In this document: positions 1 to 52,666 of the stretch, piece after piece
Numbering within the stretch: position 1 is the stretch's first letter
Layout: every line of letters starts with the position of its first letter
Origin: Candidatus Saccharimonadales bacterium
GTDB lineage: Bacteria; Patescibacteriota; Saccharimonadia; Saccharimonadales; UBA10212
Assembly (NCBI GenBank): GCA_025450575.1
Contig: JANWHE010000009.1
Span: 1-52,666 of the forward strand
DNA: 52,666 nucleotides
Reading direction: 5' to 3'
Position numbers and translations under genes: made by a program
The notes under the pieces: generated by a model
The model's database searches: none
What the model saw: the letters and a program-made list of their open reading frames with translations, nothing else
Told to the model about the DNA's origin: nothing

Positions 1-1
1 G

Positions 2-283
2 ATACTCCGGGAATACTGGGCCTGTCCGGTAGTAGCCTATACCTATGAAGAACAGACGCGGGTGGGAGTGCTGCCGGGCGGTATTTTTAATCTGGATATG
101 CCGATTGATTCAATGTACTATACGGCAGCTATCAGGATGGGCCGCAATGATGTCGGGGCCGGGATAGGCGCCTGGCTGCCGGAAGAGAAAGTGCTGCTGA
201 AACCACGCGACGCCGTCATAAGAGCCCAAAATGTCCCCATATCGGAATTAGGGGAGCGTTTCCCCGACGCTCCCTTGGTGTAA
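2..283 (+). CDS. C-terminal part of an unidentified protein, truncated by window edge
   Basis: Open frame continues upstream of the listed GTG (ILREYWACPVVAYTYEEQTRVGVLPGG...); no family recognised. Confidence 0.55.
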   Translation: MLREYWACPVVAYTYEEQTRVGVLPGGIFNLDMPIDSMYYTAAIRMGRNDVGAGIGAWLPEEKVLLKPRDAVIRAQNVPISELGERFPDAPLV

Positions 284-315
284 GCAGTCAGATTCGGCTA
301 TACTTATATCCATAA

Positions 316-606
316 ATGAGTAAATTGTCGCGCGACGATGTCTTAAAATTGGCTGCTTTGAGCAAGCTTACTCTCAGTGATGACGAAGTTGAGAAACTGC
401 GCGGCGAGCTGTCGGAAATTTTAAACTACGTGGAGATTCTTAACCAGGTCGACGTCGAAGGCCTGCAGCCGACATACCAGGTAACCGGTTTACAGAACGT
501 TACCCGGCCCGATGAGCCGCGCGACTACGGCTATAAGCCCGAGGACCTTCTAAAAAACGCGCCGGCAGTCCAGGACAACCAGTTCAAAGTGAAGAGGGTG
601 CTGTAA
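316..606 (+). CDS. gatC: Asp/Glu-tRNA amidotransferase subunit C
   Basis: 96 aa, LSRDDVLKLAALSKLTLSDDEVEKLRGELSEILNYVEILNQVDVEGLQPT; upstream of gatA. Confidence 0.93.
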   Translation: MSKLSRDDVLKLAALSKLTLSDDEVEKLRGELSEILNYVEILNQVDVEGLQPTYQVTGLQNVTRPDEPRDYGYKPEDLLKNAPAVQDNQFKVKRVL

Positions 607-2012
607 TGGACTGGCTGCCGATAGCCGATATCGCCGGGAAAGTTCAGAACGGTGAATTAAAGGCCGTCGAGCTTGTCCGCAAATCCCTGGCGGCCATAGA
701 AGAGAATAAAAACCATGACGCGATTATCTCGACCATGGAGGCGCGGGCTTTAGAGCGGGCCGGCCAGATAGATGAATCGCCGACTGGCCGGCTGGCCGGC
801 GTACCGTTTATCACGAAAGATAATTTTTTGACGTTCGGCGGCAAGACCACGGCCGCCAGCAATATTCTGCGGCCGTTCGAGGCGCCCTACCAGGCGACGG
901 CCATCGAAAGATTGGAGGCCGAAGGCGCCATCTGTGTCGCCAAAGCTAACCTGGACGCTTTCGCCCACGGTTCCAGCACCGAGAATTCCGATTGGTTCGT
1001 AACTAAACATCCGGCAGACCCTTCCCGGGTGCCAGGCGGCAGTTCCGGCGGCTCGGCCGCCGCCGTGGCTTTGCGTATGGCGCCCTTCGCGCTGGGGACC
1101 GATACCGGCGGCTCGATCCGCCTACCGGCCAGTTTCTGCGGGGTCGTCGGCTATAAGCCGACTTACGGGCTGGTCAGCCGCAGCGGGGTCATCGCTATGG
1201 CCAGCAGCACCGATGTGATTGGCCCGCTGGCCCGGTCCGTCGATGACGCCGCTCTGGTGTTAGACGTCATGAGCGGCAAAGACGAATTAGATAGCACCAC
1301 AATTGATCGTGACGAAAAGCCTTATAGCGGGGCGCAGGAAGAGATAGCCGGCAAGAAAATCGGCGTCATCAGAGAATATCTGGCCCAAGGCTTGCAGCCA
1401 GGCGTGGAAAAAATAGTCAGAGAATCGATTGATAAGCTTAAGTCCGCCGGAGCGACCGTAGAGGAGGTCAGCTTGCCCAGCCTGCCGCTGGCGTTGGCGG
1501 TCTACTATATAGTCTGTCCGGCCGAAGTCAGCAGCAACCTGAGCCGTTATGACGGACAACGCTATGGCTACAGCTCACCGGACGCCAAAGATTTGGATGA
1601 CAGCTACGAACTCAGCCGCCAGCAAGGTTTTGGCGCCGAAGCCAAACGCCGCATCATGATCGGAACTCACGTATTATCCAGCGGTTACTACGATGCTTAT
1701 TATAAAAAGGCTCAGACAGTCCGTACTAAGATTATTAACGAGTTCGAGGAGGCTTTCGCGAAGTACGATTTTTTGGTCGGGCCCGTGGCGCCGATGACGG
1801 CGTTCAAGATTGGCGAGAGATCCGGCGATCCGCTGCAGATGTATCTGACGGATATCATGACGGTGGCCGCCAATATGTCGGGCAACCCAGCAATAAGCGT
1901 GCCGGCCGGAGAGGCCGAGGGGCTGCCGGTCGGTTTTCAAATTGTCGGCCCGCTGCGCGGCGACCGCCAATTGCTAGGTATAGCTAGAAAATTCGAGGCT
2001 ATAAGAACATGA
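606..2012 (+). CDS. gatA: Asp/Glu-tRNA amidotransferase subunit A
   Basis: Amidase signature PGGSSGGSAAAVALRMAPFALGTDTGGSIRLPASFCGVVGYKPTYG. Confidence 0.97.
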   Translation: MDWLPIADIAGKVQNGELKAVELVRKSLAAIEENKNHDAIISTMEARALERAGQIDESPTGRLAGVPFITKDNFLTFGGKTTAASNILRPFEAPYQATAIERLEAEGAICVAKANLDAFAHGSSTENSDWFVTKHPADPSRVPGGSSGGSAAAVALRMAPFALGTDTGGSIRLPASFCGVVGYKPTYGLVSRSGVIAMASSTDVIGPLARSVDDAALVLDVMSGKDELDSTTIDRDEKPYSGAQEEIAGKKIGVIREYLAQGLQPGVEKIVRESIDKLKSAGATVEEVSLPSLPLALAVYYIVCPAEVSSNLSRYDGQRYGYSSPDAKDLDDSYELSRQQGFGAEAKRRIMIGTHVLSSGYYDAYYKKAQTVRTKIINEFEEAFAKYDFLVGPVAPMTAFKIGERSGDPLQMYLTDIMTVAANMSGNPAISVPAGEAEGLPVGFQIVGPLRGDRQLLGIARKFEAIRT

Positions 2013-2413
2013 CATTCTTTTTACTTGGCGTCATCATATTCGGAGTGGCGGCACTGGCGGTAGTCAGCCGTCTGGCTAAGAGCCGCGCCAAAACCTTAGA
2101 CCAGCAATACTTCCAGGGCCAATGGATGGAACTTTTAGCCCGTGTCAAGACTCCGGAGGGTATGATGCTGGCGGTTATCGACGCCGATAAGCTGTTGGAC
2201 GAAGCCCTTAAACGCCGCCGCTTGAAGGGCAAGACTATGGGCGAACGGCTGGTTTCGGCCCAGCGCCTGATAAGCGACAATGACGCCGTTTGGTACGCCC
2301 ATAAATTGCGCAACCGCTTGGTCCACGAACCTAATGTCCGCTTGAAAAAGAAAGAGGCCCGTAACGCCCTCGAGGGCTTTAGGCAGGGGCTTAGAGACCT
2401 AGGAGCTTTTTAA
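2009..2413 (+). CDS. membrane-anchored small protein with HEPN-like RNRLVH motif, inserted between gatA and gatB
   Basis: N-terminal TM segment, then helical region ending YAHKLRNRLVHEPN; overlaps gatA stop, abuts gatB. Confidence 0.7.
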   Translation: MTFFLLGVIIFGVAALAVVSRLAKSRAKTLDQQYFQGQWMELLARVKTPEGMMLAVIDADKLLDEALKRRRLKGKTMGERLVSAQRLISDNDAVWYAHKLRNRLVHEPNVRLKKKEARNALEGFRQGLRDLGAF

Positions 2414-3862
2414 ATGCCCATTAGCGAAGATATCCGCCGCAAGTATACACCGACCATCGGTATCGAGTGCCATGTCCAGCTGAAAACCAAGACTAAATTA
2501 TTCTCGGCGGCCGGTAATGACGCCCGGGCGGCCGCGCCTAATACGCTGATCAGCCATATCGATACTGCGATGCCCGGCGCTTTGCCGGTGCTGAACGAAA
2601 AAGCTCTGGAGTTAGCCATCCGGGCGGCCTTCGCCCTGAATACCCGGCCGCAGCGGCACAGCTATTTTGAGCGCAAACATTATTTTTATCCCGATTCGCC
2701 GGCTGGCTACCAGATCAGCCAGCTGCACTCGCCGATAATCGTCGACGGCTCCGTGGAGATTACTACCGAAGGCCAGAAAAAATCGATAAGTATCAACCGC
2801 GTCCAGCTGGAGGCTGACGCCGGCAAGACCACCCATCCGGCCGGCGCCGATTATTCGTTGGTAGATTTAAACCGGGCGGGCACGCCACTCTTAGAGATAG
2901 TCAGCGAACCGCAGATCCATAGCCCGGCCGAAGCCAAAGCTTACACCCGGGAGCTTTATCTATTGATGAAATATGCGGATGTCAGCGACGTCGATCTGTA
3001 CCACGGCAATATGCGCTTTGACATCAACATCAGCGTCAGCCCTCAAGCCGATGTTCTGGGAAAGCGCACCGAAGTCAAGAACCTCAACAGTTTCCGAAGC
3101 GTGGAGAACGCCGTGACTCACGAAATAGACCGCCAGATAGAGTTGCTCGAAAAAGGCCGGCCGCCCGAGCAGGAAACCCGCGGCTGGGACGAGGCTAAAC
3201 AAAAGACCGTCCCGCAGCGCCTAAAAGAAGAAGCCCAAGACTACCGCTACATGCCCGAACCGGACATCCCGCCGATTGAACTTGATGATGAATATATCGA
3301 AAAAATCAAATCCAAGATGCCGAAACTGCCGTCAGAGATTCGAGAAATACTTAACAAGTTAAGTATTTCAGACAATGTGGTTGAAGGTGTTTTAGACAAT
3401 GACTCTATCTGCCGGTCGGTAATGGCCCAGATTGATAAAGCCGACGAGATCAGTGCCAAGCGGCTAGTTTTTTGGTTGTTGCAGTCTCAGCGCAAGAACG
3501 AAGATAGAGACTTATCCGACTACGATTTAAACCAAGCTTCCATCATTAAGCTTTCGGCGATGGTCGACGCCGGTCAGCTTAATTCCAACGCCGCCCAGGC
3601 AGTCTTCGATGAGATGATGAACAGTCCGACGGGTCCCGAAGAAATCGCTATCGCTAAAAATTTGATGCAGGTATCGGACGACGCGGAAATTGAAAAAATC
3701 GTAACCGCAGTCTTAGAGAAGAATCCGGCGGCCGCCGAAGACGTTAAGAACGGTGAGCTGAAAGCCATCGGCTTCTTAGTCGGGCAGGTGATGGCCGCCA
3801 GCCAGGGCCAAGCCAATCCGCAAGTCGCCCAGAAGCTAATCAAACAGCAGCTAGGACTGTAA
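2414..3862 (+). CDS. gatB: Asp/Glu-tRNA amidotransferase subunit B
   Basis: TIGIECHVQLKTKTKLFSAA, NRAGTPLLEIVSEPQIHSPAEAKAY, C-terminal YqeY-like domain. Confidence 0.97.
   Translation: MPISEDIRRKYTPTIGIECHVQLKTKTKLFSAAGNDARAAAPNTLISHIDTAMPGALPVLNEKALELAIRAAFALNTRPQRHSYFERKHYFYPDSPAGYQISQLHSPIIVDGSVEITTEGQKKSISINRVQLEADAGKTTHPAGADYSLVDLNRAGTPLLEIVSEPQIHSPAEAKAYTRELYLLMKYADVSDVDLYHGNMRFDINISVSPQADVLGKRTEVKNLNSFRSVENAVTHEIDRQIELLEKGRPPEQETRGWDEAKQKTVPQRLKEEAQDYRYMPEPDIPPIELDDEYIEKIKSKMPKLPSEIREILNKLSISDNVVEGVLDNDSICRSVMAQIDKADEISAKRLVFWLLQSQRKNEDRDLSDYDLNQASIIKLSAMVDAGQLNSNAAQAVFDEMMNSPTGPEEIAIAKNLMQVSDDAEIEKIVTAVLEKNPAAAEDVKNGELKAIGFLVGQVMAASQGQANPQVAQKLIKQQLGL
3344..3369. repeat. 26-bp perfect palindrome GAAATACTTAACAAGTTAAGTATTTC inside gatB (repeat family copy 1)
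   Basis: Direct reading: 12-bp arms around AA; near-identical copies at 12360-12385 and 32711-32736. Confidence 0.9.
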
Positions 3863-3913
3863 AATAAGTAACATATTTGCTGAGCAAGCCATTGTAGGCT
3901 TATACTGCAGATT

Positions 3914-4174
3914 ATGAATACAGCCTCAGAAATACTCGTCATCATCGTCAGTTCGGTTCTGGCTATCTTTTTAATAGTGTTGATTATAGTTTTGATCCAA
4001 GCTTCTAAACTCATCAAGCAAGTTAAGCGAGTCACGGTCCGCGCCGAGAACGTGGCGGATTCCATGGAGGCCGCGGCTTCGGCCTTTGAACGCACGGCCT
4101 CACCGATAGCGATCATAAAAATCATCGGCAACATAATCGACCAAACCACCAGGTCTCGTAAAAGAAAGGGATAA
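3914..4174 (+). CDS. small single-TM protein (DUF948-like)
   Basis: N-terminal hydrophobic helix then amphipathic helix; -10 box TATACT ends 7 nt before ATG. Confidence 0.6.
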   Translation: MNTASEILVIIVSSVLAIFLIVLIIVLIQASKLIKQVKRVTVRAENVADSMEAAASAFERTASPIAIIKIIGNIIDQTTRSRKRKG

Positions 4175-4177
4175 ACC

Positions 4178-4594
4178 ATGGTTTTAAGACGCAAAGAGCA
4201 TATCGGAAGAAAAGTAGCCATCGGTTCGGCTATCGCCGGAGCGGCCGGTTATCTGGCCGGCATCTTGACGGCGCCTAAAGCCGGCAAGCAGACTCGCCAA
4301 GTCATCGCCGACAAGGCCGACGACTTAAAGAACGATACCGAAGGCCAGCTGCAGGAGCTGAACACCGAGCTGAAAGAGCTTATTAAAACGACCAAGGTCA
4401 AGACCGTGGCCTTGAGTTCCAGCGCCCGGGCCGAATTCAACGAAGCCGTAGTTAAAGCCAAAGACGCCCAGAATAAATCAACTCAGGTCTTAAAAGCCGC
4501 CAAAGCCGGCGAAGCCAGTGATCCGGACTTAAACAAGGCGGTCAAACAAGCCCGGATGGCCATCAAGAATCTCGGCAAGTTCTTCAAGAATTAA
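4178..4594 (+). CDS. YtxH-like protein
   Basis: IGRKVAIGSAIAGAAGYLAGILTAPKAGKQTR signature followed by helical region. Confidence 0.7.
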   Translation: MVLRRKEHIGRKVAIGSAIAGAAGYLAGILTAPKAGKQTRQVIADKADDLKNDTEGQLQELNTELKELIKTTKVKTVALSSSARAEFNEAVVKAKDAQNKSTQVLKAAKAGEASDPDLNKAVKQARMAIKNLGKFFKN

Positions 4595-4615
4595 ATCGTC
4601 AAATTTTACTACATG

Positions 4616-4640
4616 GACCGGCCCTTCGGGCCGGTCTTTA
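4616..4640 (+). terminator. Rho-independent-like hairpin
   Basis: GACCGGCCC TTC GGGCCGGTC + TTTA; 9-bp stem directly upstream of dnaE promoter. Confidence 0.7.
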
Positions 4641-4656
4641 AGTTATAATAAAGCTA

Positions 4657-7600
4657 ATGAAAAGTCCGGGGGAGACGCTGAAGCCTAAGGATTATGTGCA
4701 TCTGCATAATCATACGCAGTATTCGCTTTTGGACGGCCTGACCAAAGTCCCGGCCCTAGTGGACCGGGTGAAAAAGCTCGGCATGGACGCGGTTGCCGTC
4801 ACCGACCATGGAACCATGAGCGCCACCATAGAATTCTATAAAGCCGCCAGGGAGACCGGCATCAAGCCGATCATCGGCATGGAAGCCTACGTGGCGCCGC
4901 GTTCGCTCCAAGACAAGGACCCGGCTAAGGACCGTCAGTACTACCACTTGACCTTGCTGGCCATGAACAACCAGGGCTATCAGAATCTGATGCGGCTATC
5001 GACAATCGCCAATCTGGATGGATTTTATTATCGCCCAAGGATCGACCACGAACTGTTGGAGAAATATAATGAGGGCCTGATAGTCCTCAGCGGCTGTATC
5101 GGTGGTGAAGTCAGCGACGCTTTGCGCCAGGACCAGTACGACCAGGCTAAAAAGGCGGCCCAGTGGTATAAGTCCGTGTTTGGCGAGCGTTATTATGTCG
5201 AGCTGATGGACCATGGGCACCCCGAACACAGCGTCGTCTGGGAAGAGCAGCAGCGGGTAAACGAAGGTTTGCTCAAACTGGCCGCGGAACTGAAGCTCCC
5301 GGCGGTCGTGACCTGCGACGCGCACTACCTGCTGGAAGAAGACCAGGAGGCCCACGAGATTCTATTATGTGTCCAGACCGGCTCATTCTTATCGGACGAA
5401 ACGCGGTTTTCGCTCAAGGATTTCCATCTGCATGTCGAGGATCCGAAGGAAATAATCAAGCGCTGGGGCAAGGCTCACCCTGATCTTATTAAGAACACCA
5501 GAAAGATCGCCGATTTGTGCGAGGTGGATATCGAACTGGACAAGATTCTGATTCCTAAGTTTCCGACGCCCAAAGGCCGCGGTGAAAAGTCTTACTTGGA
5601 ACTGTTGGTCTGGCAAGGCCTGGCTTGGCGGTACGCCGGATTCCAGCGCCGGGACCTCGGCGGCCTGAGCATCGATGAGGCCAAAAAAACGCTCAGCCCG
5701 GAAATCATCAGCCGCGCGGAATACGAACTGGATGTCGTGAACCGGATGGGCTTTAACGGATATTTTCTGATAGTCCAGGACTTTATAAACTGGGGTAAAG
5801 ACCAGGGTATCGTTTTCGGCCCGGGCCGCGGCAGCGCCGCCAGTTCGATTCTGGCGTACGCGCTGAGAATCACCGAAATCGATCCGCTGGCGTATGATTT
5901 GCTGTTCGAAAGATTCTTGAACCCGGACCGCATCAGTATGCCCGATATGGATATCGATATCCAGGATTCCCGCCGTGACGAGGTCATAGAGTACTGCATC
6001 GAAAAATACGGGCGCGACCGGGTAGCCAATATCGTGACTTTCGGCCGGATGGCGGCCCGCAACTCGGTGCGTGATGTCGCCCGCGTCCTGCAGGTGCCCT
6101 ACGCCGACGCCGATCGGCTGGCTAAGATGATTCCGCCGCCGGTCCAAGGCCGCCATATCCCGCTGGCCAAATCGCTGAAGGAAATCGACGAGCTGAGAGT
6201 CGAAAACGCCAATAACGAGCAATCGCGGCGGGTGTTCGATCTGGCGGTCAGGCTGGAAGGCACTATCCGGAGCCATGGCGTCCACGCCGCCGGCGTGGTC
6301 ATCGCCCCCGATGAAATCGTCAACTACACGCCGCTGGAAATGGCCCAAAAAGGGGTTATCGCCACCCAGTATTCGATGAATCCGATCGAAGAACTGGGTC
6401 TTTTAAAAATGGACTTCCTGGGTCTGTCCAATCTGACAATCATTAAGAATGCGCTGCGTATCATCAAAAAAGTACATGGAGAAGACCTGGATATCAGCCA
6501 GATCCCGCTGGATGATAAGAAAACCTTCGAGCTGTTGCAGAAGGCCGAGACAACCGGTGTTTTCCAGCTGGAGTCGTCTGGCATGAAGCGTTATCTAAAA
6601 CAGCTCAGACCGACGGACTTCGAGGATATCATCGCTATGGTCGCGCTTTACCGGCCGGGGCCGATGCAGTGGATCGATGACTTCATCGCCCGCAAGCATG
6701 GCTTGAAGAAAATCGAATATATCCATCCAGTCATGAAAACCGCTCTGGAAAACACTTACGGCGTGATCGTCTACCAGGAACAGGTCATGCAGATCAGTAA
6801 AGACCTTTGCGGTTTCAGCGGCGGCCAAGCCGACACTTTGCGCAAAGGTATCGCCAAAAAAATCCCATCGGTTCTGGCTAAGATGAAGAAAGAATTCATC
6901 GACGGCGCCGTCCAGCACTCCGGAGCCGATCGCCGTAGCATGGAAAAATTCTGGGGACAACTGGAAGACTTCGCGGCTTACTGTTTCAATAAGGTGCATT
7001 CGGCCTGCTACGGCCTGATCGCCTATCAGACGGCTTACCTTAAAGCCCATTACCCGGACGCCTTCATGGCGGCGCTGATGACCAGCGATTATGACAATAC
7101 CGATCGCCTGGCTATTGAGATCACCGAGTGCAAGCATATGGGCATAGAGGTCCAGCCGCCGGATATCAATGAATCGTTCCACGAGTTCGGCGTGGTGGCT
7201 GGCAAGCAGCAGATCCGCTACGGATTGGATGCCATCAAAAATGTCGGCCACGGCGCCGCCGAGGAAATCCTGCGGGCCAGACAAGAGGCTGGCGGCCGGA
7301 TAAACGATCTCAGCCAATACTGCCAGTTGGTTAACTGCCGGGTCGTCAATCGCAAAGCTCTGGAAAGCCTGGTCAAGGCTGGAGCCTTCGATAGCTTCGG
7401 CGACCGCAGCCTGCTGGTCAACAACATCGATAACATCCTGTCTTTGTCGCAGAAACTGCAGAAAGATTCCGCCAGCGGCCAGGTGGATCTGTTCGGCGAT
7501 TCGCCGGCCAGCCACATGAGCCCAAAGCTGACACTGGAAACCGGCGCCCCAGGACACACTCTGCCGGAACAGCTAAACTGGGAGCGCGAATTGCTCGGTC

Positions 7601-8223
7601 TGTACCTCAGCCATAACCCTCTGGAAAGCTATAGCAAGATTTTAAATTCACTGGCCAAGCCGATTATCTCGATTACCAAAGAGCTGGATGGCCGGACAGT
7701 GACGGTCGGCGGATCAATATCGCAGCTGCGCGAAATTTCCACCAAGAATGGTTCCAAGATGGCCTTCGCCAGGCTAGCCGATACTACCGGCGAGCTGGAA
7801 CTGATCATCTTCCCTAAAACCTATGCCGCGTCCCCCGAGCATTGGCAACGTGATAATATCATCATCGCCAAAGGCCGGGTCGATTTCAGCCGCAGCGACG
7901 AGCCGAAAGTCTTAGTCGAAGAAGCTAAACTGATCAGCGAAGATGACGCTCAGAGTTTCCGGTCGGGGGGCTACGGCGGCGAAGCCGTTCTTTCCGAGAG
8001 CATCAAACAGCGTCTATATATAAGGCTGGAAGATAGTGGCAACCAGCCGCTGCTGCTGACGCTCAAAGAGAAACTGGATGGTCATCGGGGGGATACGGAG
8101 GTGGTTTTAGTCACCGGCGCCCAAAAACAGATAATCAAATTACCGCAGACGATCAATATCAACGAGGAAAGCCTGCGCGAGCTGGCCGGACTGTTCGGCT
8201 CCACCAACGTAGTAGTCCGTTAA
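4657..8223 (+). CDS. dnaE: DNA polymerase III alpha subunit
   Basis: PHP domain HLHNHTQYSLLDG...TDHGTM; catalytic PDMDIDIQDSRRDEVIEY; C-terminal OB domain. Confidence 0.98.
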   Translation: MKSPGETLKPKDYVHLHNHTQYSLLDGLTKVPALVDRVKKLGMDAVAVTDHGTMSATIEFYKAARETGIKPIIGMEAYVAPRSLQDKDPAKDRQYYHLTLLAMNNQGYQNLMRLSTIANLDGFYYRPRIDHELLEKYNEGLIVLSGCIGGEVSDALRQDQYDQAKKAAQWYKSVFGERYYVELMDHGHPEHSVVWEEQQRVNEGLLKLAAELKLPAVVTCDAHYLLEEDQEAHEILLCVQTGSFLSDETRFSLKDFHLHVEDPKEIIKRWGKAHPDLIKNTRKIADLCEVDIELDKILIPKFPTPKGRGEKSYLELLVWQGLAWRYAGFQRRDLGGLSIDEAKKTLSPEIISRAEYELDVVNRMGFNGYFLIVQDFINWGKDQGIVFGPGRGSAASSILAYALRITEIDPLAYDLLFERFLNPDRISMPDMDIDIQDSRRDEVIEYCIEKYGRDRVANIVTFGRMAARNSVRDVARVLQVPYADADRLAKMIPPPVQGRHIPLAKSLKEIDELRVENANNEQSRRVFDLAVRLEGTIRSHGVHAAGVVIAPDEIVNYTPLEMAQKGVIATQYSMNPIEELGLLKMDFLGLSNLTIIKNALRIIKKVHGEDLDISQIPLDDKKTFELLQKAETTGVFQLESSGMKRYLKQLRPTDFEDIIAMVALYRPGPMQWIDDFIARKHGLKKIEYIHPVMKTALENTYGVIVYQEQVMQISKDLCGFSGGQADTLRKGIAKKIPSVLAKMKKEFIDGAVQHSGADRRSMEKFWGQLEDFAAYCFNKVHSACYGLIAYQTAYLKAHYPDAFMAALMTSDYDNTDRLAIEITECKHMGIEVQPPDINESFHEFGVVAGKQQIRYGLDAIKNVGHGAAEEILRARQEAGGRINDLSQYCQLVNCRVVNRKALESLVKAGAFDSFGDRSLLVNNIDNILSLSQKLQKDSASGQVDLFGDSPASHMSPKLTLETGAPGHTLPEQLNWERELLGLYLSHNPLESYSKILNSLAKPIISITKELDGRTVTVGGSISQLREISTKNGSKMAFARLADTTGELELIIFPKTYAASPEHWQRDNIIIAKGRVDFSRSDEPKVLVEEAKLISEDDAQSFRSGGYGGEAVLSESIKQRLYIRLEDSGNQPLLLTLKEKLDGHRGDTEVVLVTGAQKQIIKLPQTININEESLRELAGLFGSTNVVVR

Positions 8224-9243
8224 CTATTGGGTCAGGCCGGCGGTCTGGCTTAAGATGAACAGCAAGCTGGCGATTATTAAAAGTCCGAGATCCGTCAGCG
8301 GATGGCGGATAGCATAGCGCTCGCCTTTTAGCAGATATCGATGAAGAGCCCTGGCGTGGCGCCGGGTCCAGAGCGCGCCGATGATCAGGGCGGCCATAAC
8401 CGAGCCTGCCGTCAAGACGCCGGTCGAAGTCGAGTCGCCGAGCACTAACTGGATACGCGAAGATTTTACCGGCGGGGTTAAGGATGTCCGGGGAGTAATG
8501 GTGGTAGCGGGCTGGGGTTTGGCTTCCGCAGCTGCGGAGGTCGGGGTAGGAGTCGCCGGCTGGCTGCTAGCGACCGGATTGGGTGCGGAAGGCTGGCTGG
8601 CAGCCGGCAGCGGAGCGGTAGTAGCAGCCGCCAGAACTTGGGGTTGGCCATAAAAAGCCACCACTACGGTCATCGGGCCGCCGCCGGCCGCGGTGTAATC
8701 TGGAACATTGGCATAGCCGAAGCCGACTTCTTTATATTCCGGGTCCAGCAGGTTTTCGCGGTGCGGCGGGCTGGCCATCCAGCCGTCGATAGTCGATTGT
8801 TCGTCATTAAAGCCGGTCGCCAGGTTCTGTCCCAGCTTTTGATAAGAATAACCTTGGTTTGTGACCCATATCCACGGGGGATTACCGTCCGGGGTATAGT
8901 GGCTCCAGTAGTCGCGCGCGGCCATGTCATCAGCGTTGGCTTGGGCCGCGGCATCCAGTTTATTATTAAGGCTTAGCGAGGCTACGCCGTTAGCGCTGCG
9001 CGAAGCGTTGGTGTCGGCCAGCAGGCTGCCGATAGTCATGCTGGTGGCGTAGGCCAGGACCCGTCCGCCGGGGTGTTTGGCGTAGGCGGCCAGACTGCCG
9101 CTTTGGATGCAGACCGACAACAGGACGCCGATTATCAGAATAATCGGCAGATACGGCCAATAGACTTTCTCGAACGCCCGTTTGTGGACGTTCTGAGGCT
9201 TGGTCTTGTGGCTGTCGGAATTCCGGTTTTTTATTTTGGCCAT
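8224..9243 (-). CDS. membrane protein with CAP/SCP domain
   Basis: NNKLDAAAQANADDMAARDYWSHYTPDG...WMASPPHRENLLDPEYKEVGFGYA; N-terminal TM, Pro/Thr/Ser/Ala linker, C-terminal TMs. Confidence 0.85.
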   Translation of the reverse strand: MAKIKNRNSDSHKTKPQNVHKRAFEKVYWPYLPIILIIGVLLSVCIQSGSLAAYAKHPGGRVLAYATSMTIGSLLADTNASRSANGVASLSLNNKLDAAAQANADDMAARDYWSHYTPDGNPPWIWVTNQGYSYQKLGQNLATGFNDEQSTIDGWMASPPHRENLLDPEYKEVGFGYANVPDYTAAGGGPMTVVVAFYGQPQVLAAATTAPLPAASQPSAPNPVASSQPATPTPTSAAAEAKPQPATTITPRTSLTPPVKSSRIQLVLGDSTSTGVLTAGSVMAALIIGALWTRRHARALHRYLLKGERYAIRHPLTDLGLLIIASLLFILSQTAGLTQ

Positions 9244-9290
9244 TTTATAAGTGATATTTTAACCTTAACCGATATACCTGTCCAGGAAGG

Positions 9291-9785
9291 CTAGCTGAGT
9301 TGCAGGTGATATAGGGCGATGGCGGCGGCTACCGCCACGTTGAATGATTCCTTGCGGCCGGCCATCGGGATGGCGATGGCCTCGTCGCTGATTCTTAGAA
9401 TGTCCTCTGGGATTCCGTCCACTTCATTTCCGACTATCAAGGCGATATCGTTCTGGGCGGCGTAAGTCCGCAGATCGGCCGCTGCCGGTGTCTGTTCCAG
9501 CGCGGCTACCGTAAAGCCGGCGGCCTTCAATTCGGCGATAAGGCTCTTGATGTCGGGCGCATAATCCCACTTGACCGACCGCTCGGCGCCCAGCGCCGTT
9601 TTATGGATTTGCCGGGCAAGCTTACTTACGACGTGCGGCAGGCGGGAATCATCTTTTTTGGCGGGGTAGGGCGAGTAACCGGTCAGATAGACCTTATCGA
9701 TCCCTAGCCCCTCGGCCGTCCGCAGCAGGCTGCCAACATTATGGGCCGAGCGGATATCGTGAGCCACCAAAACTAACCGTCGCAT
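9291..9785 (-). CDS. SpoU/TrmH-family RNA methyltransferase
   Basis: DIRSAHNVGSLLRTAEGLG, NEVDGIPEDIL, AIPMAGRKESFNVAVAAAIALY. Confidence 0.93.
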   Translation of the reverse strand: MRRLVLVAHDIRSAHNVGSLLRTAEGLGIDKVYLTGYSPYPAKKDDSRLPHVVSKLARQIHKTALGAERSVKWDYAPDIKSLIAELKAAGFTVAALEQTPAAADLRTYAAQNDIALIVGNEVDGIPEDILRISDEAIAIPMAGRKESFNVAVAAAIALYHLQLS

Positions 9786-9854
9786 ACCAGCAGTTTAGGT
9801 GTTAGCCGAACGGATGTCTACCTCTTAGTAGCCGCTTATGTTTTAATTAGTGAT

Positions 9855-11450
9855 ATGCAAGATGTCCGGTCACAGGAAGAGGGGGTAGCCGCCCGGCGCG
9901 CCCAAGTCCTGGGGCTCAGTTATGTCGATACCTCTAAGCTGCAGAAACAGCTGTATAAGAATGTCTTAAGCGCCACGGAGATGTATCAGCTCAAAGTGGT
10001 GCCGCTGGTGGCCGATGCCCACAATATCCACTTCGGCATTCTGACCACTACCGCCCAGCAGACTATCAATAATCTGCGCGGCCGTTTTACCGATCAGCGG
10101 CTGGTCTTTTCGGTTATCTCCGATTCTGGCTTCAAAGAATATATGAGCCTCTATGATCCGCCTAAGAAGGTTGACTATGAAGACATCAGCCTGGCGGATG
10201 ACCGATCCAGCCAACTGATCGACCAGGTCAGCCGGACGCTGGACCAGGTGCGGCCGGACGATATGCTGGCTTACCTTGTGCAGCAGGCTTACCAGCTGAA
10301 AGCCAGTGATATCCACCTGGAATGCCAGAAAGAGAATATCAGGGTCAGGTTCCGCGTGCATGGCGTTCTACACCCCGTGGCCTATATCGGCCACGACAAG
10401 TACCGCCACTTCGTGGCCAGCCTAGCCAGCGCCGCCAATGTCTATGCCGAAGCTACGGAGCCGCAGACCGGCCACATCAGCCGGGCTTATAAATTGGCGA
10501 CCGGCGAAGAGGTTACGGTCAACCTGCGCGTGGAAACCGTGCCATCGGTTTATGGGATGGATGCCGTCATGCGGCTGTTCAATATGGATCTCCAGATGCT
10601 CAAGCTGGAGAATCTGGGCTTAAGTCAAAAAGAGACCGCGGTCGTCGATGATATCATCCAGCATCCGACTGGCATGGTGCTGATTGTCGGGCCCACCGGC
10701 TCGGGCAAAACGACCACCCTTTACTCGTTGATAAATACCCTTAACACGCCGCAGCGTAAGATTATCACTCTGGAAGACCCGGTCGAGTATAATCTTCCGG
10801 GCGTCACTCAGATACCGGTGGCCGGTCAGCTGGAAGGCCATGATTTCGCCGAGCGGCTACGGGCCGTACTGCGCCTGGATCCGGACGTGGTGATGGTCGG
10901 CGAGATCCGCGACGCCGACACCGCCAAGACGGCTCTGCAGGGCGCCTTGACCGGACATCTGGTGCTCAGCACCTTCCATGCCAGCAGCAGCGCCGCCGCC
11001 CTGACGCGGATGGCCGATATGGTCGGCATAAACCCGCTGTTCGCCAGCGCCATACACCTGGTGATGGCCCAGCGCCTGGTCCGCCGGCTGGATGATACCA
11101 CTAAACAGCCGTACGAACCGGACGAAGCTCTGCGGGCCCAGGTCCAAGGCGTCCTAGACAGCCTGCCGCCCGGCGAAGATAAACCGGACATCAGCGGGCT
11201 CAAACTGTATAAGCCGGGCAGTTCGCCGCAGTATCCGTTCGGCTTCAGCGGCCAGCTGGCCATCCGCGAGCAGTTTCAGATGACGGCCGGCGTCCAGCAG
11301 CTGCTTAAGCTGCCGGTCAATCAGATAACCACCGAAAGCCTGGAAGCCCAAGCCGTCAAAGACGGTATGCGTACCATGCTGCAGGACGGCGTCTTAAAGG
11401 CTATTGCCGGCTTAACAACGCTCGAAGAAGTCTACCGGGTCGCCGGCTGA
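9855..11450 (+). CDS. pilB: type II/IV secretion ATPase, PilB/GspE family
   Basis: Walker A GPTGSGKTTTLYSLI; Asp box and DPDVVMVGEIRDADTAKTALQGALTGHLVLSTFHA. Confidence 0.92.
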   Translation: MQDVRSQEEGVAARRAQVLGLSYVDTSKLQKQLYKNVLSATEMYQLKVVPLVADAHNIHFGILTTTAQQTINNLRGRFTDQRLVFSVISDSGFKEYMSLYDPPKKVDYEDISLADDRSSQLIDQVSRTLDQVRPDDMLAYLVQQAYQLKASDIHLECQKENIRVRFRVHGVLHPVAYIGHDKYRHFVASLASAANVYAEATEPQTGHISRAYKLATGEEVTVNLRVETVPSVYGMDAVMRLFNMDLQMLKLENLGLSQKETAVVDDIIQHPTGMVLIVGPTGSGKTTTLYSLINTLNTPQRKIITLEDPVEYNLPGVTQIPVAGQLEGHDFAERLRAVLRLDPDVVMVGEIRDADTAKTALQGALTGHLVLSTFHASSSAAALTRMADMVGINPLFASAIHLVMAQRLVRRLDDTTKQPYEPDEALRAQVQGVLDSLPPGEDKPDISGLKLYKPGSSPQYPFGFSGQLAIREQFQMTAGVQQLLKLPVNQITTESLEAQAVKDGMRTMLQDGVLKAIAGLTTLEEVYRVAG

Positions 11451-11503
11451 GACCGCCCAAAGGGTTGCTTAAGGTGTTAAGATAGTGTAAAATTTATCAG
11501 TCT

Positions 11504-12091
11504 ATGGAAAGTGTTGCCCGTAAGGTATCCGATAAACAGAAGAAAAAAGCCGTCGTCGATGTCCGGCCCGGCGATACCGTTCGCGTGCACCAGAAAATCC
11601 GCGAAGGCGGTAAGGAACGTATCCAGATTTTCGAAGGCCTGGTCATCAAAGCCAGCCGCAAAAACAGCCTGACCAGCAGCTTTGCCGTCCGCCGCATCGC
11701 CAGCGGTATCGGCGTGGAAAAATCATTTTTAATCCATTCGCCAAATATCCTTAAAGTGGAGATTGTCCGCCGCAGCAAAGTCCGCCGCAACTACCTGACC
11801 TACATGCGCGAGCTGACCGGCAAGAGCGCTCGTTTAACGGGGGTAGATTTTGATAAGAAATCCGTGAATGAGATCAAAGACGAGGCCGCCGAAGCCGAAG
11901 AAGAGCGTATCCACGAAGAGCAGGTCGCCGATTATGATCCCGCGGCCGCCAAGGCCGAAAAAGCCGCCGAAGAGGCCGAAGCCGCGGCCGCTACCGCCGA
12001 AGCGCCTAAATCCGAATCCGAGAAAATCGAAGAGCAGCCTAAAGAAAAAGCCGAAGCCAAAGGGCCGGCCGAACCCCAGAACAAAGAATAG
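11504..12091 (+). CDS. rplS: 50S ribosomal protein L19 with acidic Ala/Glu-rich C-terminal extension
   Basis: PGDTVRVHQKIREGGKERIQIFEGLVIKASR...FLIHSPNILKVEIVRRSKVRRNYLTYMRELTGKSARL. Confidence 0.95.
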   Translation: MESVARKVSDKQKKKAVVDVRPGDTVRVHQKIREGGKERIQIFEGLVIKASRKNSLTSSFAVRRIASGIGVEKSFLIHSPNILKVEIVRRSKVRRNYLTYMRELTGKSARLTGVDFDKKSVNEIKDEAAEAEEERIHEEQVADYDPAAAKAEKAAEEAEAAAATAEAPKSESEKIEEQPKEKAEAKGPAEPQNKE

Positions 12092-12093
12092 CC

Positions 12094-12188
12094 GCGAGCC
12101 TCTTCCAAAACGGAGCCCGTTCCACGCGGGGCCTAAACGGCTCCGGTTGCTACTAGGGCATCCACGCTCCTTTTTGGAAGACACTCGC
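12094..12188 (+). ncRNA. candidate structured RNA / mRNA element between rplS and rnhB
   Basis: Long-range helix GCGAG-CCT-CTTCCAAAA-C-GGAGC / GCTCC-T-TTTTGGAAG-ACA-CTCGC enclosing CCGTT..AACGG and GGTTGC..GCATCC hairpins. Confidence 0.45.
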
Positions 12189-12230
12189 TCCAACTAGACA
12201 GAGAGTAGTGCTAATGGCATACTTTTAGAC

Positions 12231-12785
12231 ATGATAGGGGTAGACGAAGTGGGGAGGGGCTGTTTAGCCGGGCCGCTGCTGGTCGTAGCCGCCAGAGCTA
12301 AATCGGAGTTGCCACTGGCGCTCAAGGACTCCAAATTATTATCAAGAAAACAGAGGGAAAAAATACTTGACTTGTTAAGTATTTCCTGCGAATGGGGCGA
12401 AGGCTGGGTGAAGTGTTCGGAAATCGACAAACTGGGATTATCCAAAGCGTTGGCGCTAGGCGGCCGTAGAGCGCTGGAAAGTTTAGGCGCAAAGTCTGAT
12501 GATGAGATCATCCTGGACGGTAAGTTCAATTACGTGCCGAAGAAGTTCAGAAATTCCCAAGCTATCATAAAAGCTGACAACTCAATCCCGATAGTTTCGG
12601 CCGCCAGCATCATCGCTAAAGTCACCCGCGACTGCTATATGGTGGAATTGGCGAAAAGGCACCCGCTTTACGATTTTGAGAATCACGTCGGCTACGGCAC
12701 CAAAGCCCACATGCTTGCGCTCAAACGCCGCGGCGCGCTTAAATACGTGCACCGGCTGACATTCGCGCCGATCGCCAATCTTTAA
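12231..12785 (+). CDS. rnhB: ribonuclease HII
   Basis: MIGVDEVGRGCLAGPLLVVA, DSKLLS, SAASIIAKVTRD. Confidence 0.96.
   Translation: MIGVDEVGRGCLAGPLLVVAARAKSELPLALKDSKLLSRKQREKILDLLSISCEWGEGWVKCSEIDKLGLSKALALGGRRALESLGAKSDDEIILDGKFNYVPKKFRNSQAIIKADNSIPIVSAASIIAKVTRDCYMVELAKRHPLYDFENHVGYGTKAHMLALKRRGALKYVHRLTFAPIANL
12360..12385. repeat. palindrome repeat family copy 2 inside rnhB (inverted orientation)
   Basis: AAAATACTTGACTTGTTAAGTATTTC; reverse complement matches the gatB copy at 24 of 26 positions. Confidence 0.85.
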
Positions 12786-12821
12786 CGAAGACTAGTTATA
12801 AAAACCACAGAGCAAGGCTTG

Positions 12822-13139
12822 ATGGCCGAAAAGGCCTTGGCTGATCTGCTGGAGCAGCAGGGTTTTGAGATAATCGACCGTAACTGGAAAACCAAAGTCT
12901 GCGAGATCGATATAGTCGCCCAAAACCGCGGCGCCGTGTTTTTCGTGGAAGTAAAATACCGGCGCGGCGATTTCCAGGGCGACGGCTTTGAATACATTAC
13001 GGCTCAAAAACTTCATAAAATGAATTTTGCCGCCGAAATCTGGAAACAGACTTATAAATGGGGCGGCGATTACCGGCTGATGGCGGCGGCCGTCAGCGGA
13101 CCGGATTGTGAGGATATCCAGCTGATCGAGCTGGATTAA
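12822..13139 (+). CDS. UPF0102/YraN-family endonuclease-like protein
   Basis: MAEKALADLLEQQGFEIIDRNWKTKVCEIDIVAQNRGAVFFVEVKYR. Confidence 0.9.
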   Translation: MAEKALADLLEQQGFEIIDRNWKTKVCEIDIVAQNRGAVFFVEVKYRRGDFQGDGFEYITAQKLHKMNFAAEIWKQTYKWGGDYRLMAAAVSGPDCEDIQLIELD

Positions 13140-15706
13140 AGGTTTTTAAGCCAGTCTTTGACCGATTGTTCGTTGCGCTGGCGCCAGCTGATGCGTCCTG
13201 CGATTTCCTCGATGCCCAGCTGGATGGCCCGCTCCAAAGCCAGGTTGGTCTTCGGTCCGAAAAACGTTTCATATTCAGCCAGCTGCTCGGACTTGGAAAA
13301 AACCATCGCCGAATAGCGCGGGAAACGGTCATAAGATTTATCGCTGCCGTAATTTTTTTCCACCCAGTCCCAACTATCCTGCAGCCATCGCCAAGCCGCG
13401 TCCGTAGCGTAGCGATTGCGCATTAACCAAGCGAACCAAGTCGGCGCATCCTGCAGCCGGACGTCCGGCCCGGCAATCATCGAGAGCAGCTGCTTGATTT
13501 TGGTGGCCTGGCGCGTAGAGCTTAGCTCGGAAGCTACCTCGTCTTTCTCGTCGGCGTTCTGTAGCGAGCTATGAAGGCTGAGTAACCGGTTAAAGTCGGA
13601 ATCTGTCCCATAACGCACGCCTATGAAGTAAACGACCGACCGGATGTCCGGCGCTAAATCGGCCGGCTCTTTGAAGTTCTTAAACAGTCTTAGCCCCTCT
13701 TCGATTACCGCCGGCTCTTCGGCGGCCGCCGCTAGGCTTAAGGCCAGGCCGCGAAGTTTGAGTCTTTGGGCCGGTTCGTTTTTAGCGGCTACCCAGCCCA
13801 GCTCCTTGACTAGCGGCGCGGCCAGCGGCCGGATAAAACCATTAAGTTTCTTTTCTAGTGCCTCATTTTTATCAATCAAGTTCCGGGCGTTGCCGATGAT
13901 TCCGGCCAGCATGCTCCAGACGGCCTCGTCACGTTCATTTATGTAAGCCGGTAGCAATTGGACGTTCTGCAGGGTGGAGACCTGGCCGGCCCGTTCCAGC
14001 AGCAGGTAGTTCTGGACCAGGAGTAACCGGTCAATCGGGGTCAGGACGCCTTTTCGGGTGGCGGCCAATATCTCTTCAAAGTGGCGCTCATTCTGATACT
14101 TGGCCACGAAATAGCTATGGCCATCATGATTCAGAGTCAGTGGGTAGTTTGCTTTTCCAGTGACCGTAAGGGTGCTCTTGGTGGTCTTAAGAAGCGGTTT
14201 ATCTAGCGGCAGAGAGGCCGCCAGCGGCACTTGCCAGACGGATTTCGGACCGGGATCCTGGCCGACGACCAGCCGCTGCTGGGTCAGCGTAAGTTCTTGG
14301 CCGCCCGGCAAGTAATCGACTTCGACCACCGGATAGCCCGGTTTTTGCAGCCAAGTGCGCATGATGCCGCTAATCTTGATGCCGCTGGCCTTTTCCAGAT
14401 GGTTCCATAGGTCGTCAGCCACCGTGTTCCGGTAGGCGAACTCCTCAAAATAACGCTTTAAGCCGACTCTGAAATTATCTTCGCCGACCAAGTGGCGGAC
14501 CATGTTCAGCAGACTGCCGCCTTTGGCGTAGACGATCGAAGGATCGAATATCGAGGCCAGCTCGTCCGGGTGGTTCACTTCGGTTTGGACGGCTTGAACC
14601 GTAGGCAGGCAATCACGGGCCAAGGCGCTGCCGATTTCGCGGCGCGCGAACTCGTTCCAGATATCCCATTCCGGAAACAGCTCGTCGACCGCCCGATATT
14701 CCATAAGGTCGGCGAAGCTTTCATTCAGCCACAAGTCGTTCCACCATTCCATGGTCACTAAGTTGCCGAACCATTGGTGGGCCAGCTCGTGGCAGATGAC
14801 CATCGCCACGAACTGTTTAGTTTCAATAGAGCTGCTTTTAGGATTGACGTAAAGCACCGATTCGCGGAAGGTCACTAGCCCCCAGTTCTCCATGGCCCCA
14901 GCCGAAAAATCCGGCAGACCGATAAGATCGAGCTTCGGCAGCGGGTAGGCGACGCTGTAATAATCTTCGAAAAATTCCAGGCAGCGGACGGCGGTATCTA
15001 ACGCGAAATCCGTCAGCTTGACCTTATCAGGCGTGGCGTAAACACGCACCTCGACACCTGTTTTAGTCTTGGCCGATTTATAACCCAGTTCGCCGTAGGC
15101 GAAAGCTAGTAAGTAGGGGCTCATCCTGGGGGTGGTCTCGAACTTCGTCTCCAGCAGCCGGTCGCCTTTGGTCTGGGATTTTATAGGCGTGTTGGCGATG
15201 ACGGTCTCATCGGCCGGTGAAACAAGAGTCAAGTCGAAGGCGGCTTTGGCCTCCGGTTCGTCAATGCACGGGAAGGCTTCGCGGGCATGGTGGCTCTCGA
15301 ACTGGGTGGCAATCAGCTGCTTTTTGACGCCGCCAACCTCGAAATTACAGGGATATATGCCGTGCATCGGCTCGGTGATTTTGCCGGAAAACTCCAGTTC
15401 AACCGTGTACCTTCCCGGGTAAAGCTGCTCAGCAGCGTGCAGGCGCAGTTCGTCGAAAGATTTCTGGATATTTATTCTCTCGACCGCTATCCGGGCGTCG
15501 CCGGACCGTTTGTCGTGCCGGATTATTCCGGCCGTTTTGATTTTCAGATCTTTCTGATGCAAGGTGATTCTGGAGCTCGGCCGGCCGGTTTTGCGGCCCT
15601 TGATAACGACGCGGCCGGTGAACTCCATTTTGCCGCGGTCGGGCGTTAAGAACAGATCATAATGGTCTGGCTGGAACTCCCTAAAAAGTCGTTTTACCTT
15701 CTTCAC
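13136..15706 (-). CDS. M1 family zinc aminopeptidase
   Basis: GAMENWG and HELAHQWFGNLVTMEWWNDLWLNESFA; start placed at GTG 15706 by -10 spacing, alternative ATG 15724. Confidence 0.95.
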   Translation of the reverse strand: MKKVKRLFREFQPDHYDLFLTPDRGKMEFTGRVVIKGRKTGRPSSRITLHQKDLKIKTAGIIRHDKRSGDARIAVERINIQKSFDELRLHAAEQLYPGRYTVELEFSGKITEPMHGIYPCNFEVGGVKKQLIATQFESHHAREAFPCIDEPEAKAAFDLTLVSPADETVIANTPIKSQTKGDRLLETKFETTPRMSPYLLAFAYGELGYKSAKTKTGVEVRVYATPDKVKLTDFALDTAVRCLEFFEDYYSVAYPLPKLDLIGLPDFSAGAMENWGLVTFRESVLYVNPKSSSIETKQFVAMVICHELAHQWFGNLVTMEWWNDLWLNESFADLMEYRAVDELFPEWDIWNEFARREIGSALARDCLPTVQAVQTEVNHPDELASIFDPSIVYAKGGSLLNMVRHLVGEDNFRVGLKRYFEEFAYRNTVADDLWNHLEKASGIKISGIMRTWLQKPGYPVVEVDYLPGGQELTLTQQRLVVGQDPGPKSVWQVPLAASLPLDKPLLKTTKSTLTVTGKANYPLTLNHDGHSYFVAKYQNERHFEEILAATRKGVLTPIDRLLLVQNYLLLERAGQVSTLQNVQLLPAYINERDEAVWSMLAGIIGNARNLIDKNEALEKKLNGFIRPLAAPLVKELGWVAAKNEPAQRLKLRGLALSLAAAAEEPAVIEEGLRLFKNFKEPADLAPDIRSVVYFIGVRYGTDSDFNRLLSLHSSLQNADEKDEVASELSSTRQATKIKQLLSMIAGPDVRLQDAPTWFAWLMRNRYATDAAWRWLQDSWDWVEKNYGSDKSYDRFPRYSAMVFSKSEQLAEYETFFGPKTNLALERAIQLGIEEIAGRISWRQRNEQSVKDWLKNL

Positions 15707-15754
15707 TTTGCAATAGTTTAACATCTAAAAGCTTGCTATCTGTAAGCATTTTGA

Positions 15755-15760
15755 TATAAT
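15755..15760 (+). promoter_or_regulatory. -10 box of nusA promoter
   Basis: TATAAT with TTGCTA about 16 nt upstream. Confidence 0.6.
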
Positions 15761-15771
15761 TAATTCAGTTC

Positions 15772-15796
15772 ATCCGGCCGGCAGGTCGGATTTTTT
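15772..15796 (+). terminator. terminator-like hairpin in nusA 5' leader (putative attenuator)
   Basis: ATCCGGCC GGCA GGTCGGAT followed by TTTTT; lies between promoter and SD/ATG of nusA. Confidence 0.65.
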
Positions 15797-15814
15797 CATG
15801 AAAAGGAGTTAAAA

Positions 15815-16993
15815 ATGGAAATGGATTTTAAACAGTTGGCGCAGGCAATCAAGCTGATCGCCGAAGAAAAAAACCTGCCCGAAGAGCAGGTCCAAGAGAT
15901 AGTTCAACAGGCTTTGGCCGCCGCTTGGCGCCGCGACTACGGCGACCGCGAACAAGAGGTCCGGGTGACCATGAATCTGAATACCGGCGAAGTCACCGCT
16001 TACGTCACCAAAGAAATCGTCGATGAGGTCGAGAACCCGCATCTGCAGATTAGCCTGGGTGATGCTCAAGTCATCAGAAAGAACGCGAAGGTCGGCGAAA
16101 CCGTTGAGATAGTCCAGAAAGTCGAAGATTTCGGCCGGGTAGCCGCCCAGACCGCCAAACAGGTGATTTTGCAGCGCCTGCGGGAAGCCGAGCGCGAGAT
16201 TGTGCTGGCCGAATACGAGGACAAGATCGGCGGCATCGTTAATGGCACCGTAACCCGCGTCGAAGGCCGTGTGGTCCGCATCGAGCTAGGCCGGGCCCAA
16301 GGCCTGATGCCGGCCAGCGAACAGATCCAGGGCGAACGCTATTACCCCGGACAGCGCCTTAAATTTTATCTGAAAGACGTCGAAAAAAGTTTCCGCGGCC
16401 CGCAGCTGATAGTCAGCCGCGGCTCCAAGGAATTCATCGAATTGTTATTCGCCTCCGAAGTGCCGGAAATGGAGAATAAGGCGGTAGAGATAAAGGCCGT
16501 GGCCCGCGAAGCCGGCGTGCGGTCCAAAATCGCCGTCAGCTCCAATGTCCAGGGCGTCGACCCGGTCGGCACCTTCGTGGGCGGCCATGGTACGCGCATC
16601 AACGCCGTCCGCGATGAAATCGGCAGCCAGGAAATGATTGATATCGTCGTCTGGGACGAGGACAAAGCTACTTTCGTCGCCAACGCCATGAAGCCGGCCA
16701 ACGTCGCCAGAGTAGAGATCAAGGGCGAAAAAGCCAAAGTCATAGTGCCGGAAGACCAGCTTAGCATCGCTATCGGCAAAGCCGGCCAGAACGTGCGTTT
16801 AGCCGGCAAGCTGACCGGTTACGAATTGGATGTCGAGGCCGATAAACCGGCCGGCGCGGTTGAGCAGACGGTCCCGGCGCCCAGCGAAGGCGTGGAATCT
16901 AAGCCGGTAATCCAGAAGCTGAAGAAAAAATCCGACCTGGAGAATTCACTGCTGGAAGCTATCGAAGAACACGGCACCGATACCAGTAAATAA
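15815..16993 (+). CDS. nusA: transcription termination/antitermination factor NusA
   Basis: NusA N-domain, S1 and KH domains: GARVEIKGEKAKVIVPEDQLSIAIGKAGQNVRLAGKLTGYELDV-type segment; AAGGAG SD. Confidence 0.95.
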   Translation: MEMDFKQLAQAIKLIAEEKNLPEEQVQEIVQQALAAAWRRDYGDREQEVRVTMNLNTGEVTAYVTKEIVDEVENPHLQISLGDAQVIRKNAKVGETVEIVQKVEDFGRVAAQTAKQVILQRLREAEREIVLAEYEDKIGGIVNGTVTRVEGRVVRIELGRAQGLMPASEQIQGERYYPGQRLKFYLKDVEKSFRGPQLIVSRGSKEFIELLFASEVPEMENKAVEIKAVAREAGVRSKIAVSSNVQGVDPVGTFVGGHGTRINAVRDEIGSQEMIDIVVWDEDKATFVANAMKPANVARVEIKGEKAKVIVPEDQLSIAIGKAGQNVRLAGKLTGYELDVEADKPAGAVEQTVPAPSEGVESKPVIQKLKKKSDLENSLLEAIEEHGTDTSK

Positions 16994-17012
16994 GAATTAA
17001 TCCGGTTTTAAA

Positions 17013-17039
17013 TTAGCACTCTTGACACTAGAGTGCTAA
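17013..17039. promoter_or_regulatory. CIRCE operator (HrcA-binding site) overlapping clpC promoter
   Basis: TTAGCACTC-N9-GAGTGCTAA, exact canonical arms; TTGACA -35 lies in the spacer. Confidence 0.93.
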
Positions 17040-17132
17040 TTTTTGTATCATACAAGTACGCTGAATCGCTTTTCTCAATCTGTAAAAGAGGTTACAGCTA
17101 AAGCTAAGATTTAGAGGGTATAAAATAAGTAT

Positions 17133-19625
17133 ATGATTCCAAATTCACCGGATTTTCAAGAATTCTTATCGCATCTGACCAATAACGCGCTACATAGCTT
17201 GCGGCACGCCGACGCCATCGCTCGCGCCAGTGGCAGCGCCTACATCGGTACGGAGCATTTATTACTGGGGGTACTAGCCCAAGAGGGGTCAATGGGCTCT
17301 AAGATCTTAGAGGGCGCCGGGGTGACGCTGGACAGGGCGCGTTTAGCGCTGAACCTGACGCCTAAGACCTTGGTTATTAACATGGGTGGCAAAGGTTTGT
17401 CTGAGACAGCCAAACTGACCCTTAAGATGGCCTGGGAGATCGCCCAGGAGTTCAGCCAAGACTACTGTGGAACGGAGCACGTCTTATACAGTATCCTAAG
17501 CCAGAAGAACGCCCGAGCTACGACCTTGCTGCGCGATATGAGCGTCGATATCGATGCCCTGAGCGCCGAGGTCGAGCAATTCCTGCAAAGGCAGCAGTAC
17601 GAGGGCGACGGCCAGGCGGCCGATGGCAAACGCCGTGGCAAAAACGCTAAGAAATCAGCGCTGGAATTCTTCGGCACCAACCTTACCAAACTGGCCCGCG
17701 AGAAAAAGCTGGATCCGGTAGTCGGCCGCGAACCGCAGATCAAGCGCGTCATCACTATATTGAACCGCCGCACCAAGAACAACCCGGTGCTGATCGGCGA
17801 ACCCGGCGTCGGTAAGACAGCTATCGTCGAAGGTCTGGCCCAGAGGATAGTCAACGAAGAAGTGCCGGACAGCTTATTGGACAAAAAGATTATAACTTTA
17901 GATCTGGCCGGGATGATCGCCGGCACCAAATACCGCGGTGAATTCGAAGAGCGCCTTAAAAAGGTTATCGCCGAACTGGAACAGGATAAGAACGTCATCG
18001 TCTTCATTGACGAGCTGCACTTGATCGTGGGCGCCGGAGCCGCCGAAGGCAGCATGGACGCCGGCAACATCTTAAAGCCCAGCTTGGCCCGCGGCAAGAT
18101 CCAGATGATTGGCGCCACCACCACCGACGAATACACCCGCCATATAGAAAAAGACGCCGCCCTGGAGCGCCGTTTCCAGCCGATTCAGGTCCCGGAAACC
18201 ACTCCCAGCGAGACTTTGGCCATATTGAAGGGTCTGCGCAAACACTACGAGGAATTCCATGGCGTGCGCGTCAGCGACGATGTCCTAGAAGATACCGTCA
18301 ATTTCGCCCGCCGCTATATCAACGACCGCTACATGCCGGACAAAGCCATCGACCTACTGGACGAGACCTCGGCCTATCTGCGCGTCAATAAAGGCAAGAC
18401 GCCGCCCCAGCTGCGCCAGCTGCAGAAAGAACTGAAACTGATAAACCAGCGCATCGACGAAGCCGTAGACAGCGAAGATTATGAAAAAGCCGCCCGCGAA
18501 AAACAGCGGGCCAGCCAGATCAGCGAAGACATCAAGAAACTGGAAACTACCACCCGCGCCGGCAAACCCATTATCATCAATTCCGACGACATGGCCGACA
18601 CGGTGGCCCGGATGACCGGCGTGCCGGTAACCAAAGTCATCCGTTCCGAGGCCAAATATCTGGTAAATCTCGAGAAGAACCTCGGCAAATATATCATCGG
18701 CCAGGACGAAGCCGTCGAAACCGTGTCTAAGGCCGTGCGCCGCAGCCGCTCCGGCATCTCCAGCGAAAAGCGGCCGATCGGTTCGTTCATCTTCTTGGGC
18801 CCGACCGGCGTCGGCAAAACCGAGCTGGCCCGGGTACTGGCCCGCGAATTCTTCGGATCCGAAGACGCGCTGGTCAAAATCGACATGAGCGAATTCGGCG
18901 AACGCCATACCGTCGCCCGCCTGATCGGTGCGCCGGCCGGTTACGTAGGCTATGATGACCCCGGCCAGCTGACCGACCGCATCCGCCGCCAGCCCTACAG
19001 CGTGGTGCTTTTCGACGAAATCGAAAAAGCCCACCCCGACGTCTTCAACATGCTCCTGCAGATTTTAGAGGACGGCGTGTTGAGCGACGCCAAGGGTCGC
19101 AAGATAGATTTCACCAACACTATCATTATCATGACCAGCAATATCGGCGCCGAAAAACTCCAAAAAGAAGCCAGCTTCGGTTTCTCGGCCAGTAAGTCCA
19201 CTGATTTCGACAACTTGGACGAACTGCACCAGGCCAATAAAAACATGGTCTTAGAAGAGCTTAAAAAGACCATGCGGCCGGAGCTTTTGAACCGCATCGA
19301 TAAGATCATAGCCTTCAGGGCCCTGACTCGGAAGGACGCCTTGAAGATTCTGGATATCCAACTGGAAGATTTACGGGCCCGTCTGGTCAAAAAAGGCATC
19401 GGCCTGCAGGTCAGCCCGAAAGCCAAAGAATACCTGATGGAGCGGGGGTATGACGCCCATAACGGCGCCCGGCCGATGCGCCGCCTGCTGCAAGAGACGT
19501 TGGAAGACGCTATCGCCGCCGGTCTTTTGGAAGACAATTACCATACCGGTGACGTCGTGACCGTCAACACCAAGAAAACCCCGGACCGTCAGACCGAGCT
19601 GACTTACGCTGCCGCCTTAGAGTAG
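17133..19625 (+). CDS. clpC: ATP-dependent Clp protease ATPase subunit ClpC
   Basis: Clp N-domain repeats, Walker [10 protein letters not shown] and [12 protein letters not shown]-like middle region. Confidence 0.96.
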
Positions 19626-19645
19626 CCTAAGTTATACTACTAGCA

Positions 19646-20626
19646 ATGACCGCTTTTAAACGAGCTTTGTCTTTCGTAATCCTGTTGGCCCTGCTGAGTT
19701 TCCCGGTTTTGGTTTACTTCAACGCCCAGGCGCTGAGCGATTGGTGGCAGCTGCGCGGTTACACGCCGGCGTCCGCCGTGACGACTTTGGCCTCGGAGGA
19801 CACTATGACACCCTATGCCCGGCATGTTTTTTACGTCAATCATCCCGATTTGGAATCAAATGCCGCGCAGTTTCGATCCGACTGCAACGTGACCGAACAA
19901 ACTATCGTTTTAGGCTGTTACCACTCGGACCAGCGCGGGATATTCGTCTACGACGTCCATGATCCGCGCCTGGCCGGCGTCCAGCAGGTAACGGCCGCCC
20001 ACGAGATGCTGCACGCCGCCTATGACCGGCTGAGCACCAAGGAGAAAGACTACGTGGACGGCCTGCTGACGGATTATTACAACCATGACCTTAAAGACCA
20101 GCGCATCATCGACACCATGAACGAGTATAAGAAAACCGAGCCGAACGCCGTGGTAAACGAGATGCATTCGGTTTTCGGCACCGAAATTGCCGATTTGCCG
20201 GCTCCGCTCGAAACTTATTACGCCAAGTACTTTACCAATCGGCACGCTATTACGGATTACGCTAACTCGTATGAGGCGGAGTTCACTAGCCGCGAAGACC
20301 AGATAAAAGCCGACGATGCCCAGCTGGCGGCTTTAAGAAGCCGCATCCAGGACGAAGAGAGCTCTTTACAGGCCCAAAGTTCCAAGATTGACGCCGACCG
20401 GTCGCGGCTGGATAGCGAAAGAAGCTCCGGCGATGTCGCTGACTATAATGCCGGAGTGGCGCCGTTCAACCGCGAGGTGGATGCTTATAATGCCGGCGTG
20501 CAAAGCTTAAAAAGCTACATAGCTTCTTATAACCAGTTGGTGGAAGCTCGCAATGCCATCGCCCAGGAGCTAACCAGCTTGGATCAATCCATAGACACCC
20601 GCCTGACGCCGCAGACGGCCCAATAA
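19646..20626 (+). CDS. membrane-anchored/secreted protein with HExxH motif and C-terminal coiled coil
   Basis: N-terminal TM; QQVTAAHEMLHAAYDRLSTKEKDYVD; long charged coiled-coil. Confidence 0.7.
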   Translation: MTAFKRALSFVILLALLSFPVLVYFNAQALSDWWQLRGYTPASAVTTLASEDTMTPYARHVFYVNHPDLESNAAQFRSDCNVTEQTIVLGCYHSDQRGIFVYDVHDPRLAGVQQVTAAHEMLHAAYDRLSTKEKDYVDGLLTDYYNHDLKDQRIIDTMNEYKKTEPNAVVNEMHSVFGTEIADLPAPLETYYAKYFTNRHAITDYANSYEAEFTSREDQIKADDAQLAALRSRIQDEESSLQAQSSKIDADRSRLDSERSSGDVADYNAGVAPFNREVDAYNAGVQSLKSYIASYNQLVEARNAIAQELTSLDQSIDTRLTPQTAQ

Positions 20627-20646
20627 TTTGTTAGACTAGAACTAAT

Positions 20647-21993
20647 ATGGCCAAATCGTTGGGAGTGAGATTCACCTGTTCGAATTGCGGCGCCACCTAT
20701 AACAAGTGGCAGGGTCGCTGCGGCAACTGCGGCGAGTGGAACACGCTGGTCGAGCAAGTGGAGGTCAGCACCGCTACCGCGGGCGCCAGCGGCCGTAAGC
20801 TGGCGACCGAATCGGTCGGCGCGGCCCGCAAATCGACCACCGGTCGCTTGAGTTCGGGCATCAAAGAGGTGGACGAGGTCTTAGGTGGCGGCTTTGTCGC
20901 CGGCAGCGTCAACCTGTTAGCCGGCCAGCCGGGCATCGGCAAAAGCACCATCTTGCTGCAGATAGCCCATAACGCCGCCAAAAGTTTAAAAGTCCTATAT
21001 ATCAGCGGCGAGGAATCGGCCCAGCAGATCGCTCTGCGGGCCGAACGCCTTAAGACGGAAGATAAGAACTTGCAGCTGGCGGTATCTACCGTAGCTAATG
21101 ATATCGCCGCGACTATCAGTGGAGGCGGTTACGATATCGTGGTAGTGGACTCCATTCAGACAGTGGCCGTCAATGAAATCTCCTCGGCAGCCGGCAACGT
21201 CAGCCAGATTACCAACAGCACCCAGCTGTTAACGGCCGCCGCCAAAGCCAGCAACACGGCCCTGATACTGGTCGGCCATGTTACTAAAGAAGGCTCGATC
21301 GCCGGCCCTAAGCTGCTGGAACACATGGTAGACGTAGTCATGCAGCTGGAAGGCGACCGTTACGGCGGTTTTAAGATTCTGCGCGGTGTCAAGAACCGCT
21401 ACGGCTCGACCAACGAGGCCGGAATTTTCGAGATGACCGATACCGGCATGAAAGCCGTGGACAATCCGTCGGCGGCGCTGCTGGCCGAACGGCAGATCAG
21501 CGACGGGTCGGTAGTGCATGCCACCATGGAAGGCAGCCGGCCGCTGTTAGTCGAAGTCCAGGCTTTGGTGAACCCGACAAGCTACGGCTACCCCAAACGG
21601 ACAGCCAGTGGCATCGACCTTAACCGGGTGAATTTATTAGTAGCGATGTTAGAACGCCGTACCAAGCTTAAGCTGGGCGACAAGGACATTTACGTGAACA
21701 TAGTCGGCGGTATCCGCCTGAGTGAACCAGCGGCCGACCTGGCGGTCTGCATGGCCATCGCCAGCGCCGCTAAAGGCATGCAGCTGAAAAAGAACGCCGT
21801 GGTTTTCGGCGAAGTCGGGCTGTCCGGCGAGGTCCGCCACGTACCTTTCGTGGATAAACGGCTGGCCGAAGCCAAGAAACTTGGCTTTGAAGCGGCTATC
21901 GGCCCGGTAGTCCGCGGCGGCAAGAAACCGGCGCTACTGTCACCGGTCAGCGATGTCCGCAGCGCGCTTAATACTTTCCTTGAAAAAGACTAA
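20647..21993 (+). CDS. radA: DNA repair protein RadA
   Basis: Cys4 finger CSNCGATYNKWQGRCGNCGEW, Walker A GQPGIGKST, KNRYGSTNE motif. Confidence 0.97.
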   Translation: MAKSLGVRFTCSNCGATYNKWQGRCGNCGEWNTLVEQVEVSTATAGASGRKLATESVGAARKSTTGRLSSGIKEVDEVLGGGFVAGSVNLLAGQPGIGKSTILLQIAHNAAKSLKVLYISGEESAQQIALRAERLKTEDKNLQLAVSTVANDIAATISGGGYDIVVVDSIQTVAVNEISSAAGNVSQITNSTQLLTAAAKASNTALILVGHVTKEGSIAGPKLLEHMVDVVMQLEGDRYGGFKILRGVKNRYGSTNEAGIFEMTDTGMKAVDNPSAALLAERQISDGSVVHATMEGSRPLLVEVQALVNPTSYGYPKRTASGIDLNRVNLLVAMLERRTKLKLGDKDIYVNIVGGIRLSEPAADLAVCMAIASAAKGMQLKKNAVVFGEVGLSGEVRHVPFVDKRLAEAKKLGFEAAIGPVVRGGKKPALLSPVSDVRSALNTFLEKD

Positions 21994-24900
21994 AGTGTCG
22001 CAGGATTCGATTTAATCTTATCTTTATCCTCAACATAGTATGTCCCAGAAGGCACATTATTGGCGTTGCACGATGAACCGCTAGAAGAGCATATAGAATT
22101 GCCGCTTGAATCAACAACGTTGAACGGACCATTCCCATTGCCTGTCCAGTTAAAAGTAGCGTGACTACCGGTTCCTCTTGTGGCCGTGAAGTTCGAGGGG
22201 CCCTGCGGCTGGGCCGCTTGAGTAAAATTTACGGAGTTATTTGAATCACTCCCAGAATATAGGACGCTGTCTGTTACGGTAGCCGATATAGTCCCGCTAC
22301 CATTAAATGTAGGAGAATAGTTACAAGATAGTGGCTGTCCGTCTTGAATGTTGCTGGAAGTGCAAATCGTAGAACCATTCACGCTGATTGTTATGGTACC
22401 GGGATATTGCGGATAGTTTGTGTCGTTAAGTGGGTGGGTACCCGCAAAGGCGGTAGCCGAAATAGTGCAGCTGGTATCACAGCTATTTCCGGCGGGCGGT
22501 GTAATTGTGATTGTCGGTGGCGAATCGCTGCACAGATGCACATCATCCGGGGCACCGTTATTGGAACTGGTCGAATTCGAAGCATTGTTTCCAGGCGGGT
22601 AGAACACGTCGATCGAGAAGGCATTAGGCGCGGCATTGCCGCTAAGCTGCTGTTTAGCGAGTTCCGGCGTACAACTGGTGGCTACTTTGCCGGAAACTTT
22701 GTCCAAAACCACGCTGCTGCTGCTGACCGACCGCTGCTTGTACCACGACGGATAAATATCTGTAGTTACTGCCGGTCCCTGGGTCGCGAAAGGCATCTGG
22801 CTCTTATAGGCCGGCAGATGCTGGATGCCTGCTGGTTCAGCCCAATTGACGGGGTTCATATGCAAGCTATCAAGCGCGTATTCCATGACGGTACGGGTCA
22901 GCGGCAGAGTGATGAATTCCATACCGGCGGCGTTAAGGGCTTTATTGCGGGTATGGTAGCCGACCCAGCTACCTACGGCGTATTGGGTGTTCCAGCTCAT
23001 CATCAGGCCGTCGAAACTATTATTTGTGGTTCCGGTCTTGACGGCCGTGTCCCAGCCCTTGTAGTGCTGCCATTTCTGAGAGCTGTTCAGGTAGCTGGCT
23101 TGGGGGTCGGACAGCATATTGTTAACTATATAAGCCGATTGCTGGTTGACCACTTGGGTTCCTTTAGGTTGCTTAAAGGCATAAAAGGTCTTGCCGGCGG
23201 AGTTCTGGATACTGCTTATATAAGTATTGGGGATGGCGTTGCCCAGACGGCCCAGGCTGGCCAAGCCGTTTATGTGCTGGTCTAAGTGCAGGTAGGCACC
23301 GTCGCCGATAGCCGAAGCCCCGTAGCATTGGGTTTCGTCAGAGGATTTGGCCTGGTTGATATCTACGCCGTCTTTAAAGCACTTGTAGGCGTCCGGGGCG
23401 GCCATTAAAGAGTCGGCGGTACTGATTACTTTATTGATTGATTTGGTGCGGTTGACGCTAGTGTCGTTAGGGGTCGCTTCTAGCATGGCTTTGACGGCCG
23501 GGACATTGCGGGAACCACCTATGGCGTAACGGAGTGTTTCCGGCCCAGGATATTTGTAATCGTAATCGTGCAGACAGTTACCGGTCGCGGAGACACCGGT
23601 AGTGCAGGGATATCCGGGCAGAGGGCCCTTGCTGTCATAAAGGACGGAGCCGGCACCGACATTAGTGTTGTTGTCTATCAAAGTCGAATAGTCATAAGGT
23701 TTGAAACTGGAACCGGGAGAGATATAAGCCTGGTGGGCGTAGTTAAACTGGCCGTGGTCGGGGTCGGTGAAGTCTACGCCACCGACTAACGCCCGCATCT
23801 GGCCGGTTTTGACGTCCTCTACGACCATAGCTTCCTCGTCGCCACCATACCGCTGAACGTTATTATAGTTATCCTGAACCGCTTTTTCGGCCTCGTTCTG
23901 CAGATTGATATCAAGAGTCGTGATGACTTTCCAGCCTCCGACCTTGGCCGATTGGCTGGCGAAACGCTTGTTCAACTCATCGCGAGCCGCCAGTACGAAA
24001 TACGGCGCCCGGATACCGGCGTAATAAGACTGCTGTGGCTGGACTTGCGCCAAGATATCGACTTTTTGGGCGGTCTTGGCCTGAGCTTCGCTGATCCTAC
24101 CCTGGGCCGCCATTTGGTCGAGGATGTAATTATAGCGGGCTAAAAGAGCATCTTTGTCGAAATAGGTGGTGTCATATGGAGAGTACAGCGAGGGAGCCTT
24201 GGGAATAGCCGCTAAAAAGGCGGACTGCGCCAACGTAAGGTCTTTAGCGTCAGTATGGAAGTAGTCGGAGGCCGCGGTCTGGGCTCCATAATCAACACTG
24301 CCGTATGGCACAACATTAAGGTAATCGGTTAAGATCTGGTCTTTGGTATAAGCCCTCTCCAGCTCAACGGCCAATATCAGCTCCTTAACTTTTAGAGCTA
24401 CGGTGCGGTTTTGATTAAAGTCTTGAGTCAGCTTTACGAGCTGCTGGTCAATGGTAGAGGCGCCTTGGGTCCCGCCACGGTGCGCCAGGTCGTTGACAGC
24501 TGCGCGGATATAGCCTTTGGGGTCAAAACCTCGTTCACTGTAGAAGTTCTTGTCTTCGATGGCTACGGTGGCCGCTTTTAGGTAGGGCGAGATGTCCTGG
24601 CTGGCCACCGGTATGCGTTTGACGGCGTTATAATCCTGCCATAACAGGGTCTTGCCAGAGCTGTCGTAATAACTGATACTGCCGCCGATATTGCTGCCTG
24701 ATAGGTCGGTGATGTCTTTGAGATCCTTGCGGTAATAAGCGAAGACAGCCAGCGTTAATATGAACATCGCCACGATAGCGATGCCGAGGGCTTTTAAGGC
24801 AGTAATGACGCCGTCGCGGCTGAACCAATAAGCCGCCAGCCGTTTAGGATGCAGCCTCCAGGCTATGCGCTTAATACGTGATTTGGGCAGTCCCCGCAAG

Positions 24901-25034
24901 CGATTTACCCTGCGCAGGGCTTTGGCCTGTCTCATGGCCACATAGCGTTCACCGAGGGAGCGGTTCACCTTTAATACTTTGCCGCTGCGGGTAGTTATCG
25001 GACGGCTACCAGAGCGGCGCGGATTTTTCTTCAT
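21990..25034 (-). CDS. class A penicillin-binding protein (PBP1A-type) with long Ser/Thr/Asn-rich Cys-containing C-terminus
   Basis: Transglycosylase ATVAIEDKNFYSERGFDPKGYIRAA; transpeptidase SPGSSFKP and KTGTTNNS. Confidence 0.94.
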   Translation of the reverse strand: MKKNPRRSGSRPITTRSGKVLKVNRSLGERYVAMRQAKALRRVNRLRGLPKSRIKRIAWRLHPKRLAAYWFSRDGVITALKALGIAIVAMFILTLAVFAYYRKDLKDITDLSGSNIGGSISYYDSSGKTLLWQDYNAVKRIPVASQDISPYLKAATVAIEDKNFYSERGFDPKGYIRAAVNDLAHRGGTQGASTIDQQLVKLTQDFNQNRTVALKVKELILAVELERAYTKDQILTDYLNVVPYGSVDYGAQTAASDYFHTDAKDLTLAQSAFLAAIPKAPSLYSPYDTTYFDKDALLARYNYILDQMAAQGRISEAQAKTAQKVDILAQVQPQQSYYAGIRAPYFVLAARDELNKRFASQSAKVGGWKVITTLDINLQNEAEKAVQDNYNNVQRYGGDEEAMVVEDVKTGQMRALVGGVDFTDPDHGQFNYAHQAYISPGSSFKPYDYSTLIDNNTNVGAGSVLYDSKGPLPGYPCTTGVSATGNCLHDYDYKYPGPETLRYAIGGSRNVPAVKAMLEATPNDTSVNRTKSINKVISTADSLMAAPDAYKCFKDGVDINQAKSSDETQCYGASAIGDGAYLHLDQHINGLASLGRLGNAIPNTYISSIQNSAGKTFYAFKQPKGTQVVNQQSAYIVNNMLSDPQASYLNSSQKWQHYKGWDTAVKTGTTNNSFDGLMMSWNTQYAVGSWVGYHTRNKALNAAGMEFITLPLTRTVMEYALDSLHMNPVNWAEPAGIQHLPAYKSQMPFATQGPAVTTDIYPSWYKQRSVSSSSVVLDKVSGKVATSCTPELAKQQLSGNAAPNAFSIDVFYPPGNNASNSTSSNNGAPDDVHLCSDSPPTITITPPAGNSCDTSCTISATAFAGTHPLNDTNYPQYPGTITISVNGSTICTSSNIQDGQPLSCNYSPTFNGSGTISATVTDSVLYSGSDSNNSVNFTQAAQPQGPSNFTATRGTGSHATFNWTGNGNGPFNVVDSSGNSICSSSGSSCNANNVPSGTYYVEDKDKIKSNPATL

Positions 25035-25151
25035 TAAATTCTTATACTCCCTGCTTAGACACAATTATACCAAACCGCTTACTATCAGCCACAAGAATTA
25101 TATTCGGTTATACTAATAGTAATTAAGGAAAATATACCTGAAAATCAGCTT

Positions 25152-26384
25152 ATGAATCTCAGCGATGACCTCAAGTGGCGCGGCCTGATAAAGGATAAGA
25201 CTTTTAGCGACGATAAGTGGCTGGATGAGCCGCGGACTTTCTACCATGGCGTGGACGCCTCGGCCGACAGCATGACTATCGGCAACCTGGCGGCTATGCT
25301 GACGGCCCGGCGCTTACTGGAAGCCGGCTGGACGGCAGTACTGCTGGCCGGCGGCGCGACCAGCCTGATAGGCGACCCTAAAGAGACCAAGGAGCGCGAA
25401 CTGCAGCCGCGAGAAGAGATCGAAAAGAATGTCGCGGCCGTCAAAGAGCAAATTAACCAGCTGTTCGCCGGCCAGCAGTTCACTCTGGTCGATAACTACG
25501 ACTGGTTCAAAGACGTCGGGTATCTGGATTTTCTGCGCGACGTCGGTAAAAACTTTGCCATATCAGAGCTGATGCAGCGCGAATTTATTACCGAACGGCT
25601 GCGCTCCGGCATCAGCTACGCCGAATTCAGCTACTCGCTGATCCAGGGCTATGACTACTGGCAGTTGTATAAGAACCATCAGACCGTTTTACAGATCGGC
25701 GGTTCTGACCAGTGGGGCAATATGCTGTCGGGCGTGGCGCTGATTCGCAAAAAGGAGGCCCAGGAAGTACACGCCTTAAGCATGCCGCTGGTAGTCGATA
25801 AATCTACTGGCCGTAAATTCGGCAAAAGCGAAGCCGGCGCCATCTGGCTGGACGCCAGCAAAACCACGGTTTTCCAGTTCTACCAATTCTGGATCAACGC
25901 CAGCGATGAAGACGTGGAAGATTATCTTAAGGTTTTCACACTTTTGACAAAGGAAGAAATAGAACAGATCATGCGCGAACAGCAGTCTAGCCCGGCCGAG
26001 CGTATCGGGCAAAAAAGACTGGCGGATGAAATTACCGATATCGTCCATGGCAAAGACCAGGCCGATAAAGCCAGAAACGCGGCTAACGTAGTCCAGGGCC
26101 GGACCCTGATAGGTGACGTGTCAGAAGAAATCACCAGTGTCTTAAGAGAGGAGATTCCTTCGATAAAAATCCAGCCCGGCAGCCCGGTAACCGAAGTATT
26201 AATGGAGTCCGGTTTGGCCGTCTCTAAGACCGACGCCCGGCGGCTGACGCAAGATAAAGCCGTGTACGTTAACGGGCAGCAGTTCGGTAAAGATCACTTG
26301 GATGCCGCCGACTTTAAAAATGGGCGGCTGATGCTGCGCCGCGGCAAAGCTTATAAGGACTCCGCGCTGGTCGAACTCGCCTAA
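25152..26384 (+). CDS. tyrS: tyrosyl-tRNA synthetase
   Basis: YHGVDASADSMTIGNLAAML; IQGYDYWQLYK; GGSDQWGNMLSG; KFGKSEAGAIWLD; C-terminal S4 domain. Confidence 0.96.
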   Translation: MNLSDDLKWRGLIKDKTFSDDKWLDEPRTFYHGVDASADSMTIGNLAAMLTARRLLEAGWTAVLLAGGATSLIGDPKETKERELQPREEIEKNVAAVKEQINQLFAGQQFTLVDNYDWFKDVGYLDFLRDVGKNFAISELMQREFITERLRSGISYAEFSYSLIQGYDYWQLYKNHQTVLQIGGSDQWGNMLSGVALIRKKEAQEVHALSMPLVVDKSTGRKFGKSEAGAIWLDASKTTVFQFYQFWINASDEDVEDYLKVFTLLTKEEIEQIMREQQSSPAERIGQKRLADEITDIVHGKDQADKARNAANVVQGRTLIGDVSEEITSVLREEIPSIKIQPGSPVTEVLMESGLAVSKTDARRLTQDKAVYVNGQQFGKDHLDAADFKNGRLMLRRGKAYKDSALVELA

Positions 26385-26388
26385 GATC

Positions 26389-27657
26389 ATGCAGAAATTC
26401 CTAGGTACGGTGCTTGGTAAATCGGTAAAGGCGGGACTGGCTTACCGCAAAGGCGGCGGCCAGGCGCTACCCGGTTTAGTCGTCGAAAAACTGTTTCCCA
26501 GCTATGTAGGCGCCATGCTGAACAAGCTGCCGGAAGGGGTGGTCATAATCACCGGTACCAACGGCAAAACCACAACCACCAAGATGGTGGTTCATCTGCT
26601 CAAAGCCAATGGCAAGAAAGTTCTTACTAATTCCACTGGCAGTAACCTGACCCGCGGTATCGCTTCATCAATTTCACAGCACGCTAAAATAAGCGGCAAG
26701 CTACCGTTCGACATCGCCGTCTTAGAAATCGACGAAGCCACCGCCCGGCGGCTAGTGCGAATGGTCAGACCGCGCTGGACGCTGGCGCTGAACGTCAGCC
26801 GCGACCAGCTGGACCGCTATGGCGAAGTCGACACCATCGCGTCTTATATCAAGGCGGCCATGGAAGCGTCCGAGAAAGTCGTAGTAAACGCCGACGACCC
26901 CAACCTGCTGAAAGCCGCCCAGGGCCTTGCGGACAAGAGAGTCCATTATTTCGGCTTTTCCGATAAGCTGGGCCGGTTTTTTCCGAATGACTATGAGCTA
27001 GCCGCCATAGACGCACCGTCTCGACAAAGCAAGGCCGCCAAAAGCCCGGACGTGCAGCTGGCCGACTTTAAAAAGCGGAGCGCTACCTACTTGATAAATG
27101 GGAGAAAATACTCGGCCGATTTAAAGCTCTCCGGCCAGCATAATTTCTTAAATGGCGCCGCGGCCCTCGCGCTGGCGCGCCAGCTGCTGCCGGACGTATC
27201 CGCCGAAGACCTGGTGCGCGAACTAGCCGACGTGCCGCTGGCCTTCGGCCGCGGTGAAAAATACCGGCTTAAAGGCGGCGGTACGGTCGAATTAGTCTTG
27301 GTTAAGAATCCAGCCAGTTTCACCCAGGCTTTGGCGTCGTATGGTTCGTCAAATGTCAACCTAATGATAGCTATAAACGATAACATCGCCGACGGCCGCG
27401 ACGTATCCTGGCTGTGGGATGTTAACTTTGGGCCGCTGGCTTCAAAAAAGGTCGGTCTGACCAGCGGCCGCCGGGCCGCGGACATGGCCCTTAGGCTGCG
27501 ATACGACGATATCGGTGTCGGCGAAATCGAACCCGATCCGATAAGAGCCTTGAGCCGGCTCGACCATAAAAGCGGCGAACATGTCATCTTAGCCACCTAC
27601 ACGGCTATGCTGCGGCTGTACGCCAAACTATCCAAATCAGCGGAGAAAGTCCGATGA
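26389..27657 (+). CDS. murT: lipid II isoglutaminyl synthase, Mur-ligase subunit MurT
   Basis: Mur ligase TGTNGKTTTTKM; C-terminal DUF1727; directly precedes gatD. Confidence 0.92.
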   Translation: MQKFLGTVLGKSVKAGLAYRKGGGQALPGLVVEKLFPSYVGAMLNKLPEGVVIITGTNGKTTTTKMVVHLLKANGKKVLTNSTGSNLTRGIASSISQHAKISGKLPFDIAVLEIDEATARRLVRMVRPRWTLALNVSRDQLDRYGEVDTIASYIKAAMEASEKVVVNADDPNLLKAAQGLADKRVHYFGFSDKLGRFFPNDYELAAIDAPSRQSKAAKSPDVQLADFKKRSATYLINGRKYSADLKLSGQHNFLNGAAALALARQLLPDVSAEDLVRELADVPLAFGRGEKYRLKGGGTVELVLVKNPASFTQALASYGSSNVNLMIAINDNIADGRDVSWLWDVNFGPLASKKVGLTSGRRAADMALRLRYDDIGVGEIEPDPIRALSRLDHKSGEHVILATYTAMLRLYAKLSKSAEKVR

Positions 27658-28367
27658 ACCGGCTTGATATCCTACATCTTTTTCCCAATGAATTGAATAC
27701 TTACGGCGACCATGGCAATGCCTTGACTTTAAAGCGGCGGATCAGCTGGCACGGCCTGGAACCGGTCTTTCACCATCATCATCCGGGCGGCAAACTGCCG
27801 CCGCGGGTCGATATAGTCATCGGCGGCGGCGGCCAGGATTCGGCCCAGGCCGACGTCCAGAATGACATCCTGCGGATTGGCGGCCAGATCCATGAGCTGG
27901 CTGGCGCCGGCGTGCCGATGGTACTAATCTGCGGCACGTACCAGCTGTTCGGCCGCCGGTTCGTCACCAGTACCGGCCAAGAGGTCAAGGGCATCGGCGT
28001 CTTCGATCTGGAAACCATCGGCGGTCCTAAGCGGATGATCGGCAACGTCAAGGTCAAATCGGATTTCGGAATGCTTTTCGGGTTCGAGAATCATAGCGGC
28101 CAGACGTTCCTGGCTGAGAACCAAGCGCCGTTGGGCATAGTCAAGCGCGGCAATGGCAACAACGGTAAAGATAAGACCGAAGGCGCCCGTACTAACAACG
28201 CCTTCGGTACCTACATGCACGGGCCGTTTTTGCCCAATAATCCCCAATTCTGCGATGAGATCATCAGACTGGCAGCCGTTAACAGGTATGGTGGATTCAC
28301 GCCGCGAGAGATTGATGATTCGCTGTCGGTTCTGACCCGTTCCGCCGCTCGCCGCCGTCACTACTAG
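27654..28367 (+). CDS. gatD: lipid II isoglutaminyl synthase, glutaminase subunit GatD
   Basis: CobB/CobQ-like amidotransferase: MVLICGTYQLFG, NAFGTYMHGPFLPNNP; overlaps murT by ATGA. Confidence 0.92.
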   Translation: MNRLDILHLFPNELNTYGDHGNALTLKRRISWHGLEPVFHHHHPGGKLPPRVDIVIGGGGQDSAQADVQNDILRIGGQIHELAGAGVPMVLICGTYQLFGRRFVTSTGQEVKGIGVFDLETIGGPKRMIGNVKVKSDFGMLFGFENHSGQTFLAENQAPLGIVKRGNGNNGKDKTEGARTNNAFGTYMHGPFLPNNPQFCDEIIRLAAVNRYGGFTPREIDDSLSVLTRSAARRRHY

Positions 28368-28390
28368 ATTATTGATACACTATTAAGTAA

Positions 28391-30427
28391 GTGAATCTGT
28401 CCGATCCGATTATCGAGCTTAAAGGGGTAGGCGACGAGCTGGCCGGCAAGCTGGCTATCCTTAGAATCCGGACAATTGACGACTTAATCGAGGACTTCCC
28501 GCGCCGCTACGAGGATTATTCGACTATCACATCCGCGAAGAACCTGCGGCCGGGGCCGGTGACCATCAAAGCCAAGATAAGTTCCGTTGTTGGCCGCTAC
28601 GTGCGCCGCGGCATGCATATCACGGAAGCCATAGCCAGCGATGATACGGCCAGTGTGCGGTTAGTTTGGTTTAATCAACCCTACCGCGCGGCAGCCATCA
28701 GAGCCGGCCAGGATTATTTCGTAGCCGGCGAATATAGACTCAGCCGGCAGCGGTTCAGTATCCTTAATCCCTCGGTCGAGCTGGTCAGCGATTTCCCAAT
28801 CAATACTGCCCGCATAATCCCGGTTTACCGCGAAACCAAAGGCTTAAAGTCCAACCAGATACGCCGGCTGATCCGCGAGGCACTGAATATCGTCAAAGAG
28901 TTGCCGGAACATCTGCCCGCTTGGCTGATCAAAGACCAAAAACTGCTCGCCTACAAAGAAGCAATCGGCGAGATTCATTTTCCCAGCTCGCTGGATTTGT
29001 GGGAGCAAGCTAAGCGGCGCTTAGCTTTCGAGGAAATCTTTCAGCTGACCCTCGCCGCTCTACTGAACCGCCAGGAAGTCCTGGCCGAAAAAGGCCTGGC
29101 TATACCTTTCAATGAAAAATTAGCTAAGGATTTCGTATTAAAACTGCCTTTTAAGCTCACTAATGCCCAGCGCAAGGTCGTCTGGGCGATATACCAGGAC
29201 ATGGCCAAAAACCAGCCTATGAACCGCTTGGTAGAAGGTGACGTGGGGTCCGGGAAAACAGTAGTAGCCGCGATGGCGGCTTTAACGGCTATGGAACAGG
29301 GCTTCCAGGTGGCCTTTATGGCGCCGACCGAAATCCTAGCCCGCCAGCATGCCGAAACACTACTTAATCTATTGGGCAATGTCGGCTACGGCGACCAAGT
29401 GGGATTATTGCTAGGCAGCCTGACCCCAGCCCAGAAAAAAACCGCCCACCAAAAAATCGCCGACGGCACAATTCGTTTAATAATCGGTACCCACGCCCTG
29501 ATAAGCGAGAAAGTCGATATGCATAAGCTCGGGCTGATAATCATCGACGAACAGCACCGCTTCGGGGTCGGCCAGCGCAAGAAACTGCAAGCCAAAGCCG
29601 GACACATGCCGCATGTCCTGCACATGACGGCCACGCCGATTCCACGCAGCCTAGCGTTAACGCTTTACGGCGAGTTGGACATCTCGGTATTAGACGAGAT
29701 GCCGCCCGGGCGGCAGAAAATTAAGACCAAGCTGGTGTCGCCTAACTCCAAGAAAACTTTATACAAGCAGATAGATAAGGAACTAGCGGCCGGGCGGCAG
29801 ATGTTCGTAGTCTGCCCAGTAATCACCGAGACCGGGGCCAGCAGGGGCTTATCAGCCGAGGAGACATTCAAGCAGTTATCCGAGCACGAGTTCAAGCACC
29901 GGAAAGTAGGCTTGCTGCACGGCCGGCTGAAACCGGCTGAGAAGGAGCGGGTGATGCAGGATTTCATCGACCGCCAATACGACATTCTGGTCAGTACTAC
30001 GGTCATAGAGGTCGGCGTTGATGTGCCTAACGCCACCGTGATGCTGATAGTCGGCGCCGAGCGGTTCGGGTTGGCTCAAATCCACCAGCTGCGGGGCCGG
30101 GTCGGGCGCGGCGCCCATCAAAGCTATTGTTTCTTAATGCTCAGCGACAGCAAAGCGCCGATACAGCGGTTGCGGGCTTTGGAAAATACGACTGACGGTT
30201 TTAGGCTCGCCGAACTCGATCTAGAACTGCGCGGCCCGGGCGCTATTTACGGCAGCATCCAACACGGCGCCCTGGACCTGCGGATCGCCAATTTATCGGA
30301 TATGAAACTGATTGCCGCCGCCCGAGCCGCCGCCCAGAATTTCATCGATAAAAAAGAGGACATCGATAATTACCCGCACCTGGTGAGCAGAGTCACAGCT
30401 TTACGCGCGGTAACTAATTTAAACTAA
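28391..30427 (+). CDS. recG: ATP-dependent DNA helicase RecG
   Basis: GDVGSGKT, DEQHRFG, TATPIPRSLALTLYGELDISVLDEMPPGR. Confidence 0.97.
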   Translation: MNLSDPIIELKGVGDELAGKLAILRIRTIDDLIEDFPRRYEDYSTITSAKNLRPGPVTIKAKISSVVGRYVRRGMHITEAIASDDTASVRLVWFNQPYRAAAIRAGQDYFVAGEYRLSRQRFSILNPSVELVSDFPINTARIIPVYRETKGLKSNQIRRLIREALNIVKELPEHLPAWLIKDQKLLAYKEAIGEIHFPSSLDLWEQAKRRLAFEEIFQLTLAALLNRQEVLAEKGLAIPFNEKLAKDFVLKLPFKLTNAQRKVVWAIYQDMAKNQPMNRLVEGDVGSGKTVVAAMAALTAMEQGFQVAFMAPTEILARQHAETLLNLLGNVGYGDQVGLLLGSLTPAQKKTAHQKIADGTIRLIIGTHALISEKVDMHKLGLIIIDEQHRFGVGQRKKLQAKAGHMPHVLHMTATPIPRSLALTLYGELDISVLDEMPPGRQKIKTKLVSPNSKKTLYKQIDKELAAGRQMFVVCPVITETGASRGLSAEETFKQLSEHEFKHRKVGLLHGRLKPAEKERVMQDFIDRQYDILVSTTVIEVGVDVPNATVMLIVGAERFGLAQIHQLRGRVGRGAHQSYCFLMLSDSKAPIQRLRALENTTDGFRLAELDLELRGPGAIYGSIQHGALDLRIANLSDMKLIAAARAAAQNFIDKKEDIDNYPHLVSRVTALRAVTNLN

Positions 30428-30436
30428 TATAGCCAT

Positions 30437-30973
30437 ATGAGGATTATCGCCGGAAGTTTAAAAGGACAGCAATTCCAGTCGCCACATGGTCATAAGACGC
30501 ACCCGATGAGCGAGAAGGTCCGCGGCGCGCTGTTTAACGTGCTTGGCGACATAGAGGGCCTGGTCTTTTTGGACGCTTTCGCCGGCAGCGGCGCGCTGGC
30601 CTTCGAGGCCGCCAGCCGCGGTGCCAAATCGGTTGTCGCCGTAGACAAGGATACTTCCGCGCATCAGGCCATCGAGCAGAATGTCAAAGACCTGCGCTTG
30701 CAAAAAACGGTCCACGTCACCAAAGCTAACACTGGCGGCTGGAGTATCCATAACATGGAAAAGAAATTCGACATCGTCCTTTTGGACCCGCCGTTCGACG
30801 AACTCCAATCGCCTCTGCTGGAAAAACTTATCAAGCGGCATGTCAAAAATGGTGGTCTGGCCGTCCTTAACTACCCAGGCAATCTAAACTTTCCGGAATT
30901 TGATAAAACCGAAGTCGCCGCCGACAAAAATTACGGCGACACCCAGCTTGTTTTCTACCGCAGAAGTAGTTAA
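30437..30973 (+). CDS. rsmD: 16S rRNA (guanine966-N2)-methyltransferase RsmD-like
   Basis: MRIIAGSLKGQ, DAFAGSGALAFEAASRGA, LLDPPF. Confidence 0.93.
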   Translation: MRIIAGSLKGQQFQSPHGHKTHPMSEKVRGALFNVLGDIEGLVFLDAFAGSGALAFEAASRGAKSVVAVDKDTSAHQAIEQNVKDLRLQKTVHVTKANTGGWSIHNMEKKFDIVLLDPPFDELQSPLLEKLIKRHVKNGGLAVLNYPGNLNFPEFDKTEVAADKNYGDTQLVFYRRSS

Positions 30974-30981
30974 ATAAAAAC

Positions 30982-31245
30982 ATGACTGAAATAATTTATG
31001 ACCAGCCCCAAGAAAGGGGTGGCCGGTTCGCCTGGTTCAGGAAACTGATGAGCGACGCCGGGGCGGGCGTGGTGCTGGGAGGCGAAGTAGACGCTGGGAT
31101 TACCCCGGACGAAATGCGGTCGCACGCGGCCGCGCCGCGGGAAAGCGCGATTGGCTCGGCCGCGCTAAGCGGCTCGTCCGGTTACAGCGAAGCCGAGATA
31201 CAAGCCATGCTTGACTCGACTGATCCGAGCCTCCAGCTTTATTAG
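30982..31245 (+). CDS. small hypothetical protein
   Basis: 87-aa ORF between rsmD and tRNA; no family recognised. Confidence 0.5.
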   Translation: MTEIIYDQPQERGGRFAWFRKLMSDAGAGVVLGGEVDAGITPDEMRSHAAAPRESAIGSAALSGSSGYSEAEIQAMLDSTDPSLQLY

Positions 31246-31310
31246 CGGAAAGCTTGCTCGCCTATCTTGTGCCGGTTCCTCGCCGCTCTTCCTTTATAAT
31301 TGATTAGGAC

Positions 31311-31395
31311 GGGGATGTGGTGAAATTGGTATACACGCTAGCCTTAGGAGCTAGTGGGGCAACCCGTGTAGGTTCGAGTCCTATCATCCCCACCA
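31311..31395 (+). tRNA. tRNA-Leu (anticodon TAG), CCA encoded
   Basis: GGGGATG/CATCCCC acceptor stem, CTAGC-CTTAGGA-GCTAG anticodon arm, long variable arm, GGTTCGAGTCC T-arm, ACCA 3' end; TATAAT at 31294-31299 region. Confidence 0.95.
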
Positions 31396-31474
31396 CGCAT
31401 CAGCTAAGAACTGAGCGTTTTTCTTTACAAATTTTTTAGCCGGCCTCATTATTAAACAGAAGTGAAAAACAAGA

Positions 31475-32104
31475 ATGCCCCGGCGTGAACTAGTCGGTGA
31501 GGCCTGGATCGGCAGCCGGCAGAAACGGGCGCTGGACCTTGCTTATGCTACGGCTTTAGCGCCGGTTATTCTTCCCGTGGGGGCCGTGACGATGGGAATG
31601 GCGTACGTTGCCGAAGGCCAAGGTGGTTTGCGGAAAGTTCAGCGCGTCGGCCATGGCGGCCGGCCTTTCGACGTTATCAAACTCCGCACCGCTTCGGCTG
31701 ATCTAGGGTCTACCTCTGAGGCCGGACCGGAGCGACTATCCAGCCTGAGTCGCTATATCGGACAGGCCGGCCTGGATGAGACGGCTCAGATCGTCAATAT
31801 CCTGGACGGCACGATGTCCGTCTGGGGGCCGCGTCCCGCCTCGGCGAGCTTCATGGAGGCCGTCGAAGGCGAGGTGGCTGCCCCCCTTTACCGCGAATGG
31901 CTTGAAAAGCGCTGCTTATCCAAACCCGGCGGTCTATCATCTTACGCTTTAGCTTTCCATCTGCGGGAACTGCCTACGGCCCAGCGTAAACTGGCGATGG
32001 TTAAGATGGATATCATTGATTTTGATAACGCCAGCCGGGCTTATGACCGCCGGCTGTTATTGACGGCCGTCAAGAAATCGGTCAAATTGTTCCGCGGCCA
32101 TTAG
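31475..32104 (+). CDS. bacterial sugar transferase (undecaprenyl-phosphate glycosylphosphotransferase-like)
   Basis: FDVIKLRTAS, GLDETAQIVNILDGTMSVWGPRPA, KPGGLSSYAL. Confidence 0.8.
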   Translation: MPRRELVGEAWIGSRQKRALDLAYATALAPVILPVGAVTMGMAYVAEGQGGLRKVQRVGHGGRPFDVIKLRTASADLGSTSEAGPERLSSLSRYIGQAGLDETAQIVNILDGTMSVWGPRPASASFMEAVEGEVAAPLYREWLEKRCLSKPGGLSSYALAFHLRELPTAQRKLAMVKMDIIDFDNASRAYDRRLLLTAVKKSVKLFRGH

Positions 32105-32143
32105 CTATAATTAGCGGCGGGACATTCTCAGAAAGGAGGCCAC

Positions 32144-33340
32144 ATGTTAGATACGGCGAGGAAACTTATCAGGGACGCCGGCCGGAAACTCGGACTGAGC
32201 GATAAGCAGATTGACGAACTTATAAAGACGGACGCCGAGCATAACTTCGAGATAGAACTGGCGGACGGCAGTAAATATCACGCTTATCGCGTCCAACACA
32301 GCAACAAGCGCGGGCCGTACAAGGGCGGTATCCGGTTCCATCCACAGGTGGATTATGACGAAGTGCGGGCGCTAGCGACGCTGATGAGCTTTAAGACGGC
32401 GGTCGCCGGCATCCCGATGGGCGGCGGCAAAGGCGGCGTGGCCGTGGATCCCAAGGCATTATCAAAAGAAGCCTTAGAAGAGCTGTCGCGCAAGTACGTC
32501 CAAGGCCTGAAAGACCACATCGGTCCGGACAAAGACGTGCCGGCCCCGGACGTCAACACCAACGCCCAAATTATCGACTGGATGGTGGATGAGTACGAAA
32601 ACCTGAGCGGCGATCAGACCAAAGCCAGTTTTACCGGAAAAAGCATAGAGAACAGCGGCAGCCTGGGCCGCGACGCTGCCACCGGCCGCGGCGGCGTAAT
32701 CGTACTACGCGAGATACTTAACAAGTCAAGTATCTCCGGGCCGATAACTTACGCCCTGCAGGGGTGGGGAAATGTCGGCTCGTTTTTCGCTCTTGTCGCC
32801 GAAAAGGAGCATCCCGATTGGAAACTTGTAGCCGCCACCGATTCCAGCGGCGGTATTTATGACGCGGGCGGTCTGTCGGCTAAAGCCTTGGATGATTTCA
32901 AAAAAACCGGCCGCAAACTGACCGAGTTCACGACTGGCAGGAAGATCGATAACGATCAGTTGCTGAGCCTGGACGTCGATGTGTTAGCTTTGGCAGCCTT
33001 AGAAAACGCCGTCGACGAGAACAATGTGGGCTCGATCAAAGCTAAGATCGTGCTGGAACTGGCTAACGGCCCGGTGACCTACCTTGGCTACGAAGCCTTG
33101 AACGCCCAAAAAGTAACCGATATTCCGGACATCTTAGCCAACGCCGGCGGCGTGATAGTCAGCTACCTGGAGTGGGTGCAAAACAAGGCCGGCGAGCATT
33201 GGACCGAAGACCGGGTGAATAAGGAACTCGAAAAATATCTTAAAAATGCCACTCGGCAGGTGTATGAACGGTCCCGAAAGAACCAGCTGCCGCTTAAAGA
33301 GGCCGCTTTCGCCGAGGCCATCGTCAGGCTAATCTCTTGA
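32144..33340 (+). CDS. gdhA: glutamate dehydrogenase (Glu/Leu/Phe/Val dehydrogenase family)
   Basis: GPYKGGIRFHP, MGGGKGGVAVDP, PAPDVNTN, LQGWGNVGSFFA; AAGGAGG SD. Confidence 0.95.
   Translation: MLDTARKLIRDAGRKLGLSDKQIDELIKTDAEHNFEIELADGSKYHAYRVQHSNKRGPYKGGIRFHPQVDYDEVRALATLMSFKTAVAGIPMGGGKGGVAVDPKALSKEALEELSRKYVQGLKDHIGPDKDVPAPDVNTNAQIIDWMVDEYENLSGDQTKASFTGKSIENSGSLGRDAATGRGGVIVLREILNKSSISGPITYALQGWGNVGSFFALVAEKEHPDWKLVAATDSSGGIYDAGGLSAKALDDFKKTGRKLTEFTTGRKIDNDQLLSLDVDVLALAALENAVDENNVGSIKAKIVLELANGPVTYLGYEALNAQKVTDIPDILANAGGVIVSYLEWVQNKAGEHWTEDRVNKELEKYLKNATRQVYERSRKNQLPLKEAAFAEAIVRLIS
32711..32736. repeat. palindrome repeat family copy 3 inside gdhA
   Basis: GAGATACTTAACAAGTCAAGTATCTC; 23 of 26 identical to the gatB copy, compensated changes at outer stem. 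Confidence 0.88.
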
Positions 33341-34064
33341 GCTGCTGGTAGCGCAGGGCCGGCGCTACGGAATAGAGCGAACCTAGAGCGAAAGAAGCTA
33401 ACCCGCCGAAGTACGGGATGATATTGACCAGCCCGATAAGGAACAGGACGCCGATTATCCCCCAGACGGCGGCGGTATTCTTAAGGCTTAGGGCGGCGCT
33501 TTGGGAAAGTGAATCCCGGATCCCGGTATTCTTTTCAATCATGACGTAGGGCGCCATCAGGTAGCGGCGTATCATGAATAAGCCCGGGACGAAAAACAGA
33601 GCGAAGCCTATCAGGAAAATCAGGGCCATTACTATATATAGGCCCAGTAGTCGCCAACCCAGCCGTCTGACCACTTGCCAGAGATTCTGAAAATCGAGGT
33701 GCCGGTCCTCGGCGGCATCCAATTGGGCGGCCTGGCCCATGATCTGGGCGATAGTGCCGACCGTTAAGGTCAGCGCCAACCATAGCAGTGAAAAACCTAT
33801 CACCAGAAAAGTGAAGTAGGCCGGCAACGTCCCGGCTGCCCAGCCTGAGCTGAAACCGTCGGCGCGCTGCCACAGATGGATATGCTGGCCCGGCAGCGGC
33901 GACCAAAGCCAGCTGTGGATGTAAAAAATAAACGGTACGGCGTATAGCGGGCCGAAGATCCAGATATTGTTTAAGACTATTTCTTTACTGGGGGCGAACA
34001 GGTCGAAAGCGCTCGGCAGATACAGATGGGAAGTGCGGCGGGCGCGGTTCTTGGTTCGGGCCAT
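33324..34064 (-). CDS. multi-pass membrane protein of unknown function
   Basis: Several hydrophobic helices; PGLFMIRRYLMAPYVMIEKN; -10 TATAAT ends 7 nt before ATG. Confidence 0.75.
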   Translation of the reverse strand: MARTKNRARRTSHLYLPSAFDLFAPSKEIVLNNIWIFGPLYAVPFIFYIHSWLWSPLPGQHIHLWQRADGFSSGWAAGTLPAYFTFLVIGFSLLWLALTLTVGTIAQIMGQAAQLDAAEDRHLDFQNLWQVVRRLGWRLLGLYIVMALIFLIGFALFFVPGLFMIRRYLMAPYVMIEKNTGIRDSLSQSAALSLKNTAAVWGIIGVLFLIGLVNIIPYFGGLASFALGSLYSVAPALRYQQLKRLA

Positions 34065-34112
34065 ATCACTAATTATATATCCTAATAATCAATGTCCGCT
34101 ATAATTTGAGTA

Positions 34113-35381
34113 ATGAGCCTTCCTACCCAACCTTACAAGGGCACCCGCGATTTTTATCCTGAGGACAAGCGGATTCAAAAGTATATGTTCGCCAAGCTGC
34201 GGCAGGTGGTTGAAAGTTTCGGCTACCAGGAATACGACGCGCCGCTGCTCGAACCGTTCGAAGTCTACGCCGCAAAATCCGGCGATGAGCTGGTTAACGA
34301 ACAGCTTTATTCATTCGAGGACCGCGGTGGCCGCAAAGTGGCTATCCGCCCGGAGATGACCCCCTCCGTCAGCCGGATGGTAGCGGGGCGCCGGCAGGAA
34401 CTGGCCTACCCGCTTCGTCTATACAGCATTCCCAACCTTTGGCGTTACGAGCGTCCGCAGCGCGGCCGGCTGCGCGAACACTGGCAGCTGAATGTCGACC
34501 TGTTCGGCATAGATGATATATCAGCGGATGAGGAGATTATCCAGATGGCAGATTCGATCCTTAAAGCCTTGGGTGCCGACAGTCATGAATACGTGATCAA
34601 GGTCAATTCCCGCAAGCTGCTAAAAAGGTTGGATGAGCACATCAATCTGAGTCAAGATAAAGCCCGTCAGCTTTATCGGATAGCCGACAAGAAAAATAAG
34701 ATGACCGACGAGCAGTTCAAGCAAGAGATTTTCGAAGCCGGGCTGGACGCATCCGTCGATTTCTTTTTCGCCGCTACCATCGATAAACTCCCGGCACCCC
34801 TGAACGAATCCGAGGAAGCCGAGAATCTGGAGGGCCTGATCGCGCGGCTGAATAAGGTCGGCGTGAACGCGGTTTTCGATCCCGGCATTGTGCGCGGCTT
34901 TGATTATTACACCGATATAATCTTTGAAGTTTATGATTTTGAAGGTGCCAATAACCGTTCGATGTTCGGCGGCGGCCGTTACGATGGGCTGGTCGGTTTG
35001 TTCGGCGTCGAGCCGGTGCCGACCGTCGGCTTCGGCATGGGCGACGTTACTTTGCAAAACTTTCTGGTAACCCATAAACTGCTGCCGGAATTGCCGTCCG
35101 AAACCGACGTCACGGCCATTCTGATCGGCGACGTCTACGACCAGGCGCAGGGCGCGTTGTCTGGCCTGCGTGAAAGCGGCGTGAACATCGCCGTCGACGC
35201 CTCCGACCGCAAGCTCGATTCCAAAATCAAGCACGCCGTCAAATCCGGCACCCGCTACGCGTTATTCATCGGCGAATCGGAATTATCTTCGGGGAAACTC
35301 AAACTGCGCGATCTGACAAAAGGCCACGAAGACGAGCTGGGGCTTAAAGAGATAATCAACAAGTTCGCCAAGCACCCATAA
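34113..35381 (+). CDS. hisS: histidyl-tRNA synthetase
   Basis: KGTRDFYPED, RPEMTPSVSRMVAGR, GGGRYDGLVGLFG. Confidence 0.96.
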   Translation: MSLPTQPYKGTRDFYPEDKRIQKYMFAKLRQVVESFGYQEYDAPLLEPFEVYAAKSGDELVNEQLYSFEDRGGRKVAIRPEMTPSVSRMVAGRRQELAYPLRLYSIPNLWRYERPQRGRLREHWQLNVDLFGIDDISADEEIIQMADSILKALGADSHEYVIKVNSRKLLKRLDEHINLSQDKARQLYRIADKKNKMTDEQFKQEIFEAGLDASVDFFFAATIDKLPAPLNESEEAENLEGLIARLNKVGVNAVFDPGIVRGFDYYTDIIFEVYDFEGANNRSMFGGGRYDGLVGLFGVEPVPTVGFGMGDVTLQNFLVTHKLLPELPSETDVTAILIGDVYDQAQGALSGLRESGVNIAVDASDRKLDSKIKHAVKSGTRYALFIGESELSSGKLKLRDLTKGHEDELGLKEIINKFAKHP

Positions 35382-35428
35382 GTCCGCTTCCTGGAAAAAC
35401 AGGGATAAAGCGGCTATAATTGCTTTTC

Positions 35429-36712
35429 ATGCGAGTTACGAGGAAAGATAACAGTCCGACCAATATTATTTTGACGGTCGATGCCGACGCCAAGGACCTG
35501 GCGCCTATCCGCCGGCACGTCATCGGCCATTTTAGGCGCAGCGTGCGGATTCCCGGCTTCCGGGCCGGCCGGGCGCCGGACGCCATGGTCGAACAGCAGG
35601 TTAATCAGCAGCAATTCCTAGATGAATTCATGGAGCACGCCCTTAACGAGCTGTACCGCCAAGCCGTCGACCAGGAGAAAATCCGGCCGGTCAGCATACC
35701 GAACGTCCAGCTCAAGAAGTTCGTACCTTATACGGACTTACAGTTCGAGGCCGAGGCCGAAATCCTAGGGCCGGTCAAACTGCCGAATTATAAAGCTATC
35801 AAACTGGCCCGCAAAAAGGTCGAAATAACCGCCGCGGATATAAACGAGATTATCAAGAACCTGCAGACCCGGATGGCCGAGCGGGCCGAGGTGGAGCGGC
35901 CGGCCAAAACCGGCGACGAGCTGGTAATTGATTTCGAGGGCACGGATAAGAACGGTAAGAAGATCAATGGCGCCGACGGCCGGGATTATCCGCTGACGCT
36001 GGGCAGCAAGACTTTCATCCCGGGATTTGAAGAGGAGCTGGCCGGCGTCAAGGCCGGCGCTTCCAAGACATTCGATATCACTTTTCCCAAAGATTACGGC
36101 GTGCCCGCTCTTCAGAGCAAGAAGGTCACCTTCAAGGTAGATGTCAAGAAGGTCCAAGAACTCAAAGAGCCCAAAGCCGATGACAGCTTTACTGCCAAAG
36201 TCGGGCCGTTCAAGACCCTGGCCGAGCTGAAAGCCGATATCAAAAAACAGCTGCAAGCCGAGCGCCAGGGGCAGGCTGACACCGAATATAACAACGAACT
36301 GGTCCGCAAAATCGCCGCCAAAACTCAGATTGAGGTCCCTAAGGCCCTCATAGAGGAAGAAAACCAGCGGCTGGAAGACCAGGAGAAACAGAACCTGGTT
36401 TACAGGGGGCAGACCTGGCAGGAGCACCTGGAAGCCGAAGGTATAACCGAGGAAGAACACCGCCAGCGGCATTATCCGGAGGCCGAAGAGCGCGTTAAGA
36501 TCGGCCTCATCCTAAGCGAAATCGCCGAAAATGAAGGCCTGCAAGTCACGCCGGAAGAGCTGGAAATACGACTCCAGGTCTTAAAAGGCCAGTACCAGGA
36601 CCCGCAGATGCAAGGCGAGCTGGATAAGCCGGCCAGCCGCCGTGATATAGAAGCCCGCCTGCTGACCGAGAAGACCCTCACTAAACTGGCCGCCTACGCC
36701 CAGCAAAAATAA
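35429..36712 (+). CDS. tig: trigger factor
   Basis: Ribosome-binding domain IPGFRAGRAP, FKBP domain GDELVIDFEG...FIPGFEEELAGVKAG; ATG at 35429 rather than TTG 35420. Confidence 0.94.
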   Translation: MRVTRKDNSPTNIILTVDADAKDLAPIRRHVIGHFRRSVRIPGFRAGRAPDAMVEQQVNQQQFLDEFMEHALNELYRQAVDQEKIRPVSIPNVQLKKFVPYTDLQFEAEAEILGPVKLPNYKAIKLARKKVEITAADINEIIKNLQTRMAERAEVERPAKTGDELVIDFEGTDKNGKKINGADGRDYPLTLGSKTFIPGFEEELAGVKAGASKTFDITFPKDYGVPALQSKKVTFKVDVKKVQELKEPKADDSFTAKVGPFKTLAELKADIKKQLQAERQGQADTEYNNELVRKIAAKTQIEVPKALIEEENQRLEDQEKQNLVYRGQTWQEHLEAEGITEEEHRQRHYPEAEERVKIGLILSEIAENEGLQVTPEELEIRLQVLKGQYQDPQMQGELDKPASRRDIEARLLTEKTLTKLAAYAQQK

Positions 36713-36739
36713 TTGGCACTCTCACTTGACGAGTGCCAA
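36713..36739. promoter_or_regulatory. CIRCE-like operator upstream of clpP
   Basis: TTGGCACTC-N9-GAGTGCCAA, symmetric substitution relative to canonical CIRCE; overlaps TTGACG-N17-TAGACT promoter. Confidence 0.88.
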
Positions 36740-36762
36740 TATATTTCATAGACTGGGTATAT

Positions 36763-37392
36763 ATGAATAAACCGACTTCACAAATATTGGTGCCGACGGT
36801 TATCGAGCAAGAGGGGCGCTTTGAGCGGGCTTATGATATTTATAGCCGCCTGCTGCGCGACCGTATTATCTTTTTGGGCGACGACGTCAACGAGCATACC
36901 GCCAACCTGGTGGTGGCCCAGCTGCTTTTCTTAGAGAACCAGGATCCCAACAAGGACATCATCCTTTATATAAACAGTCCCGGCGGCAGCGTTTACGACG
37001 CCATGGCCATCTATGACACCATGCAGTTCGTAAAAAGCGATATCCAGACCGTTGGCATCGGCGTCCAGGCCAGCGCCGCGGCTTTTCTGCTGAGCAGCGG
37101 GACCAAAGGCAAGCGTTTATTGCTACCGCACGCCACGGTGATGATCCACCAACCGTCCAGCGGCACCCGCGGCAAAGTCACCGACCAGGAAATCGACCTG
37201 CGCGAAGCCCTGCGCGTCAAACGGATGATGGAAGAAATCATGGCTAAAAACACTGGCCAGCCGATCAAGAGAGTCCACGAAGACATGGAGCGCGACTTTT
37301 GGATGACCGCCGACGAAGCTAAAAAGTACGGTTTGGTCGATAAGATTATCGATACCCGCAAGCTGGCCGATGCGGTCCAGAAAGCCGCTTAA
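36763..37392 (+). CDS. clpP: ATP-dependent Clp protease proteolytic subunit
   Basis: [29 protein letters not shown]; start moved to ATG 36763 because the ORF start lies in the operator. Confidence 0.96.
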
Positions 37393-37425
37393 GCTTTTCA
37401 GTGACGAATCTCACATAAAATACTG

Positions 37426-37454
37426 TTGACGAGCCGGCAAAAGGTCTTTAGAAT
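37426..37454 (+). promoter_or_regulatory. rpoB promoter
   Basis: TTGACG-N17-TAGAAT, about 118 nt upstream of rpoB ATG. Confidence 0.65.
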
Positions 37455-37571
37455 AGAGTCAAGAAGTAGTGTACTTTGGTGCTTGCTGTGCTCAAATCTC
37501 TTAGCATTCGCCGAACGTAGTGGGCTTCGCATAAGCGACAACTAATTTATTAAAGAGGAGCATTGCTTTTG

Positions 37572-40500
37572 ATGGCCAAAAACTTGGGAACTATTGCCGC
37601 GCGCACGTACTTTACAAATCAAGATGACGTAATCAGCCCGCCTAATCTGGTGAGCCACCAGAACGACTCGTTCCAGTGGTTCGTGGAAGAAGGCCTGGGC
37701 GAGCTATTGGCTGAAATCAGCCCGATTGACGATTACACCGGCACCAAACTAAGTATTACATTCAAAGATTATCATTTTGACGAGCCGAAGATGAGTGAGG
37801 CCGAGGCTCGCGAAAATAATGTCAGCTTTGACGCGCCGCTGAAGGCGACGGTAGAGCTGACCAACAAAGTCACCGGCGAAGTAAAAGAGCAGGAAATTTA
37901 CCTAGGCGACTACCCATGGATGACCAGCCGCGGCACCTTCGTGATTAACGGCGCTGAGCGCGTGGTCGTGTCGCAACTGATCCGTTCCAGCGGCGTGTTC
38001 TTTACAGCCGACCCGCATGGTACCACCAATCTTTACGGCGCCAAGATCATCCCGGTCCGTGGCGCTTGGCTGGAATTCGAAACTTCGGCCGCCGGCGCGC
38101 TGTTCGTCAAGATTGACCGCAAGCGCAAAATCGCCGTCACTACTTTGCTTAAGGCCCTGGGCATGTCGCCGGACCAGATCCGAGAAGCCTTTAAACACGT
38201 CAACCAGGGCGATACCGACTATGTCGAGGCGACTTTGGCCAAAGACCCCGCCAACAGCTCTAATGAAGCCTTGATAGAGGTTTACCGCCGCCTGCGCCCC
38301 GGCGATCTGGCGACGGTTGATAACGCTCGTAGCCTGCTGGAAAATATGTTCTATAACTTCAAGCGCTTCGATTTCGGCCGTGTCGGCCGCTATAAGCTGA
38401 ATAAGCGCCTTGATTTGAACGTGCCCAACACCATCGATAACCGTGTAATGCGCATCGAAGACCTGCTAGCCGTCATCGCCGAGATTATCCGCTTGAACGT
38501 CACGCAGGACCTGGCCGACGAGATCGATTCCTTAGCTAACCGCCGGGTCAAACTGGTCGGCGAGCTGGTCCAGCGCCAGTTCCGCATCGGCCTGCTGCGC
38601 ATGGAGCGCAACGCCAAGGACCGCATGAGCATGTCCGAAATAGAAACGGTTACCCCGGCCCAGTTGATTAACGCCCGCCCGGTAGTAGCCGCCGTCCGTG
38701 AATTCTTCGCCAGTTCTCAGTTATCCCAATTCATGGACCAGATCAACCCTTTGAGCGAACTGGCCCACAAACGGCGCCTATCTTCGATGGGCCCCGGCGG
38801 TCTAAGCCGCGAACGGGCCGGTTTTGAGGTCCGCGACGCCCACGCCACCCACTACGGCCGCATCTGCCCGGTAGAGACGCCCGAGGGCGCCAACATCGGC
38901 CTAGTCCTCAACCTGGCCAGCTTCGCCCGTATCAATGAATACGGTTTCATAGAGACCCCTTACCGCAAGGTGATTAACGCCGTGACCGCCAAAGAGGCCG
39001 CCGGCCATACCGCCCGCGCCGACTTAGAAGACGACAAAGGCAAAGTAATCGTTAAAGCCGGCGTCGTCATAACCGAAGCCGCCGCTAAACGGCTGGCTGC
39101 CGACAAAAGCCGCGCTACCTGGCCAGTCAAAGCCAAAGTCACCAGCCAAATCATCTACCTGGACGCCGCCGAAGAAGCCGAGGCCGTGATTGCCGGCGCC
39201 GGTAACGAGATTGACGACAAGGGCTACTTTAAGGAACCGCGCATTAGCGCCCGCTCGCATCTGGAAGCCGGGGAAGTGGATTCCAACGAAGCGACCTACA
39301 TGGACGCCGCCCAAAGCCAGACTATCGGTAGCAGCGCCGGCTTAATCCCATTCGTTGAGAAGAACTACGTGCTGCGCTCGCTGATGGGTAGTAACCAGCA
39401 GCGGCAAGCCGTGCCACTGATTAAACCACAGGCGCCGATAGTCGGTACCGGCATGGAGTCGATCGTCGCCCATAACACCGGTCAGCTGATAGTCGCCCAA
39501 GAAGACGGAGTGGTCGAAAAAGCTACCGCCGACGAAGTCGTCGTTAGCTACAAGAAAGGCGGCAAAGTCACTTATCGCCCGGTCCACTTTATGCGCAGCA
39601 ACGAAGGCAGTTCTATTAACCAGATAGTGGTCGTGTCCAGCGGCGATAAGGTCAAAGCCGGCGATCCGCTGATCGAAGGTATGAGCATCGCCGAAGGCGA
39701 GCTGGCTCTGGGCAAAGACCTGCTGACGGCCTTCATGCCGTGGGGCGGTTATAACTTCGAAGACGCCATCATTCTGTCTCGCAAACTGGTCGAAGATGAC
39801 ACTTTGACCTCTATTCACATCGTCGACTATATGACCGAGGTCCGCGAAACCAAACTAGGCCCGGAAATCGTTACCCGCGATATCCCGAACGTCTCCGAGG
39901 AAGCTTTACGCCACTTGGACGAGGACGGCATCGTGCGTATCGGCGCCGAAGTCCACCCCGGCGACATCCTAGTCGGCAAAATCACCCCTAAGGGCGAGCA
40001 GGAACTGAGCTCCGAAGAACGTCTGCTCAGGGCCATCTTCGGCGAAAAAGCCAAGGAAGTCCGTGATACTTCACAGCGTATGAGCACCGGCCGCCACGGC
40101 AAAGTGGTCGGCGTCAAGGTGTTCAGCCGGGCCAACGGCCACGAACTGAAAGCCGGCGTCATCATGCAGATCCAGGTTTTCGTGGCCCAGATGCGTAAGA
40201 TATCGGTCGGCGATAAACTGGGCGGCCGCCACGGCAACAAGGGCGTTATCGCCCGCATCCTGCCGGTCGAGGACATGCCTTTCACCGAAGACGGTACGCC
40301 TATCGACATCGTCTTGAATCCGCTGGGCGTTCCTTCGCGCATGAACATTGGCCAGCTGTTTGAAACCCACTTGGGCATGGCCGCCCGGGCGCTGGGGCTG
40401 AAAGTCGCCAGCCCGGCCTTCAACGGTGTTCCTATCCCCAAGATCCAGGAGTTACTGAAAGAGGCCGGCCTGCCGCAGGACGGTAAGCAGCAGCTTTACG

Positions 40501-41111
40501 ATGGCCGTACCGGCGAAGCTTTCTCAGAACGTACGACTGTCGGCTCGATGTACATCATCAAGCTCAATCACATGGTTTCCGATAAGATTCACGCCCGCTC
40601 CACTGGTCCTTACACCATGGTCACCCAGCAGCCGCTGGGCGGCAAAGCCCAGAACGGCGGCCAGCGCTTTGGCGAAATGGAAGTTTGGGCGCTGGAAGCC
40701 TACGGAGCCAGCAATACCCTGCAGGAGATGCTAACCATCAAATCGGATGACGTTTACGGCCGCGCCAAAGCCTACGAATCCATCATCAAGGGCACACCCA
40801 TCCAAGGGCCCAAGGTCCCGGAGAGCTTCAACGTCCTAGTCAAAGAATTACAGGGCCTGGGCCTAAAAGTGGACCTGCTGGCAGATAACGAGATCGTTGA
40901 CGCTGAAGAGGTTCTGGCCCAGAACATCAAAGAGGAAGCCAAAGCGCCTATTTCCGTAGCGTCCGACCAATCCATCATCAACGACGCCGCGATTGTCGAT
41001 GCCGCCGTTGCCAACGACCCGGCCTTGACCGGCGAGGAAGGCATGTCGATAGTCGACGCCGAGAACGAACTTCAAGATTTAGAGAATCAAACCATAGAAG
41101 AGGAGGCCTAA
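37572..41111 (+). CDS. rpoB: DNA-directed RNA polymerase subunit beta
   Basis: SSQLSQFMDQINPLSELAHKRRLSSMGPGGLSRERAGFEVRD; SD AGAGGAG. Confidence 0.98.
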   Translation: MAKNLGTIAARTYFTNQDDVISPPNLVSHQNDSFQWFVEEGLGELLAEISPIDDYTGTKLSITFKDYHFDEPKMSEAEARENNVSFDAPLKATVELTNKVTGEVKEQEIYLGDYPWMTSRGTFVINGAERVVVSQLIRSSGVFFTADPHGTTNLYGAKIIPVRGAWLEFETSAAGALFVKIDRKRKIAVTTLLKALGMSPDQIREAFKHVNQGDTDYVEATLAKDPANSSNEALIEVYRRLRPGDLATVDNARSLLENMFYNFKRFDFGRVGRYKLNKRLDLNVPNTIDNRVMRIEDLLAVIAEIIRLNVTQDLADEIDSLANRRVKLVGELVQRQFRIGLLRMERNAKDRMSMSEIETVTPAQLINARPVVAAVREFFASSQLSQFMDQINPLSELAHKRRLSSMGPGGLSRERAGFEVRDAHATHYGRICPVETPEGANIGLVLNLASFARINEYGFIETPYRKVINAVTAKEAAGHTARADLEDDKGKVIVKAGVVITEAAAKRLAADKSRATWPVKAKVTSQIIYLDAAEEAEAVIAGAGNEIDDKGYFKEPRISARSHLEAGEVDSNEATYMDAAQSQTIGSSAGLIPFVEKNYVLRSLMGSNQQRQAVPLIKPQAPIVGTGMESIVAHNTGQLIVAQEDGVVEKATADEVVVSYKKGGKVTYRPVHFMRSNEGSSINQIVVVSSGDKVKAGDPLIEGMSIAEGELALGKDLLTAFMPWGGYNFEDAIILSRKLVEDDTLTSIHIVDYMTEVRETKLGPEIVTRDIPNVSEEALRHLDEDGIVRIGAEVHPGDILVGKITPKGEQELSSEERLLRAIFGEKAKEVRDTSQRMSTGRHGKVVGVKVFSRANGHELKAGVIMQIQVFVAQMRKISVGDKLGGRHGNKGVIARILPVEDMPFTEDGTPIDIVLNPLGVPSRMNIGQLFETHLGMAARALGLKVASPAFNGVPIPKIQELLKEAGLPQDGKQQLYDGRTGEAFSERTTVGSMYIIKLNHMVSDKIHARSTGPYTMVTQQPLGGKAQNGGQRFGEMEVWALEAYGASNTLQEMLTIKSDDVYGRAKAYESIIKGTPIQGPKVPESFNVLVKELQGLGLKVDLLADNEIVDAEEVLAQNIKEEAKAPISVASDQSIINDAAIVDAAVANDPALTGEEGMSIVDAENELQDLENQTIEEEA

Positions 41112-41114
41112 AAT

Positions 41115-44945
<3,831 letters not shown>

Positions 44946-44988
44946 ATTTGCTAAACTTAACCACTGAATCTCAAGGAGTTTAAAGAGA

Positions 44989-45399
44989 GTGCCCACCATC
45001 AACCAGCTGGTCCGTAAGCCGCGTAAGTCAGCCGCCGACAAAACCAAGTCGCCGGCTCTGCAGCGCGTGGTCAACAACTTAAAGACCAAAAGTTACGAGA
45101 AGAATTCGCCGTTCAAGCGCGGCGTTTGCGTCCGGGTGACCACTAAGACTCCTAAGAAACCTAACTCGGCGTTGCGCAAAGTCGCTCGCGTCCGCCTGAC
45201 TAACGGCCATGAAGTCTGGGCCTACATCGGCGGCGAGGGGCACAATCTGCAAGAACACGCCGTCGTGCTGGTCCGCGGCGGCCGCGTCAAGGACCTGCCG
45301 GGCGTCCGCTACCACATCGTCCGCGGCTCGCTTGACCTGCAAGGAGTCCAAAACCGCAAGCAAGGCCGCAGCAAATACGGCGCCAAGAGGCCCAAATAA
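44989..45399 (+). CDS. rpsL: 30S ribosomal protein S12
   Basis: [12 protein letters not shown]...[24 protein letters not shown] start with AAGGAG SD. Confidence 0.98.
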
Positions 45400-45878
45400 T
45401 GCCCCGCAAGACTACCAAAGCCTTGGTGCGTCCGGTCCAGCCCGACCGGGTTTATCAGAGCACAGCTGTAGCTAAACTCATCAACCGGGTGATGTTGGAT
45501 GGCAAGAAACAGCTGGCCGAACGGCTAGTTTACGACGGCATGCAAAAAGCCGCCGATAAGCTTAAAGTCCAGAACCCCTTGGAAGTGTTCGAACAAGCCA
45601 TGCGCAACGTCCAGCCGCACATGGAGACCCGTTCCCGGCGGGTCGGCGGCGCCAACTACCAGATTCCTTTCGAGGTGAAAGGCCAGCGTCAGCAGCACCT
45701 GACCACTATGTGGTTCGTGGAAGCGGTGCGGGCCCGCAGCGGTATGCCGACGGATGAGCGTATCGCCCAAGAACTGGTTGACGCCTATAACAACACCGGC
45801 TCGGCCGTCAAGAAAAAAGAAGACACCCACCGCATGGCCGATGCTAACCGGGCCTTCGCCCACTTCGCCCGGACTTAA
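45399..45878 (+). CDS. rpsG: 30S ribosomal protein S7
   Basis: [37 protein letters not shown]. Confidence 0.97.
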   Translation: MPRKTTKALVRPVQPDRVYQSTAVAKLINRVMLDGKKQLAERLVYDGMQKAADKLKVQNPLEVFEQAMRNVQPHMETRSRRVGGANYQIPFEVKGQRQQHLTTMWFVEAVRARSGMPTDERIAQELVDAYNNTGSAVKKKEDTHRMADANRAFAHFART

Positions 45879-45882
45879 AGCT

Positions 45883-46149
45883 ATGGAACCCCGAGAGCCT
45901 TCCACCGAGTCTGATACTGTGTCCGCCCGAGGCCGGTTTGAACTTATAGCGCACAGCCTGGAGTTCTCAGCAATCGGCCAGATTCACAGCAATGATATGA
46001 GAGTCATGCAGGTTACCACCAAGGCTAACCAGAAAGTGGCTGTTGCCGTGCCCAGCGGCGCGGATCCGACCCCCTATATCAAACGGGCTGTAGAGCTGAT
46101 TGAGAGCGGCGAGACCCAAGGCGTCATATCTATACCGACTGGAGAATAA
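45883..46149 (+). CDS. small hypothetical protein between rpsG and fusA
   Basis: [50 protein letters not shown]...; start chosen just after rpsG stop. Confidence 0.65.
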
Positions 46150-46150
46150 A

Positions 46151-48238
46151 ATGGCAGAGAAGAAATATAATTTAGACAAACTACGGAATATCGGGATCAT
46201 CGCCCACATCGATGCCGGTAAGACTACCACCACCGAGGGAATTCTTTACCGTACCGGTTTGAAGCACAAGATTGGCGCCGTCCATGAGGGCGAGACCACG
46301 ACCGACTGGATGGCCCAGGAGAAAGAGCGCGGCATAACTATCACCGCCGCGGCTGTGACGTGTTATTGGAAAGACCATAAGATCAACATCATCGATACGC
46401 CCGGCCACATCGACTTCACGGTGGAGGTAGAGCGGTCTTTGCGGGTACTGGATGGCGCCGTGGTTGTCTTTGACGGTAAGATGGGCGTCGAATCCCAATC
46501 GGAAACCGTCTGGCGCCAGGCCGATAAATACAACGTGCCGCGCATCTGCTTTATCAATAAGATTAACCAGACTGGCGGCGACTTCTATAAATCGCTCGAT
46601 TCCATCCATCACCGCCTGAATAAACGGGCTTTTCCTATCCATCTGCCGATCGGTTTCGAGCAGTCCGTTTCGGGCGTGGTCGACCTTATTGCGATGAAAG
46701 CCTACACCTATAAAGAGTTTACGGATCACGAACTGACAGAGAGCGAAATCCCGGCCGATATGGCCGACCAGGTCAAAAAGTACCGCTCGCTGCTGGTCGA
46801 AAACGCCGTCGCCGAAGACGAAGCCACGCTCGAAAAATACTTCGAAGTCGGCGAAGAAGGACTGAGCGAAGACGAGATCAAGCAGGCCATCCGCTCGGCC
46901 GTGCTGACCGGTAAGTTCTATGCTGTGACCGGCGGCGACGGACGCGGCGTCATCGTGGAGAAACTGCTGGACGCCGTCAATGATTTCCTGCCGAATCCGC
47001 TGGACCGCGGTTCGACATGGGGGACTAACCCTAAGAACGGCGAAGAAGTCGAGCGCAAACCGGATCCCGCCGAACCGTTCGCGGCCTTGGCGTTCAAAAT
47101 CGCCACTGACCCGTTCGTCGGCAAGCTGGCCTTTTTCCGGGTCTATTCCGGTAAAGTCACCGCCGGGAGCTATATCCTGAACAGCTCCACTGGCGAACGG
47201 GAGCGTATCGGCCGTATCGTCCGCATGCAGGCCGACAAGCGCGAGGACGTCACCGAAGTCGAGGCCGGCGACATTGCCGCTATCGTCGGGCTTAAAGGCA
47301 CTACCACGGGCAACACCCTATGTGATACCGCCAGCCCGATCGTGTTAGAGAGCATTACTTTTCCGGAACCGCCGGTATCTATCGCCATCGAACCAAAGAC
47401 AAAGGCCGACCAGGAAAAGATGAGCCTGGCGCTACAGCGGCTGGCCGAAGAGGATCCCACCTTCCGCATCCACGTCGATCACGAGACCGGCCAGACCATT
47501 ATCTCCGGCATGGGCGAGCTGCATCTGGAAATTATCGTCGACCGCATGAAGCGCGAGTTCACGGTCGAGGCCAACATCGGCCAGCCCCAGGTGGCTTACC
47601 GCGAAACCATTCGTAAGGATGCCGTCGAGCAAGAAGGCAAATTTATCCGCCAGTCCGGCGGCCGCGGCCAATACGGCCACGTCTGGCTGCGCTTGAGCCA
47701 GAACGAAGCCGGCGCCGGCTTCGAATTCATCAACAGCATCAAGGGCGGAGCGGTGCCGAGCGAATATATCCCGGCCGTCAAAGCCGGCATCGAGGAAGCC
47801 ATGGCTAACGGCGTCATCGCCGGCTATCCGGTAGTGGATATCAAGGCCGAACTGTACGACGGCTCCTTCCACGAAGTCGACTCGTCCGAAATGGCCTTTA
47901 AGATCGCCGGCTCCATGGCTCTGCAAGAAGGTGTTAAGAACGCTGGGCCGGTCCTGCTAGAACCGATTATGAAAGTCGTGGTCGTCACGCCCGAGGAGTT
48001 CATGGGCGATGTCATCGGCGACTTAAACTCTAAGCGCGGCCGTATCGAGTCCATGGAGGACTTGCAGGCCGGCATCAAAGAGATCACCGCCTTCGTTCCC
48101 TTAGGCGAAATGTTCGGTTACACCACCAATCTGCGCAGCAGCACCCAGGGCCGGGCCAGCTCCAGCATGGAGTTAGACCATTACGCCGACGTGCCGCCGA
48201 ACGTCGCTCAGAACATCATCACCAAATCCGGAAAATAA
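46151..48238 (+). CDS. fusA: elongation factor G
   Basis: [51 protein letters not shown] upstream; G4 motif reads NKIN. Confidence 0.97.
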
Positions 48239-48244
48239 AGGCCA

Positions 48245-49300
48245 CTACGGCGCGACTGGATTGGGAATACTCTGCATAACTTGGACCGAGTCCCGAACAC
48301 TCTTTAGTAGAACTACTGAATCTGATTGAAGATCAACCTCAGGGCCTAGCGCGCTTGGATACTCGACTCTATTTAGATACTGCTCTTTAGGTTCAATTTC
48401 AAAGGGCAACCGTTCAAGCTCCATGTCTTCAACTTTAGAAACCATCCTTACATTGCCGATTACTCGCTTATATGGGTCAAATTCAAAAACTATGGAATGG
48501 TATTCGCGGTCGCCCTCTATCGGACTATCCGTTAAAAATCTGGCGATGTGGCCTAAAGCCAGCAGCCGCCCGTCGGGCATTAGCCTTACGTCGTTTACGC
48601 CGCCCCATTCTTCGTCGCCAAACAGGTCATACATAAGGGGCGCTTCGTGCAGAACCGTCGCATCAATATCACTTAACCTGTCTACCACGCAAAAACCAAT
48701 TTTGCCACGTCCGCCACGACTCGGATTCCCAAGTGACTGAGGCCTGGTAAAAACACCGACTTGGCCATTTTCGAGCTCGACTAACCGCACGCATTTCATT
48801 GTCTCGGGAGACTTGGTCAATAGCTTTAGGTCATCTAACCGTTCTCCAGAAAAAATATTCGTCCAGTAGACGCAGCCGGCGGACGGGTCATCCTTATCCT
48901 TAAGCTGGACTTCGATACAGTTAACTACCCACTCACCGCCGACGTGACTGATTTGTGGATCCTGCATAATTTTGCCGGCCGTCAGTTTGTTTAGATTGGA
49001 AATAGAACTATCGGCTACCCATTTATTGCTTGTCGCGACAAACTTGAACGGAATTACTTTAGAACTGAACTGGTCATCACGTTTTTCGGTCCGGCCAAGT
49101 ATATAAGCCTCGCCACCGAGCGTGAATTGTCGGCTGGTATTGTATACATGGATTCCAGCCGGCACATCGAACTCCAGGATACTGTACTCTCCCTCCGGCT
49201 TGCGATAGGCGCTCAACAAATCATCCATGGTTGTCGGCTTAGTATCAGTTGCAGCAGACGTCTCTTCTATTGCGGGTATAGTCTCGTAACCTGAGCTCAT
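48245..49300 (-). CDS. DUF1861-like five-bladed beta-propeller glycosidase/phosphorylase-superfamily protein
   Basis: Pattern GIHVYNTSRQFTLGGEAYILGR...QDPQISHVGGEWVV...EWGGVNDVRLMPDGRLLALGHIARF; family call from memory. Confidence 0.55.
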   Translation of the reverse strand: MSSGYETIPAIEETSAATDTKPTTMDDLLSAYRKPEGEYSILEFDVPAGIHVYNTSRQFTLGGEAYILGRTEKRDDQFSSKVIPFKFVATSNKWVADSSISNLNKLTAGKIMQDPQISHVGGEWVVNCIEVQLKDKDDPSAGCVYWTNIFSGERLDDLKLLTKSPETMKCVRLVELENGQVGVFTRPQSLGNPSRGGRGKIGFCVVDRLSDIDATVLHEAPLMYDLFGDEEWGGVNDVRLMPDGRLLALGHIARFLTDSPIEGDREYHSIVFEFDPYKRVIGNVRMVSKVEDMELERLPFEIEPKEQYLNRVEYPSALGPEVDLQSDSVVLLKSVRDSVQVMQSIPNPVAP

Positions 49301-49429
49301 TTGTTTTAACTCTTTATGTTAACTTCCTATGCAGGAGTATCTTATTATCTCTAATATAAATCAAGCCTAGAATTATCAAAAATAACTAATCACGCAATAT
49401 TCGGCGGCAAAGAGGAATATAATAGAAGT

Positions 49430-51637
49430 ATGAGAGGTGCCGAACCAACTGCTGCTGTTGCCAGGAGACTGGTCTTTATCAGTACCTATCCGCCGCGGCA
49501 GTGCGGCATTGCTACTTTTACCCAGGACCTTCTCAATAGCATCAAACTGGTCGCGCCAGACTTATCCCTGGAGGTATTCGCGCTTAATAAGACCAAACTA
49601 GACTCCCACACTTATCCCGCCGAGGTTACGGGGGTCATCTACCAGGACGACCCGGCTTCATATATAGCGGCTGCCAAGCAAATCAACAAAGACCATTCCA
49701 GAACTACCGTAATCGTCCAGCACGAGTATGGTATCCATGGCGGCCCGTCAGGCCGGAATCTGCTAGAGCTACTCAAGAACCTAAAGTGCCCTGTCATAAC
49801 TACGCTGCATACGGTTGTCGAAGACCCTGACCAGACTAAGAAAACAGTAACCCAGCAATTGATTAATCTGAGCGAGCGATTGGTAACGCTTACTGAAAGT
49901 TCGGCCGATATCGTCCGGAAACTGTACGTTGATAGCGATTTGAAATTGACGGTCATACCGCATGGTATCCACCCACTTATGTATATGCCCACATCAAGCG
50001 TCAAGCAATCCGTCGGGCTCGAGGGCCATAAAGTTTTGCTGACTTTCGGACTACTCAACCGCAATAAGGGCATCGAGTATGTCATCCAAGGCCTGCCTGA
50101 AGTCATCAAAGAATATCCAAGAGTCATGTACCTGGTCGTCGGGGCCACTCATCCGGATGTACTGAGCTATGAAGGCCAATCATACCGTAATGAACTAGCT
50201 AAAATGGTCATAGAACTAGGGCTCACTAAACACGTCCGTTTTATCGATGGGTATATCCCTTTAAAAACCCTTTTGACTTATCTGCAGGCCACTGATATCT
50301 ATATGGCCACCTCGCTTGATCCCCAGCAGGCTGTAAGCGGCACCTTATCCTACGCGCTGGGAGCCGGCTGCGCTATTGTGGCGACCGAGTTCTCACAGGC
50401 CAGGGAAGTAGTCAGCAATAACCAGGGCCGGGTAGTGCCGTTTAGAGAGCCTGGAGCTATCACTAAAGCAGTTAAATCATTGCTTAAGGATCCCGCGCAG
50501 CTAGCCATGCTTAGGGCGAACGCCTATTCATCGACACGCTCCATGCTGTGGTCGAACGTCGCGGATAATTATCTTGGAGTCGCTTTCGGTGGGCAGGCAA
50601 ACACAGCCGGGCTGCCACCTATTAAACTTGGCCATATTCTCAATATGACCACCGACCTTGGTATTTACCAATTTGCCAAGCACGCGGAACCCGACTTAAG
50701 CCATGGGTTTACGCTCGACGACAATAGCCGGGCGCTCCAACTTGTAGCCGAGCTGAAAATGCTAGACAAAAAAACTAAAAAGGAATTGGCCGAAAAGTAC
50801 CTTAGAGGCATTAGAGTCTGCTTAAGCTATGAGCCGATAGTCAATTATCTGTCAGACAGCGGCAATCCCACTCAACAGAATAAAAAAGAAAATATTGACG
50901 ATAGCTATGGCCGGGCCTTTTACGCCCTGCAGGAGTTTGCTGTCATCAATGCCAAGGACGAAAAACTGTCCCAAGGAGTTGAGCGACTGATAAAAATGCT
51001 ACCACCGTTACCGCCAAGTGGCAGCCCGCGGACGACGGCTTTTTATCTCATGGGCTACGCAGCCAAGGCCGCTGCCGGTGATAAATCGATTTTACCGATG
51101 TTAACGCTTGTAGCCGACGAACTGGCGAATAAATATTATAAAAAGATAAAAAGCGGTTGGGGATGGTTCGAACCGGTCTTGACATATGCCAATGGTACTT
51201 TGAGCGCCGCCCTGATTGAAGCCGCTATCGTCACCGGATCCAAGAAGTATGCCAAAATCGGCCTTGAGTCGTTAGATTTCCTGGTTAAAGAGTGCTTCAT
51301 GGGCGAGATTTATGTGCCGATAGGTAGCGATGGTTGGTATGAGTTCGGTAAAAAAAGAGCGATATTCGGGCAGCAGCCCGAGGACCCGTTCGCTATCATA
51401 CAAGCCCTGCAAGCCGCTTATAAACTAACTGCGGACAAACGGTATAGGGCCCTTGCGCGCAAGGCTTTTAGCTGGTATCTAGGCAACAACCTCCTCGGTA
51501 TTAGGCTTTACAATGACGAGACCGGCGGCTGTTACGATGGACTTTTTCAAGATGGCCTCAATCCGAACCAGGGCGCTGAATCAAGCGTCGCCTATCTGCG
51601 GGCCCGCATAATGATAGGACAGTTCGCTAAAGGCTGA
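49430..51637 (+). CDS. GT4-type glycosyltransferase fused to C-terminal (alpha/alpha)6-like domain
   Basis: FISTYPPRQCGIATFTQDLLNSI; GT-B Rossmann GLLNRNKGIEYVIQGLPEV; C-terminal DDSYGRAFYALQEFA, GWGWFEPVLTYANGTLSAALIEAA. Confidence 0.85.
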   Translation: MRGAEPTAAVARRLVFISTYPPRQCGIATFTQDLLNSIKLVAPDLSLEVFALNKTKLDSHTYPAEVTGVIYQDDPASYIAAAKQINKDHSRTTVIVQHEYGIHGGPSGRNLLELLKNLKCPVITTLHTVVEDPDQTKKTVTQQLINLSERLVTLTESSADIVRKLYVDSDLKLTVIPHGIHPLMYMPTSSVKQSVGLEGHKVLLTFGLLNRNKGIEYVIQGLPEVIKEYPRVMYLVVGATHPDVLSYEGQSYRNELAKMVIELGLTKHVRFIDGYIPLKTLLTYLQATDIYMATSLDPQQAVSGTLSYALGAGCAIVATEFSQAREVVSNNQGRVVPFREPGAITKAVKSLLKDPAQLAMLRANAYSSTRSMLWSNVADNYLGVAFGGQANTAGLPPIKLGHILNMTTDLGIYQFAKHAEPDLSHGFTLDDNSRALQLVAELKMLDKKTKKELAEKYLRGIRVCLSYEPIVNYLSDSGNPTQQNKKENIDDSYGRAFYALQEFAVINAKDEKLSQGVERLIKMLPPLPPSGSPRTTAFYLMGYAAKAAAGDKSILPMLTLVADELANKYYKKIKSGWGWFEPVLTYANGTLSAALIEAAIVTGSKKYAKIGLESLDFLVKECFMGEIYVPIGSDGWYEFGKKRAIFGQQPEDPFAIIQALQAAYKLTADKRYRALARKAFSWYLGNNLLGIRLYNDETGGCYDGLFQDGLNPNQGAESSVAYLRARIMIGQFAKG

Positions 51638-52616
51638 AAATCTCTTCTAGCTTGAGGCTGCCTGTACAAATCACTGTGTCGCCGGCGCCATAATAAATAC
51701 GAAGTTCGCTCTGATCCTTGCCGAGTATAGCTCCGCAGCAGAAAATCGCCTTCGGCAACTTATCTTCGGCCGAAAGCCTATGTAAGTCCTCTACCACGAG
51801 CTGTTTAAGAGTCTCAAACCCGCCGTCGATAACGTCTATAAAACCTATCTTTTCATATGATTCCTGGGGCTCGGTAATTGGCCGGCTGCAGCGCCATAAC
51901 ACTTTTCGGGGATCGTTGGTATCTACTAGGAAAGCGCCTATTCTATAGGTCATTTTAGAGTCCAGCCTATCCACGCCGTGATAAATTACCAGCCAGCCGC
52001 GATCAGTCAGTATCGGTGGCGGCCCAGTCTCGACATATACGGCATCGAAATTATCGGGGCGCTTGGTCAGCACCGGCTCAATTACCGGAGTCCAATTAAC
52101 CATGTCGTCAGACTCGGCTATCCATATATGGCTGTCACCGAAAAGCATGTAGTATTTGTCATTGATCTTTTGGGGAAATATGGCTCCGCCCTTTGACCAA
52201 TCGAGCGGGAAGCCATCTCTGGCGCTTTGATTCCACTCCGGGAAAAGCAGCTTCCTCTCCTTGAAATGAATCAGATCCAAGCTCGATGTCAACGCTGCTC
52301 TGGCGGTCTTCCCGTCAAAAGCCGTATAGGTTATCCAATAACAGCCGTCTATAAAAACGACCCTGGGGTCCTCGCAGCCGGCGCTCTCCCATGGGTGGGA
52401 CGGTGATAGGACGGGAGAGGGCAAGGGATGGAAGTCTAAACCGTTAGGGCTTTCAGCATATCCGATTCTAGAGACCCATTCGTTGCCGATGCCCCTAAAA
52501 AGCATGTGATATCTTTGGCCGTCATAACTTATGGCCGGATTGTAGACTTTTATAGAGCACCACGGTAAGTCATCACGGGCCCGGAGTATCGGATTGCGTT
52601 CATACCGCTTAAGCAT
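51627..52616 (-). CDS. GH130-family beta-mannoside phosphorylase-like protein
   Basis: YERNPILRARDDLPWCSIKVYNPAI, GCEDPRVVFIDGCYWITYTAFDG, GGAIFPQKINDKYYMLFGD, ETGPPPILTDRGWLVIYHGVD. Confidence 0.88.
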   Translation of the reverse strand: MLKRYERNPILRARDDLPWCSIKVYNPAISYDGQRYHMLFRGIGNEWVSRIGYAESPNGLDFHPLPSPVLSPSHPWESAGCEDPRVVFIDGCYWITYTAFDGKTARAALTSSLDLIHFKERKLLFPEWNQSARDGFPLDWSKGGAIFPQKINDKYYMLFGDSHIWIAESDDMVNWTPVIEPVLTKRPDNFDAVYVETGPPPILTDRGWLVIYHGVDRLDSKMTYRIGAFLVDTNDPRKVLWRCSRPITEPQESYEKIGFIDVIDGGFETLKQLVVEDLHRLSAEDKLPKAIFCCGAILGKDQSELRIYYGAGDTVICTGSLKLEEIFSL

Positions 52617-52666
52617 GTTGGCAGTTTACATGAAAAATCAGATAGTTATCTACAACTTTAGCAGCC

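Follow-up and report, generated by a model that had tools for sequence, protein, structure and literature searches.

The described enzymes closest to the GH130 protein of this locus are the beta-1,2-mannoside phosphorylases Teth514_1788/1789 and the GH130_NC enzymes BT3780 and BACOVA_03624, the latter being beta-1,2-mannosidases in which the phosphate ligands are lost and two glutamates are present (PMC4599007). For the neighbouring DUF1861 protein, the nearest structures are those of the Leishmania GT108 enzymes (MPTs), of which PMC8950772 gives phosphorylase status to MPT3/4/6/7 alone, and the C-terminal half of the glycosyltransferase encoded between them shares its barrel with YPO2471 (7tem) and the cellobiose 2-epimerases. 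The locus is also similar, in its domain fusion and in gene adjacency, to pairs of GT4-(alpha/alpha)6 and GH130 genes found in many phyla, but it differs from them in the hydrolase-type residues of the GH130 partner, in the added DUF1861 gene and in its convergent gene order.

The window, i.e., the whole stretch of 52,666 nucleotides that was analysed, is an entire contig from a Patescibacteria genome, in agreement with the first-pass annotation, which had placed the genes in a reduced bacterium. The three open reading frames described there were verified at 48245-49300 (minus strand, 351 aa), 49430-51637 (plus strand, 735 aa) and 51627-52616 (minus strand, 329 aa), and the assignment of their products to DUF1861, a GT4-(alpha/alpha)6 fusion and GH130 was upheld by Pfam, the fold model and the fold search. 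The arrangement is likewise as described, the first two genes being divergent across 129 bp and the last two convergent, with 3' ends that overlap by 11 bp. The features of the locus are as follows.

48239..52666, no strand: acquired block, starting 6 bp past the fusA stop in the fusA-tuf slot and reaching the contig end (basis: codon-fit, GC3, relatives' fusA-tuf intervals)
48245..49300, minus strand: DUF1861/GT108-type, beta-1,2-mannosyl phosphorylase-like protein, 351 aa (PF08950; MPT-4 match)
48548..48550, minus strand: H251 codon (LGH; compare GH in MPT-4, SHH in MPT-1/2)
48743..48745, minus strand: R186 codon (TRP), common to MPT-4 and substituted in MPT-1 and MPT-2
48959..48961, minus strand: D114 codon, opposite D94 of MPT-2 (mutated in 6q4z) in the alignment, where it is invariant
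49301..49429, no strand: AT-rich divergent intergenic region, 29.5% GC
49430..50614, plus strand: GT4 (GT-B) glycosyltransferase domain, residues 1-395 (Pfam PF00534/PF13692)
50615..51637, plus strand: C-terminal (alpha/alpha)6 domain, residues 396-735 (fold model; motifs DD, WxWFE, NxNQGAES)
51627..52616, minus strand: GH130, predicted hydrolase-type (beta-1,2-mannosidase-like), 329 aa (PF04041; residues; trees; fold)
52029..52031, minus strand: E196 codon, at the BT3780 Glu268 position, where the other aligned sequences have Gly
52134..52136, minus strand: D161 codon, at the BT3780 Glu227 position
52191..52193, minus strand: K142 codon, aligned with the Lys of beta-1,2-mannoside phosphorylases
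52368..52370, minus strand: D83 codon, the family's conserved catalytic Asp (GCEDPR)

The conserved unit in this cluster is the pair of GT4-(alpha/alpha)6 and GH130 genes, and not the trio. Of 80 loci with the fusion gene, drawn from archaea as well as many bacterial phyla, 69 have a GH130 gene next to it, and the two co-occur strongly in genomes (29/34 versus 22/347, p 1e-24). The surroundings of the pair include a GH94 phosphorylase, a ROK kinase, GH100/GDE-like glycosidases and further GT4s. This pair is apparently old, widespread and unstudied; a search of the literature found neither a description nor a published name for it, although it is kept together in both bacteria and archaea. The adjacent trio is not conserved: DUF1861 was beside the fusion gene in none of the 80 loci, the adjacent trio being seen only in the window, but its co-occurrence with the fusion in genomes is enriched (5/8 versus 29/373, p 2e-4), also when the genome under study is left out (4/7, p 1.4e-3). 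One complete genome (G120) has the glycosyltransferase and DUF1861 and lacks GH130. In genomes G085, G108 and G355, however, DUF1861 occurs alongside other GH130s, so that it does not just stand in for a missing GH130. Among other Patescibacteria, to whose members the DUF1861 protein is only about 21-30% identical, no consistent neighbours of this gene were evident, and GH130 adjoins it only in G108.

The GT4 domains of the middle protein were matched at E 5e-18 (PF00534, 65.7 bits, cut-off 26.4). An E-x7-E motif is expected of GT4; in this domain it is absent and Q300-x7-Y308 is found instead, a feature common to the whole subfamily. Retaining GT4 enzymes make alpha, not beta, linkages. The C-terminal half (residues 396-735) matched no Pfam family, and it was modelled by AlphaFold as an (alpha/alpha)6 barrel (pLDDT 96.7), for which the fold search (Foldseek) returned 7tem (E 3e-11) followed by cellobiose 2-epimerases. 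The DD, WxWFE and NxNQGAES motifs are invariant in an alignment of 73 sequences, and DD and NxNxGAES are shared with 7tem. In contrast to these proteins, the barrel is fused to GT4 and by motif is not an epimerase: no catalytic-type His is invariant in the barrel core in the same alignment, H7 of the domain alone being nearly so. The role of an AGE or cellobiose 2-epimerase was rejected, since the fold matches but the catalytic His pair is missing.

The 51627-52616 product belongs to GH130 (PF04041, E 3.3e-57, 194 bits) and its model is a five-bladed GH130 propeller, but its description as a phosphorylase does not fit its active site. The catalytic Asp of the GxEDPR motif (D83) is retained, whereas two basic positions conserved in phosphorylases, assigned to phosphate binding from conservation and PMC4599007 and not from coordinates, are replaced, the Arg of LHR by F159 and the Arg/Lys of ES(R/K)xG by Y194; H213 is kept. 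An acidic pair (D161, E196) occupies the two base-glutamate positions of BT3780, which was seen only in this protein among 101 GH130s examined, and the hydrolase motifs WGE and TECGPP are matched by FGD161 and VE196TGPP. With these carboxylates gained and the phosphorylase basic residues lost, the protein is probably not a phosphorylase. It also shares with BT3780 and BACOVA_03624 a one-residue shortening, a longer loop before the first carboxylate and the TxGPP-type motif, and in trees it grouped with four hydrolase-type structures (support 99/95 and 96.5/99). This support fell to 88/59 when the active-site stretches were masked, so that convergence is possible. It differs from these hydrolases in having Asp for Glu227, H213 where BT3780 has Asn, a 27-residue insert at about 262-288 and an overall fold closer to that of the phosphorylases; further, its N-terminus (MLKRYERNPILRARDDLPW) showed by eye no hydrophobic secretion signal. 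Its nearest relative in both fold and identity is the phosphorylase Teth514_1788 (34-35% identity, first in Foldseek; 34% for the best fold match), against 23-28% for the hydrolases, which speaks against the hydrolase reading. The counterpart of BT3780 Lys199 is K142 when aligned with phosphorylases and R134 when aligned with hydrolases. The NCBIfam models for GH130 mannoside phosphorylases (NF052550, 204 bits, cut-off 450) and for GH130 beta-1,2-mannosidases (NF058598, 142 bits, cut-off 550) both scored below their cut-offs.

A link between DUF1861 and GT108 had been drawn in the first-pass annotation and it is well supported. PF08950 matched the 48245-49300 product with E 3.2e-50 (171 bits, cut-off 28), the protein itself matched Leishmania MPT-4 (6q50) with E 3.4e-24 by phmmer, and the family profile matched the MPT structures with E values of 2e-66 to 3e-64. 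It resembles the MPTs over its full length and in the conserved catalytic Asp (D114), and the signature provided by R186 and H251 is of the MPT-4 (phosphorylase) type and not of the MPT-1/2 type. Unlike the MPTs, this protein is bacterial, its gene adjoins those for the GT4 fusion and GH130, and its activity is a predicted one. These residues make it a candidate for the beta-1,2-mannosyl phosphorylase activity lost by GH130.

The explanation we favour, tentatively and at a little under an even chance, is that of an acquired island in which the core is formed by the pair, GH130 is of the hydrolase type and the GT108-type DUF1861 protein performs the phosphorylase step. In the pathway that we infer, the retaining GT4 would most likely build an alpha-linked glycoside, and GH130-type enzymes would add or remove beta-mannosyl residues on this product or a related mannoside, normally by phosphorolysis. 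The GH130 of the window would cleave beta-1,2-mannosides with water to give mannose, and the DUF1861 protein would carry out the reversible step between alpha-Man-1-P and beta-1,2-mannosides. A more specific form of this proposal, in which a GH130 phosphorylase became or was replaced by a cytoplasmic hydrolase and GT108, the family of Leishmania mannogen, took over the phosphorolytic beta-1,2-mannosyl step, is rather doubtful; if true, it would represent a bacterial system uniting a mannosyl phosphorylase with a mannosidase. The locus presents a possible case of a GH130 phosphorylase/hydrolase switch next to a bacterial GT108 enzyme, and it bears upon the product of the pair, GT108 chemistry outside trypanosomatids and cytoplasmic mannosides in ultra-small bacteria.

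As regards physiological role, the cluster was earlier proposed to build and reversibly degrade a mannose-polymer reserve. In such a mannogen-like system GT4 and/or GT108 would polymerise mannose, and GH130 and GT108 would recover Man-1-P. The MPT-4 signature, the Lys aligned with that of beta-1,2 enzymes in GH130 and the lack of obvious signal sequences, which suggests cytoplasmic proteins, are in its favour, but the GH130 lacks phosphorylase residues, the adjacent trio is not conserved and alpha linkages are expected of a retaining GT4. A further point, which weighs against the favoured explanation too, is that the genome, only 87% complete, revealed no route to a mannose donor: PF00483 detected only RmlA and GalU and no ManC, and there was no match to PF02878 (PMM/PGM), although this family was also seen in just 10 of the 21 related genomes searched. 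The missing ManC and PMM weaken a self-made mannan reserve, and we consider it unlikely.

An improbable alternative is salvage, in which GT108 would phosphorolyse, and GH130 hydrolyse, imported beta-1,2-mannosides of host or environmental origin, with the GT4 fusion acting on an unrelated glycan. Two beta-mannoside-cleaving families do adjoin here, and certain other Patescibacteria have ROK kinase and bact-PGI/PMI-type genes in the vicinity of the pair; however, the GT4-GH130 linkage is tight across phyla, the genome has no detected PMM and the block contains no transporter. Synthesis of an envelope glycan or glycolipid, with GT4 adding a sugar and the propeller enzymes trimming or capping, is likewise improbable. 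It is consistent with the extra GT4 genes among neighbours of the pair (13/148), with the dTDP-rhamnose genes and GalU of this genome and with the (alpha/alpha)6-like glycosidase and GT4 pairs that relatives carry in the same fusA-tuf slot, but the block is without a flippase, polymerase or membrane enzyme and its products show no obvious membrane anchors.

The three-gene block, in the fusA-tuf slot of this Patescibacteria genome, has most likely been acquired laterally. As its composition had earlier suggested, the codon-fit of the trio is the lowest among the 26 genes of the window (-0.19, -0.02 and -0.08, versus 0.06 to 0.44), its GC3 is 0.50-0.57 versus 0.60-0.77 in the other genes, and the intergenic region is AT-rich. 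A promoter and terminator scan found sites no commoner than chance, the promoter-like matches in 49301..49429 included. No homologue of the glycosyltransferase was seen in genomes of the same genus or family, and a phage origin for it was rejected, no relative being found among viral contigs. In family members the fusA-tuf interval is occupied by other genes, the carbohydrate genes among them also being lower in GC than their flanks; the assembly lacks tuf, which a contig break within the slot would explain. Although the abrupt shift in composition, the position at the contig end and the missing homologues in close relatives would suit a chimera carrying a block from another organism, we judge this very unlikely from the slot position, as the reported contamination is only 0.08%, the lack of tuf fits a break inside the slot, and the junction falls exactly where relatives have their other low-GC carbohydrate genes.

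An ORF check of the window confirmed three genes at the positions where the first-pass annotation had placed them:

48245-49300 (- strand), DUF1861 protein (Pfam, E 3.2e-50)
49430-51637 (+ strand), GT4-(alpha/alpha)6 fusion (Pfam GT4, E 4.7e-18; GT4 part 49430-50614)
51627-52616 (- strand), GH130 protein (Pfam, E 3.3e-57)

We regard this trio as known enzyme families in a variant form, set in a conserved pair; the original observation stands, its interpretation only in part. The conserved unit is the pair of GT4-(alpha/alpha)6 and GH130 rather than the three-gene cluster proposed earlier, as DUF1861 was present in none of 80 GT4-(alpha/alpha)6 loci. These loci were retained from at least 583 candidates that a scan of the collection detected in many bacterial phyla and in archaea. 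GH130 adjoins the glycosyltransferase in 69 of them: co-directional with it in 33 cases upstream and 33 downstream, convergent in two and divergent in one. Of the remaining 11 loci, several are truncated at a contig end. Among 381 sampled Patescibacteria genomes, GT4-(alpha/alpha)6 is present in 34, as one gene in about 14 and as adjoining GT4 and barrel genes in most others, and in none of those from the same genus or family. The assignment of the sampled phylum to Patescibacteria follows from Doudnabacteria among its members (L065 shares identical sequences with the named L104). GH130 was found in 29 of these 34 genomes versus 22 of the 347 lacking the glycosyltransferase (p 1e-24). The closest relative of the window's glycosyltransferase (locus L093, Levyibacteriota) is directly followed by a very divergent GH130-like propeller (9178-10122; hhalign 89%, E 2e-6), which has no Pfam match and retains the EDPR and WRIG motifs. 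In Patescibacteria and DPANN archaea, the neighbours of the pair include additional GT4s (13/148), GH100/GDE-like glycosidases (6), GH94 phosphorylases (3) and ROK kinases (3); among control genes located farther away, no such gene reaches the top list. No published description of the pair was found in a search of open-licence papers. In genome G085, a single cluster (L081, 6908-14630) contains GT4, barrel, GH94 phosphorylase, GH130 and ROK kinase genes. Tandem GH130 genes are seen in many Patescibacteria (L173, L174, L176, L179, L186, L187, L190, L196), where proteins of about 630-660 aa consist of two fused GH130 propellers and one frame reaches 1285 aa; these tandem or fused genes are mostly from genomes lacking GT4-(alpha/alpha)6.

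The glycosyltransferase consists of two domains. Its last 340 residues match no Pfam family and (alpha/alpha)6 profiles only weakly; the AlphaFold model of this domain (pLDDT 96.7) is an (alpha/alpha)6 barrel, for which a fold search identified YPO2471 (7tem, E 3e-11) as the nearest structure, followed by cellobiose 2-epimerases. In subfamily alignments a DD pair, an Arg, W-x-W, a Gln and an NxNQGAES stretch are invariant, and the barrel may have a glycosidase-like or a binding role. Due to the lack of an invariant His in the aligned barrel core, epimerase activity is unlikely despite the similar fold. The usual GT4 motif is E-x7-E; at this site, Q-x7-Y (Q300, Y308) is common to the whole GT4 subfamily. 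In the complete genome G120, a heliorhodopsin gene (L071, 10628-11407) directly follows the GT4-(alpha/alpha)6 gene.

The window GH130, previously described as a phosphorylase, is probably a hydrolase, judging from its aligned residues. GH130 proteins without phosphate ligands and with two glutamates (Glu227 and Glu268 in BT3780) are beta-1,2-mannosidases (Cuskin et al., PMC4599007). The window protein has LFG-D161-SHI at BT3780 YWG-E227 and VYV-E196-TGPP at LT-E268-CGPP, whereas phosphorylases have LHR and (R/K)xGxG in these stretches; among 101 GH130s tabulated, only the window protein has this D161/E196-type pattern. Equivalents of other BT3780 contacts (D83, N26, R41, E82, Y224, D313) are present. 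Trees place the protein with hydrolase-type structures (99/95; 96.5/99 with four such structures). The best PDB match is 9fj8, a beta-1,2-oligomannan phosphorylase. Speaking against a hydrolase, this grouping persists with weak support (88/59) once active-site stretches are masked, H213 is phosphorylase-like, and the nearest fold to the model is that of the phosphorylase Teth514_1788 (34%), ahead of hydrolases (23-28%). A low-confidence 27-residue insert (residues about 262-288) is not found in the other 11 aligned GH130s.

The suggested relationship of DUF1861 to the Leishmania mannosyltransferase/phosphorylases (GT108) was borne out by a match to the MPT-4 structure (E 3.4e-24). N54, R70, D114, K169, R186, N236, H251 and K305 are kept in the window protein and eight other Patescibacteria members. 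MPT-4 shares the Arg and Gly-His of bacterial DUF1861 proteins, which MPT-1 and MPT-2 lack, and the characterised phosphorylases are MPT3, 4, 6 and 7 (review PMC8950772); hence, by alignment, the bacterial proteins look phosphorylase-type. DUF1861 is rare (8/381 genomes), and with genome kinship ignored, the glycosyltransferase is present in 5/8 DUF1861 genomes versus 29/373 others (p 2e-4), or in 4/7 with the window's own genome removed (p 1.4e-3). GT108 may be able to replace a phosphorylase partner, which fits this enrichment; compatible with it, although not proof, are G120, where the glycosyltransferase and DUF1861 are present and GH130 was not found by profile search, and G108, where DUF1861 and GH130 are convergent. 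However, G085, G108 and G355 hold both.

GT4 enzymes are retaining, and alpha-linkages are expected from them, whereas the substrates of GH130 and GT108 are beta-mannosides. The simplest joint reading is a glycoside made by the glycosyltransferase, with its beta-mannosyl content set by the propeller enzymes: the first would make the acceptor or glycoside, GT108 would adjust beta-mannosyl content reversibly via Man-1-P, and GH130 would remove beta-mannosyl irreversibly by water. The mannose-polymer (mannogen-like) reserve proposed earlier is possible but not favoured, as profile searches of the 643-kb, 87%-complete genome (13% may be missing) found neither ManC, the GDP-mannose pyrophosphorylase, nor a PF02878 (PMM/PGM family) protein; PF02878 is, however, patchy in the family (10/21 genomes). 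RmlA, GalU and rml genes are present.

The window is one complete contig (52,666 bp) of this genome, and the trio begins 6 bp past the fusA stop. Between fusA and tuf, genomes of the family have a slot of varying content, with differing carbohydrate genes (window 48239 onward; L074, L076, L077, L078): G001, G004 and G005 have a ~510-aa protein and a GT4, G007 has GH13 and GT4, and G002, G003 and G006 have little or nothing of this kind. One ~510-aa protein has a weak, sub-cut-off match to a mannosylglycerate-hydrolase-like (alpha/alpha)6 GH. The earlier proposal that the block was acquired is supported by this position and by codon fit, which is lowest for the trio among 26 window genes. A chimeric contig end is less well supported than acquisition into this slot, because the junction lies where relatives vary, their inserts are likewise 3-5 GC points below the flanks, and a search of the assembly did not detect the universal gene tuf (EF-Tu), which fits a contig that ends within the slot and is followed by a gap. 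Acyltransferase-like genes are also among the slot contents in this family.
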